Source: Limnomonas spitsbergensis (taxonomy: Eukaryota; Chlorophyta; Chlorophyceae; Chlamydomonadales). From it: a stretch of DNA of 64,000 bases. This document shows, piece after piece, positions 1-64,000 of this stretch. Position 1 is the stretch's first letter. Every line of letters starts with the position of its first letter. Location: the NCBI GenBank assembly GCA_037349105.1, contig JAYJMM010000124.1:964501-1028500 (forward strand), in the 5' to 3' direction. A program made the translations under genes and the position numbers. The notes under the pieces are model-generated. The model was not told where the DNA came from, did no database searches, and saw nothing but the letters and a program-made list of their open reading frames with translations.

Positions 1-800
1 CACTCAGACCCCTCCCTGCCCTCAGACCCCTTCCTGCTCTCAGACCCTTTCCTGCTCTCAGACCCCTCCCTGCCCTCAGACCCCTCCTACCCTCAGACCC
101 CTCCCGCCCTTAGAACCCTCCCTGCCTTCAGGCCCCTCCCTGCTCTCAGACCCCCTCCCTGCCCTCAGACCCCTCCCTGCCCTCAGACCCCTCCCTGCCC
201 TTAGACCCCTCCCTGCCCTCAGACCCCCTTCCTACCCTCAGTCCCCTTCCTGCCCTCAGACCCCTCCCTGCCCTCAGACCCCTCCCTGCCCTCAGACCCC
301 TCCCTGCCCTCAGACCCCTCCCTGCCCTCAGACCCCTTCCTGCTCTCAGACCCCCTCCCTGCCCTTAGACCCCTCCCTGCCCTCAGACCCCCTCCCTACC
401 AGGCATCAGGCCCTTCCCTGCTCTCAGACCCCTCCCTGCCCTCAGACCCCCTCCCTGCCCTCGTACCCCCTCCCTGCCCTCAGACCCCCTCCCTGCCCTC
501 GGACCCCTCCCTGCCCTCAGACCAAATCCCTGCTTTCAGCCCCCCTCCCTGCCCTTAGACCCCTCCCTGCCCTCAGGCCCCTCCCTGCTCTCAGACCCCT
601 CCCTGCCCTCAGACCCCTTCCCGCCGTCAGACCCTACCCTGTCCTCAGACCCCCTCCTGCCCTCAGATCCTTTCCTGCCCTCAGACCCCTCCCTGCCCTC
701 AGAACCCTTCCCGCCGTCAGACCCCACCCTGTCCTCAGAGGCTCAGACCCCTTCCTGCCCTCAGACCCTTCCCTGCCCTCAGACCCCCTCCCTGCCCTGG
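1..800. repeat. 19-bp pyrimidine-rich minisatellite
   Basis: A tandem array built on a roughly 19-bp unit close to CCCTCCCTGCCCTCAGACC, running from the window edge to about base 800. Units differ by single substitutions (ctgctctcag, ctgcccttag) and by C-run length. The strand asymmetry (C/T on plus) leaves frames open that would encode Gly/Ser/Glu/Arg-rich peptides on the minus strand. I read these as by-products of the repeat, not genes. The array continues beyond the left edge. Confidence 0.95.
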
Positions 801-1169
801 TTTGGGCAGCCAGCCTCAAACATCCCAAAATTCAGGCAAAAGAAGCAGGCAAAAGAAACGACACCACATGCACCCTCGCGCAAATCCAGCTCTGAAACCT
901 AATGTGCTAACACTTAAACCCAACTGAGAGGCCAGGTGGTCCGCTCACCTGGTTGATGCGTGAGCATGGTCCCCTTGGCTGTCCTTCTTGGTTGATTTCC
1001 TTGGAGGCAATGTGATCTTAAGCCCAGGATGGGCAATGAGCTGGTGAATGCGAGTATGAGCGTCTGGCCGCGTTGATTTCCTTCAAAACAATGAAGCACG
1101 AACACAAAGGACGTCACGTGAAAGCTGCCGAGCTTTGGGCATCTATCATGACGATGTAAAAAACCAGGG
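801..1169. other. No gene recognised
   Basis: Unique-looking sequence between two minisatellites. I see no coding frame, RNA gene or transposon end. Confidence 0.5.
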
Positions 1170-1770
1170 GTGACCATTGGTGGTTCTGCATGGGATGCAT
1201 GGACTGTGTGCACTGCATGGGCTATGTGCACTGCATGGTCTGCATGGGTTGTGTGCACTGCATGGGCTGCATGGGTAGTGTGCACTGCATGGGCTGCATG
1301 GGCTGTGTGCACCGCATGGGCTATGTGCACTGCATGGACTGTGTGCACTGCATGGTCTGCATGGGTTGTGTGCACTGCATGGGCTGCATGAGTTGTGTGC
1401 ACTGCATGGGCTGCATGGGCTGTATGCACCGCATGGGCTATGTGCACTGCATGGACTGTGTGCACTGCATGGTCTGCATGGGTTGTGTGCACTGCATGGG
1501 CTGCATGAGTTGTGTGCACTGCATGGGCTGCATGGGCTGTATGCACCGCATGGGCTATGTGCACTGCATGGACTGTGTGCACTGCATGGACAGCATGGGC
1601 TGTGAGCACTGCATGGGCTGCATAGGCTGCATGGGCTGCATGGGCTGTTTGCGATGCATGAGTGGGCTACATGGTCTACATGGGCTGCACAAACAGCATA
1701 GGCTGCATGGGCTGGATGGGCAATATGGGACACATGGGGCAACATGTATGGGCTACATGGATGGGCTACA
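1170..1770. repeat. Minisatellite with 117-bp higher-order period
   Basis: Built from short units such as TGCACTGCATGGGCTG. The variant ACCGCATGGG recurs at 1311, 1428 and 1545, giving a 117-bp higher-order period. Because 117 is divisible by three and the unit has few stops, several frames on both strands stay open for more than 200 codons and read as Met/Cys/His-rich or Ala/His-rich repeats. I regard these as open by chance. Towards 1770 the array decays into looser ATGGGCTACATGG motifs. Confidence 0.93.
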
Positions 1771-4188
1771 TGCTACCCCAGCCCCCATGCTTGCAGACAG
1801 CTTCTTCTCGGCCAGGGCTTGGGCTGTAGGGTGGTATATTGCCGCAAAAGGCTGTCAGGATGGAGCACAGTGAAATGAAAACCATTATCATCCTGGACGG
1901 ACGGAGTTGTTTGAGCATGGTCATAGTGCACTCTCAATTCTTGAATGAGTTGATCCCTGACAAAAATATCAATATCTCTTATCCGAGATTTGCTCAAGGT
2001 AAGGCTACTTGTGTGCATAGAATCACACAGTGGACGAGGTTCAGCAATTGGTCGAAGTGGTACAGGCAGGCAGGCAGGGAAGGGTGAAAAATATCCACAG
2101 TTCCACACCGCCAGCACAACTGCGTCGATCCTTGCCGCCGAGAAATCCCACCTGAGTCGTCCACCGTAACGCCCGGTGCAGCCAGAACGCTCCCCGCCCC
2201 CCTCCGTACGTCCATACATGCCGGGACCAATAATAGTTCATTAGTGCAACGTAGACACTCCGAAAGTCACGAAACTCTGTATCCTCCCTGGTAACCACCC
2301 ACTCCAAAAATACATCGACTGTCTTGCTTGCCTCGCTCCACACGCATTTCACGCATCGCTTGCGCTTTTTTCATTTGCGGAATCCGCCTACAGCAGAATC
2401 AAGGTTGGGAATTCAGGACCTGGAACGTTGGGAACTCAGGACCTCGACCTCTAGTGTCTACATCGTCTGAACTTCATCGGCATTTTCGAGATTCACAAGC
2501 ACAGGATATATAATGGAGAGATCAAATGCTGTCCGTGTGGATCTCTTAGTTACCAGGTCGGTGTTGTTGATGAGGACGGATTTAGTACCCCACCGCCACT
2601 GACGCACCTTAGTTATCACCTTTCGCTGGCCTCATCCCCTCCAGAGATCATCTCCCTCATACCTCGCTCCTCCATTATTACTCCATTATTACTCCATATT
2701 CCACCTCTCCTTAACTCTCATCATATTCTACTCTCAATGGGGGCTTGGGGGACACTCAGTGAGCTTTCACCTCTTTTCTCTGTATTGTCTATCTGTCAAC
2801 TGAAATTATTAGATTGCCGGAACCATTGGGACCATGCTCATCTGGCGGTCATCTGGCCATCTGGGTCCCCCTTGATTCTTGCAGATCCTGCCCCACGTCA
2901 TAATTGCCGACTTGCTGTTGTGCATGGATGCATGTGTGTAGGCCAGGAGCAAGCAAGGTTTGCTGAGGGGGTTCAACTAGTTCAACCCGGAGCTGGACGT
3001 TTTAACGTGACCGATCATCTGACAGGTGGGTGATGAAGCATACAAATTAGTGAAACATGTGTACAGGATGCATAACATACAAATACTAGCACATCCTAAC
3101 TAGCTAGCTCCGTTCAATGTTGCTTGGTAACAACTCACGGTTTCAGCCAGCCCCACGTACGCCGCGCGGTTCCCTTACTTGTTATGCACGCCTCTTCGGA
3201 GGCTTCTTTTTCTCTGCAATATCTATCCATTTGACAGGCAGCACTTGATTGTAGGAGGTTATGCTAGGGTTCATTTTGTGCCTACTCTGCAAAAATCGAC
3301 GGGGACCCAGATAGATGCCCAGACACTCAGATGAGCACCCCAACTCTACTCGATGGCTCTTGGCTGCTTGTGCAACGGTGGCTGGGCCATCTACCAGTTT
3401 TCCTGTAAGCGCATGCTAGACCCCCCTTATGGGGCCATCGGAAGCATGGCCACCACTGCACCAATTGGGACCAAACCTTGACCAAACCTAAGGCCTGTGG
3501 TTCTTGCAGCAGGGATTGCAGCACCACTCAGCCTCACACCACCATCTGAAGCACTGCCATCAACTGCCCTACGCGGCTTGTGGATGCCCACTCCATGGCC
3601 CCTGTATGTTATATGACACTAAAGTTTACAGCTCAGATTTCACTGGTGCTGGAAGGCAGTCGTATGGGGCTGCCTGTATGATCGTGATGGATAAGTTGTA
3701 TGATGGGTGCCTGTGATAAGAAAGAAATACACCATGAGGCGTGGATTAAGGAGGGCATCCGTTCGGCTGTAGCACTGGGTAACCTACCATCTTACACGTG
3801 TGTGGCTAACCGGCACCCGGGAATACCCGAGGTTTACCATCCCCCATCCATTATCTACTGAGACGGATACATCTCGTCGGGCCAGAGCCACCCTTTTCAT
3901 CCCTCATGGGATCGCCACAACCGGTATCGCTAGTCGAACCCCAATCAGTTGCATTAAACCAAATATGCACACCTGTGCCCTCATGACCGGAAAGCACTGT
4001 TTGAGTTTAGGTAGAATGCCCACAAGCATGCTGTTAGGATGCACATGCAATGCACATACAGTGCGACCTGGTGTCAAAAAAATCTGGTCCCTAAAATCCA
4101 GAATTAGAGTACCGTATGAAGTCCTGGACTACCTGGAGGGGACGGAATGCAAATGCAAGCTTGATTTGTTTTGTTCACCGCCCTCTCA
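1771..4188. other. Intergenic region, no gene supported
   Basis: About 2.4 kb with only short, unconvincing open frames. Visible small structures are a CAGG run near 2065 and a short direct repeat (TTGGGAATTCAGGACCT and a one-base variant) near 2407-2440. One or more upstream exons of the leucine-rich-repeat gene that follows must lie here, because its main exon has no start codon. I could not identify them. Confidence 0.5.
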
Positions 4189-5145
4189 GGCATCCTGGAC
4201 CTTCCGTCTGGTGTGTTGGATACCATCGTCTCCTTTGTTGACGGAAATTGCGGCAAGACATCAGTACGGGCAGCCTGCCGTGCCTTAAGCAATGCGGTAA
4301 ACTCTGTAGCGAAGGCACTCACATGGGGAAGAAACATCTACCATGCTTCAGAAGTGTATCCACATGCTCGCTTCCAAACCGATTTATTCTGCAAATTTCC
4401 AAGTATGATCTCGATCACCTTCAACAATGTGCGCTTCATTAAGCTGTCGATTGCTCTGGCGGTGGACACCAGACTGCGCACCCTTCACTTCAACTACTGT
4501 GGATTCAAAGACCTCAAATCTCTCGCAACATACACTGGACTTCAATCTCTCAGCTTCTATGACTGTCCAAGAGTCAAGGACCTGACCCCCCTGGTTGTGT
4601 GCACTGGCCTGCAATATCTCAGCTTCGTTATGTGTCCGGGAGTCCAAGATCTGTCGCCTTTGGCAGCGTGCACTGCACTGCAAACCCTCGAGTTAATTGG
4701 TTGTCATGGATTCAAGGCCCTAACCCCTCTGTCTGCGCAAGATCCCCGGCAAGATCTCAGCTTCGCGGCGAATCCAGGAGTCCATGATCTGTCCCCTTTG
4801 GCTGTGTGCACTTCACTGCAAACCCTCAGCTTAATTGGTTGTCATGGACTTCAGGACCTGACCCCTCTGGCTATGTGCATTGACCTGCAAGATCTCAGCT
4901 TCCTTGAGTGTCCGGGAGTACAAGATCTGTCGCCTTTGGCTGCATGCACTGCACTTCAAACTCTCAGCTTCGATTGTCATGACGTCAAGGACCTGACCCC
5001 TCTGGCTCTTTGCATCGGTTTGCAAGAGCTCAGGCTACACCGTTTCCCACCAAGGAAATTGAAGAACATGCTGGCCCCTCTGGCTGCTTGCACTGGACTG
5101 AAAATTTACAACGGCCGGTGCCTTGACCCTTATCGCCAAGTCTAA
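4189..5145 (+). CDS. Leucine-rich-repeat protein with F-box-like N-terminus (main/last exon)
   Basis: A single open frame of about 318 codons ending in TAA. The first ~45 residues (LPSGVLDTIVSFVDG and a following basic helix) resemble an F-box-like segment, which is inference. The rest is at least eight tandem leucine-rich repeats of about 23 residues with the pattern D-L-(T/S)-P-L-A-x-C-T-x-L-Q-x-L-S-x-x-x-C-x-G-V. The fourth repeat is degenerate (LSAQDPRQDL). Such proteins usually bind other proteins, often as substrate adaptors of SCF ubiquitin ligases. The frame has no ATG before the repeats: an in-frame TGA lies at 4162 and a good acceptor (CCTCTCAG) ends at 4188, so I take this as a 3' exon with an unseen 5' exon. 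The neighbouring repeat-rich DNA gives no operon-like context. Family call is firm; ligand and role are unknown. Confidence 0.72.
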   Translation, partial: GILDLPSGVLDTIVSFVDGNCGKTSVRAACRALSNAVNSVAKALTWGRNIYHASEVYPHARFQTDLFCKFPSMISITFNNVRFIKLSIALAVDTRLRTLHFNYCGFKDLKSLATYTGLQSLSFYDCPRVKDLTPLVVCTGLQYLSFVMCPGVQDLSPLAACTALQTLELIGCHGFKALTPLSAQDPRQDLSFAANPGVHDLSPLAVCTSLQTLSLIGCHGLQDLTPLAMCIDLQDLSFLECPGVQDLSPLAACTALQTLSFDCHDVKDLTPLALCIGLQELRLHRFPPRKLKNMLAPLAACTGLKIYNGRCLDPYRQV

Positions 5146-6625
5146 CCAATGACGTACATTCGGACTTAACGAAACAACACACCGTGTTGCCCATTGAGCA
5201 TGCCTGGATGTGCAGTATATGCTTATATATGTTGCCGTCTGATGTGGGCGGTGGATAGGCAGATTCTCCGTCCTGTACTTCGTGTGATGGATGTTTCCCT
5301 CTCCTCCTCTCAGTCACCCTTTGTTGCTGTTGTTGTTAAAAGGCGATCGGGCATCAAGGCTGAATAGGGGGGGGGGGGGGGATCTGGACTGCTCACTGGG
5401 TTTATAACTGGTATTAATTGGTTGTTGCGGTTTGTTTGGCTGAGCTGATGGACCCCTCTTGCTGGCCGGGTTTGGGGGTGTGGACACGTCTGCTGATATG
5501 TATCTTCATGGTAGGCTGATTGGCTATAATGCTGAGGCTCTTGCAGAAGTGCAGTTGGTTCATATTACCAAAATGGTGATGATGATGATAATGACAATAG
5601 TTGATTGTATGACAGTTATGATTGAAAGTGTGAATATGATATATGGCCCCCGTTGTGGAGCATACTGAGTGTTGTTGGCTGCATCCCTAGCTGCCTTGTG
5701 CCCGGTGCCGTTCATTTGTTGTGAGTGGTCGTCCACCAGTTGCCGGCTGCGGGCTGAGTGATGATGCCTGTCATCTTGGCTGATAACTGCCCAAGCTCCC
5801 CATACATGCCCTTACCCACCCCCTGGTGGCCGCCGCATGCTGCCGGCTGCCCGTGTTGTTGTTAATTCGGAGCAATAATCCATGTGTTATTTGCTGCCTG
5901 TCTTATTTTGAACCCCTGTCTTACCTGTCCTAATAATCCTGCTGCTTAAATGGTTAGTTTGGAAAAGCCTGTTGGTCTCGGAGGCTGCTTGCGTACTGAT
6001 GTTATCTCTCCAATCTGAGGATTTTTGTGTGTCTTAGATCTCTGAGGCATTTGAGAATTTTAAATCTTGCAGATCTTCCCGGCACATTGGCACACAGATT
6101 CCCATCATTCCAATACTATCTCGGCTTGATATTCTGACGTGTGCACAGTAATGTAAATCTAGCTTGCTGATTTTTGTATTGCGCTTCATATATAATTCAA
6201 CCAGCTATGTCGTCATGGTTTGGTGCCTAAGGTGGCCTGGTGCATCAAGAACCCACCGGTCGTAGGTTGGTCCAGTGTGGGTCCTTTTCTAGTAGTGCTC
6301 CTCCCCAGGTGGCAGATTCAAGCTGGGTGGCAGCATACTGACAGAAAGCACTGTGACTGGCGTTAGGGTCAGGGAAAGAGGAATCTAAACGTAGTTTAGT
6401 GCCGGTTGAGAGTGTAGGCTTGGGTTTCCAATCCTTGGCTTGAATAACCACGGCAGGGAACTGGCGGCAGGCCGTTTGCCTAGGAGGGGCTTGCAGCTAT
6501 GAAGTTGTATGCGTGGTGTCAATAGCCCATAAGCCATACCCTCAGCTCCTGTTTTTATTTTCAAGGTTTAGGTTTCAAGGTGAAGGGGTTTTCGGGTTCA
6601 GAAATCCCTGAGGCGTCTGCACATG
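5146..6625. other. Probable 3' UTR and intergenic region
   Basis: No convincing coding frame. A TGTAA signal, the usual green-algal polyadenylation motif, lies at 6152-6156 and could end the leucine-rich-repeat transcript. The intervening kilobase (with a G10 run near 5370) would then be a long 3' UTR. That assignment is inference. Confidence 0.35.
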
Positions 6626-6855
6626 GAGTCGATAGCAGCACCCTGTCCTGCCCCGCCCTTACCTCCTCTCCTCCCGCCACCAGGCACCAGCCCCTTTCAG
6701 CCGGTCAGCCACCTCATACCATCCACAGTTGGAGTCGATAGCAGCATCCTGTCGACCTGTCCCGCCCCGCCCTTACCTCCCCTCCTCCCGCCACCAGCCC
6801 CTCTCAGCCGGCCTGCCACCTCATACCATTCACAGTTGGAGTCGAAAGTAGCACA
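6626..6855. repeat. 105-bp tandem duplication
   Basis: Two head-to-tail copies of a roughly 105-bp unit starting GAGTCGATAGCAGCA at about 6627 and 6732, followed by a short third start (GAGTCGAAAGTAGCAC) at 6839. The unit is pyrimidine-rich and reads open on plus, but I see no recognisable protein. Confidence 0.8.
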
Positions 6856-6900
6856 TGAGTGGCCTCTCCCCACCGCCTACGGTACTTTGATGTCGGTCAA

Positions 6901-6948
6901 TAACGTTACACCTCTGGGCCCGCTTAAAGCTCGGCCGCGTGGGCGCCC
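6901..6948 (-). repeat. Dispersed LINE/SINE-like 3' tail, copy 1
   Basis: On the minus strand this ends ...GCCGAGCTTTAAGCGGGCCC AGAGGTGTAACGTTA. Four further copies occur at 8807, 11603, 11834 and 15667 (the last in opposite orientation). This copy lies on the 3' side of the minus-strand LINE reverse-transcriptase fragment, so it could be that element's 3' end. Confidence 0.65.
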
Positions 6949-7224
6949 AACTTTTCAGAAGGGAGAAAAGAAGAAACTAAAAGGAAGAGGGGGGTAAGGA
7001 ACAAAAGGAAAGGCCGGGAAGGCAAAGAAGAGCAAGTCTCACACCAGAGTTCCACTAGAGACTAGCCCTCAACAAAGCCTCTTGAAAAGAGTCCACGAAA
7101 GCAATCGTATCCCACCCTTGCTTGGCCGCGAGGCGCCCCACTGATCAGAAGGGAGAAGAGAAGAAACTAACAGGGGGCAAACAACAAAAACAAAAAATGA
7201 TGTCGGTCTTCAGATCTGCAGGGT
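6949..7224. repeat. Imperfect ~190-bp direct repeat
   Basis: The string cagaagggagaa(a/g)agaagaaact occurs near 6957 and again near 7146, each preceded by a fragment of the GGCCGCG..GGCGCCC tail motif. It looks like partial duplication of retroelement tail sequence. No gene seen. Confidence 0.5.
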
Positions 7225-7668
7225 TTAGAACTCCTTGAGAAATTTGCACCTGGCATCAGCAGAGCGTATTTGTCGCGAGAGACATGCAGTGAAGCAGCGC
7301 CAACGAGATGTCATGCAGCTGCGTTCCAGGAGCCTGCACCGCCAGGCCACCACTGCCCCCGGTCGCAGACTCAGCAGTAACAGGTGCAGCAGAAGAGGCG
7401 CCCTGTTCGTGTGCCAGTGGCAGTGGCAAGGAAGAGTGGGCGGGGGTAAAGTTGCGGGTGGTAGCGGCCTGGGGGGAATTGTGTGGGGTAATGGCCGGGG
7501 GGAATTGGACGGAGGGGGGGTTGCTGGCGGCAGTGGCTGGGGAAAAGTGGCTGGGAAAAGTGGCTTGCGGTTGTGGTCAGGAAAAAGTGGCGGGGGAAAA
7601 GTGGCTGGCGGTCTCGGCAGGGGAAAAGTGGCGGGGGACCGTCTGTATGTTGCCATCATGCCGCTCAT

Positions 7669-8647
7669 ACTAACAGACAGGCCTTATTGAAGAGGATGTG
7701 TCGGTGCACCAGGTGCGGCCGCCAGTGCCTTGGCTGACTGCAAGCTGCATATCTGCTGCCATGGCTTGAGCCATGCGAGGGCTGTAATGCTGGGCCGCCG
7801 GTGCCACCACTGCACTGTAGAAGCGGAGGATATGGGTCCACCAGTCTCGCCGTAGTGGCTGGAGCTGCAGCTCTCTCAGGACTCCCCAACTGGCGGCTGA
7901 TACAGGTTGCCCCGCAGCCTGGCGCAGGTGCTGAAGCAAGCTGGACTGCATTTTGCTGGAGAGACATTGCTGCGGCTGAAGGTGGCTGGTGGCCCCACCA
8001 CGTCGCTGTAGTTCGCCTGATGCGGGTTGGAAGATGGCGCCTTAGGCCCACCTTGGCTGCCATGCGGCGAACGCGGTGCAGCGCGGCAGCCAAAGGCGCC
8101 TCTCTAACCTCCATGGCCCTTTTCAGGCCGCCGCTTTCTTGCTGAGTGATGCCAAAGAACTTGAATTCTTGGACATGCTTCAACACGGCACGGTCAGGGC
8201 CGAAAGCGCAAACTGCGCTGCTAAGCGGCTGCCAAACTCCAAACTCCATGACCTCTGTCTACTGGCATTGACCTGAAGCTGTTGATGTGCCGCATATTCC
8301 TGCAAGGCATTACGCATGCGTATCAGCCCTGGTGTGCGGGCTAGCAAGGGGAGGTCGTCCGCATACAGCAGGCAGCGAAGCTGTTGCCCCGCCTGCATCT
8401 CAGTGCCCTCTACCGGGCACTTGGCTGCGAGCATGGCCGGCAGGTCACTGAGGTAAAGGCTAAAGAGCAGGGGGCTCAGGGGGTAGCCCTGCTTGATGCC
8501 TCTGGTGCAAGGCACAGGATCAGTGCGCTTGTGGCCGTAAGTGAGCGTGTAAACTGCACCGACATAAAGCGCTTGCACTGCGCGTAACAGGCATGTGAGG
8601 ATGCTCGCATAAATATTGCCACAGCTGCATTTAAGGAGTGCTGTCAC
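7669..8647 (-). pseudogene. LINE (non-LTR) reverse transcriptase, 5'-truncated and frameshifted
   Basis: Minus-strand reading from 8647 downwards gives the finger/palm region RGIKQGYPLSPLLFSLYLSD, then the catalytic box LLYADD, both diagnostic of non-LTR retrotransposon reverse transcriptases. The frame then shifts, and a second frame (about 8249 to 7669) carries the EFKFFGITQ segment that normally follows the palm in these enzymes, then a basic, less conserved tail. The N-terminal endonuclease and the first half of the RT are missing, so the copy is dead. Downstream 7225-7668 is Pro-rich on minus / Gly-rich on plus, low complexity, probably the element's decayed 3' part. The RT call is firm; the clade is not determined. 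Confidence 0.85.
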
Positions 8648-8689
8648 CTGTCACGACCCATATTTTCCTGGACCAGTCCCCTTCTGCAG

Positions 8690-8800
8690 CTGAGGATGTT
8701 TAGAATGCTGGAGTGTGCAGCTGAGAATGTTCAGGGTGGTGGGGTGTGTAGCTGAAAATACCGGGGTGTGTAGCTGAGAACGTACAATAGTACTGGGGTC
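8690..8800. repeat. Degenerate ~31-bp tandem repeat
   Basis: Three to four imperfect copies around GGGGTGTGTAGCTGAGAA, between the truncated LINE and the next tail copy. Confidence 0.7.
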
Positions 8801-8806
8801 TGGGGT

Positions 8807-8862
8807 TAATGACGTTACACCTCTGGGCCCTGCTTGAATAAAGATCGGCCTCGTCGGCAAAC
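8807..8862 (-). repeat. Dispersed LINE/SINE-like 3' tail, copy 2
   Basis: Minus-strand sense: GTTTGCCGACGAGGCCGATC, a TTTATT, then AGCAGGGCCCAGAGGTGTAA and CGTCATTA. It contains a TGTAA polyadenylation signal. The following 8930-8995 (ggaaagacagagagga...aaggacaaagaaa) recurs at 11528-11566, so more than the tail is shared. Confidence 0.7.
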
Positions 8863-9174
8863 ATCAACAAAAGTCAGGGCCTCCCACTCCTGCCTGCGGG
8901 CTATCCTAGTTCTTGTCTCATAGGGAGGAACATGGGAAGGAACTGAAGGCAACAGGAAAGACAGAGAGGAGCATTAAGGACAAAGAAATAGAAGGCAAGT
9001 GCAAAGGCACTACTTGTAGCTTGAAATACATTTTAGACATTGCACTTACAATATATTTCATATTGCTCCGTTACAACAACTCACTCGAGGGCTCCAATCT
9101 ATGAATCTGTCTGAATGCCCTGCTTCCCCGATGCAACCCGGCCAACGGATCGCAGTCTAGTAAGCAAATCAATT

Positions 9175-9562
9175 TTAACTATCATCGGTCAAACTCTGCC
9201 AGCCAGGCTCCAACCCAACAAAGGTGACGAGGCAGCTGCCAGGCAGATGCTCGCGGAGCTCAAGGAGCCCTCCCATCGCTTGAACAGATGCGCACGCGAT
9301 CATTGGTGAACCTTTCACACCATGTAAACATCCAGAACCTATGACAATCGGCCCGGAATGACAAGAAGACAGAATACTGTCTGGGTGTACTTGGACGCAC
9401 TCGAGAGGCCCTGTCATCCAACACTACTTTGGGGACACATGGCAGAACCTCAGGGGATATGTGAGGTCCTCCGTCAGCCACCCACACCAGACAATTAAAA
9501 AGCAATTCTGCCTTCGCGTCCACTATGTCGCTTGGCAGAATGTCACATGGAGGCAAAAACAT
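9175..9562 (-). pseudogene. Candidate decayed coding region, unknown product
   Basis: On the minus strand, one frame from 9562 (reading ...AKAELLFNCLVWVADGGP...) gives way to another from about 9417 (reading ...GPIVIGSGCLHGVKGSP... and ...LRECLP-like text up to TDDS-stop at 9175). Both stretches look protein-like in composition, but they are in different frames with no clear splice sites between them. I do not recognise a family. It may be a frameshifted gene or chance. Confidence 0.25.
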
Positions 9563-10623
9563 GAAATTGAACCACAGAGTCTTCTGGCAGCAAGCCGATC
9601 ACGAGCAGAAATCTTCAGGGCAAGTCTGCACTTAAAACTTGAACTATCCACAAACTGGGATTTCCAAGGGGGCGTCAACCTGCCACTGTTAATACTTTTA
9701 CACACTTTGAGCAAGCAACTAGGCTGAAATCATCTGAATGTACAAATACGCACACACGCCACTACTATAAACAGGTCACTCTGGACAACGACTCTGACCA
9801 TTACTGCACCACTCATCGCGTCATAGTCTATGGAGGCTCCCATCCTGGCCGCCAAACCTAAACCCTGGCCGCTAAACCCTAAACTAGGCTGTCGTGCCAG
9901 CATGCGAGCCTAGAGCTGCTGAGCGGAACACCCCCTCGCCAACAAAGCTCCCCATCCCGTGATGCGCACAACCTTGCTTCATTCATTCGCCGTGGGCTAA
10001 AAACTGGAAGGCTATCATGTTCCAGTAGACATAGAAAGTGGAAGCAAATGAGCTCTAAAGAAAAGCGATGTTAAGGGAAGTAATGAAAATGCATTGCGGG
10101 GGCTCGTTTGTTTTCATCGGTCAGCCTCCCAATCCCATCCCATCCCAATTAGCAAGCGGCGGCCGACCACCGGTCAGCCGCCCCTGCAAGCCGAACTGGC
10201 TGCCAGGACAGGCACATGAATGACTCGGCAGCATACGAGGCAGATCTAGATCTAGGGACAAGAAAAAATTAGACAGATCCAACCACGTGGTTATGCGTCT
10301 GATGCCTTCACTCCTAAAGGGACGCCTTCTAGGCGTGGGGTTTCTCCAACTAGTACAGTGAACACACCAACGAACGGGGACCAACCGAGTAGTGGATTTC
10401 GTGCTCCAAATGCTGTGAGTATATGAATGCAAAGGATCATAGCCTGGGCGTGAATGGCCAGAATGAGATAATTAAAGCTGACAATCAATGGTCTCAATAG
10501 GCCCCCCCTCACCAAACCTTCCACACACACGCACACTTTAGCCCGTGTTGGTGGCCTGTTGCTGCGCTCTAACATGCCCAGGGGCAGTGAGGAGTGTCTC
10601 CCGCTCCTCCTTGCCCAGACTAC
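9563..10623. other. Intergenic region, nothing recognised
   Basis: No supported coding frame or mobile element. A short CCTAAACCC/CTAAACCCTAAAC stretch near 9855 resembles plant telomere repeat but is only about two units. Confidence 0.5.
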
Positions 10624-13600
10624 CTAATGCATCTCGCCGTCTTGGTGCTGCCTGGTCCAGGCGGCGGCTGCGGTAGCTTCTGCCTCCCAAGACTCCAGCT
10701 TCCCAACGCAAGTGCGGATCAGCGCCTGCGTCCCGTCGCACCCAGAGAGCTCAGGCTCCGCAGCTAAGAGCGCTGCGGCAGCAATGACCGCAGGGAGTAG
10801 TACCCGGCGGCCGCCAGCGGCCCTGCGGGCAGTTGCGGGCGACGTGCTGACCGCGACGAGGCCAGCCAACTTCCGGACCAACAGCGCACCCCTGGGTAGG
10901 CCACTCAGCTCGGCCGCGGCATCCCCACAGCCTTCGCGCAGCAGCAGCACAGGATCAGAGGCCAGAAGCCGGTCCCCACTCCAGACATTCATGCTGAGTA
11001 GACCCGGTTCCGCATTGGAGAGGTCCACATACACATCTAGTGCCGGTGAGCGCAGTGCCGGCTCCGCCCTCGATCTGTGGACGGGAAGACGCTTCTGGTG
11101 AAGCACAACCTCCACGCGCAGCGCTCCGTAGTTGCATTCTATCCAGCTAAGCATTGCAGGTGCCTGGATGGACGCGCGGAAGCGGACGATGCCCTGAGGA
11201 AGCGCCAGGCAGCGCGGGCGCAGGCTGGGAAGCGTCGCGACGTTGCGCGGGGTCGCCTGCGACAGCGCGACGGCCGGGGCCCATGATCGCGCCGCAGAAG
11301 TGAAGACGAAGACGCCCATCTGATCTCCCACCTGCAGGAATGCACGGGACGAACACAAGCACGCAATTCTTAAGCTTCCACAGGGCCTAAATCCTGGGAC
11401 ACAAATGAAATGAGCAGGTTGGACGGGACCGACCATCAAGAGATTTATGGAAGTACCGATATGGCAGGGAGGGAAGAAAAGAACGCCGATGCATGGTGGA
11501 TTCGGGGCAGTACAGCCTGAGGCTAGAGGAAAGACAGAGAGGACGGAACACAAAGGGCAAAGAAAAACACCCTCCAGAAAACGCAAAAGGCAGACCGAAG
11601 GTCAATGATGTTACACCTCTGGGCCCTGCTCAAAAAGGCTCGGCCGGGTGGGCGCCTAATTAAAGGGTTAGGATGAAAGACCGAAACAAACACCAGAGGC
11701 AGGTTTGGGGGGGGAGGAGGAAAAGTGGGAAATTAAGTGAAGTGACTGACAAAGGCTGGAAAAGAAGGACAAAGGAAGTTCTAGCCTCCGAAAAAACGAA
11801 AATCCCTGCCTCTGAAAGCAAGCACTTCATATGATAATGACATTACACCTCTGGGCCATGCTTAAATGAAGCCCGGCCACGTCGGCAATCAAAAAGACAG
11901 CTAGGAAAGTCAAGGGAGAAAGCATAAGAAGAGAGAATGATAGCAAGTACATTCACCAAACATGGTGGATTGGGGGCAGTACAGGTGAACTGGAAGTCCA
12001 CGCCCCGGTCTGTATACCGGTCACAAAAAAATGATATGAAAAAACGAGGGTCTTATATAAGTATATAACCAGTCGGCGTTCAGGCTGACTGCCGGGATGT
12101 TCAAGGAAACGTCGGAGACTTATGATGGAAATGGCAAACTGGACAGAGTGAACAGAAAGCTATTTCACAAGAGCGGGACATGGGAGGGGTGGGAAGAGGT
12201 GCATGACATATTTGTAGAACATGCCGGATGAGACAGAGGATGTCTCTGCCGGATGAAAAGGGTGGCAAGGAGACAGAGCATGCACGGAGGGAGACAAAAT
12301 GGAATGCCACAGAGTGTTTTTATACTTGGGTTTAGAAAAAAATGGAAACACCGATGTGGCATCTTCCACAATGACTTGGTCGCCCGACCTCATACGTGCC
12401 AAAACGGCCACAGTTCCACACCGGAAGGAAAACCAACATTCCGGTAAATATAAATAGCTCAAAGAAACACAAGAGGGGGGGGGGGGCTCCAGCTAACCCT
12501 TTTAGATCCTAAACCCATTGTATGACCCCGCCTATGGTCGCATTTAATACAGTGGTATCGTCATCTCTTCTTTCGTGCGTGGAGGGGTGCAAGCGAGCAC
12601 TACCGGCAGCACACACACCAGCACTATAAGCAGTACGCGCACCTGGACCTTAACAGTCGCATCCTCCATAGGCGTCTTAGCGGGGCCGGCGGTCTGGTCA
12701 ACCTGCAGGCAGTTGAGCCAGTCCTCGAGCCTTAGCGCCTTCAGCATGTCGGAGTCAGGAGCTGCATCCACTGCCCCTGCGGTACCATCAATATCCTGCA
12801 GCGGTACATCAGCTGACAGGCCCTGGTTGGGTCTTGCCACCATCATGGTCCGAACAAAGCTCAGCTCTGCAATGATGCTGGGCTTGACGCTGTCGCTGAG
12901 CGGATCTGTCCTGACGCTGAGCCGGCTCACCAACCAGGCGGGGATGTAGGCGGGGTGCCTGCATCCAGGCGGTGTGTGCGTGTGTGTGAGCGTTTTCTAC
13001 TATTTATGCATACGGTAGCCAAGCTAGCAAATGATGTGTGCTTGTTAGTCCCAGAGCCTCTTCTCCAGCTACGCTGCCACCCCTCAAGGTTTTATCCCAA
13101 TATTTTTTCAGTATTCAGCAAAAAAAAGTGATTGGGACCTAACCTGGTAGGGACTAAGACCATACGCCTAAGCAGTGTGACGGGCCATGCAGGAGGCTTT
13201 CTGAAAGGCATCCAACCATACGCCGTAAGATAACTGACGTATCGCTGTGCCATGAAGATAGAAGCACAGGCCATTTGGTCCACCACGTTAGCCTGTAAGG
13301 CACACCTGGGGCACAGCATCCTCCAAAGAGCTGGGATGAGCGATGCAGTGGGTGGGCTACAGAGAACAAGGATAAGCTAAATGGAAGCTACATATGAGCT
13401 CAATAGATGAACCATGACGAACGAAGGCAGGAGGCACACAGGTAAGACGAATAAACACAGAACGAAAGGACCAGTGGAAGGCAGAGGGAGCCTCACCTGG
13501 AGTTGAGCATCCGAAGAAGAGCCGGGAGGCGGGCCCTCCACACGCTCGCTGGCGACAGGCCTTGACCCTGAAAAGCAACAGGCAAGCAAACCCAACGAAA

Positions 13601-16600
13601 TGATCTAATGAGTTACACTGGGAGCACTGGGAGCATCAGCACCAAAGAAGCAAACCCAGTATTGAAATCAAGGTCCATGGGAAAACACAGTTTCAATCAG
13701 GGTTTTAATCATAGCACCCAGCATGCATAGCCAAGCCAATGCTGCGCCTAACAGCTCTCCAGCGTGTGACCCATTTCTAAAAGCAGCCACAGAGAAAATG
13801 AGGCAACCCCTTCCTTGTTTTGGCATTGCGTGACAGCATGATAGAGCGGCAAGCCGGGCTGCACAACAGCCGTGCACTTGCTATGGTAAAACCAAACTCT
13901 CCCTCTTTGGCATATTCCCTGCTCTCGCCCCCCTCCTACTCTTGCAGTAGAGCTTGCAGTGAACACCCTGCTGGGTGCCTAGCCTATCCAACCCTCAATA
14001 TTCACGGTACGAAGAAACGATGCAACAGGAAACTCGGGATGCAGGCCCAAAGACCAGCCTTTTGATCTCAAACGTCAACAGGTGCAACACCCTCCATCCT
14101 CACCAGAAAAACAACAGACAGCCGTTCAAGGTTTGTCCGGTACGGCAAGTAGGTTTTGACACGCGAGGCATCGATCAGTTCAACAGCAGGCCCCAGCAGC
14201 TGCGGTTCAGCCGGGGGGCAGACTGCAGTGGCTGGGGACGATCGATGCAGTGAAGTCCGGGAGCGCAGTGACACGATCGGGCCTGACGGCTGCAGTGCAA
14301 TTGGGGGGGAGAGAATGACGGCGGGTCTCGACAGCTGTGACTGAACTGCCAGGGGGCGGCAGTCCTGATGCAGCCCTGTGCCCTTGACCTCTAAGGCCAC
14401 TGGAGGAAGGGAAGCAGCAGGCGACTGAATGGACGTGGGCAGGAGCAGGTGTTCTGCAGGCACAGATAAGCAGCAGGCGACGGAACTGCCCACATAGGCG
14501 CTGCTGCCGCTGCCTGCCGCACGGCAAGCCTCCGGCTCTCGCCGCCGCGGCTGTGGCGAGTGAAAGCTGGGCTCCTCGGCTTCGCTGTCGGTGCACTCGT
14601 AGCAAGGCGTCTTCCTGGTCCTCTTGGACGCCACCAGGAAAGCCTTGCGCCTGCAGGAGGGGGGCGGGGGGGTGATGGGAGAAAAGGTCCCATGGGACAT
14701 GATTCGGGAAAGCTTTGTGCCTGCAGGAGGGGGGCGGGAGGGTGATGGGAGAAAAGGTCCCATGGGACATGATTCAGGAAAGCTGTGTGCCTGAAGGAGG
14801 GGGGCGGAAGGGTGATGGGAGAAAAGGTCCCTTGGGACATGATTCAGGAAAGCTGTGTGCCTGCAGGAGGAGGGCGGGAGGGTGATGGGAGAAAAGGACC
14901 CTTGGGACATGATTCAGGAAAGCTTTGTGCCTGCAGGTGGGGGGCGGGAGGGTGATGGGAGAAAAGGTCCCTTGGGACATGATTCAGGAAAGCTTTGTGC
15001 CTGCAGGTGGGGGGCGGGAGGGTGATGGGAGAAAAGGTCCCTTGGGACATGATTCAGGAAAGCTTTGTGCCTGCAGGTGGGGGGCGGGAGGGTGATGGGA
15101 GAAAAGGACCCTTGGGACATGATTCAGGAAAGCCTTGCGCCTGCAGGAGTCGGGCGGGAGGTGCGCGAAGATGATGATGATGAGGGTGATCGGATGAATA
15201 CGTCTCATTGGACATGATGCCTTACAACAAAAAAGCAAAAACATGGAGTGAGCGGCTGTAGGAAACTGATACGGGGACTTAGTAGAGTCCTGCTCCTGCG
15301 GCTAAGCAGGTGACGCTCTTTCATCACTGCGTCTGGTGTTAATTCATTCATGACTGGATTGAGTTCCCCATATATGTATACCATACCAACCCTTTTCAAC
15401 AATCGGTGACGAACAGCAACTATTATAGTGCGCACCAGACCACATGCTGGGCGGCCATCGCTGGGCAGATGTTCACTTACCATGTAAAGGCTTACCTCGC
15501 AAGCCTGATGCTGGTCCGGCAATTTTTGACCAGAAGTATCTGAAGCACTGTGAAAAAAGCACTGGCTATCATTCGGACCGGTACCCAGTTTTCACTCACT
15601 CATTGATTTACTGGCATTTTGTACCTACGGGCCCCACCAGCCCACCTCCCTTTTTAGCTGACTTTGTGTTTGCCAACGTGGCCGAGCTTTATTTAAGCCG
15701 GGCGCAGAGGTGTTATGTCATTAACCGACCCACCTCCGGAGATCCACTGAGCGGCACAGCATGATCTTGAACACCATGCCCGACAGGAAAACGGCCAGAA
15801 ACAGCGCACCGCCGTAGGGCTGCCGCTGGCCTCCCAGCACCAAAGTGAGGTGCAGCAAGTCGCGCAGCAGCACGGCCGGAGCATGTTGCCGGCCGGTCAG
15901 TGGCGTACCGAAGAAGAACACTGCGCCAGGAAATGCAGTCGTGACGGCAGCCGGCATGTCGCTCAGGCAGCCTGTGAAAACTGTGGCCATGGCCTCGTGC
16001 AGGCGACCTGCAGGATAACACATAACGCAGATTAGTCAAAGTGATCGTTAGAAGATGGAATGGACTAGAATCTGTAGAGATGGGTGTACCCCCAACGGTC
16101 ATTGGTGGTTTTCACACCATCCAGGCATGCACCCATCATAGTTAGTTGGTTGCTACCTCAGTGGGCAATTAGAGGCAATACCAGTGATAAGGGGGGAACT
16201 AAAATCCATGGCACCTTGGGCACCATGATGTGGGCACCTCGCTTCTAAAAATGTCATCAAAGCTAGATAAGAATGGAATCGAAAATAAGGGACTGGAAGG
16301 AACTATTCAGTCAGCAGCGCAAGATCTGCTTTGCATGACCACATGGGTGTGCGCATCGTTCTGGATCAGGTGCTGTGGCACAGAATCTGTACTGGTCCAA
16401 TTATGGAACATCAGGAAGACCAGATTTGTCCCATGAGGACTGTAGGGGAACAGTACAGACTCCCGGACTTCAAATGTCGTCGTGATTGCGAATAGCTGTC
16501 GACATCTAGATGTGGATGCCGCGGACAGCAGAGAGCATAGTGGCCCCTCTGTTTCACAACTTTCCCTCTCATTTAAATTTTGGTGACGGGGCAGAGCAGG

Positions 16601-17229
16601 GGGGACAGCAACAGCGCACATGCCAGCCGGGACTAGACAGCCTAACATCACGGCAGCTCTGTTGGCATCGCGCTGATTAGCATGTTGTTTGTGTGAAACG
16701 GGACACTGGAGAGCGTCAGGTCTATGAGAGGGAGTGCTGCCGCAAATGGGAGAGGGATCTTGGCAGGAACTGAGCTTCACACACCTTCGTGAGAAAGGAA
16801 GGCACGCAGAGGTTCCAGGCAATCAGCCGTGGCAGGAGTGAACAGAAGCAGTGCTTTAACAGTGGCTTCGAAAAGCGTTGCGATGAACACCACTGTGGTG
16901 CAGCTTGTGGCACGGCTGCAGGCTGCTCTTGAGAGCCAGGCTAGGGCGCACAGTAGGATCATGCGCCAATGGCCCATCCAGAGGTCGGGTGAGAAAGGGG
17001 CTGTGAGGGCGCTGCGCCAGGTCGTGGCAGCCCAGTCGTTGTGGCGCAGCGCCAGCACGAAGAAGACGCACACCGAGCAGATGTAGAAGGTGTTGAACCA
17101 GCCTGCCTTCTGGGCGTTTAGCTGCCTTCGATAGATCGCCTCGGCACCCCGCGATTTGAACACGCCATCACGAGCTAACATGTCGCGGAAAGAGCAGCGT
17201 CCCGTCTCGACCTCCTCAGATTCGGCCAT
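10624..17229 (-). CDS. Multi-exon multi-pass membrane protein, family unknown
   Basis: Exons read on the minus strand with GT-AG borders and matching phase: 17229-16785 (ATG at 17229), 16007-15734, 14650-14104, 13567-13497, 13356-13144, 12958-12649 and 11331-10624 (TAG). Together 2568 nt, about 855 residues. Exon 1 begins MAESEEVETG and holds two to three hydrophobic helices (one is FYICSVCVFFVLAL). Exon 2 adds two or three more (e.g. GGALFLAVFLSGMVFKIML). Exon 3 is a hydrophilic Ser/Pro-rich linker of about 180 residues with an acidic ECTDSEAEE patch. The last exon is a soluble domain (…AEPGLLSMNVWSGDRLLASD…). If the exon-6 donor at 12648 is not used, translation runs on through a hydrophobic stretch (VLLIVLVCVLPVVLAC) to a stop at 12544, giving 654 residues. 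The phase agreement at six junctions is strong evidence for one gene. I do not recognise the family; a weak resemblance of exon 1 to membrane acyltransferases is not enough to name it. Confidence 0.68.
11603..11657 (-). repeat. Dispersed LINE/SINE-like 3' tail, copy 3
   Basis: Minus-strand sense GGCGCCCACCCGGCCGAGCC then GAGCAGGGCCCAGAGGTGTA ACATCATTG. It lies in the last intron of the membrane-protein gene, in the same orientation as that gene. Confidence 0.7.
11834..11889 (-). repeat. Dispersed LINE/SINE-like 3' tail, copy 4
   Basis: Same tail as at 8807, ending AGAGGTGTAATGTCATTATC in minus sense. The flanks of copies 3 and 4 also share CATGGTGGATT(C/G)GGGGCAG (about 11490 and 11962), so a longer element is duplicated. 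Confidence 0.7.
14639..15160. repeat. 70-bp minisatellite overlapping a splice acceptor
   Basis: Eight copies of a 70-bp unit with CCTGCAGG-type motifs near 14650, 14720, 14790 (mutated to CTGAAGG), 14860, 14930, 15000, 15070 and 15140. On the minus strand the leftmost copy supplies the CTGCAG acceptor and first codons of exon 3 of the membrane-protein gene. The other copies repeat that acceptor plus the start of the exon inside the intron. Confidence 0.92.
15667..15725 (+). repeat. Dispersed LINE/SINE-like 3' tail, copy 5 (plus orientation)
   Basis: Reads TTTGCCAACGTGGCCGAGCT, TTATTTAAGCCGGGC, then GCAGAGGTGTTATGTCATTA. The TGTAA is mutated to TGTTA. It ends within about ten bases of the exon-2 donor of the opposite-strand membrane-protein gene. 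Confidence 0.7.
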
Positions 17230-17503
17230 TACGATTATTGAGCACTGCCGCTGCCGGTACACAAATCTGTGTTTTAAGAACGGGCAGGTAGCGTGAGTGC
17301 ATGTGGTCTCGTATATTTGGAGGTGTGAGGGGTGTAGTATATAGACCTCAGAGTGTGCTTTGTTGGGGGGAGGGGGCGCTTCGAGTTCAGTTCATCGGAA
17401 GTAGAGACTTATGCTGGGCACCGAGCTGGCAAATCGGTTACACTTTGTGACATTAAGCTATTTTTAGATTGTTGCAGTTTGATAACATTCGGCTTTGCAG
17501 CCC
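17230..17503. other. Upstream region of the membrane-protein gene
   Basis: About 270 bases with no coding frame. It should hold the promoter of the minus-strand gene, but I see no clear TATA box or repeated site. Confidence 0.35.
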
Positions 17504-17790
17504 GATTCTGATTGGTGGAGGAAACAAGTGTGGAGGAAAAATACGAAAGTTGTCGAAACTTCCTCCACCCGTTCCTCCACCCATGTTCCAATAGACGTGA
17601 GATGGAGGAAGAATGGCGAATGTTGGAGTTCTGTAAGGAAGATCTTCACAGCGCTCTTTTCTGTCGCCTGTTACATTTCTTTCGTGCACTCTTCCGTGAG
17701 GTATCGATCTCCCTTAAAAACGTACTTTTACTCTCCAACGTTTCAGTCAAATGACAAGGCATTGGTTACATCGTGATGACAAGACGTGAT
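17504..17790 (-). repeat. Inverted diverged copy of an array segment
   Basis: The reverse complement of this stretch matches, with many differences, bases 38640-38890 and 48879-49129 of the array. Shared text includes CAAGTGTGGAGGAAAAA, GATGGAGGAAGAATGGCGAA and a cluster of GGTGGAGGAA motifs. It begins with TTCTGATTGG, the same core that starts the A and B elements, so it may be another member of that inverted-repeat family. Confidence 0.65.
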
Positions 17791-17892
17791 ATCGTTGAAG
17801 AGTGAGAAGGGCCGAACGATCGGTGACACCGGGGGGTGGTCGATCGATGGGACATCGTGTTGGTACGACGGAGGGTTTGCAAAAAGCTCTAA

Positions 17893-19449
17893 TATGCCTC
17901 CAATGGCTGTCGGTACCCTCGGTCTTATCCAGTCCTCGAAGGTTCGTAGAAGGATGCCTGACGCGGCCTTTGTCCAGGGTCGCCGCCGCGGCCACTGCCC
18001 GATAGGTTAAGGGACAGAAAAATACAGGGGTTCTAATATGTAATCAATGTCAATTCGAAGGCCTAAAATTTTCCGCAGACTGTGGAAGTTCCGAGGAGGG
18101 GGGGGGGGGTCCTCGGAAAAAATGCCGCACGTGGGTCTTCTAAAGGTCTGCGGAGCAGTTCCACAGACCCCGTTTCTGTACGACAGGGCCTGCGGAGGAG
18201 TTCCGCAGTCAATCAGAAACGGGCTGACAGCCTGTCAGCACGTTTCCGATTGAGGACCCCGGAACAAACGTGTACGACGGTCTTCTGGTCTTCGGGAGAT
18301 TTCCGGGGAGGGTGTTTCTGCAAACACCCCGGAGCCACACACCGGAACGTGAGGCCACGTAATCTTGCGTGGTTCAGGGTTTACTACGGTATTGCTGAAT
18401 GTGGTCTATATGTTCTCTGCGCTGTTGCTGCTGCTTCTGCTTCTGCTGCCGATGATAATGATGATGATAGGGACGACTCGCTCGCGGAGTGACCAAGGCC
18501 GAGGCGGCCCGCGGCCTTTCTGCAGGGCCGCCCCCATCACTACCGCCCAATGAGATCATGGGAAGAAAAATGCGGCGATTCATATTTATAAACAAAAGCT
18601 ATTCGAAGGCCTGAAAACTCTCCGGGGTCTTTGGAATTTCCGGGGAGGGGGGGGGGTCCCCGGAAAAACAAGAGACGTACTGTACGACTCTTGGTGGTCT
18701 TAAGGCTCCGGAGATTTTCCGGGGTCCAGTGTTTCAGCTCAAAACACACCGGAAACACCCCGGAAAGTTTCCGGGGTCCAATCGGAAACGTGCTGTGTTT
18801 CTGATTGACTGCGGAGGGAAAAAAAGTACGACGGTCTAATGGCCTGCGGAAGAGTTCCGCAGAGGTCGTTTCTGATTGGACCCTGCGGAACGAGACCGTG
18901 CAGGGTTCAGGGCGTACTGTAGTATTGCCGATTGTGTGCACATTATCCCTTCATTTCTCTTACTCTCCACAACGTTTCGACCACATCTCTTCCTAATAAC
19001 GATATGCAAAGGCGAACATCAGGGGAGTGTTGAACGGCATGGTCTGACGTGTGGTTTGGGTGAGGATCCGGCCGTCATCTGCCAAACTTTTTGGGTCCAC
19101 GAATTCCTGTGCGTTATCAGAATATCAGGCCACTGCTGCTGCTGCTGCTGCAGCGGCTGCTGTCTCGAAGGGTCGTAGAAGGATGCCTGACGCGGCCTTT
19201 GTCCAGGGTCGCCGCCGCGGCCACTGCCCGATAGGTCCATGGACAGAAAAATATAGGGGTTCTAATATATAATTAATGTCATTTCGAAGGCCTAAATTTT
19301 CCGCAGACTGTGGAAGTTCCGAGGAGGGGGGGGGGGGGTCCTCGGAAAAAAGGCCGCACGTGGGTCTTCATAAGGCCTGCGGAGCAGTTCCACTGACCCC
19401 GTTTCTGTACGACAGGGCCTGCGTTGGAGTTCCGCAGTCAATCAGAAAC
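17893..19449. mobile_element. A-C-B nest of small inverted-repeat elements, unit 1
   Basis: Contains the right end of element A (to 18220), the whole of C (18236-18795) and of B (18797-19449). A and B are bounded by GTTTCTGATTGACTGCGGA and its reverse complement; C by CAGCACGTTTCCGATTG and its reverse complement. Each has a 9-bp hairpin with an all-G loop: TTCCGAGGA/TCCTCGGAA at 18089-18118 and 19317-19347, and TTCCGGGGA/TCCCCGGAA at 18638-18665. GTACGAC sits beside the inner ends. No protein is encoded that I recognise. Confidence 0.7.
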
Positions 19450-19542
19450 AGACTGATATTACTGTCGTTATAAGAACAAGTATCACTCGCTTTCAGCTCG
19501 CTGTCCGGAGGGGCAGAAGTGTGGCAAAGGAAGGGTGGCTGG

Positions 19543-20374
19543 CAGGGACACAGGATACGGCCCGTATGGGCCAAAAATCCCGTAACGTAACGTATCGTTA
19601 CGGTCCACCACGGTGGTGCACCGACTGAAAATCCGCACTTTTGGAGTATGTGTGGAATGACCGCGCGCGCGAGATTCCACACAGCGACACGACCATCGCT
19701 AGTGATAGGCCCAGCAACTGGTGCATGGCACATTTGCAGCGATGCATCGCGCAAAACATATGCTTCTTGAAGAGACTTTACAATGGCATTGTGAGTTTGT
19801 GAGCACAGATAGTAAGGAACGCAGACGCATGTCATGTTAGTTCGGACAGCCCGTTCGAAATTTCGTGGATAATGCACCCGTTTAACGCTTGGGGATCCTT
19901 CATTCGTCTCTTACGTTCACCTTCCGATGAACTAGCACTTCAGGAGCTCACGGAATTCAAGCATGTAGCTCAGCTGCTCATATAGTCAGATGTAACAGAT
20001 CAGGTGGGAGAGTGAGACGTAAGAGGAACTGATTCAAGTACTCAACTGAGAGGGGATGTGCTAGTGCTTATACGGACTGGGTGAAATTAGGAGTTGACAA
20101 TCCATCATTGCCCGAATGATTTTCTGCTTAAACTAGCATTCTGCATGGTCAATCTGCAATTTGCATGCGTACATGGTGACCCTTAGGGGTACTTGGGGGC
20201 CATGCAAGATTGCATGGGGGCTGGCATGCAGCCATGCATGCCGGTTTGGGCCATGGCATTTCCACCTCAAATATGGGATCTGGGGGGGGGGTCGTATTGA
20301 ATCCCGTATCGGGCCAAAGGCCCGTATCGTAACGTAACGTAGCGTGATACCGTAACCCGTTCCCTGTGTCCCTG
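19543..20374. mobile_element. hAT-like non-autonomous element B, unit 1 copy
   Basis: 832 bp bounded by CAGGGACACAGG…CCTGTGTCCCTG inverted ends. The flanking 8-bp duplication GTGGCTGG/ATGGCTGG has one mismatch. Just inside both ends are runs of (G)TAACGTA. No transposase. The interior shares a catgcaagattgcatgggg block with the 1.16-kb hAT-like element. Present at the same place in units 2 and 3, so it predates the duplication. Confidence 0.85.
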
Positions 20375-20619
20375 ATGGCTGGAGGTACTGTCGGGGAAAA
20401 GGACTTAGTACGGCAAAGTCCTTCCTAAAGTCCTTTGCAGCCTCGCCACTTCAAACTGCAGCCTCACCACTTCGAGGCCGAGAGATCTGATTTTAAAAAA
20501 CTGTTCACCTCATGTAATGACAACTTTCCTTTGCGTTTGATGCCTATCCCCGTCGCCTCGTACGGCTCGTACAAAAGCGCTCGCACAGCCAGTGACTGCT
20601 GGCTTAAATCAGAGCTCCA

Positions 20620-21511
20620 ATGATCCCCTCTGGCATGTTGCACGCTCCTTGGCAGACCAGATGCATCATGTGCATGAGGGAGGTCTACAGCACCGTCAGG
20701 TTTGTCCCTAAGATGGGCTTGGTGGCCCATGGAGCATTGGACATGGTCGAGGACCTTGTGTACAACAGGAGTGCAGTTCGGGCCAGGAGGGACGCCCGCA
20801 CAGCTTCTGCCTCAGCCCCCCCAGCTGCTGAGGTTTGGAGGCAGACCAGCATGACCAGCTTCCTAGTGGATGCTGGGAGTTCTACGCAACAGCAGCCAGC
20901 CATCAGCCAGTCAAGGTGGGCTAGCATACTGTACCCGGCATACAACACCCAGCTCCTTCCCCAGTCCTAGCTCCATCTCCTACCCCACCAACAGCCCCTG
21001 CCCCTAACCCTGGTGCTCCTGCAGCCACAACCACAACAGCTGGCATATCAGCAGTCGTTGATCAGCAGAGGGATGAAGAGGAGAGGGAGGTCAGGGATAT
21101 GGACCTGAATGACCATATCATGCAGCATCAACATAAGACAGAGAAGCGGTCCTTCTCAGCTGCTTTTGAAGCTACAGCATGTGGGGCATGTGGGAGCAAG
21201 GCTGCACCTGATGGGTGCCGCCCCCCATCCCCAGCTGCATCCAGCTTCCTCCTGGCTTGATGTTGTTGCTATTGCTGTTGTTGCTGCTTGACGTGGGGCA
21301 TGTGGGACAGGTGGTTCCTCTTGGCTTGATGTTGTTGCTGGAGGTGGGGCATGTGCTGCTGGAGGTGGGACAGGTGTTGATGGAGGTGGGGCAGGTGGCA
21401 GGAAAGGAAAGGACGGCCCCTACATGCCAGCTGTGTGGGATAATCAACCCAACCAAGGCAGCCCCCCTGCTGAAGGGGGGCCATAAGGACTGGCATACCT
21501 GGCTTGTATAG
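20620..21511 (+). CDS. Candidate Cys-containing protein, unit 1 (interrupted)
   Basis: Frame 20620-20967 reads protein-like (…SGMLHAPWQTRCIMCMREVY…). A second frame from about 20947 to 21260 is Pro/Ala-rich, then …REVRDMDLNDHIMQHQHK… with a CGACGS pair of cysteines. A third frame ends at 21511 with TCQLCG…GGHKDWHTWLV. C-x2-C pairs followed by His suggest zinc binding. The three pieces could be exons of one gene or a decayed transposon protein; I could not place splice sites with confidence. The block recurs in units 2 and 3 with the same stops. Unit 3 has an indel that fuses frames and a Cys-Gly to Cys-Glu change. Confidence 0.35.
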
Positions 21512-21836
21512 AGTATTGGAGTAATTATTTTGTGCTTGCTTGTTGATTAGACTGGGTTCCATACGCCTGGGGGTTGCCTGGCTGGCACTCTAGCAGGGGT
21601 TCAGTTTGTGGCTTTTACAGTCCTTCATAGGCAGTTGGTGCTCCCTTTGCAGTTCTTAATTTTAAAATTTGACGTTAAGGTTTTACATAAGTATATATTT
21701 GGAATTTATTGTTCAATCCTCGGACTCGGAAAGGACTTATGTGTGGAATCGAGCGTCCCGTCAACTCGACAGGTGCGAACCCTGGCGGGTCGCAGACTCC
21801 TTTTTATTTGTAATCAAGCTTTCCCGACAGTGCTGT

Positions 21837-23154
21837 CTATAAACTTCCGCATGCTTTGCTTTGGATCGTGCGCCCCACGGAGGGAAAAAGGAATGGCGGC
21901 AAGGAGAAGATCAGGATGGCCTTTTGAGGGCGCTGCCATGTACTCTCTGGCCATTGAGGGGTCGTGGATACGCGTTGGCAATCTTGGCATGTATGTCATT
22001 GCTTGCAAGATTGGCTTTAGTTCACCTGCTTCAAACTCTGCTGCTTTTTAGCTTCAATTATGAAAGGTACCGCCAAAAATAAAATCTGCAGGTACCGGTG
22101 GAATGCTCAAAAGATTCTGTTGCTCTGCCATAACTTACATAGAAAACGAGTTTGCGCCTGAAACAAAGCTGCACGATAGTCCCTACGAAGGTATTTCACA
22201 TGCTCTGCAGTATCAACTGTGTCATCCTGCAAGTTCGAAAACTACCGTAGTCAGCCGCTGGCTGCAGCGATACGGATCACCGCGAGCAGCCCTGGCATCA
22301 CGGCTAGCCTGCTGAACGAGTTTGCGCTTGAAGCAACGCGCAACGCCAGTGCACGTCACGTACTGTGCAATATGAACTTTCGGTGATGGAAGACCAAAAC
22401 CAACGTGGCCGGGGCCGTGGCTGCCCCGCCACGAGCATGTATATTGCTAACAGACATGCATATGACTTTGCGCCCAATACGAAGCAACGCGATGGCCTTT
22501 TTCTGAAATCGGCGCCACTATTCACCGCAAACCCCTCAAAGTAGCATGACCAAGAAAGTACGGCTCGTTCTATCCACTCCGCGCGCCTCCGTTGCAGTGC
22601 ACTGTCGTAAGCTAGGGAAGCACGAGATACGCCATCTGAACAAAAAACGACTCGAAACACTGAGGCGACCGCGAAGGACGAGCCATCCACATTGTAGGAC
22701 ACGTTGGCGGTTGGTAACAGATGTCCCAGTGAAACCAACTGAAATCCCAAACCCTATCCCTTTTCGTTCCTTTCAGTTACTCGGGTACACGCCCATACTT
22801 TTAATTCAAGTCACACCCCTGGTCACACCGTAGGGCAGAATCATGATGCCGGGGAACTTCAGCATCGTCTCGAGGAGCTGCAGAACATACTCAGCAGCTT
22901 GTAAACGTGGCACCTGCATCATCTGGGCAGGGGACGTCAATGTGGATGTTTGGCATGGCCGCGAGCTCCCGGATGGCGGTGCGGACCATGCATGCCCATG
23001 CCGTCCATACACACCGCGGCAGGCCTTAACGGTATGGCGGCTCCCTTCCTCAAACTGTCCGTGGTAGTGGATGATCCTGAAAAGGAGCAATGGCACGTGC
23101 TCAGGGACCTACTGCAGGAATGGATTACTTCTAGGGCGGTGTGGGGGGGGATGC
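21837..23154. other. Unit 1/2-type variable segment
   Basis: 1318 bp present in units 1 and 2 but replaced by an unrelated 403 bp in unit 3 (53367-53769). It holds short open frames only. The best, 23034-23186 (+), reads …VVVDDPEKEQWHVLRDLLQE… and may be an exon of an unknown gene; it extends into the shared sequence on the right. Confidence 0.6.
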
Positions 23155-23186
23155 CTGACATCGACCGCATGTGCATTCTCATTTGA
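23034..23186 (+). CDS. Candidate short ORF/exon, unit 1
   Basis: Fifty codons from ATG to TGA with a charged, protein-like sequence (PEKEQWHVLRDLLQEWI). No family recognised. The identical frame is present in unit 2 at 45484-45636, while unit 3 lacks all but the last few codons. Upstream in-frame sequence is Trp/Arg/Pro-rich and less convincing. Confidence 0.25.
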   Translation: MAAPFLKLSVVVDDPEKEQWHVLRDLLQEWITSRAVWGGMPDIDRMCILI

Positions 23187-23301
23187 AAGGTGCTCCTTAG
23201 TTGACGAAGGTTTTCTGCAATTTAGATCGGGGCTAGGGATCAGGGATAGATGGCCTGAGTGCATGCACGGGAATTTATCGTACCGTGCGTAAATCGTGAC
23301 G

Positions 23302-23306
23302 ATTTG
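23302..23306 (+). repeat. Target duplication ATTTG, left side of chromovirus
   Basis: ATTTG precedes the 5' LTR and is repeated at 35516-35520 after the 3' LTR. The unfilled site (GACGATTTGTGTTGCG) is seen at 45751 and 53916 in the array, which proves the insertion. Confidence 0.97.
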
Positions 23307-23749
23307 TGTAGTGGTCTTGGACCCCCCAGTCCAGTTAACTCAGTACATGTCTCCTAGTGTCCAGTACGCGAACACAACCGTTGTCACACTGCGTAGCTAA
23401 TAGTGTGAGAGCAGTTGCGTGTCGTTAAGATCTCTAACAACCTTCGGTTGTACGACATGAACCTTCCAGCCTTTAGAGCCTTATCCGGGCTTGCCATCTG
23501 CGGAGCGCCTACATAAGTGCGCCCCGCTAGTAAACCGGAAGTCTCTCGACAGAGATAAGTTTATTCTACCAAGCTCAATACTTGGCTTCCACCTATAAAT
23601 CCCCCACCAGTCTAATCCTCTGCCCCGGAGTCCCCGGAGTCCCCGAAGTCCCCGAAGCCCCGAGTAACAAGTGAGTCTCCCTAGTCATCCAGCCCAGTTC
23701 TAGTCTTGTACAAGTAGTCTTTGTCCCTACCGGACAGAAGATCACTTCA
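23307..23749 (+). repeat. 5' LTR
   Basis: 443 bp starting TGTAGTGGTC and ending GATCACTTCA (TG…CA). It contains a TATAAAT box at 23594-23600 and a small CCCCGGAGT/CCCCGAAGT repeat just after it. Four substitutions separate it from the 3' LTR. Confidence 0.97.
23594..23600 (+). promoter_or_regulatory. LTR TATA box
   Basis: TATAAAT in CCACCTATAAATCCCC, the likely core promoter of the retrotransposon; transcription would start a few dozen bases downstream. The same box is at 35360-35366 in the 3' LTR. Confidence 0.6.
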
Positions 23750-23750
23750 G

Positions 23751-23768
23751 TGGTTTCACGAGCCAAGG
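23751..23768 (+). other. Primer-binding site
   Basis: TGGTTTCACGAGCCAAGG begins one base after the 5' LTR. TGG pairs with the CCA end of a tRNA, as expected for minus-strand priming. Which tRNA is not determined. Confidence 0.65.
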
Positions 23769-24113
23769 CCTCTTTCCTGTAGTGTCGAGCCCCCCGTGGG
23801 AACATTCCGACCTTTTCGCGTCGGCTTACGAGCATCCGAGCAGCTTTGTCCTAGACGAGGACATCATCCAGTCGAGTGAGTACATGCAATTGTGTTAACA
23901 TTGCTTACTTATCTACTCCAGTCAAGCCTTCAATTTTGCACTCCAATCTCTCAACAGCAAACTTGAGATACATAGATATCAAAGAGTCGCTGCAGATTGA
24001 AAGGAATTGTGAATTGATTGGAATCCCCCATTTCCAGTCCTTGAGCCCGCGCCGTTTTTTTTTTACGGCAACACATCCGTCCGTGCCTTGTCTTGCCTAC
24101 CGCACACTAAGCG

Positions 24114-25397
24114 ATGGCCTCTCGCCAATCTGCACGTATTGCCAACTCAGCAGTTGGCAATATGCAGGTCGAAGGTGAACATGTTCCAGCACTTGCTGCC
24201 GCGGCAGCCCCAGCCATTGTCATGGTCCCGGCTGCCAATGCCCCGGCCATTGCCGCGGTCATCGCCGTGGCAGCTCCAGTACTTGCGCAAGCTCCAGCCC
24301 CAGCTCCAGCTCCGGCATCAAACGCTGACGACGAGACGCCCCAGGAACGGGTCACGAGGCTGCTCAACCGTGCAGCCGCACAAGCTCGAGACGCACACAT
24401 GGCCGGAGGGTCTGCTGATCCGCCGCACGACCAAGCTCGAGGTATGGACCCAGTCTTGCTATCGCAGATCATGGCTGTTATAGCTTTGACTCATCGAGAA
24501 TTGCCTAGACATGTTGCCGAGTCACTAGTCCAAGCCCGACAGCTTACCGCTGATCGACCTTCCCGTACAGGTGCCCTCCCAGTCCCCAAGTCGCTGGGCA
24601 AACAGCTGTTCTTGATCGCTATCCAGAAGCCACACCTCCTAGAGGCGGCAATCGAGGAGGTCCGCCGCTGGCTGGTGACCCACAACCACGAGTACCCAGC
24701 AAACCTGCCGAGCTTCATCGATGACATCGAAGTCAAAGACTTTGTCAACACGTACTTGTCCATAAACGAGGCTTTCGAGCAGGCTGCCTTCATCAAGGCG
24801 ATCCAGAACTACATTACTGGCGAGGTACGCACTAGTGCCGAGTTAGCTCTTGAACAGCTAGTCAGCCGCAAAATCTCCCAGGCCGATGACCCAGTCCCTA
24901 GATACGCTCAGCGATTTTTGCAAGCATCCAGGCAGTTGCCAAACGAGTCTCAAGCTAGCCTGTGTGCTCATTACCTAGCCGGCCTGCGCCCAGTCCTGCG
25001 TCAACGATGCATACTAGACCGTGACGGAAACACATGGCAAACCCTCGATTCCTTGATCAAGTACTCTTTCAGCGAGGCTATCCGCCTGAACGCAGACTCA
25101 AGCCCAGTTCCATCCCTTCCCAAGCAGGGGTACACTCCAGTCCGTGGCGACCGCGGGCGTGCAGCACCCGCGGTTGGCGAAAAGAAGAGGAAACCAGAGG
25201 GCCCCCCAGGACCCCCCAACCCAGGCCCAGGCCGATCCGAGTCAAGGCAGCACAAGGCACCCCCTGAAAAGTGCCCGTATTACAAGTTCATCGGGAAGCT
25301 GTCCCAGGCCGGCAAGATGTCCCTGAGCGAGTACGGGCTGTGCTGGTACTGCCGCGGAGCAGTCCACAACGCCACCGAGTGCCCAGACAAGCGCTAG
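24114..25397 (+). CDS. gag: Gag polyprotein of the chromovirus
   Basis: 427 codons from ATG 24114 to TAG 25395-25397. The N-terminus (about residues 20-70) is Ala/Pro-rich low complexity. The middle (about 100-330) is the capsid-like helical region with …FVNTYLSINEAFEQAAFI… and …RYAQRFLQASRQLP…. A basic Pro/Gly linker follows. The C-terminus carries one CCHC zinc knuckle, CWYCRGAVHNATEC (C-x2-C-x4-H-x4-C), for RNA packaging. The next 22 codons and all of pol are open in the same frame, so only the UAG separates gag from pol. Intact apart from that stop. Confidence 0.93.
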   Translation: MASRQSARIANSAVGNMQVEGEHVPALAAAAAPAIVMVPAANAPAIAAVIAVAAPVLAQAPAPAPAPASNADDETPQERVTRLLNRAAAQARDAHMAGGSADPPHDQARGMDPVLLSQIMAVIALTHRELPRHVAESLVQARQLTADRPSRTGALPVPKSLGKQLFLIAIQKPHLLEAAIEEVRRWLVTHNHEYPANLPSFIDDIEVKDFVNTYLSINEAFEQAAFIKAIQNYITGEVRTSAELALEQLVSRKISQADDPVPRYAQRFLQASRQLPNESQASLCAHYLAGLRPVLRQRCILDRDGNTWQTLDSLIKYSFSEAIRLNADSSPVPSLPKQGYTPVRGDRGRAAPAVGEKKRKPEGPPGPPNPGPGRSESRQHKAPPEKCPYYKFIGKLSQAGKMSLSEYGLCWYCRGAVHNATECPDKR

Positions 25398-28213
25398 GAA
25401 TTTCAGCAAGGGGCACTTCCAGGCCCACCCCTTGTTTCAAGATGCAATGTATGCACCGCTGTTGTGTCCAGTTTGAGCGTTCTCATGTCTGCTAGCCGTT
25501 TGATATTTTCGAATATCTGTTGTAACAAGCAAGGAACATGTACCACTGCTCTCCCAGTTATCTTGTCCCAGTCCAAACAACAGTCACACATTTTTGTAGC
25601 GAAAGAGAGAGCGACAGCTCGTCAATTCCTACGCTCCAGGCCTAACACCAGTACTTGTCTCCTAGTCTCGTCCAGAAATTCAGCGGGTCTGAAAGAGCTC
25701 TTGAAAAACGCGCCTTTGATCCACACCTTTGATTCTGATTCACAACTCGGAACAACCATGAACAAGAAGGGAAAACCCTCAAAAATCCTAGCCTTCCTTG
25801 TACCACCAGATTTACGAGAAGTTGCAACATGCCGAGCCCTAGACGATGACCCAGCCAGTGGAAAATCCCTTGCCACTATCTATGACGGCCAAGCACATGG
25901 TCGAAAATTATCCTGTCTCTTTGATTCTGGCGCTAGTTCAAGTTTCATTAGTTCCAGACTAGTCAAGAAAATGGGCCTCCCCGTTCGTAATTCCAGATAC
26001 AAGTCAGTGGCCACTGCGTCCGATCAAGATGTCCCTGTTGCCGGGGCGGTGACATTTAAAATTATGCTCGGCCGGGCTGCTTTTGAAATCACTGCCCACG
26101 TCCTGTCCGAGTTCTTAGAGTCCGTTGACGTCATCATTGGCGAGGATTTCATGAAGACGCATTCCTGTGGCATAACATACAATCCTGATTCGTTGAGGCT
26201 TCTATCACCCAATGGGGATGAAGTCGTCCTAGACAAACGCGTCTACCGTGGCACTGCCGGTGCATCCGCCCGTACAGTGAAGACCACCGCCCCTATGCCC
26301 AACAGTCCTGCTTTGCAGAATTCGATGGAAGACGAACGCCCCCTGCCAGATCAAATCCCAGCTGACCTCGCCGTGAGATACCTCAACTCCGGTCGATACA
26401 AGTCCTTCGTCGCGGTCCTTACGCCTCACGAGCTAAGCCCAGATGACAGTGAGGTCGACCTTGATAGGGTACCAAACCAACCCAGTGGAGAACCAGTCGA
26501 GACCCAGCCATGCAAACTTGACGTGAACATGGACCATGTGCCACCAGCCATGCAAACTGACCTGCGCAAACTGATTGACAGTTTTGCAGACATTTTCAGT
26601 GAAACTCCTCAAGCCGGTGGAGCTAATATCCCACCCCTCGAGCACACAATCGATCTTGTCCCCGGTGCGAAGCCCCCTTTCCGAAGGAACTGTCGCCTTT
26701 CTCCCAGTGAAATGATCGAGCTCAAGTCACAAGTTACCGAACTCCTAGCGAAGGGAATCATCACCCCTATCAATTCTCCATACGGAGCTCCAGTCCTCTT
26801 TGTCAAGAAACCAAGTGGTGGCTTCAGGTTTTGCCTTGATTACCGAGCCCTCAATGAAATCACTGTCAAGCTCCGATATCCGCTACCGCGCATTGATGAC
26901 CTGCTGGATGCAGCCCGCGGTGCCACTTGTTACTCCAGCCTTGACATGGCAGGTGGCTTTCACCAGCTGCTGATTTCCGAGGAAGACGTGCCTAAAACCG
27001 CGTTCGCGACACCATTCGGTCACTATGCATGGCGATGTCTGCCTATGGGACTTTCCAACGCGCCCAGCCAGTACCAGAGTACTGTTAACAAGATCTTCCA
27101 GTCCCTGTCCTTCGTGCTGATTTACATCGATGACATCCTCATCCTGTCGCAATCCCCAGCAGAACATCTAGACCACTTGAACCAGGTGTTTACGAAGATT
27201 CGTGAAGCCGGGCTGCAAGTGCGCTTTTCGAAGTGCAGATTTTTACAAGAACAAGTCAAGTACCTAGGCCACATTCTTTCCAAAGAGGGAGTGCGCGCAG
27301 ACCCAGAAAGACTTCGTACCCTGACCGAGTGGGAATTCCCAACCAATGCCACAGGCATACTCCAGTTCCTGGGACTTGCGAATTATTTTCGCAAATTCGT
27401 ACCTAACCTGTCGCGACTAGCAGCTCCCCTGCACCAGCTCACCAAGAAAAAAGTACAATTCACCAAGGGCGAAGATGCCATCCTAGCATTTGAAGCCATC
27501 AAGGAGGCGTTAGCTTCACCTCCAGTCCTAGCGTACCCGAATCCAGACTTGCCCTACGAACTCGTATCTGACGCATCCATGACAGGTTGTGGTGCAGTAC
27601 TCACCCAGCAGGGCCGACCAGTCGCGTACTTCTCCTCCAAGTTCAGCCCAGCCGAGCATAATTACACCACAGGTGAACAAGAACTTCTAGGAATCATCAA
27701 GGCACTCAAAGAATGGCGCTGCTATCTTGAGGGCAGCCAAGGACTTTCAATTGTCACTGATCACAATCCCTTGACATTTTTCACCAAGCAACCGACCCTG
27801 TCCAGAAGACAAGCGCGATGGAGCGAATTCATGTCGAGGTTCCAGTTTTCAGTCCGCTACCGGCCCGGTGCAACCAACCCTGCTGACTCCCTGTCGAGAT
27901 TGCCACACCAAGGTGAGGCAGCAGCGCTCATGCTTTTCGCGATCACAGTAAACGAGTCCAGTCCAGACCTCATGCAGCAAATAAAAGCTGAATCCCTGAC
28001 AGATCTAGATTTCAAGGACCCAACTGTCACAAAACAGTGGTCACTCCAGCATGGCTACTGGTCATTCCGCGGTCGAATCATTGTTCCAGCCACTGTCCGA
28101 GCACGTGTCCTGAAAGAGCACCATGCAACCCTCATTGCCGGCCATTTCAGCTGGACCAAGACTCTAGACTTGATTCAGCGACAGTTCTGGTGGCCCAGCA
28201 TGGCTGCTGATGT
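25398..28213 (+). CDS. pol: Pol polyprotein, part 1: protease, RT, RNase H, integrase start
   Basis: Open from directly after the gag UAG to the point where the hAT-like element breaks in. In order: aspartic protease LFDSGASSSFIS (about 25917); reverse transcriptase with CLDYRALNEI, SSLDMAGGFHQL and the catalytic YIDD at about 27122; RNase H with VSDASMTGCGA, GEQELLGI and TDHNPL; and the first half of the integrase zinc finger (EHHATLIAGHFSW). The frame runs on into the inserted element and stops at 28499. No ATG is obvious at the start, consistent with expression as a Gag-Pol fusion. Catalytic residues look intact. Confidence 0.95.
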
Positions 28214-29384
28214 CAGGGTTACCCAGTACGGGCCGTATTGGCCTAAAATCCCGTACCGTATCCGTACCGTACCGTACCGTTTGCAACACGGCCAAGTACG
28301 GTCGCCATTTCCTGCACTGCATGACTGCATGAGAGCGATGGAGGTAGCGCTGCGAACAGGAATGCAGCGTACACGGCTGATTCGCATTGGATTTTGCAGC
28401 CGTCATCGAAGGCTGGCCAGGCCAAGCGTGGGCTATACAAATTTTGTAATTATATTATCGTCAACACTACGCGATTTACCAATCACCTCGCGGGCATAAC
28501 AGGACAAGTTGCGGCGTGTAAGACGTTAGGACGGGTGATACAGGCATATTGCGGTGATGTCGTGTGATCGTCTCCCTCGTCTGGCAAATCCACACCGTCC
28601 ACAGTCCACACATCCAGGGCATCAAAATCTACGTAAGCTCGCTCGCTTCCAGTGGTAAAGAGGCATTCGTTGCTCGTGAAAGTACAAGTCTAACCCAAAA
28701 CCTAGTGGCAATAAGACAGAACTTGGCACCAAGTCACAATCCAAAGCTGCATAGAGGGAGGAGGGCAGGAGGCCAGGAGGAGTAGGAGCCCATGAGTCCA
28801 GGACTCCCAGGAGGGAGGCAAGACACAGGAGCTCCGTGTCTCCTTACGAAGTGATTTCCATGCATGCCTTGCAACTCAGCAACTATGCAAGGTGATTCTG
28901 AGGCCTCTTGTTTCTATTGCTATATTCATGCATGTAAAATTTCATGTGCCATGCTGGTGGGTAGCGTTTATATGGACTAGCTGAATTACAGAAATGCTGA
29001 ATGGCATGTTGGAACATTGTAATGGCGATCTGTGAGGAGTTTGGGACTGCATCAATGATCATATTTTCTCCTATCATGTCAGCCTGGTAAATCTGCATGC
29101 ATGCATGGAGATCCTTGGTGGTTATTTGGGGGCCATGCAAAAATTGCATGGGGTCTGTCATGCAGCCATGCAGTATGTCAGGATGTGCATGGGATCAAAC
29201 AGTCATGTGAGTGTTGCATGCATGTCTTTCTCTGTGTGGATCCTGCTGTTCTGAGCCTTGAAAATGGGAAAAATCTTGGACCGTATTGCCCTACCGTACC
29301 GTCCCTTTTGTCCGTACCGTATCCGTACCGTACCGCACCGTATTCCCGTACCGTGTTTCCGTACCGGGTTACCCTGGCTGATGT
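28206..29384 (+). repeat. 8-bp target duplications GCTGATGT around hAT-like element A
   Basis: GCTGATGT at 28206-28213 and 29377-29384 flank the insertion. Removing the element and one copy restores an uninterrupted integrase frame, so these are true target duplications. Confidence 0.96.
28214..29376. mobile_element. hAT-like non-autonomous element A, copy in chromovirus pol
   Basis: 1163 bp with inverted ends CAGGGTTACCCAGTACGG / CAGGGTAACCCGGTACGG and an 8-bp target duplication. Immediately inside each end are tandem CCGTA pentamers (about ten on the left). No transposase frame. A sister copy with a few indels is at 42885-44042. It splits the integrase zinc finger between its His and Cys pairs. 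Confidence 0.95.
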
Positions 29385-30546
29385 CCAACAGTTCGTGTCC
29401 ACATGCCAAACATGCCAAGCAAACAAGGCCTCATGCAAACGACCCTATGGGTTGCTCCAGCCCTTGCCCATCCCAGACACTAGGTGGCACACTGTCACTA
29501 TGGACTTCGTGTTCGATCTTCCCATGTCTTCAGAGAAAAACGATGGAATCATGGTCATTGTTGACAAGCTTACCAAGTATGTCTGCCTAGCACCAGTCCA
29601 GAAATCCAGTACCTCAGAGGACATAGCACGAGCCTTTATCAAACATGTTTACCAACACCATGGCCTACCGAAAAATATTATATCGGATCGAGATGTGCGT
29701 TTTACCTCACAGTTCTGGCGCAATATGTGCACCCGCATGCGAATCGAGCCGCGTTTTTCAACTGCTTTCCACCCTCAAACCGATGGGCAAACCGAGCGCA
29801 TGAACCGAGTCGTTGAAGAAGTGCTGAGGCATTTCATTGATGGAAATCATGTCACATGGGAAGAACTCTTGCCCATAGTCGCCCTGACTAAAAATAATGC
29901 AAAATCCAGCGTCACCGGGCAGAGCCCATTTTACTTGAACACCGCAAGGCACCCAAACACACCCTTGTCTGTCCAGATGCCTGACAAGCAAATCCCAGCA
30001 CTTGACGCAGTATTTGCAGACCTAGACATCACACTTGTACGAGTCCAGCAGCTTTTGCGCTCTGCCCGAGACAGACAGAAAACGTACGCTGATTCAAGAT
30101 TCCGAGCACCACACTCCTTCAAAACAGGAGATCAAGTCATGGTTTCCACCAGAAATTTCAAGTTCAAAACAGGTGTTAAGAAATTACATCCCAAATACAT
30201 CGGCCCAGTCCAGATCCTGTCTATGACACCAGGAGGCAACGCTGCGAAACTAGCATTGCCTGCCAATTACTCACGAGTTCACCCAGTTTTTCACGTGTCC
30301 CTCCTCAAGCCCTTCAAATCTTCAAGCGAATCCATGCCTGTACCCGCTGGACCTGAAGTAGAAGACGGCTTTCCGTTCTATCAAGTCGAGACACTCTTGT
30401 CCCATCGCATCCGAAAGGTTGGAAAAAGGAAAATCAAACAAGTTCTAGTCAAGTGGAAAGCATACGACGACACCCACAATTCATGGGAACCGCTTGCTAA
30501 CCTCACTCCTGACCTGCTCGAGCAAGCTAAAACATTTTTCAAATAA
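29377..30546 (+). CDS. pol: Pol polyprotein, part 2: integrase core and chromodomain
   Basis: Continues the integrase: STCQTCQANK completes the HHCC zinc finger; the catalytic core has MDFVFDLP, SDRDVRFTSQFW and HPQTDGQTERMNR, matching a D,D-35-E integrase; then the GPVQI…HPVFHVSLLKPF segment typical of gypsy elements. The last ~55 residues (YQVETLLSHRIRK… LVKWKAYDDTHNSWEP) form a chromodomain, which in this clade targets integration to modified chromatin. Ends TAA at 30544-30546. No lesion seen beyond the inserted element. Confidence 0.95.
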   Translation, partial: ADVQQFVSTCQTCQANKASCKRPYGLLQPLPIPDTRWHTVTMDFVFDLPMSSEKNDGIMVIVDKLTKYVCLAPVQKSSTSEDIARAFIKHVYQHHGLPKNIISDRDVRFTSQFWRNMCTRMRIEPRFSTAFHPQTDGQTERMNRVVEEVLRHFIDGNHVTWEELLPIVALTKNNAKSSVTGQSPFYLNTARHPNTPLSVQMPDKQIPALDAVFADLDITLVRVQQLLRSARDRQKTYADSRFRAPHSFKTGDQVMVSTRNFKFKTGVKKLHPKYIGPVQILSMTPGGNAAKLALPANYSRVHPVFHVSLLKPFKSSSESMPVPAGPEVEDGFPFYQVETLLSHRIRKVGKRKIKQVLVKWKAYDDTHNSWEPLANLTPDLLEQAKTFFK

Positions 30547-30769
30547 TGTTGCAGCATTCCTTGTCATTAATTAAAAATATTTAACACTGTGTACATGTCA
30601 CATATTCACCAGACTAGCCCAGACAATCTGTCCGAACTAAATCTGACCAGGCATAAAGATTCCAGTCAAGCAAATGGAAAAAAATCGTGGGGATCTTTGC
30701 CACCCTTCCCGGGTTTCTTTTGGTGTCTTTACTTTTCTTGAACCCTTCGCTCTTCTTCAGGGTTGTTTT

Positions 30770-30890
30770 CTCTCGGGTGCGAACAACCATCGGCTAACAC
30801 CAGCAGGTATCGAACTCGCGACCTCCGCTTGATCAGCATCGTCGGTGCTAGGCTGTAAGCGACTGACACCAGTACGGCATTAGTCACGGT
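30770..30890 (-). other. tRNA-like (SINE-type) segment
   Basis: On the minus strand GAGGTCGCGAGTTCGATACC fits a tRNA T-arm/B-box, preceded by a CTGATCA loop like an Ile(GAT) anticodon arm and by TGGTGTCAGTCGC that could be a weak A-box. The acceptor stem does not pair well, so I call it tRNA-derived (SINE-like) rather than a functional tRNA. Confidence 0.35.
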
Positions 30891-31200
30891 CGATTGGGTG
30901 GGTGGCGGGCGAGAGGTGTCATCGCTGCGCGGCCAAAAAGCTTTCCGAATTCACATCGCCTTCACCCGACGTTCAGTAAATATAACCACATTGCTAAAGC
31001 GCTGCTTTCAATCGAGGGCGCACTTGCGGCGTAACACAGCGTTTCAACAAAGGCCTTGCATGCCGAGCGTCGCCACTCGTTCGGTATGTAGCATGGGTGG
31101 TTGGCCGGCGAGAGATGTCATCGGCCCCCAATTCGCAGCGACTGCAATAACTTCTCGAATACATATCGCCTACACTCGACGTTGAGTGCATTAGAATCAC
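30890..31200. repeat. Degenerate ~200-bp tandem duplication
   Basis: Two diverged copies starting GGTGGCGGGCGAGAGGTGTC (about 30900) and GTTGGCCGGCGAGAGATGTC (about 31101), sharing a run ending CACATCGCCTTCACCCGACG / CATATCGCCTACACTCGACG. No gene. T-runs lie at 31291-31332, and a 22-bp direct repeat AAGAGCCCATTTTGATGTAC at about 31439 and 31492. Confidence 0.6.
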
Positions 31201-31639
31201 AATGTCAATGCGCATCTTTTGATCGCCTGCCCGGTGCCTGCTGAGCGTCGTGAGCTGTCCAGGCCGGCAAAGTAGGTTCTGCTGCGCGTCTTTTTTTTTT
31301 TTTTTTTTTTTTGTAGTCACTTTTTTTTTCTAGGCACACTTTATTTACAGTCTCCCATGAAGGAGATCCCTAAAAAAATGGAAAAAAAAAATCAAGTCCA
31401 TTCCAAGCCATGTCCATTTTTGCCCCGGTCTATTATTCAAGAGCCCATTTTGATGTACAATTATTTCGCGTACGGCACCATATTAGATTAAAGAGCCCAT
31501 TTTGATGTACAAACCGACAGCAACCGACGCGTCGTCAGCCAGTCATCGCTGGCCAACGCTCGTCACCACGACCTCGTATGAATGCGAACATCAACATCGC
31601 TGGTGTATTTAGCTACTGTTAGGTATCACATCATACCGA

Positions 31640-33108
31640 GTGGAACAACGAGAGGAAACCGTGAGCCAGAGAGTGAACAGCGATGACTGCCAGGATGCGA
31701 CGAATGTGAAGTCGAATCGTCGTCGTCATCAGGCGTTGCAGCTCCCGTCCAAACCAATCGAAGCTGTTGTCCTCGACATAAATCTGTTGTTCAAGTCCCC
31801 CGAGCAGGCTGCAGCTCTAAAAGCAATTGGAGATGCATCGAAAAACCCGGCTCTGCCTCGTCTTTATCGAATCCAAGGTCCATGAGGCACTGGTAAATCG
31901 TTCTTCATAAAGACGTTGATCGGTGCCTTGACCCTAGCTCAAAAAAAGGTTATACTGTGTGCTTCCACTGCCAAAGCTGCCAATGGGTTGGGCAATAATG
32001 CGACTACGTCACATGGTGCATTTGGGTTTACTGGATCGGATTATGATTACCTGACTTCTGTTCCCTTATCCATTTTATCAAGCTAGCAGACGTCATCATC
32101 ATTGACGAGGTGGGAATGCTGCAAGCAGAAATGCTCCAAAAAATTCACAACCGATGTATTGAATGTTGTAATGAGGCGTCTGCTGCGTTGCCATTTGGTG
32201 GCAAGCTTGTGATTTTGACAGGGGACATCCATCAGTTGCCAGCGGTGTGTAAGAAATGTCGTGATGTCCACACTTGTCCCCATCAGCCAACCAAGTAGTT
32301 GATGTGGTCAATGTTTAACCTTTTCACCTTCTCTGAAAACCACAGGCAGTCTGACCCCTCCCAAGCCCCCTTTGTCTCTTTGTTAAACTACCTGCGGTTA
32401 AATGCCCCAACTGCTGCCGATTTGGCTTATGCTGCCTTTAAAATCCTTCATGACAGAATCCTGCCTGTTGGCATGACCCCTGATATTGGCCCTGACGATG
32501 TTATCATAGCTCCTACCAATGAATTAGTTGACTCCTATAACGCTATTCAAGTGAAAAAATTCTATGCACCTGATGACATTGTTACCCTGACTGCTAAAGA
32601 TGAGTTTTCTAAAATGCACCTGCTCTCTCTTGCTGACCAGGAAAAGCTGAAGGGACGCCTGTCTAACACATCTGATTTGCCATCTGAAATATCACTTGCT
32701 GTTGGCTGCCCTATAATGATCACCAGGAACCAAAAGTACATGGGCCTGGCTAACGGTGATGTAGGAGTCGTTTCCTATGTCAGCAATACCAAGCTCAAGA
32801 TAAAAAAGGAATTCGATGGTGTCATGCGTGAAATCACTGTTGGGAGGGAATATGAGTGTGTCCGAGTTGGGAACACAAGCATTGAGAGGTATATGTACCC
32901 TGTCCGCTTGGCCTATGCTCGCACTGTATTTAAAGTTCAAGGTGAAACTGTCACCGGCAAGCTTTTCATACATGTTGAGGGTATAGAAACACCCGGCGAG
33001 GCTTATGTTGCTTTCTCACGCCCCACTAATCTTGCCAATGTCACTATTCTGCCTGCAGGTGTCACCCTGATTCCCTCGATGTTAACCCCCCACATACCCA
33101 CTGTTTAA
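31640..33108 (+). pseudogene. Pif1-family helicase, decayed, inside the retrotransposon
   Basis: Superfamily 1B helicase motifs in order: Walker A GP-stop-GTGKS at 31880-31900, IIIDEVGML (motif II, about 32095), LVILTGDIHQLPAV (III), FSENHRQSD (IV), GCPIMITRN…GLANGDVGVV (V) and the C-terminal …FKVQGETVTGK…EAYVAFSR (VI). Pif1 proteins unwind DNA and G-quadruplexes; relatives are also the helicase part of Helitrons. Three lesions: TGA within Walker A (31883-31885), a one-base frame change near 32080, and TAG at 32296-32298. It lies on the same strand as pol, between pol and the polypurine tract. No Rep/HUH domain was found nearby, so a Helitron is not shown. Downstream exons may belong to the same gene. 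Confidence 0.85.
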
Positions 33109-33310
33109 CAAAAAAATGTGTGCTGAGGGTTAGGGTTAGTTAGTACAGTACTACAGTTGGGGGTAAAATATTTTATTTCTTTCCACTTGGCAGTGGAAGC
33201 ACACAGTTAATAACATTTCTCTAATATGTACGAATCTAGTGTAAACAACTCCTCCTTGTGCCTGATTTGTGATGCATGCACAACTACGGTTTCTTTTTCC
33301 TTGTTCTGCA

Positions 33311-33605
33311 GGCAGTGCATTTATGCCAGGCAGCCTTGAGGACATCCTTGACATGGTCCAAGCTGAGGATGTGGAGGCCTTCGACCCTAACATCGAGCCT
33401 ATGTCCGTCAAGCAATCAACATGGCTTAATGACATGGGCATCTTGCCAGCCGACATAGATGGCTTCACCTACGCCGAAGCCAGCGACCTTATTGATGAGA
33501 AGAAGGATGCGTTCAATGCCTTTAAGCTGGGTCTTGAGGGTTCCAGGCCAGCTTCAGGGAGACAGCGCCTCAAGGCGTCACAGATTGGTCTGACGCTGCC
33601 ACCAG
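33311..33605 (+). CDS. Candidate exon downstream of the helicase
   Basis: Open stretch bordered by a good acceptor (TTGTTCTGCAG, ending 33310) and donor (CACCAG|GTGAAC). It encodes a helical, acidic segment containing KQSTWLNDMGILPADIDG and TYAEASDLIDEKK. A similar Q…L…(T)xAEASxLI pattern appears in the next exon, so the two carry short helical repeats. Probably the C-terminal region of the passenger helicase gene. Confidence 0.5.
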
Positions 33606-33816
33606 GTGAACATTACAAATCATGATTTGCCCCTTCAATGAATTCTGATGTCCCCTAATTTAGCTGTCCCTTATTTTCCTGCCTGCCCATACGTGTCAAT
33701 TTCCTGTCAATTTACCAAACCTCATTATTTGCCTCCTTATTCACCCTGCCTTATTTATCTGTGATTTACCTACTTATTCACCATGCCCCTTGATTTACCT
33801 GTCCATTCATGCTCAG

Positions 33817-34098
33817 GCTGTACAATTTTGGAGGCCAAGGAGATGATAAGTGACCACATCGTGATGCAGGGTGCGCAGAACAAGCCAGATGACGTACCCC
33901 CTACAGAGCCGCAGCTCACCCTCTTACGAAGACGGCTGGGTGACAAGTTTGTTATGCCTGCAAGCAAGGCTGCAGCCTCAGCCCTTATTTCGAGTATGAC
34001 AGTCTCAGCTGCCTCCGTTGCACAAGACAAGCCTGCAACTGCAGCCCAGCTGAAGTACATCCTCGGTCTCCTCCAAGGCTTAAACAAGGGTACAGCTC
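33817..34098 (+). CDS. Candidate second downstream exon, helical repeats
   Basis: Acceptor TTCATGCTCAG before 33817 and donor CTCAG|GTCAGC after 34098. Encodes …TEPQLTLLRRRLGDKFVMP…KAAASALISS… then …TAAQLKYILGLLQGLN…, two more copies of the QL/…/A-A-S-x-LI pattern seen in the preceding exon. A further piece at about 34440-34594 (DIYINAVYDRFVDSDPTTTQ…, ending TAG) may be the last exon, but its acceptor is not clear. Confidence 0.45.
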
Positions 34099-34616
34099 AG
34101 GTCAGCCATGCCCTTTGTGACTCACACATTGCAATTGAGCTACAGTTAGCTAAGAGGCTAGGCCTATCATGCTTATGCAGCACATATAGGTCAAGAATTT
34201 TCAAATTGCTTCTCATTCGTGCAGCCCACTATGTTGCTCCCGCCTTTGCCCGCTTTGATGCACTTGCAAGCATGATCTTTTGCACTTTCATCTCCATTTT
34301 CATGTTTTGGCCTGTTGTGGTCTTTGCTCTCACATGCCTGTTAGGTGCTCTCCACTTTTCAATTTTCTTTTTCCAGATTTTAATATATCTCCTTCCCACA
34401 AACCCACGTCCATTTTTGATCATGTGATTCTGTTAATTACGACATTTACATCAATGCCGTGTACGACAGATTTGTGGACAGTGATCCAACCACCACCCAA
34501 GCACAGCAGCTGATTACACAGTTGAAGCAAAAGGCTGATAAGAACAAGGCTGCTAGAAACCGTGGCTGGTGTCAGAGATGTTTTTTAGTCTAGCTGTTAC
34601 ATTCTGACATGTTTCG

Positions 34617-34812
34617 CAGTAAACCTTGGCAGTGAACTAGTGTTTGGCAGTGAACTTTGGCAGTGAACTAGTGTCTGACAGTGAACCAGTGTTTGGCAGT
34701 GAACTAGTGTTTGACAGTGAACCTTGGCAGTGAACTAGTGTTTGGCAGTAAACCTTGGCAGTGAACTAGTGTTTCACAGTGAACCTTGGCTGTGAACTTG
34801 TGTATGACAGTG
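34617..34812. repeat. ~21/42-bp minisatellite
   Basis: About eight to ten copies of GGCAGTGAACTAGTGTTT and GGCAGTGAACCTT variants in alternating order, between the passenger gene and the 3' LTR. Confidence 0.9.
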
Positions 34813-35060
34813 ATCTTGCAGTCTCCTTTTGTAATCGTCATGAATGCAGCCAAACACCTGTATCACCACATCTTCCAGTCCACACAAAGTCAGATTCCCA
34901 TACAAAGGTTTTTACCCATTTGCACTAGCTGTAATAGAACCGGGGCCTATAACCACTCACTACACGTTGTGATAAAGATTAATCTCTATCTTACCAGCCG
35001 ACTTATCCAGCTACAAGTCGCTACAGCCTACGCTCCTTGCAGCGCGTTATGCACGCAGCA

Positions 35061-35072
35061 AAGGGGGAGGTG
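35061..35072 (+). other. Polypurine tract
   Basis: AAAGGGGGAGGTG lies directly before the 3' LTR, the expected primer for plus-strand synthesis. Its position shows that the helicase region is inside the retrotransposon's transcribed internal part. Confidence 0.8.
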
Positions 35073-35515
35073 TGTAGTGGTCTTGGACCCCCCAGTCCAG
35101 TTAACTCAGTACATGTCTCCTAGTATCCAGTACGCGAACACAACCGTTGTCACACTGCGTAGCTAACAGTGTGAGAGCAGTTGCGTGTCGTTAAGATCTC
35201 TAACAACCTTCGGTTGTACGACATGAACCTTCCAGCCTTTAGAGCCTTATCCGGGCTTGCCATCTGCGGAGCGCCTACATAAGTGCGCCCCGCTAGTAAA
35301 CCGGAAGTCTCTCGACAGAGATAAGTTTATTCTACCAAGCTCAATACTTGGCTTCCACCTATAAATCCCCCACCAGTCTAATCCTCTGCCCCGGAGTCCC
35401 CGGAGTCCCCGAAGTCCCCGAAGCCCCGAGTAACAAGTGAGTCTCTCTAGTCATCCAGCCCAGTTCTAGTCTTGTACAAGTAGTCTTTGTCCCTACCGGA
35501 CTGAAGATCACTTCA
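35073..35515 (+). repeat. 3' LTR
   Basis: 443 bp, TGTAGTGGTC…ACTTCA, about 99% identical to the 5' LTR (four differences), followed by the ATTTG duplication at 35516-35520. Confidence 0.97.
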
Positions 35516-35526
35516 ATTTGTGTTGC

Positions 35527-35569
35527 GATTTGGTCAGGCTTTCTAAAGATTCCGCATGATGGATCACCG
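35527..35569 (+). repeat. 43-bp inverted repeat, left arm, unit 2
   Basis: GATTTGGTCAGGCTTTCTAA…GGATCACCG. Its exact reverse complement is at 37075-37117. The same pair is at 45766-45808 / 47314-47356 in unit 3; unit 4 has only the left arm (53931-53973). Confidence 0.95.
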
Positions 35570-36681
35570 TCCCGACACGATTGACGCCTCGGTTATTTGT
35601 TGCAATTTACGCAACGACAACAACCCTTAACTAAGATAACAGACGCTCCTCGACAGATAGATGTGCCCACGTCCCCTCACATGCCAGAGACCCACTCAAC
35701 CATACTGAAGCACAGTGTGATAAATTATGCGTTTTCTACGTGAAAGAAAGTACAACGTGTAGGAGCGGGAGAGGTGGCCAATCGCAGGTCAAATCGTGCC
35801 CGACACGGTCAAGAACGACTCAACGGACGACTCAGTCAACGAACGACTCAACGGACACTCTTGTTCGTGTTGTAAACCGGTCCATGCGTCCAGCCCGGTA
35901 ACATGTTTTCCCCTCCACCCCATCTCCACCCCCACAGATGACAAAAAAATCACCGCACTACTGGTCTCGCCGGCCAAGGCTTGCGCTACAACTGGTTGTC
36001 GCCAGCCATTGCCTTGTGGGCTAGGAGGCTGAGGCGCAGGGCCCTACCGCACCTTAGTAACCATAGCCGTTTTTAGAAGCAAGCAGAACAGCATAAGAGA
36101 ACCGATGCATGCATGAGAGGAACTGTGGTTATTTGGTCCATCATTTACATGGCATGTTCAAAATGAAACGTGTAGCTATTTAGTTGTATGCAAATAACCA
36201 AACGCATGAGCGTGAGACAAGAATGAGGGAGGATAATATTTTGCCATCAGAATTCGATCAATAAATGTGTTTCATTTCATTCGAATGTTTTCATAATTTC
36301 CTACTTGGCATGACAGTAGTGGCTGTCACTAGGTTGGTTGGCCCATGTTTGTTAAGCATTTCAACTAACTACTATTCGGCTGATTACGATACGTGGCATG
36401 GGGATTATGTTGTTGCATGCCCTACTGCTTGGGACGCATGCATTCCACGATTCCGGCACGGTTGAAGTATGGATGACAATTGACAAGTGTAAGAGTTTAC
36501 GCACTCAGCATGACACGCCTTGAAAATCAAATATTGGACAGAGTAGTCGCTCAGTCACGAGTGCTCTATATATGGCGTCAATGCAAATTATGAAAACAAA
36601 ACATTCGTCTCATAGGGTTCATGCATGGAGTTCGATAACATGATAAAACGACGAAACATGGAACTAGCTATAGACAGTTAG

Positions 36682-36727
36682 TATAAAATTCAGCCAGCTG
36701 ATTGCATACAGCTGGCTGAATTTTATA
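36682..36727. other. Perfect 19-bp hairpin, unit 2
   Basis: TATAAAATTCAGCCAGCTG, an 8-base loop ATTGCATA, then the exact reverse complement. The same hairpin is at 46921-46966 (unit 3) and 55561-55606 (unit 4). Possible terminator, small-RNA precursor or transposon remnant. Confidence 0.85.
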
Positions 36728-37074
36728 ATATCGCATTACAAAGTACCAAGTATCAATCTGAAAAGTAAAGAAAACCAACACCATTTTAGAGTGAGGGAGT
36801 TAGAGTGTGGCACTTTTTTTAGTGAGGCATTTAGAGTGGGCAACATTGTCGCCTACGCACGAGACCACTTCTTAGAACTGGACTCTAGCTTGGCATGAAC
36901 CTTATCCAATGAACCTTTTCCATGACGCATGTAAGTCGTGTTAAGAGGGTCTTGTCAGCATGCAGTGCACCTGTGTGTGCTAAGGGTGCCATGCAAGGTA
37001 GCATGCAGTGCATAAGTTGTGTGTTAGGGGTGCCATGACATGTTCATAGTGCATACGTTGTGTGTGATAGGGGG

Positions 37075-37117
37075 CGGTGATCCATCATGCGGAATCTTTA
37101 GAAAGCCTGACCAAATC
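37075..37117 (-). repeat. 43-bp inverted repeat, right arm, unit 2
   Basis: Exact reverse complement of 35527-35569; the arms enclose about 1.5 kb. The sequence immediately left is a degenerate piece of the 46-bp GCTAGGGGTGCC satellite. Confidence 0.95.
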
Positions 37118-37340
37118 ATTTTTTCCTAAGTCCGTCACCTTTGAAGAGGAGCGCATGCCATTAAATACTTGCATTACTTGTTATTTATCGACCTCGATTC
37201 CGACCGTATCAATTGCCCAGAGGGCCTCCACGGAAGCGGGGGTGTTGCAGGCGAGGGTGGACTAATCGCTGCTGCAGCCCATCCTGATGAGGCGCGTTTA
37301 TCTAAAGCTGCAGGTCCTACTTTTACTGGTATGAAGCGTG

Positions 37341-38180
37341 CCTGAACCTTCGCCAACTACAAGAGCATTCACTGCATTTTGGTCTGCAGTTTCAGCCCAC
37401 ATGCACAGCATTGAGCCAGCGAACACAGCATCCCACCTTTTTGGGGCAACATCTTACATGCATGAGCAGTTTCCACCAGCACTGGCAGCCCCCGAATGCA
37501 TGCCCAGCCCCCCGCATGCATGCACGGTACCCCGCCCGCTTGCATGCACTACCGGACTACCCCCCGGCCACATGCGCACCGCTTGCATGCACAGCTCCCA
37601 CCCACATGCACACTGCCTACATGCACACACCCCTGCCCACATGCACAGCATCCCGCCTGCTTGCAGAGCGCCCCACACGCATGTGCATTCCTTGCATGCA
37701 CAGGTCCTCGCTTGCATTCATATCACGTAGCCGCGCTCGCGACCCTCCACCTGCATTCTTAGCTCCTTCCCACATGCAAACATCCCGCCCGCATACACAC
37801 TACCCCCCGCCTGCCAATATTGCAGCATCTCTCGTGACTGTATGCTAGAGAACCCAGCCAAGGATCCACGAGTCATGAACATTCTCACAGGCTGCAGTTC
37901 ACGGGGGGATCTGGTCCGCATCTGCGAGAATACCGGCGATGATTTCACTGCGTGATCCATGACAGAGGAGGGGCTAACGACTCACAGCTGCTCTGCAAAG
38001 AGGTGTGGGCAGACATGCGGCCAAATCTCGTGGGGGGACCAGAAGCTGCCTGACATGACATGTGGCGTCTTCAGGTTGGGTGGACTGCTGAAGGTCAAGT
38101 TGCATACCCGTATGCACCGTGCTTTAATCCCGCCTGGGCGTTTCGAGGCAGATGGATCAAAGTTCTCCTTGCTGAGGTAA
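37341..38180 (+). CDS. Candidate exons and low-complexity insert, unit 2
   Basis: Protein-like frames: about 37230-37346 (…GLIAAAAHPDEARLSKAAG…), 37341-37500 (…PTTRAFTAFWSAVSAHMHS…), 37841-37955 (MLENPAKDPRVMNILTG…) and 37959-38180 (…LGGLLKVKLHTRMHRALIPP…). Between them, 37500-37830 is a CATGCACA-rich minisatellite. Pieces are in different frames with no certain splice sites. I do not recognise a family; it could be a broken gene. Identical in unit 3 at 47580-48419. Confidence 0.28.
37500..37830. repeat. CATGCACA-rich minisatellite, unit 2
   Basis: Imperfect tandem repeats of about 25-30 bp around CCCACATGCACA and CTTGCATGCAC. The same array is at 47739-48069 in unit 3. Confidence 0.8.
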
Positions 38181-38370
38181 TTTGACCTAGGCTAGACTGG
38201 AAATTTGCTAACCCCAAGCTTTTCTATAAACATGTGCAAATGTACATCACGATTTGTAAGCGAAATCGATATCTGCTTCCTTGCATGAACTTTTCCTCCA
38301 CGCAATCTCGCGGAACAGGTGTGGAGGAACGGGTGGAGGAACCTTCGAAAGGGTGGAGGAACGCATTATT

Positions 38371-38399
38371 TTCCGCGGAGGGGTGGGGGGTCCGCGGAA
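38371..38399. other. G-loop hairpin, third stem type, unit 2
   Basis: TTCCGCGGA, loop GGGGTGGGGGG, TCCGCGGAA: the same 9-bp design as the A/B and C hairpins but with C-G at the variable pair. It sits in a cluster of GGTGGAGGAAC motifs (38300-38365). Also at 48610-48638 in unit 3. Confidence 0.8.
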
Positions 38400-38977
38400 C
38401 TATTGAACTATTGAGCTCATTGCCAGCGTGGCCAAGGTAATTTCCATGGCCTTTCCTTTCTACATAACGTTACTCGCAATTTTGTTTTTACCTTTCGATG
38501 TCTTCCCGGCGATTTGGCGTGGATGGGGGCAGCAAACGACGGCACTATCGATGATGGATTGATGGAGCGTGCGATTTACTGCCACACACAACAGCGAGCG
38601 ATCTACAGCCACAGATAATGTTACGTTACTTCCGTAGTCGGCCTGCAAGGGAGAGTAACAGAACGATATGCAGAAATGAAAGACACTGCAAGGAAGAATG
38701 CACGAAAGAAATGAAACAGGCGACAGGAAAGAGCGCTGCAAAGGTCACCCATACATAACTCCAACCTTCGCCATTCTTCCTCCATCTCACGCCTCGTGGA
38801 ACAGGGGTTTGGGAACATGTGGATGAACTTTTGAACACTTTCGATTTTTTTCTCCACACTTGTTTCCTTTCCCAATCAGAAACGGGTTGTTAGTTGTTAC
38901 ACGTTTCCGTACGACGGGGTTCCCGAGAAACTGCCTGTGGATAGACATTTTATTCGACGGGGCGTCATACACAGCCT

Positions 38978-40743
38978 GTTTCTGATTGACTGCGGAGAAA
39001 AAAATGTACGACGGTCTAATTGCCTGCGGAAGAGTTCCGCAGAGGTCGTTTCTGATTGGACCCTGCGGAACGAGACCGTGCAGGGTTCATGGCGTACTAT
39101 AGTATTGCCGATTGTGTGCACATTATCCCTTCATTTCTCTTTCTCTTCACAACGTTTCGACCGCATCTCTTCCTAATAACAATATGCCTCCAATGGCTGT
39201 CGGTACCCTCGGCCTTATCCAGTCCTCGAAGGTTCGTAGAAGGATGCCTGACGCGGCCTTTGTCCAGGGTCGCCGCCGCGGCCACTGCCCGATAGGTTAA
39301 GGGACAGAAAAATACAGGGGTTCTAATATGTAATTAATGTCAATTCGAAGGCCTAAAATTTTCCGCAGACTGTGGAAGTTCCGAGGAGGGGGGGGGGGTC
39401 CTCGGAAAAAAGGCCGCACGTGGGTCTTCTAAAGGTCTGCGGAGCAGTTCCACAGACCCCGTTTCTGTACGACAGGGCCTGCGGAGGAGTTCCGCAGTCA
39501 ATCAGAAACGGGCTGACAGCCTGTCAGCACGTTTCCGATTGAGGACCCCGGAACAAACGTGTACGACGGTCTTCTGGTCTTCGGGAGATTTCCGGGGAGG
39601 GTGTTTCTGCAAACACCCCGGAGCCACACACCCGCACGTGAGGCCACGTAATCTTGCGTGGTTCAGGGTGTACTACGGTATTGCTGAATGTGTGTCTATA
39701 TGTTCTCTGCGCTGTTGCTGCTGCTTCTGCTTCTGCTGCTGATGATAATGATGATGATAGGGACGACTCGCTCGCGGAGTGACCAAGGCCGAGGCGGCCC
39801 GCGGCCTTTCTGCAGGGCCGCCCCCATCACTACCGCCCAATGAGATCATGGGAAGAAAAATGCGGCGATTCATATTTATAAACAAAAGCTATTCGAAGGC
39901 CTGAAAACTCTCCGGGGTCTTTGGAATTTCCGGGGAGGGGGGGGGGTCCCCGGAAAAACAAGAGACGTACTGTACGACTCTTGGTGGTCTTAAGGCTCCG
40001 GAGATTTTCCGGGGTCCAGTGTTTCAGCTCAAAACACACCGGAAACACCCAGGAAAGTTTCCGGGGTCCAATCGGAAACGTGCTGTGTTTCTGATTGACT
40101 GCGGAGGGGAAAAAAGTACGACGGTCTAATGGCCTGCGGAAGAGTTCCGCAGAGGTCGTTTCTGATTGGACCCTGCGGAACGAGACCGTGCAGGGTTCAG
40201 GGCGTACTGTAGTATTGGTATTGCCGATTGTGTGCACATTATCCCTTCATTCTCTTACTCTCCACAACGTTTCGACCACATCTCTTCCTAATAACGATAT
40301 GCAAAGGCGAACATCAGGGGAGTGTTGAACGGCATGGTCTGACGTGTGGTTTGGGTGAGGATCCGGCCGTCATCTGCCAAACTTTTTGGGTCCACGAATT
40401 CCTGTGCGTTATCAGAATATCAGGCCACTGCTGCTGCTGCTGCTGCAGCGGCTGCTGTCTCGAAGGGTCGTAGAAGGATGCCTGACGCGGCCTTTGTCCA
40501 GGGTCGCCGCCGCGGCCACTGCCCGATAGGTCCATGGACAGAAAAATACAGGGGTTCTAATATATAATTAATGTCATTTCGAAGGCCTAAAATTTTCCGC
40601 AGACTGTGGAAGTTCCGAGGAGGGGGGGGGGGTCCTCGGAAAAAAGGCCGCACGTGGGTCTTCTAAAGGCCTGCGGAGCAGTTCCACTGACCCCGTTTCT
40701 GTACGACAGGGCCTGCGTTGGAGTTCCGCAGTCAATCAGAAAC
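38978..40743. mobile_element. A-C-B nest of small inverted-repeat elements, unit 2
   Basis: A 38978-39509 (ends GTTTCTGATTGACTGCGGA), C 39525-40085 (ends CAGCACGTTTCCGATTG, with similarity extending through GGACCCCGGAA) and B 40087-40743 (ends as A). A to C spacing is 15 bp and C to B one base. Hairpins: 39379-39407 (A-T stem type), 39928-39955 (G-C type) and 40613-40641 (A-T type). A and B are paralogous over roughly 500 bp and share GCCTGACGCGGCCTTTGTCC, but differ in a central insert that in B holds a CTG microsatellite. Confidence 0.75.
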
Positions 40744-40836
40744 AGACTGATATTACTGTCGTTATAAGAACAAGTATCACTCGCTTTCAGCTCGCTGTCC
40801 GGAGGGGCAGAAGTGTGGCAAAGGAAGGGTGGCTGG

Positions 40837-41668
40837 CAGGGACACAGGATACGGCCCGTATGGGCAAAAAATCCCGTAACGTAACGTATCGTTACGGTCC
40901 ACCACGGTGGTGCACCGACTGAAAATCCGCACTTTTGGAGTATGTGTGGAATGACCGCGCGCGCGAGATTCCACACAGCGACACGACCATCGCTAGTGAT
41001 AGGCCCAGCAACTGGTGCATGGCACATTTGCAGCGATGCATCGCGCAAAACATATGCTTCTTGAAGAGACTTTACAATGGCATTGTGAGTTTGTGAGCAC
41101 AGATAGTAAGGAACGCAGACGCATGTCATGTTAGTTCGGACAGCCCGTTCGAAATTTCGTGGATAATGCACCCGTTTAACGCTTGGGGATCCTTCATTCG
41201 TCTCTTACGTTCACCTTCCAATGAACTAGCACTTCAGGAGCTCACGGAATTCAAGCATGTAGCTCAGCTGCTCATATAGTCAGATGTAACAGATCAGGTG
41301 GGAGAGTGAGACGTAAGAGGAACTGATTCAAGTACTCAACTGAGAGGGGATGTGCTAGTGCTTATACGGACTGGGTAAAATTAGGAGTTGACAATCCATC
41401 ATTGCCCGAATGATTGTCTGCTTAAACTAGCATTCTGCATGGTCAATCTGCAATCTGCATGCGTACATGGTGACCCTTAGGGGTACTTGGGGGCCATGCA
41501 AGATTGCATGGGGGCTGGCATGCAGCCATGCATGCCGGTTTGGGCCATGGCATTTCCACCTCAAATATGGGATCTGGGGGGGGGGTCGTATTGAATCCCG
41601 TATCGGGCCAAAGGCCCGTATCGTAACGTAACGTAGCGTGATACCGTAACCCGTTCCCTGTGTCCCTG
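40837..41668. mobile_element. hAT-like non-autonomous element B, unit 2 copy
   Basis: 832 bp, same ends and flanking GTGGCTGG/ATGGCTGG as the unit 1 copy. Confidence 0.85.
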
Positions 41669-41913
41669 ATGGCTGGAGGTACTGTCGGGGAAAAGGACTT
41701 AGTACGGCAAAGTCCTTCCTAAAGTCCTTTGCAGCCTCGCCACTTCAAACTGCAGCCTCACCACTTCGAGGCCGAGAGATCTGATTTTAAAAAACTGTTC
41801 ACCTCATGTAATGACAACTTTCCTTTGCGTTTGATGCCTATCCCCGTCGCCTCGTACGGCTCGTACAAAAGCGCTCGCACAGCCAGTGACTGCTGGCTTA
41901 AATCAGAGCTCCA

Positions 41914-42796
41914 ATGATCCCCTCTGGCATGTTGCACGCTCCTTGGCAGACCAGATGCATCATGTGCATGAGGGAGGTCTACAGCACCGTCAGGTTTGTC
42001 CCTAAGATGGGCTTGGTGGCCCATGGAGCATTGGACATGGTCGAGGACCTTGTGTACAACAGGAGTGCAGTTCGGGCCAGGAGGGACGCCCGCACAGCTT
42101 CTGCCTCAGCCCCCCCAGCTGCTGAGGTTTGGAGGCAGACCAGCATGACCAGCTTCCTAGTGGATGCTGGGAGTTCTACGCAACAGCAGCCAGCCATCAG
42201 CCAGTCAAGGTGGGCTAGCATACTGTACCCGGCATACAACACCCAGCTCCTTCCCCAGTCCTAGCTCCATCTCCTACCCCACCAACAGCCCCTGCCCCTA
42301 ACCCTGGTGCTCCTTCAGCCACAACCACAACAGCTGGCATATCAGCAGTCGTTGATCAGCAGAGGGATGAAGAGGAGAGGGAGGTCAGGGATATGGACCT
42401 GAATGACCATATCATGCAGCATCAACATAAGACAGAGAAGCGGTCCTTCTCAGCTGCTTTTGAAGCTACAGCATGTGGGGCATGTGGGAGCAAGGCTCCA
42501 CCTGATGGGTGCCGCCCCCCATCCCCAGCTGCATCCATGGCTTGATGTTGTTGCTATTGCTGTTGTTGCTGCTTGACGTGGGGCATGTGGGACAGGTGGT
42601 TCCTCTTGGCTTGATGTTGTTGCTGGAGGTGGGGCATGTGCTGCTGGAGGTGGGACAGGTGTTGATGGAGGTGGGGCAGGTGGCAGGAAAGGAAAGGACG
42701 GCCCCTACATGCCAGCTGTGTGGGATAATCAACCCAACCAAGGCAGCCCCCTTGCTGAAGGGGGGCCATAAGGACTGGCATACCTGGCTTGTATAG
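41914..42796 (+). CDS. Candidate Cys-containing protein, unit 2 (interrupted)
   Basis: Counterpart of 20620-21511: the first frame is identical. The middle frame differs by a short deletion (the SSFLLA-encoding end is lost near 42537). The last frame ends TCQLCG…HKDWHTWLV at 42796. Confidence 0.33.
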
Positions 42797-42884
42797 AGTA
42801 TTGGAGTAATTATTTTGTGCTTGCTTGTTGATTAGACTGGGTTCCATACGCCTGGGGGTTGCCTGGCTGGCACTCTAGCAGGGG

Positions 42885-44042
42885 CAGGGTTACCCAGTAC
42901 GGGCCGTATTGGCCTAAAATCCCGTACCGTATCCGTACCGTACCGTACCGTTTGCAACACGGCCAAGTACGGTCGCCATTTCCTGCACTGCATGACTGCG
43001 TGGGAGCGATGGAGGTAGCACTGAGAACACGTCCTAGGAATGCAGCGTACACGGCTGATTTTCAGCCGTCATCGAAGGCTGGCCAGGCCAAGCGTGGGCG
43101 ATGCAAATTTTGTAATTATATTATCGTCAACACTACGCGATTTACCAATCGCCTCGCGGGCATAACAGGACAAGTTGCGGCGTGTAAGACGTTAGGACGG
43201 GTGATACAGGCATATTGCGGTGATGTCGTGTGATCGTCTCCCTCGTCTGGCAAATCCACACCGTCCACAGTCCACACATCCAGGGCATCAAAATCTACGT
43301 AAGCTCGCTCGCTTCCAGTGGTTAAGAGGCATTCGTTGCTCGTGAAAGTACAAGTCTACCCCAAAACCTAGTGGCAATAAGACAGAACTTGGCGCCAAGT
43401 CACGATCCAAAGCTGCATAGAGGGAGGAGGGCAAGAGGCCAGGAGGAGTAGGAGCCCATGAGTCCAGGACTCCCAGGAGGGAGACAGGACACAGGAGCTC
43501 CGTGTCTCCTTACGAAGTGATTTCCATGCATGCCATGCAACTCAGCAACTATGCAAGGTGATTCTGAGGCCTCTTGTTTCTATTGCTATATTCATGCATG
43601 TAAAATTTCATGTGCCATGCTGGTGGGTAGCGTTTATATGGACTAGCTGAATTACTGAAATGCTGAATGGCATGTTGGAACATTGTAATGGCGATCTGTG
43701 AGGAGTTTGGGATTGCATCAATGATCATATTTTCTCCTATCATGTCAGCCTGGTAAATCTGCATGCATGCATGGAGATCCTTGGTGGTTATTTGGGGGCC
43801 ATGCTAAAATTGCATGGGGACTGTCATGCAGCCATGCAGTATGTCAGGATGTGCATGGGGTCAAACATTCATGTGAGTGTTGCATGCATGTGTTTCTCTG
43901 TGTGGATCCTGCTGTTCTGAGCCTTGAAAATGGGGACAATCTTGGACCGTATTGGCCTACCGTACCGTCCCTTTTGTCCGTACCGTATCCGTACCGTACC
44001 GCACCGTATTCCCGTACCGTGTTTCCGTACCGGGTTACCCTG
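42885..44042. mobile_element. hAT-like non-autonomous element A, unit 2 copy
   Basis: 1158 bp with CAGGGTTACCC ends, CCGTA subterminal repeats and an 8-bp target duplication AGCAGGGG at 42877-42884 and 44043-44050. Units 1 (21596) and 3 (53124) show the empty site with one AGCAGGGG. Confidence 0.96.
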
Positions 44043-45483
44043 AGCAGGGGTTCAGTTTGTGGCTTTTACAGTCCTTCATAGGCAGTTGGTGCTCCCTTTG
44101 CAGTTCTTAATTTTAAAATTTGACGTTAAGGTTTTACATAAGTATATATTTGGAATTTATTGTTCAATCCTCGGACTCGGAAAGGACTTATGTGTGGAAT
44201 CGAGCGTCCCGTCAACTCGACAGGTGCGAACCCTGGCGGGTCGCAGACTCCTTTTTATTTGTAATCAAGCTTTCCCGACAGTGCTGTCTATAAACTTCCG
44301 CATGCTTTGCTTTGGATCGTGCGCCCCACGGAGGGAAAAGGAATGGCGGCAAGGAGAAGATCAAGATGGCCTTTTGAGGGCGCTGCCATGTACTCTCTGG
44401 CCATTGAGGGGTCGTGGATACGCGTTGGCAATCTTGGCATGTATGTCATTGCTTGCAAGATTGGCTTTAGTTCACCTGCTTCAAACTCTGCTGCTTTTTA
44501 GCTTCAATTATGAAAGGTACCGCCAAAAATAAAATCTGCAGGTACCGGTGGAATGCTCAAAAGATTCTGTTGCTCTGCCATAACTTACATAGAAAACGAG
44601 TTTGCGCCTGAAACAAAGCTGCACGATAGTCCCTACGAAGGTATTTCACATGCTCTGCAGTATCAACTGTGTCATCCTGCAAGTTCGAAAACTACCGTAG
44701 TCAGCCGCTGGCTGCAGCGATACGGATCACCGCGAGCAGCCCTGGCATCACGGCTAGCCTGCTGAACGAGTTTGCGCTTGAAGCAACGCGCAACGCCAGT
44801 GCACGTCACGTACTGTGCAATATGAACTTTCGGTGATGGAAGACCAAAACCAACGTGGCCGGGGCCGTGGCTGCCCCGCCACGAGCATGTATATTGCTAA
44901 CAGACATGCATATGACTTTGCGCCCAATACGAAGCAACGCGATGGCCTTTTTCTGAAATCGGCGCCACTATTCACCGCAAACCCCTCAAAATAGCATGAC
45001 CAAGAAAGTACGGCTCGTTCTATCCACTCCGCGCGCCTCCATTGCAGTGCACTGTCGTAAGCTAGGGAAGCACGAGATACGCCATCTGAACAAAAAACGA
45101 CTCGAAACACTGAGGCGACCGCGAAGGACGAGCCTTCCACATTGTAGGACACGTTGGCGGTTGGTAACAGATGTCCCAGTGAAACCAACTGAAATCCCAA
45201 ACCCTATCCCTTTTCGTTCCTTTCAGTCACTCGGGTACACGCCCATACTTTTAATTCAAGTCACACCCCTGGTCACACCGTAGGGCAGAATCATGATGCC
45301 GGGGAACTTCAGCATCGTCTCGAGGAGCTGCAGAACATACTCAGCAGCTTGTAAACGTGGCACCTGCATCATCTGGGCAGGGGACGTCAATGTGGATGTT
45401 TGGCATGGCCGCGAGCTCCCGGATGGCGGTGCGGACCATGCATGCCCATGCCGTCCATACACACCGCGGCAGGCCTTAACGGT

Positions 45484-45636
45484 ATGGCGGCTCCCTTCCT
45501 CAAACTGTCCGTGGTAGTGGATGATCCTGAAAAGGAGCAATGGCACGTGCTCAGGGACCTACTGCAGGAATGGATTACTTCTAGGGCGGTGTGGGGGGGG
45601 ATGCCTGACATCGACCGCATGTGCATTCTCATTTGA
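45484..45636 (+). CDS. Candidate short ORF/exon, unit 2
   Basis: Same frame as 23034-23186 in unit 1 (…PEKEQWHVLRDLLQE…). Unknown product. Confidence 0.25.
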   Translation: MAAPFLKLSVVVDDPEKEQWHVLRDLLQEWITSRAVWGGMPDIDRMCILI

Positions 45637-46920
45637 AAGGTGCTCCTTAGTTGACGAAGGTTTTCTGCAGCAATTTAGATCGGGGCTAGGGATCAGGGAT
45701 AGATGGCCTGAGTGCATGCACGGGAATTTATCGTACCGTGCGTAAATCGTGACGATTTGTGTTGCGATTTGGTCAGGCTTTCTAAAGATTCCGCATGATG
45801 GATCACCGTCCCGACACGATTGACGCCTCGGTTATTTGTTGCAATTTACGCAACGACAACAACCCTTAACTAAGATAACAGACGCTCCTCGACAGATAGA
45901 TGTGCCCACGTCCCCTCACATGCCAGAGACCCACTCAACCATACTGAAGCACAGTGTGATAAATTATGCGTTTTCTACGTGAAAGAAAGTACAACGTGTA
46001 GGAGCGGGAGAGGTGGCCAATCGCAGGTCAAATCGTGCCCGACACGGTCAAGAACGACTCAACGGACGACTCAGTCAACGAACGACTCAACGGACACTCT
46101 TGTTCGTGTTGTAAACCGGTCCATGCGTCCAGCCCGGTAACATGTTTTCCCCTCCACCCCATCTCCACCCCCACAGATGACAAAAAAATCACCGCACTAC
46201 TGGTCTCGCCGGCCAAGGCTTGCGCTACAACTGGTTGTCGCCAGCCATTGCCTTGTGGGCTAGGAGGCTGAGGCGCAGGGCCCTACCGCACCTTAGTAAC
46301 CATAGCCGTTTTTAGAAGCAAGCAGAACAGCATAAGAGAACCGATGCATGCATGAGAGGAACTGTGGTTATTTGGTCCATCATTTACATGGCATGTTCAA
46401 AATGAAACGTGTAGCTATTTAGTTGTATGCAAATAACCAAACGCATGAGCGTGAGACAAGAATGAGGGAGGATAATATTTTGCCATCAGAATTCGATCAA
46501 TAAATGTGTTTCATTTCATTCGAATGTTTTCATAATTTCCTACTTGGCATGACAGTAGTGGCTGTCACTAGGTTGGTTGGCCCATGTTTGTTAAGCATTT
46601 CAACTAACTACTATTCGGCTGATTACGATACGTGGCATGGGGATTATGTTGTTGCATGCCCTACTGCTTGGGACGCATGCATTCCACGATTCCGGCACGG
46701 TTGAAGTATGGATGACAATTGACAAGTGTAAGAGTTTACGCACTCAGCATGACACGCCTTGAAAATCAAATATTGGACAGAGTAGTCGCTCAGTCACGAG
46801 TGCTCTATATATGGCGTCAATGCAAATTATGAAAACAAAACATTCGTCTCATAGGGTTCATGCATGGAGTTCGATAACATGATAAAACGACGAAACATGG
46901 AACTAGCTATAGACAGTTAG

Positions 46921-46966
46921 TATAAAATTCAGCCAGCTGATTGCATACAGCTGGCTGAATTTTATA
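46921..46966. other. Perfect 19-bp hairpin, unit 3
   Basis: Same TATAAAATTCAGCCAGCTG stem and ATTGCATA loop as at 36682. Confidence 0.85.
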
Positions 46967-47579
46967 ATATCGCATTACAAAGTACCAAGTATCAATCTGA
47001 AAAGTAAAGAAAACCAACACCATTTTAGAGTGAGGGAGTTAGAGTGTGGCACTTTTTTTAGTGAGGCATTTAGAGTGGGCAACATTGTCGCCTACGCACG
47101 AGACCACTTCTTAGAACTGGACTCCAGCTTGGCATGAACCTTATCCAATGAACCTTTTCCATGACGCATGTAAGTCGTGTTAAGAGGGTCTTGTCAGCAT
47201 GCAGTGCACCTGTGTGTGCTAAGGGTGCCATGCAAGGTAGCATGCAGTGCATAAGTTGTGTGTTAGGGGTGCCATGACATGTTCATAGTGCATACGTTGT
47301 GTGTGATAGGGGGCGGTGATCCATCATGCGGAATCTTTAGAAAGCCTGACCAAATCATTTTTTCCTAAGTCCGTCACCTTTGAAGAGGAGCGCATGCCAT
47401 TAAATACTTGCATTACTTGTTATTTATCGACCTCGATTCCGACCGTATCAATTGCCCAGAGGGCCTCCACGGAAGCGGGGGTGTTGCAGGCGAGGGTGGA
47501 CTAATCGCTGCTGCAGCCCATCCTGATGAGGCGCGTTTATCTAAAGCTGCAGGTCCTACTTTTACTGGTATGAAGCGTG

Positions 47580-48419
47580 CCTGAACCTTCGCCAACTACA
47601 AGAGCATTCACTGCATTTTGGTCTGCAGTTTCAGCCCACATGCACAGCATTGAGCCAGCGAACACAGCATCCCACCTTTTTGGGGCAACATCTTACATGC
47701 ATGAGCAGTTTCCACCAACACTGGCAGCCCCCGAATGCATGCCCAGCCCCCCGCATGCATGCACGGTACCCCGCCCGCTTGCATGCACTACCGGACTACC
47801 CCCCGGCCACATGCGCACCGCTTGCATGCACAGCTCCCACCCACATGCACACTGCCTACATGCACACACCCCTGCCCACATGCACAGCATCCCGCCTGCT
47901 TGCAGAGCGCCCCACACGCATGCGCATTCCTTGCATGCACAGGTCCTCGCTTGCATTCATATCACGTAGCCGCGCTCGCGACCCTCCACCTGCATTCTTA
48001 GCTCCTTCCCACATGCAAACATCCCGCCCGCATACACACTACCCCCCGCCTGCCAATATTGCAGCATCTCTCGTGACTGTATGCTAGAGAACCCAGCCAA
48101 GGATCCACGAGTCATGAACATTCTCACAGGCTGCAGTTCACGGGGGGATCTGGTCCGCATCTGCGAGAATACCGGCGATGATTTCACTGCGTGATCCATG
48201 ACAGAGGAGGGGCTAACGACTCACAGCTGCTCTGCAAAGAGGTGTGGGCAGACATGCGGCCAAATCTCGTGGGGGGACCAGAAGCTGCCTGACATGACAT
48301 GTGGCGTCTTCAGGTTGGGTGGACTGCTGAAGGTCAAGTTGCATACCCGTATGCACCGTGCTTTAATCCCGCCTGGGCGTTTCGAGGCAGATGGATCAAA
48401 GTTCTCCTTGCTGAGGTAA
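47580..48419 (+). CDS. Candidate exons and low-complexity insert, unit 3
   Basis: Counterpart of 37341-38180 with two or three substitutions; same frames and same breaks. Confidence 0.28.
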
Positions 48420-49216
48420 TTTGACCTAGGCTAGACTGGAAATTTGCTAACCCCAAGCTTTTCTATAAACAGGTGCAAATGTACATCACGATTTGTAAGC
48501 GAAATCGATATCTGCTTCCTTGCATGAACTTTTCCTCCACGCAATCTCGCGGAACAGGTGTGGAGGAACGGGTGGAGGAACCTTCGAAAGGGTGGAGGAA
48601 CGCATTATTTTCCGCGGAGGGGTGGGGGGTCCGCGGAACTATTGAACTATTGAGCTCATTGCCAGCGTGGCCAAGGTAATTTCCATGGCCTTTCCTTTCT
48701 ACATAACGTTACTCGCAATTTTGTTTTTACCTTTCGATGTCTTCCCGGCGATTTGGCGTGGATGGGGGCAGCAAACGACGGCACTATCGATGATGGATTG
48801 ATGGAGCGTGCGATTTACTGCCACACACAACAGCGAGCGATCTACAGCCACAGATAATGTTACGTTACTTCCGTAGTCGGCCTGCAAGGGAGAGTAACAG
48901 AACGATATGCAGAAATGAAAGACACTGCAAGGAAGAATGCACGAAAGAAATGAAACAGGCGACAGGAAAGAGCGCTGCAAAGGTCACCCATACATAACTC
49001 CAACCTTCGCCATTCTTCCTCCATCTCACGCCTCGTGGAACAGGGGTTTGGGAACATGTGGATGAACTTTTGAACACTTTCGATTTTTTTCTCCACACTT
49101 GTTTCCTTTCCCAATCAGAAACGGGTTGTTAGTTGTTACACGTTTCCGTACGACGGGGTTCCCGAGAAACTGCCTGTGGATAGACATTTTATTCGACGGG
49201 GCGTCATACACAGCCT

Positions 49217-50979
49217 GTTTCTGATTGACTGCGGAGAAAAAAATGTACGACGGTCTAATTGCTTGCGGAAGAGTTCCGCAGAGGTCGTTTCTGATTGGAC
49301 CCTGCGGAACGAGACCGTGCAGGGTTCATGGCGTACTATAGTATTGCCGATTGTGTGCACATTATCCCTTCATTTCTCTTTCTCTTCACAACGTTTCGAC
49401 CGCATCTCTTCCTAATAACAATATGCCTCCAATGGCTGTCGGTACCCTCGGTCTTATCCAGTCCTCGAAGGTTCGTAGAAGGATGCCTGACGCGGCCTTT
49501 GTCCAGGGTCGCCGCCGCGGCCACTGCCCGATAGGTTAAGGGACAGAAAAATACAGGGGTTCTAATATGTAATTAATGTCAATTCGAAGACCTAAAATTT
49601 TCCGCAGACTGTGGAAGTTCCGAGGAGGGGGGGGGGGGTCCTCGGAAAAAAGGCCGCACGTGGGTCTTCTAAAGGTCTGCGGAGCAGTTCCACAGACCCC
49701 GTTTCTGTACGACAGGGCCTGCGGAGGAGTTCCGCAGTCAATCAGAAACGGGCTGACAGCCTGTCAGCACGTTTCCGATTGAGGACCCCGGAACAAACGT
49801 GTACGACGGTCTTCTGGTCTTCGGGAGATTTCCGGGGAGGGTGTTTCTGCAAACACCCCGGAGCCACACACCCGCACGTGAGGCCACGTAATCTTGCGTG
49901 GTTCAGGGTTTACTACGGTATTGCTGAATGTGTGTCTATATGTTCTCTGCGCTGTTGCTGCTGCTTCTGCTTCTGCTGCTGATGATAATGATGATGATAG
50001 GGACGACTCGCTCGCGGAGTGACCAAGGCCGAGGCGGCCCGCGGCCTTTCTGCAGGGCCGCCCCCATCACTACCGCCCAATGAGATCATGGGAAGAAAAA
50101 TGCGGCGATTCATATTTATAAACAAAAGCTATTCGAAGGCCTGAAAACTCTCCGGGGTCTTTGGAATTTCCGGGGAGGGGGGGGGGTCCCCGGAAAAACA
50201 AGAGACGTACTGTACGACTCTTGGTGGTTTTAAGGCTCCGGAGATTTTCCGGGGTCCAGTGTTTCAGCTCAAAACACACCGGAAACACCCAGGAAAGTTT
50301 CCGGGGTCCAATCGGAAACGTGCTGTGTTTCTGATTGACTGCGGAGGGAAAAAAAGTACGACGGTCTAATGGCCTGCGGAAGAGTTCCGCAGAGGTCGTT
50401 TCTGATTGGACCCTGCGGAACGAGACCGTGCAGGGTTCAGGGCGTACTGTAGTATTGCCGATTGTGTGCACATTATCCCTTCATTTCTCTTACTCTCCAC
50501 AACGTTTCGACCACATCTCTTCCTAATAACGATATGCAAAGGCGAACATCAGGGGAGTGTTGAACGGCATGGTCTGACGTGTGGTTTGGGTGAGGATCCG
50601 GCCGTCATCTGCCAAACTTTTTGGGTCCACGAATTCCTGTGCGTTATCAGAATATCAGGCCACTGCTGTTGCTGCTGCTGCAGCGGCTGCTGTCTCGAAG
50701 GGTCGTAGAAGGATGCCTGACGCGGCCTTTGTCCAGGGTCGCCGCCGCGGCCACTGCCCGATAGGTCCATGGACAGAAAAATACAGGGGTTCTAATATAT
50801 AATTAATGTCATTTGGAAGGCCTAAAATTTTCCGCAGACTGTGGAAGTTCCGAGGAGAGGGGGGGGGGTCCTCGGAAAAAAGGCCGCACGTGGGTCTTCT
50901 AAAGCTCTGCGGAGCAGTTCCACTGACCCCGTTTCTGTACGACAGGGCCTGCGTTGGAGTTCCGCAGTCAATCAGAAAC
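49217..50979. mobile_element. A-C-B nest of small inverted-repeat elements, unit 3
   Basis: A 49217-49749, C 49765-50325, B 50327-50979, with the same ends as in unit 2. Hairpins at 49618-49647 (G12 loop), 50168-50195 (G10) and 50848-50877 (loop GAGGGGGGGGGG). G-run length varies between units while stems do not. Confidence 0.75.
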
Positions 50980-51072
50980 AGACTGATATTACTGTCGTTA
51001 TAAGAACAAGTATCACTCGCTTTCAGCTCGCTGTCCGGAGGGGCAGAAGTGTGGCAAAGGAAGGGTGGCTGG

Positions 51073-51905
51073 CAGGGACACAGGATACGGCCCGTATGGG
51101 CCAAAAATCCCGTAACGTAACGTATCGTTACGGTCCACCACGGTGGTGCACCGACTGAAAATCCGCACTTTTGGAGTATGTGTGGAATGACCGCGCGCGC
51201 GAGATTCCACACAGCGACACGACCATCGCTAGTGATAGGCCCAGCAACTGGTGCATGGCACATTTGCAGCGATGCATCGCGCAAAACATATGCTTCTTGA
51301 AGAGACTTTACAATGGCATTGTGAGTTTGTGAGCACAGATAGTAAGGAACGCAGACGCATGTCATGTTAGTTCGGACAGCCCGTTCGAAATTTCGTGGAT
51401 AATGCACCCGTTTAACGCTTGGGGATCCTTCATTCGTCTCTTACGTTCACCTTCCGATGAACTAGCACTTCAGGAGCTCACGGAATTCAAGCATGTAGCT
51501 CAGCTGCTCATATAGTCAGATGTAACAGATCAGGTGGGAGAGTGAGACGTAAGAGGAACTGATTCAAGTACTCAACTGAGAGGGGATGTGCTAGTGCTTA
51601 TACGGACTGGGTGAAATTAGGAGTTGACAATCCATCATTGCCCGAATGATTGTCTGCTTAAACTAGCATTCTGCATGGTCAATCTGCAATCTGCATGCGT
51701 ACATGGTGACCCTTAGGGGTACTTGGGGGCCATGCAAGATTGCATGGGGGCTGGCATGCAGCCATGCATGCCGGTTTGGGCCATGGCATTTCCACCTCAA
51801 ATATGGGATCTGGGGGGGGGGGTCGTATTGAATCCCGTATCGGGCCAAAGGCCCGTATCGTAACGTAACGTAGCGTGATACCGTAACCCGTTCCCTGTGT
51901 CCCTG
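51073..51905. mobile_element. hAT-like non-autonomous element B, unit 3 copy
   Basis: 833 bp with the same ends as the copies in units 1 and 2; the one-base difference is in a G-run. Confidence 0.85.
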
Positions 51906-52150
51906 ATGGCTGGAGGTACTGTCGGGGAAAAGGACTTAGTACGGCAAAGTCCTTCCTAAAGTCCTTTGCAGCCTCGCCACTTCAAACTGCAGCCTCACCA
52001 CTTCGAGGCCGAGAGATCTGATTTTAAAAAACTGTTCACCTCATGTAATGACAACTTTCCTTTGCGTTTGATGCCTATCCCCGTCGCCTCGTACGGCTCG
52101 TACAAAAGCGCTCGCACAGCCAGTGACTGCTGGCTTAAATCAGAGCTCCA

Positions 52151-53041
52151 ATGATCCCCTCTGGCATGTTGCACGCTCCTTGGCAGACCAGATGCATCAT
52201 GTGCATGAGGGAGGTCTACAGCACCGTCAGGTTTGTCCCTAAGATGGGCTTGGTGGCCCATGGAGCATTGGACATGGTCGAGGACCTTGTGTACAACAGG
52301 AGTGCAGTTCGGGCCAGGAGGGACGCCCGCACAGCTTCTGCCTCAGCCCCCCCAGCTGCTGAGGTTTGGAGGCAGACCAGCATGACCAGCTTCCTAGTGG
52401 ATGCTGGGAGTTCTACGCAACAGCAGCCAGCCATCAGCCAGTCAAGGTGGGCTAGCATACTGTACCCGGCATACAACACCCAGCTCCTTCCCCAGTCCTA
52501 GCTCCATCTCCTACCCCACCAACAGCCCCTGCCCCTAACCCTGGTGCTCCTTCAGCCACAACCACAACAGCTGGCATATCAGCAGTCGTTGATCAGCAGA
52601 GGGATGAAGAGGAGAGGGAGGTCAGGGATATGGACCTGAATGACCATATCATGCAGCATCAACATAAGACAGAGAAGCGGTCCTTCTCAGCTGCTTTTGA
52701 AGCTACAGCATGTGGGGCATGTGGGAGCAAGGCTGCACCTGATGGGTGCCGCCCCCCATCCCCAGCTGCATCCAGCTTCCTCCTGGCTTGATGTGTTGCT
52801 ATTGCTGTTGTTGCTGCTTGACGTGGGGCATGTGGGACAGGTGGTTCCTCTTGGCTTGATGTTGTTGCTGGAGGTGGGGCATGTGCTGATGGAGGTGGGA
52901 CAGGTGTTGATGGAGGTGGGGCAGGTGGCAGGAAAGGAAAGGACGGCCCCTACATGCCAGCTGTGTGAAATAATCAACCCAACCAAGGCAGCCCCCCTGC
53001 TGAAGGGGGGCCATAAGGACTGGCATACCTGGCTTGTATAG
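52151..53041 (+). CDS. Candidate Cys-containing protein, unit 3 (interrupted)
   Basis: Counterpart of 20620-21511. A deletion in the GTTGTTGCT microsatellite near 52793 joins frames, so one frame runs from about 52640 to 53041. The C-terminal CQLCG reads CQLCE here. This drift suggests the protein is not under strong constraint. Confidence 0.3.
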
Positions 53042-53366
53042 AGTATTGGAGTAATTATTTTGTGCTTGCTTGTTGATTAGACTGGGTTCCATACGCCTGG
53101 GGGTTGCCTGGCTGGCACTCTAGCAGGGGTTCAGTTTGTGGCTTTTACAGTCCTTCATAGGCAGTTGGTGCTCCCTTTGCAGTTCTTAATTTTAAAATTT
53201 GACGTTAAGGTTTTACATAAGTATATATTTGGAATTTATTGTTCAATCCTCGGACTCGGAAAGGACTTACGTGTGGAATCGAGCGTCCCGTCAACTCGAC
53301 AGGTGCGAACCCTGGCGGGTCGCAGACTCCTTTTTATTTGTAATCAAGCTTTCCCGACAGTGCTGT

Positions 53367-53769
53367 ATGCTCTCTCTCTCTCTTTGCTTCCCCGATACAA
53401 AGCCCATTTTGCCAGACACAGCAGACGTGGATTGGCGTAGTTGGCGTCGGTGGGTAAGAATTGAAGGAAATCGGGCAGGGTGCATGGCACATGGTGCATG
53501 GTGCCATGCATGCATGGCACCTACCGTGCCGCGGGTTGCGCATCGCAATGCCCTGATTTCAGCTTGGACATGCAAATGAGGTCCCCAAAGTTGTAAGTTG
53601 TTATGCTATATCCAGCACCGTTGAAATGGGGGCGGTGTTGCTAAAAGGTCGCAACTGTATATTTGGAAAAGTGGATTATAACGTCCGGGGTGCCTTTGCA
53701 TGGCTTGCGAACTGCGCAGTGCCTAGGCGTGGATATGGAAGTATGGAATGTTCATTGTATTTTTTGCAG
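53367..53769. other. Unit 3-specific replacement segment
   Basis: 403 bp with no match in units 1 or 2, starting with a CT microsatellite and ending TTTTTTGCAG right at the junction. A GTAAGAATT donor at about 53454 and this acceptor could bound an intron. The segment includes a CATGCATGGCAC-rich stretch. No ORF recognised. Confidence 0.6.
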
Positions 53770-54501
53770 CTGACATCGACCGCATGTGCATTCTCATTTG
53801 AAAGGTGCTCCTTAGTTTACGAAGGTTTTCTGCAGCAATTTAGATCGGGGCTAGGGATCAGGGATAGATGGCCTGAGTGCATGCACGGGAATTTATCGTA
53901 CCGTGCGTAAATCGTGACGATTTGTGTTGCGATTTGGTCAGGCTTTCTAAAGATTCCGCATGATGGATCACCGTCCCGACACGATTGACGCCTCGGTTAT
54001 TTGTTGCAATTTACGCAACGACAACAACCCTTAACTAAGATAACAGACGCTCCTCGACAGATAGATGTGCCCACGTCCCCTCACATGCCAGAGACCCACT
54101 CAACCATACTGAAGCACAGTGTGATAAATTATGCGTTTTCTACGTGAAAGAAAGTACAACGTGTAGGAGCGGGAGAGGTGGCCAATCGCAGGTCAAATCG
54201 TGCCCGACACGGTCAAGAACGACTCAACGGACGACTCAGTCAACGAACGACTCAACGGACACTCTTGTTCGTGTTGTAAACCGGTCCATGCGTCCAGCCC
54301 GGTAACATGTTTTCCCCTCCACCCCATCTCCACCCCCACAGATGACAAAAAAATCACCGCACTACTGGTCTCGCCGGCCAAGGCTTGCGCTACAACTGGT
54401 TGTCGCCAGCCATTGCCTTGTGGGCTAGGAGGCTGAGGCGCAGGGCCCTACCGCACCTTAGTAACCATAGCCGTTTTTAGAAGCAAGCAGAACAGCATAA
54501 G

Positions 54502-54974
54502 TGTAACAGAGATGGCACCTAGCAAGTGCCATGCTAATGCTTGTCAGAGATGGTAGCTAGGAAGCTATGCTTTTAGTCATGCTAGTTCGCATATTACTCT
54601 GTGCGGATTGAAGCTCGTTTCCGTTTGTGTTTGTTCTCATGAACTTCCTTCCGAAGTTCAGTGATTACTTAAGTTGCCATGACTAGTGACACGTTAGCCT
54701 TGACACTATGACTGTGCTCATGACTCTACTATGCATGGTAGTAATTCTGATTTGTCATAGACTAGGGCATGCCTTGTCTGCCATGCCTTCTTATACTGAG
54801 ACTCTGTTGTTTCGTGATCTGATTGTACGCCGACTCTTTTGTTCTACGATAGTATCAAGATGTAACCAGCGATTCTCCACCGAGTTCCCGACTCCCCGGT
54901 CTCCGCTTCCTCTCCCAGCGTTGACAGTTAAGAGATACAAGTAAGGGCATTATTGTCTATACTGCCCTGCTTCA
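54502..54974. mobile_element. Solo LTR
   Basis: 473 bp starting TGTAACAGAG and ending CCTGCTTCA (TG…CA), flanked by 5-bp duplications ATAAG at 54497-54501 and 54975-54979. Units 2 and 3 show the empty site (GCATAAGAGAACC at about 36093 and 46332). Not related to the chromovirus LTR. The orientation of the lost element is inferred from TG…CA only. Confidence 0.93.
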
Positions 54975-55560
54975 ATAAGAGAACCGATGCATGCATGAGA
55001 GGAACTGTGGTTATTTGGTCCATCATTTACATGGCATGTTCAAAATGAAACGTGTAGCTATTTAGTTGTATGCAAATAACCAAACGCATGAGCGTGAGAC
55101 AAGAATGAGGGAGGATAATATTTTGCCATCAGAATTCGATCAATAAATGTGTTTCATTTCATTCGAATGTTTTCATTTCCTACTTGGCATGACAGTAGTG
55201 GCTGTCACTAGGTTGGTTGGCCCATGTTTGTTAAGCATTTCAACTAACTACTATTCGGCTGATTACGATACGTGGCATGGGGATTATGTTGTTGCATGCC
55301 CTACTGCTTGGGACACATGCATTCCACGATTCCGGCACGGTTGAAGTATGGATGACAATTGACAAGTGTAAGAGTTTACGCACTCAGCATGACACGCCTT
55401 GAAAATCAAATATTGGACAGAGTAGTCGCTCAGTCACGAGTGCTCTATATATGGGGTCAATGCAAATTATGAAAACAAAACATTCGTCTCATAGGGTTCA
55501 TGCATGGAGTTCGATAACATGATAAAACGACGAAACATGGAACTAGCTATAGACAGTTAG

Positions 55561-55606
55561 TATAAAATTCAGCCAGCTGATTGCATACAGCTGGCTGAAT
55601 TTTATA
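55561..55606. other. Perfect 19-bp hairpin, unit 4
   Basis: Same TATAAAATTCAGCCAGCTG stem and ATTGCATA loop as at 36682. Confidence 0.85.
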
Positions 55607-55849
55607 ATATCGCATTACAAAGTACCAAGTATCAATCTGAAAAGTAAAGAAAACCAACACCATTTTAGAGTGAGGGAGTTAGAGTGTGGCACTTTTTTTA
55701 GTGAGGCATTTAGAGTGGGCAACATTGTCGCCTACGCACGAGACCACTTCTTAGAACTGGACTCCAGCTTGGCATGAACCTTATCCAATGAACCTTTTCC
55801 ATGACGCATGTAAGTCGTGTTAAGAGGGTCTTGTCAGCATGCAGTGCAC

Positions 55850-55998
55850 CTGTGTGTGCTAAGGGTGCCATGCAAGGTAGCATGCAGTGCATAAGTTGTG
55901 TGTTAGGGGTGCCATGACATGTTCATAGTGCATACGTTGTGTGTGATAGGGGCCGGTGCCATGGCATGCAACTTGCAGTGCAAAGATTCTGCGTCGGT
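55850..55998. repeat. 46-bp satellite, left of the 4.7-kb element
   Basis: Degenerate copies of GCTAGGGGTGCCATGGCATG… followed by CAACATGCAGTGCA and TGTGTGT. The array resumes at 60727 after the inserted element. Confidence 0.8.
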
Positions 55999-56024
55999 GC
56001 TAGGGGTAGGGCTGGCATTAACCG

Positions 56025-56090
56025 TATATTCTCCCGAAATATACACGTATATACGCGTATATACCGTATACGTATACGAATATGGGGACC
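56025..56090. repeat. CGTATA palindromic tract, element left end
   Basis: Alternating ATACACGTATATACGCGTAT-like sequence with overlapping palindromes just inside the element's left end; possible transposase-binding repeats. Confidence 0.6.
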
Positions 56091-57312
56091 TACAAATCTT
56101 TAAAAGCCTTGATACCTAGGGAATTCTATGCCTTGACCTCCACCCATCACTTCATCAGTTTTCTCATGTCAGCCTCATAATTCAGGCCAAATACAATGAC
56201 AAATCAAGTATCAGGCTTGCGGCCAGCCGGCTATGGTGATGGCACAGCACCGCGCAGTATTGAAGCATGCTTACACGGTGGCCAACACTCATGCATGTTT
56301 TTTTCATGTTTGTTTTGTGTAGCAACATCCCGGCGAGCACCTTCTGACACCTCACGTCATCCATTGTAAGATCCAGCCTTGGTAGCTGAGTTTCTCATTT
56401 CTGCACCTCGGCCTTTGAGGTGTGACAGGAATAACCTTTATAAATATAGCTGGTTGATTTGCGCTGTAGCGCACAAGGTTTCCGGGACGTTCCGGAAACA
56501 TCAGGCGGTCAACCTGACTGACAGACGGATACGTGATTACGTGGTGACGAAGCCCCCAGCGACCTTCGCGAAAACAAAAGAAACGAGATCGTTGATGCGG
56601 CGTGGATTAATGAGCTATTGCGCAGAGCAGGCAGGGCAGGGCGGGGCGCGCTTATCAATTTGACTATATACGACATGCCGTATGCGCTTTTCAAACACTC
56701 GTATACGGGCCTGGGCCTGGGCCTGGTCGCCTGGGCCTGGTCGCCCCCTCGCTCTCTTGCTTTCCTTTATTTATTCTCCATCCTTGATATTCATTTATGT
56801 CGACCCTGTGCGCCTTGGGAGCTCGCTGGAGGTCAGCCTTGGTCGGACCTGCTGCAGGAATTCGCCACGACCTCCCTGGCCCTCTAAAGTTGCGTGCATT
56901 CGATATTTATAATGGATCTACCACTGCTCGCTTGCCATAAATCGCCTGTGGGGCCCCCGAAGCTTCTCGGTCCTGCCCAAGATCCTCGCTTGAAAAAAAC
57001 GACGCCTTGCCCTGCCCAAAAGCACACGACCAAAATCGCGTGGATTTAACCATCTCCTCCTCCACATCGTCTGCAGGCTGCTTGCACTCCGACCTCGTTC
57101 TGCACTTCCGACCTCGTTGCAGCCCTATGTGCGAGCTCGAGGACAACGAGGACAGCTCCGCATCAGAGTGAGGCTTTGCCGGCCAGATCGAATGCAGCTG
57201 CTCACTCACTATACTCCCATGGGCATGGCATGGGCATGGCATGGGTGCATGGGAAGTTAGCGGCTGCGCCCATGTGATTTTTTATAAGTGCCATGGGTCT
57301 CAATAAAGCGCC

Positions 57313-59016
57313 ATGCGGTTCCCTGCCGCCATCCCTTCGGGGCGCACCTCGGGGGCGCCATGGCGGGCCATTGCGTCCCATGGCACGTCTTTATTCCACT
57401 ACCCTTTGCCTGTCATTGCATTTACCGTGCCTGCCAAGCACGCCATGCTGAGTTTATGGGTGCTCCTGCCTGTGCCCGAGCGCTGTGCCCTTGCAGCCAG
57501 TTCTTACGTGCTCTTGTCCTTAAGCCCCACTCATCCACATCTGTGCAGGGATGGCGCCACGCCGCACGCGGCTGCGCCCGCCACTCCTGTCGCCAAGGCA
57601 TCCACCGATGCATCCGCCTATGCCCCCGATGCATCCGCCGATGCCGCCACCGCCTCGTCTCCATCTGCTTCATCCCCCAGCACGCCAGCGCATCCCACGT
57701 GCGTTCCCAGGTGACCTGCTTGCATGGTGAGGTTCACCAAAAAAAGACCCTGCTGTCTGCTATCGCCTGCTGCAGCATCATGGGCCTGAACAGTGGGGCG
57801 CCAAACATGAGGAGCGGGTGTTGCTGCTTCTGCTGCTTGCGTTGACTCGTGTGCTTCTTTACCCTTGCTTTTGTCTTGTAGGCCGTTTGCATTCAGACCT
57901 GATGGCAGCTGGTTCACCCTAGACGATGCACTGGCTCGGCTGCCAGAGGCAATGTCAGCAACTGGCCGTGGGCTCTGGGATCTGCGCAACCTCGTGATCA
58001 TGCCTGCGTTCCTCGACGCCCTACTCTCTCGGCTTCCCATGCGTCCGCCGCCAGGCGTCTGGGATGGCTCGGTCACCTTGGACCTGACGGAGAATCGGCT
58101 GGGACCCGTGGTGGACTGGCAGCCGCTGGTGACAGCCCTCAAGCTGCGCCCATGGCTGCGCGTCCGGCTGGGGAGCGAAATCATGCCGCCCAGGGTCATG
58201 GACGCCCTCGCGGCTGCTGACATGCGGCACCTCTGGGACTCCCAGCTGTTCGTGGACCGCCCTTGGGAGAACCCAAGCAACAGGCAGCTGGGGGACGCCA
58301 TCACCGCCATGTCGGCCCTGGTCATGGAGATGAGGGCCACCACCGTGCTCTCCGCAAGTGAGGCAGTCGCCGCAGCCGCAGCGTCAAAGCACTCGGCGTC
58401 CGCATGCAAGCTCGCAGCCAAGGAGAGCGACACCAACAACCGTGGCGTCTCCAACGCCTGGGAGCAGCAGGCGGCTGCGGGCATCGCCGCCCACCTCGAG
58501 GACGGCGAGATCGTCGCCGTCAACTACAAGTGGCGCCACAGGGTGGATGGCAAGGCGGGCGACCTGGACTACCTCGTCACCGGCACGCTGAAGGACGTGG
58601 GCCCGGTAGTCGTCATCGGAGAGGCAAAGCTGAACATGCCCAGCAAGGTCGTTGACGCGCTCACTCAGGTGGACCAGAACCTCAGCCGCTGGGCCGAGCT
58701 CGTCCTCATGCACCGCTGTGCGGACGACGAAGCTGTGCAGCCCTTGCAAGAGAACGACAAGAAGGACATCCACAAGCTGCGTGTGGCGCAGCTGGGCGAC
58801 AGGCTGGCGTGTGTGGCACTGAGCGGCGCATCCATCCCAGAGTTCACCATGAAGCACATCGTTGAGCACATGCACATGCGGAACCAGGGGACCCCGTGGT
58901 TCACGGTCAGCATGCCCAGCGGCGAAGCTCAGCTGCACCCCCATCACCCGGCATCTAGCGTACGACGGCCCGCGTGTGAGGCTGCAGCTGTTGCCCAGAT
59001 CACTGAGAAATGCTAG
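57313..59016 (+). CDS. PD-(D/E)XK nuclease-like protein, two or more exons
   Basis: Exon 57313-57710 (donor CCCAG|GTGACC) joins in phase to 57882-59016 (acceptor TTGTCTTGTAG) across a 171-bp intron; about 510 residues from ATG 57313 or 466 from ATG 57445. The start is uncertain. The N-terminus is Ala/Ser/Pro-rich. The middle (…GRGLWDLRNLVIMPAFLDAL… and …VTLDLTENRLGP…) is not recognised. The C-terminal third has WEQQAAAGIAAHLEDGE, GDLDYLV (Asp codons at 58561 and 58567), VVVIGEAKLNM (Glu 58621, Lys 58627) and QVDQNLSRWAEL. The spacing fits the D…E-x-K core of PD-(D/E)XK nucleases with a following helix. Codon choice is strongly GC-ending, unlike the flanking repeats, which suggests a gene under selection. 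It lies inside a transposon-like element. Nuclease activity is inference; it could be a non-catalytic relative. Confidence 0.6.
57711..57881 (+). other. Intron of the PD-(D/E)XK-like gene
   Basis: 171 bp, GTGACC…TTGTAG. Phase 2 on both sides, giving an uninterrupted frame through …VPRPFAFRPDG…. Confidence 0.65.
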
Positions 59017-59370
59017 CCATCCCTCGGCATTGCTCTATTTAAGGCTGAGGCGTCTGCCCCTCGTGCTCGGGGCTGGTGGGCTGGTGTGCGGGGGGTAGGA
59101 CTTTTTTGTGTTTTGGTTTGTGTCCCACTGTGCGGAGGAATGGCATGGCTGCCTCAGGAGGCAGCTTCTTGCCAGCTTCTTGCCCCATGCCCTGGTCAGG
59201 CTAGCAGGTAGTGAAGGAGGGCTGACATATAGTGAGTTTTTTGCACTCCTGCCGCTGCCTTACCAGGTAGTTTTTTTGCACTCCTGCCGCTGCCTTACCG
59301 TAAGGCTGGCAAGAAGGTCTGCATGCATCTGCATGCGCCTGAATACTACAAGTCCGCAGGTTCCGAGAGA

Positions 59371-59610
59371 GAAACACAGCTTGCCTGAGAGCGACAATCT
59401 CCCCGTCGGCTCGTCCAATCTCATCGTTCTTCCTCATGATCTGGGCAGACATGGTCGTGATGACCTCCTGGTACTGCGCGTTCTTGTGCGCCTGCATGTC
59501 GACCAAAATGCACGCTCGACGTTGAAGCGCTCCTCAAGCTGCTTTCTCTGGGCCGTCAAAGCCGCTGCCACTGCAGCATCGAGCTCCTGCTGGGTGAACA
59601 TCCGTGCCAT
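59371..59610 (-). pseudogene. Broken coiled-coil ORF
   Basis: ATG at 59610 (minus) reads MARMFTQQELDAAVAAALTA…ERFNVERA, then the frame changes near 59512 and continues VDMQAHKNAQYQEVITTMSA…DGEIVALRQAV. Both halves are charged heptad-like coiled coil, so a single-base frameshift in one ancestral protein is likely. It is convergent with the nuclease-like gene and inside the same element. Function unknown. Confidence 0.5.
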
Positions 59611-60726
59611 GTGGGGGCTGCTGAGACTCTTAGGTGCAGATCGCCCCCCGTTGCCATCACCAGCGTTTTGTACCGGCTGTATGCTAGCATGCTCACCGCC
59701 CTCACTGATCAGTGGGCGCGCTTGCACGCATACATCCCTCCTGAGACTCAGATATACACGTGTACCGTATACGGCGTATATACGGATGTATGTATATGTC
59801 ACAGTGTATTGCAGTATACGTGACATAACCGTATTGCCGCTGATTGCGGCCACAGAGGCTCCGCAGCTTCTCTGCGGAGCCCCCGAATCTAGTTCAAGAG
59901 CCCAACATCCCACTTTCGGGATGGCCTGAGGCTGTATTTCCCGTACTCAGCAATTAGGGCATGCCGAGACCTTTCAATCCCGGCGTGCAAGCTTGCTTCT
60001 ACTACTTCGTCCTTTTTGAGTGGACAGACCTCTAATTGTAAACAGCACCGGCTAGTATCAAGGGATATATCCAGTGAAAGCATTTAGTCAGTACCACAGT
60101 ACCAGTCAAGCCTAGATCAGCCGCAAAGCTGACATAACAAGAAGAAGAGCAACCAACAAGTGAGGTGCCCGGGTCAACCTAGGACCAAGTCCGCAGTCTA
60201 CGCCTACGTCACCTTCCGCGAGTCATGCGGTAAGTGCTCCCGATCAGCTTGTCCGGTTCGCGGCGTGAAGGCCAAAAAGCTAGCATATACAAGACCCAGA
60301 TCATTACCTGTCACCCATCAGTTTCAGTCACATCTTAACGCGCTGCACATTCGCGGCCAGTGTGAAGTCACTGAGTCCGCCTGTAGGCGTCCGCCACTAC
60401 GTAGGGGAGAAGTCCGCCACGGACATGAAGCAACAATCACGAGTAAAATAGTAGGGGCGATACCCACGAGTCAGGGGCGCCCAGGCCAGCCCGCCAGTGA
60501 GGCATTTCCACTAGAGCTATCTTGTTACCAGTACTCCTCACAATTACCCCTTTACAGCCCTTGTATCTCAGCAGTGTAGTACAAGGTGCCTTTGTGTACG
60601 GTGATGTACCGTAGTTGTGAGTAGAGGGCGCCTCTCTAAGGCGCCCTGACCTGCTTTTACCATAGTATCACGGTTATTCCTTTATGGCGCGACATATATT
60701 TCCACATACGCCATCGGCCAGCCCTA

Positions 60727-60945
60727 GCTAGGGGTGCCATGGCAGGCAACATGCAGTGCAGAAACTGTGTGTGCTAGGGGTGCCATGGCATGCAACATGT
60801 AGTGCAAATGCTGTGTGTGCTAGGGGTGCCAAGGCATGCATCATGCATAGGCTGTGTGTGCTAGGGGTGCCATGGCATGCAACATGCAGTGCTGAAGCTG
60901 TGTGTGCTAGGGGTGCCATGGCAGGCAACATGCCACTTCCATGCC
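60727..60945. repeat. 46-bp satellite, right of the 4.7-kb element
   Basis: GCTAGGGGTGCC starts at 60727, 60773, 60819, 60860 and 60906: a 46-bp unit with one 41-bp copy. Same family as 55850-55998. Confidence 0.93.
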
Positions 60946-61839
60946 ACTGCCTGTCGTCCATTCCACCTTGCGCTTGTCAAACTGCTGTCTGTCTGGTAGT
61001 TTTCCAGGCGATCTCGAAAAGCGCGCACTGCCTTTTCCTTTTCCAGTTGCACCGACGTCCCCACCTCGACGTTTAATACCGAGTTCTGATGTGCCCAACA
61101 ATGTTTGAATGCACGGTCAGCATCGCTGGGCGATCCACCGTCAAACCTGGGGCCTCGGTCAATTTCAGAGGAACGCCCCCCCCCCTTCGCAGGGCAGACA
61201 GGGCCGTATATATCGAGCTGTAGTTTACGTGTTTAAACCGGAGAGAAAGCTTCAAGCCGTTTAAATGTCGACGTAGTTTGGGAGGGGCGGGGGCCCACCA
61301 GCATTATGGATCATGGGATCCGTCCTAGAAGAAGCCTCGTCCCCAGGTGTGAACCCCCTGATGTGAACAAACTACGTACCGTAAGAGGATTGAAACTATG
61401 GTGTCCCCTGTCCACACCCGTGTTCCTCCGGGGACAATGGGACGTAAAGGTTCCTCAGGGGAAATCTCTGGTCGCGACCATGGTCGTAATATATACAACA
61501 ACGTGGTTGGTTTGACGATGGCCGATATGTGACGATAACAAAATTAAGCAAACAAACATGTGTCTCAGGGACGCAAACCTGCATGCCACATTTCGAATTG
61601 CGGGTACCATTCGTGGTCGTTATATATGTTGCAGCCACCCACGGAAAACGTGTAGTACGATCGCCTGATCTTCGGGGAAATTCCGGTGTATGTGGCTGCA
61701 CCCATCGTGGCGGGGTGTTTCACCTGCGTAACCTGCTAACCCTGTGGAGTGACACAGGGTTAGCATGTTACGTAGGTTACGCATTTTGATTTTTGCTGTG
61801 ATTATTTGCTAATTTCTCGCCCCCCTTTGTTTGATACAG
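60946..61839. other. Intergenic or upstream intronic region
   Basis: No clear coding frame. GGTCGTAATATATACAACAA (about 61482) and an inverted partner GGTCGTTATATATGTTGCAG (about 61615) form a loose inverted pair. A second imperfect palindrome (GGTTAGC…GTTAGCATG) is at 61730-61770. Upstream exons of the next gene could be here. Confidence 0.4.
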
Positions 61840-62244
61840 AGTCCACCCCAATGGTGGCCCCTTTGACCAACATGCCTTTCTGGCGGGCATCGCGCGATGG
61901 CGCGCCCGGGCCCTTGAGCCGACAAACGCATCCAGCATAAACGCTCAGACCCGGCACGCTGTCGGCAATGTGACCGTTTCTATGGAACAACTAGCGTTCT
62001 TCAGTTTCAAGGTAAGATTATTCTTTATAAAGTAATTCAAGAAGCACTCCCACATCATATCGTAACATTTATCAAAACAATTCTGTATTCAGATGGTCAT
62101 GAGACACTCCTAATATTTATAATCTTTTTTATTCAGGTCAAGAACAAGTTGCAGAACAAGGCTGGGAACGAGGGAGTCAGCTATGCGAAGGGAATTGTGG
62201 AGGAGATCGCGATTGTGCAGGCCGTCGGTGAAAAATACGTATAG
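61840..62244 (+). CDS. Last two exons of an unknown gene
   Basis: Exon 61840-62011 (acceptor TTGATACAG, donor CAAG|GTAAGA) and exon 62137-62244 (acceptor TTTATTCAG, stop TAG 62242-62244) join in phase 0. The protein reads …GGPFDQHAFLAGIARWRARA…VTVSMEQLAFFSFK, then KNKLQNKAGNEGVSYAKGIV…VGEKYV. Both borders fit plant/algal consensus well and the 125-bp intron is T-rich at its 3' end. The upstream exon is not found. Family not recognised; the C-terminus is helical and charged. Confidence 0.55.
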
Positions 62245-62447
62245 GCCACCATGATAAATCGTGTGTATGGAAAGAACTGCTAGCTCCTTTGTGTAGTTGG
62301 CCGCTGTCAGCCACTAGAGTGTTGCATGTTACCGTATGAACACTTGTGAACATTGGGGTCTTGTGACTTGGGAGATCTTGTTCTGAATGATTGTTGTTTT
62401 GGAGGTGAACAATGTTGTTGGATTGTTGGCCCTTGGTATTGGGTTAT

Positions 62448-63576
62448 CATGGTAGCACGATACGATACGATGCAATACGAAACGATACGAATACGATACA
62501 ATGCGATGAATTGAACGTATCGTATCACTTCAGTGAAAAATCATTTTTAGACTGAGCGAGCTGATAACCAGAGTCTGTGGGGTAGCTGAGTAGTTTTGAC
62601 TGAGCTGGATAGCTCAATAGCTGAGGGCGTGAGTAAGTTGTGTAGTGTTGAGACTGAGTTGAGGGCCGGAAAAGCATTTTTCGTCCATGCCAGCACAGCA
62701 TGATTCTAACATTTGTCGGCCGGCACAACAATGGCTAGTGTATCATTTTCATTTACACTACAACACAGCAGCAGCAGCAACAAAACATACGTGGGTGCAC
62801 GGCAATCAATCAAAGCATCAAAGCATAGCAACCAAAGGATGGTTGCATGGCAATCAAGGCCTCAGGGCAGGTCCGTAGGGCAGGCCGGCACTCAGGGCAG
62901 GCTGGCAGGGAAATTCAGAGCACCCATGCACCACTCACCCGGCCAGTCACCGGATTATCACCGGATAACTCTGCAATTATATTTACTTTATAAGCTCACC
63001 TTGTCGAGCAGTGTAATACGCAACAGGTTGTAGCCAGGAGGCTTGTAATAACCAGCTCCGAACGCAGCCATCATCCTCTTCCTGTAGCGATTGCGGGAGA
63101 CGTTGAAGGGGATGCCGTTTGGCGTAGAATGCCATTGCGACTGATAGGTCGACGTCGTCCTTCTGCAGCTTGTTGGCGAAGTAAGGAATCGTCCCCGGCG
63201 TAGGTGGAATGGGCTTGTTTACACCAGAGCACACGAATTCATTCTTGCATTTTAGGCGCTTCCACTTGCTGTTTGAGGTAAACTTGCTTGGGTCGCCTTT
63301 CTGCGGCACTTTTCCGAGGTTTTGACAGTATCTACTGAGGACGTCAACCTCGTCATCATCCGACATTGTGCAGCGCTTTGACACGTCCCGGTTTTATTAC
63401 TGTGTACATCGGCACGGCATGCCTTAAATAATGAGAGGTGGCACTGAGGCTCTACTGGCCATCCTGTGGACTGGGCTGGGCTGGGCAGCATCGTATCGTT
63501 TCGAATCAATCGTATCGTTTCGTATCATCGAAACGATACGAATACGAAGGCCAGAACAGCGTATCGTGCTACCATG
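62448..63576. mobile_element. hAT-like element C with a minus-strand exon
   Basis: 1129 bp with inverted ends CATGGTAGCACGATACG…CGTATCGTGCTACCATG and an exact 8-bp target duplication TGGGTTAT (62440-62447 and 63577-63584). Runs of CGATA/GATAC pentamers lie inside both ends. No transposase; carries the ORF at 63000-63366. Confidence 0.92.
63000..63366 (-). CDS. Unknown exon inside hAT-like element C
   Basis: ATG at 63366 (minus), reading MSDDDEVDVLSRYCQNLGKV…FTSNSKWKRLKCKNEFVCSG…IPPTPGTIPYFANKLQ…. It has a strong donor AAG|GTGAGC at 62999. Without splicing it stops at 62983 (127 residues). Acidic start, then a Lys/Cys-containing core. No family recognised. It could be a captured host exon or the remains of an element-encoded protein; the 3' exon is not identified. 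Confidence 0.45.
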
Positions 63577-63584
63577 TGGGTTAT

Positions 63585-63710
63585 TGGCCGAGGATGGGCC
63601 AATGTTTAATGCGGGTGGCCTAGGTTTAGTGCATGATGTGGCCAGGTCAGTGTCACTGCTTTAAACACGTTGGTTTGTGTAATAAAGATTGATACTGGCT
63701 TCGGTTCAAT
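63585..63710. other. Short unique spacer
   Basis: No gene or repeat seen between the hAT-like element and the terminal minisatellite. Confidence 0.5.
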
Positions 63711-64000
63711 TTGTTGATGTTGTCATGACGTGATTGATTCCAGCTTGAATCAAGTGTTGCTTAGTATGGCTTGATTCAAGCGATGGCCCGCTTGATCTCC
63801 GGTTTGATTCAAAGCTCCCAATTTAATCGATAGGATGGGCTTGATACCCCCTTGATTCCGGCTTGATTCAAAGCGCTTGATGCACTCTTGATCTCGGCTT
63901 GATTCAAACCGCTTGATTCCCTCTTGATTTCGGCTTGATTCAATCCGCTTGATTCCCTCTTGATTTCGGCTTGATTCAATCCGCTTGAATCCCGCTTGAT
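63711..64000. repeat. CTTGATTC minisatellite at right edge
   Basis: Imperfect repeats of about 20-36 bp around CGGCTTGATTCAA and CGCTTGATTCCCTCTTGATT. More regular towards the right edge, where the array runs out of the window. Confidence 0.9.

What the first reader, a model, noticed from the sequence alone, without database searches (positions are those of the whole stretch)
38371..40743. Family of small inverted-repeat elements with G-tract hairpins whose stem base pair covaries
Elements A, C and B lie end to end (15 bp and 1 bp apart). Their terminal repeats share the core GTTTC(T/C)GATTG but continue differently (ACTGCGGA in A and B, GGACCCCGGAA in C). Each contains a 9-bp hairpin with a 10-13 nt G loop. 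The stem is TTCCG-N-GGA / TCC-N'-CGGAA, and the variable pair is A-T in A and B, G-C in C and C-G in a third hairpin at 38371. Pairing is kept while sequence changes in three ways, and loop G-number drifts between the array units. That suggests selection on a folded nucleic acid (cruciform, G-quadruplex or RNA). GTACGAC is repeated beside the inner ends. I know of no described family with this layout.
Basis: partly seen in the sequence, partly recalled or inferred. Interest (0 to 1): 0.8.

Follow-up and report, generated by a model that had tools for sequence, protein, structure and literature searches.

The report
Nested jumping DNA with shared G-hairpin
These are small non-coding jumping-DNA elements nested in one another; besides their tips, otherwise unrelated families share one short G-filled hairpin, which suggests that the hairpin helps them to move.

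Summary
A (38972-39515), C (39525-40085) and B (in pieces, to 40749) are MITEs in a 260-Mb eukaryotic genome (perhaps a green alga). Their terminal repeats are longer than read: CAGCNYGTTTCYGATTG has 671 exact genome copies, reversed control 0. Of 78 non-redundant repeat pairs, 68 have an exact 3-bp target duplication (about 1.2 by chance), 56 of these 68 TNA; the target consensus is GAC|TNA|GTC: a PIF/Harbinger pattern. A and C inserted into B's left end; the third hairpin sits in an older MITE (F). The hairpin occurs 277 times exactly, control 0, mostly at a family-typical distance from one end. Representative F shares only terminal repeat and hairpin with representatives of A, C, D, G. The variable pair is Watson-Crick in 74 of 79 de-duplicated copies, but it differs between families; within families 34 of 34 stem changes are one-sided, so a folded RNA or quadruplex is not supported. 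Best reading: PIF/Harbinger-type MITEs with a dyad-symmetric internal module aiding transposition. No coding partner with this exact repeat was found; the module's function is inferred.

The parts
38287..38889 (+). older F-type MITE, left ~44 bp not recognisable; right terminal repeat 38873-38889 followed by TTA
   Evidence: 85.5% identity over 607 columns (38287-38886) to the intact 641-bp F element L041:410-1050; sequence
38371..38399 (+). G-loop hairpin of the F element, variable pair C-G
38967..38969 (.). left 3-bp target duplication (ATA) of element B
   Evidence: sequence; matches ATA at 40750-40752
38972..39515 (+). MITE A, 544 bp, TIRs CAGCCTGTTTCTGATTGACTGCGGA / rc CAGCCCGTTTCTGATTGACTGCGGA; TSD ACA (38969-38971, 39516-39518)
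39379..39407 (+). G-loop hairpin of A, variable pair A-T, 108 bp from A's right end
39517..39524 (+). displaced first 8 bases of element B (CAGCCTGT) between A and C
   Evidence: sequence; inferred from nested target duplications
39525..40085 (+). MITE C, 561 bp, TIR CAGCACGTTTCCGATTG both ends; TSD TGT (39522-39524, 40086-40088)
39928..39955 (+). G-loop hairpin of C, variable pair G-C, 130 bp from C's right end
40086..40749 (+). remainder of MITE B (A family, with extra interior sequence); right TSD ATA 40750-40752
40613..40641 (+). G-loop hairpin of B, variable pair A-T, 108 bp from B's right end

Best explanation
[quoted passage not shown] (Shown: ends, duplications, target, copy number. 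Inferred: which transposase, and excision.) The elements also insert at or near the ends of resident copies, giving arrays that share a target duplication and, in the window, A and C inside the left terminus of B. The G-filled hairpin (26-31 bp) is a subterminal cis-element with two inverted half-sites (TTCCG-N-GGA / TCC-N'-CGGAA) around a G tract of usually 8-13, on one side of each element. I think a DNA-binding part of the transposition complex (transposase or the Harbinger Myb/SANT partner) recognises the two half-sites as a dyad and so helps the complex to form; the pair that covaries between families is then one that the protein does not read but whose symmetry it tolerates. This last step is inference.
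For: MITE and superfamily: 671 exact TIRs, control 0; 68 of 78 non-redundant TIR pairs with an exact 3-bp duplication (about 1.2 by chance), 1 of 78 with a 4-bp match, 56 of 68 TNA. In 50 solo sites, counted without imposing symmetry, C precedes the duplication in 28 and G follows it in 23; two bases further out G is on the left in 29 and C on the right in 27. TIR layout C(N)5GTTTC beside plant PIF TIRs, e.g. ZmPIFa GGGCCCGTTTGTTT (table passage of PMC6327408). The genome holds 14 matches to the Harbinger DDE domain PF13359; one lies 0.7 kb from a terminus TTA+CAGTGTGTTTCCAGTGGAGGAA, and three other held copies of that terminus follow TAA, TAA and TCA. Two further DDE-bearing loci, about 86% alike in their best block, both have CTGTGTTTCCATTGGAG at the left edge of their shared part. 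Module: 277 exact hairpins, control 0; end of the element 107-108 bp to the right in 23 of 24 A-T copies, 129-131 in 38 of 44 G-C copies, 127-129 to the left in 12 of 21 C-G copies; representative F against A, C, D and G: best hit is the hairpin each time (E 2e-5 to 1.4e-4), TIR next where listed. Internal sequences are known to raise or lower mPing transposition (passages of PMC9921582).
Against: No coding element with the exact CAGC..GTTTCYGATTG repeat was found. In the 13 DDE loci held, the hairpins found lie in neighbouring MITEs (L079/L081, L082), not in the DDE-bearing stretch, and only one end of the L083 element was found. PIF/Harbinger TIRs usually start with A or G and NuwaII with GG (passages and section 8 of PMC4482050); these start with C. 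The two halves of the target show no extra correlation within a site. Spacing is not rigid: 6 of 44 G-C copies and 9 of 21 C-G copies deviate (C-G: 35, 116 and 152 bp) or have no recognised end. The hairpin is not the most conserved stretch between related families: windows doing as well are 99 of 545 (A-C), 120 of 547 (A-G), 64 of 527 (C-G), 37 of 636 (C-D), 11 of 627 (A-D), 101 of 604 (F1-F2). TTCC/GGAA boxes are only weakly in excess of shuffles: 24, 35, 36, 5 and 5 of 200 shuffles reach the count in A, C, G, D, F1.
Confidence: 0.5

Rival explanations
1. The elements are PIF/Harbinger-type MITEs, but the hairpin has no function: F acquired it from an A/C-type element (or the reverse) by conversion or a nested insertion with deletion, and it has ridden along since.
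For: The elements nest in each other and some are hybrids of two families' ends, e.g. L035 and L046. Within families stem changes are uncorrected. The hairpin is not specially conserved between close families.
Against: What F shares with the others is just the symmetric 28-30 bp, and the variable pair differs on both sides between families; it is kept near one end in A, C, G and most F copies.
Confidence: 0.27
2. The hairpin is kept because it folds, as RNA, cruciform or G-quadruplex.
For: Stable stems; 74 of 79 de-duplicated copies Watson-Crick at the variable pair against 34% expected if the two sides were independent.
Against: The 79 copies fall into about four lineages, so few independent events; 0 of 34 within-family changes are compensated; D keeps an A.C mismatch; 7 of 79 meet a G4 motif; no Rfam match at the gathering score in the window; relative to the nearer end the G strand is reversed in F.
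Confidence: 0.1
3. The elements belong to another superfamily with 3-bp duplications (CACTA/EnSpm-like or undescribed).
For: TIRs start CA; subterminal short repeats as in CACTA elements (recalled); no coding partner found.
Against: TNA duplication and two-sided target consensus; no CACTA/CACTG terminus among the elements listed; Harbinger DDE genes near termini of similar layout.
Confidence: 0.1
4. Stem symmetry is restored mechanically by template switching (quasi-palindrome correction) in source elements, not by selection.
For: Would give paired differences between families with one-sided decay in dead copies (inference).
Against: D has kept a mismatch in 3 held copies; no corrected copy among 110 of the other families.
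Confidence: 0.05

Closest known systems
PIF/Harbinger (PHIS) transposons and Tourist-like MITEs, in particular the NuwaII target type C|TNA|G (passages of PMC2213677 and PMC6327408; passages and section 8 of PMC4482050)
   Same: 3-bp TNA duplication, target C|TNA|G, TIR with GTT after six bases, short uniform non-coding copies, DDE_Tnp_4 genes in the same genome
   Different: TIR starts with C rather than G/A; coding partner with the same TIR not found; a shared internal hairpin module is not described in what I read
CMITEs of corals (PMC2872659: abstract and discussion read)
   Same: internal region conserved between MITE families; tandem arrays of full-sized elements
   Different: piggyBac-related; no G-filled hairpin mentioned in what I read; here the shared part is about 30 bp and the rest of F is unrelated
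mPing/mPong (PMC9921582: passages read)
   Same: PIF/Harbinger MITEs whose internal sequence affects transposition
   Different: there no specific promoting internal sequence is shared between mPing and mPong; here one is shared between families

Membership tests
MITE | short, non-coding, uniform length, high copy, TIRs and target duplication | tested here: met
   listed elements mostly 535-670 bp
PIF/Harbinger (PHIS) | 3-bp duplication TWA/TNA | tested here: met
   68 of 78 exact 3 bp, 56 of 68 TNA
PIF/Harbinger (PHIS) | extended target (C|TNA|G in NuwaII) | tested here: met
   as a consensus: C before in 28 of 50, G after in 23 of 50, both in 12 of 50
PIF/Harbinger (PHIS) | TIR G(N)5GTT, first base usually G or A | tested here: inconclusive
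   spacing to GTT kept, first base is C; the terminus near the L083 DDE gene also starts CAG
PIF/Harbinger (PHIS) | coding partner with DDE transposase (and Myb/SANT protein) and the same TIRs | tested here: inconclusive
   PF13359 genes present, three loci with termini of similar layout, none with the exact TIR; no Myb/SANT in the one second block examined, L081:6200-7150
PIF/Harbinger (PHIS) | mobilised by that transposase | not testable with these tools
   needs an assay
CACTA/EnSpm | termini CACTA/CACTG (recalled) | tested here: not met
   termini CAGC in nearly all elements listed, CACC in a few
hAT | 8-bp target duplication (recalled) | tested here: not met
   1 of 78 matches even 4 bp
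structured RNA / G-quadruplex element | compensated changes within families; G4 motif | tested here: not met
   0 of 34 within-family changes compensated; 7 of 79 G4 motif
piggyBac-related CMITE | TTAA duplication (recalled) and CC[C/T]T ends | tested here: not met

The most novel reading that the evidence does not exclude
The G-filled palindrome is a portable docking module: any pair of suitable ends that acquires it, at either end and in either orientation, becomes a good substrate for one transposase, so that unrelated MITE families converged on the same module. It would be a sequence-specific internal transposition enhancer shared between MITE families.
Probability: 0.22. Interest if true: 0.7.

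Novelty: new variant of a known kind. Interest (0 to 1): 0.45.

Why it matters
Internal sequences are known to tune MITE mobility, but in the work I read no specific one is shared between PIF/Harbinger MITEs. A hairpin of about 28 bp that two otherwise unrelated MITE groups share, present hundreds of times near one end, would turn the question of what makes a MITE successful into a direct test: remove or transplant the module and count transposition.

Tried and rejected
Rfam: no match at gathering score in the window. Hairpin in IMG/VR: 0; TIR in IMG/VR: 37 stretches with one match each, read as chance, not followed; hairpin in the prokaryote genome collection: 2 matches, read as chance, not followed. 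Candidate coding copies: L031 (6.7 kb between A ends) is A split by a gypsy element; L032 has the same spacing, its ORFs were not listed; L033/L034 hold A split by an insert with an RNase H protein; L036 is a 3,033-bp G-type element with TGA on both sides and a 2.5-kb insert whose two tested ORFs have no Pfam match. DDE loci L071/L072 share 1,346 bp at 99.6%, no TIR seen. Helical phasing of the spacings (98, 108, 118, 128-130) was considered and dropped: 35, 116 and 152 also occur. The target profile was made symmetric by adding reverse complements; one search replaces it. Fuzzy hairpin scans missed copies and were replaced; the C-family hairpin coordinates were wrong and are not used. PF04827 did not complete. 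The query began at the CAG, so its 39 matches do not test that edge. Dropped before counts: 21 of 100 listed copies as tandem or paired duplicates (the list is the first 100 of 277), 2 C/G copies; identical contexts were counted once. Organism: green alga is only a guess from named retroelement relatives, which include Haematococcus but also flowering plants and an arachnid.

Full report
What is there. The window lies in a 260,226,709-base genome of 124 contigs, eukaryotic by its chromodomain gypsy element; a green alga is only a guess. The terminal repeat is CAGC[A/C/G][C/T]GTTTC[C/T]GATTG. A runs 38972-39515 between ACA and ACA, C runs 39525-40085 between TGT and TGT, and B is interrupted: its first bases lie before A and between A and C, the rest runs to 40749, and its own duplication is ATA (38967-38969, 40750-40752). 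So B came first, and A and C then inserted into its left terminus; this order is inferred from the nested duplications. The third hairpin lies in an older F-type element (38287-38889, 85.5% to the 641-bp copy L041), and the solo repeat at 38873 is its right end.

Genome-wide. The repeat CAGCNYGTTTCYGATTG occurs 671 times exactly, 0 in the reversed control. In the loci held, 78 non-redundant repeat pairs of 480-700 bp were taken without regard to duplications: 68 have an exact 3-bp direct repeat (about 1.2 by chance), 1 of 78 matches over 4 bp, 56 of the 68 are TNA, and 18 of the 68 abut another end. Loci were fetched by similarity, so the last number is not a genome rate. The 50 solo sites, counted without imposing symmetry, give the consensus GAC|TNA|GTC: C before in 28, G after in 23, G three bases before the duplication in 29, C three bases after in 27; the two halves are not correlated within sites. 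A 3-bp TWA/TNA duplication and a C|TNA|G target are PIF/Harbinger traits (passages of PMC2213677 and PMC4482050).

The coding partner. PF13359 has 14 matches in the genome. L083 has a terminus TTA+CAGTGTGTTTCCAGTGGAGGAA 0.7 kb from its DDE gene; three other held copies of this terminus follow TAA, TAA and TCA, and its 107 bp have 39 matches, itself included. L081 and L082, about 86% alike in the best block around a DDE domain, both have CTGTGTTTCCATTGGAG at the left edge of the shared part, and L081 has the complement of GTTTCCATTGG at its right edge. GTTTCCATTGGAG occurs 210 times, control 0. The layout resembles that of the MITE repeat, but the exact MITE repeat was not found around a transposase gene; 10 of the 14 DDE places were held, 7 of them with about 1.5 kb on each side only, so the search is incomplete.

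The hairpin. The exact pattern occurs 277 times, control 0; a looser one 337 times, control 7. In 94 distinct contexts the variable pair is G-C 44, A-T 24, C-G 21, A.C 3, G.T 1, T.C 1. The end of the element lies 107-108 bp to the right in 23 of 24 A-T copies (one 130), 129-131 in 38 of 44 G-C copies (117, 235, 236 or no recognised end in the others), 118, 98 or not recognised in the three A.C copies. In the 21 C-G copies it lies to the left: 127-129 in 12, 116 in 2 (which share their flank), 35 in 2, 152 in 1, not recognised in 4. Many of these loci were fetched for MITE similarity; of the 28 hairpins fetched from the hairpin list, 27 have their own row and 24 of these 27 have a recognised end within 260 bp (my count). 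With one representative each, F shares with A, C, D and G the hairpin (E 2e-5 to 1.4e-4) and, where listed, the terminal repeat; other hits listed have E of 0.14 or more. A, C and G are related over most of their length, D to them at its ends.

Does pairing matter? Between families the variable pair is Watson-Crick in 74 of 79 de-duplicated copies of the first 100 listed, 34% expected if the sides were independent; but these are about four lineages, and D keeps A.C. Within families, 110 copies and 990 cells give 34 changes, all one-sided, 20 wobble-type and 14 unpaired; cells count copies, and 8 of the A changes are one inherited change. In the family representatives the other stem letters are the same. 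That fits a dyad-symmetric protein site better than a fold. Loop length is 8-13 in the first 100 listed, and 7 of 79 fit a G4 motif.

Against my reading. The hairpin is not outstandingly conserved between close families and the excess of TTCC/GGAA boxes is weak. Hairpins in the DDE loci held lie in MITEs beside the DDE-bearing stretch, not in it. A passenger module remains possible.

Literature. Searches on MITEs with G-quadruplex and hairpin, with Harbinger and green algae, tandem arrays, internal or subterminal sequence, nested insertion and target preference and conserved internal, G-rich or palindromic sequence listed no paper that from title and abstract start describes such a module; this covers the held open-access library and the rows shown only. 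The closest read were the coral CMITEs (abstract and discussion) and mPing (passages); a 2025 review of plant MITEs was searched for passages only.

Noticed in passing
window ~17,890-19,466; 38,870-40,760; 49,109-50,996: The nested array is present three times in the window (two copies 10,239 bp apart; 99% and, over most of its length, 98% to the middle copy).
   Followed up: partly
G000 C3:690-710 kb and C4:974-1106 kb: Tandem spacing of about 4.08 kb and about 9.2 kb (with gaps) of a G-C hairpin, i.e. larger tandem arrays carrying a hairpin MITE.
   Followed up: no
window 24,114-30,546: Chromodomain gypsy retrotransposon; a 98%-identical protein is in a 6.3-kb ENA contig.
   Followed up: partly
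L036:356-3388: 3,033-bp G-type element with TGA on both sides and a 2.5-kb insert of unknown origin.
   Followed up: partly
L033:936-4025: Protein with RNase H and PCIF1_WW matches in an insert that splits an A-type MITE.
   Followed up: no
L071, L072: Two copies of a Harbinger DDE gene, 99.6% alike over 1,346 bp without terminal repeats, perhaps retrocopies or a domesticated gene.
   Followed up: partly
L009, L005, L008, L013: Arrays of two to three elements separated by exactly one shared 3-bp duplication (TTA, TAA or TGA).
   Followed up: partly
window 14,635-15,161: 70-bp minisatellite, 7.5 copies, 94% matches.
   Followed up: no
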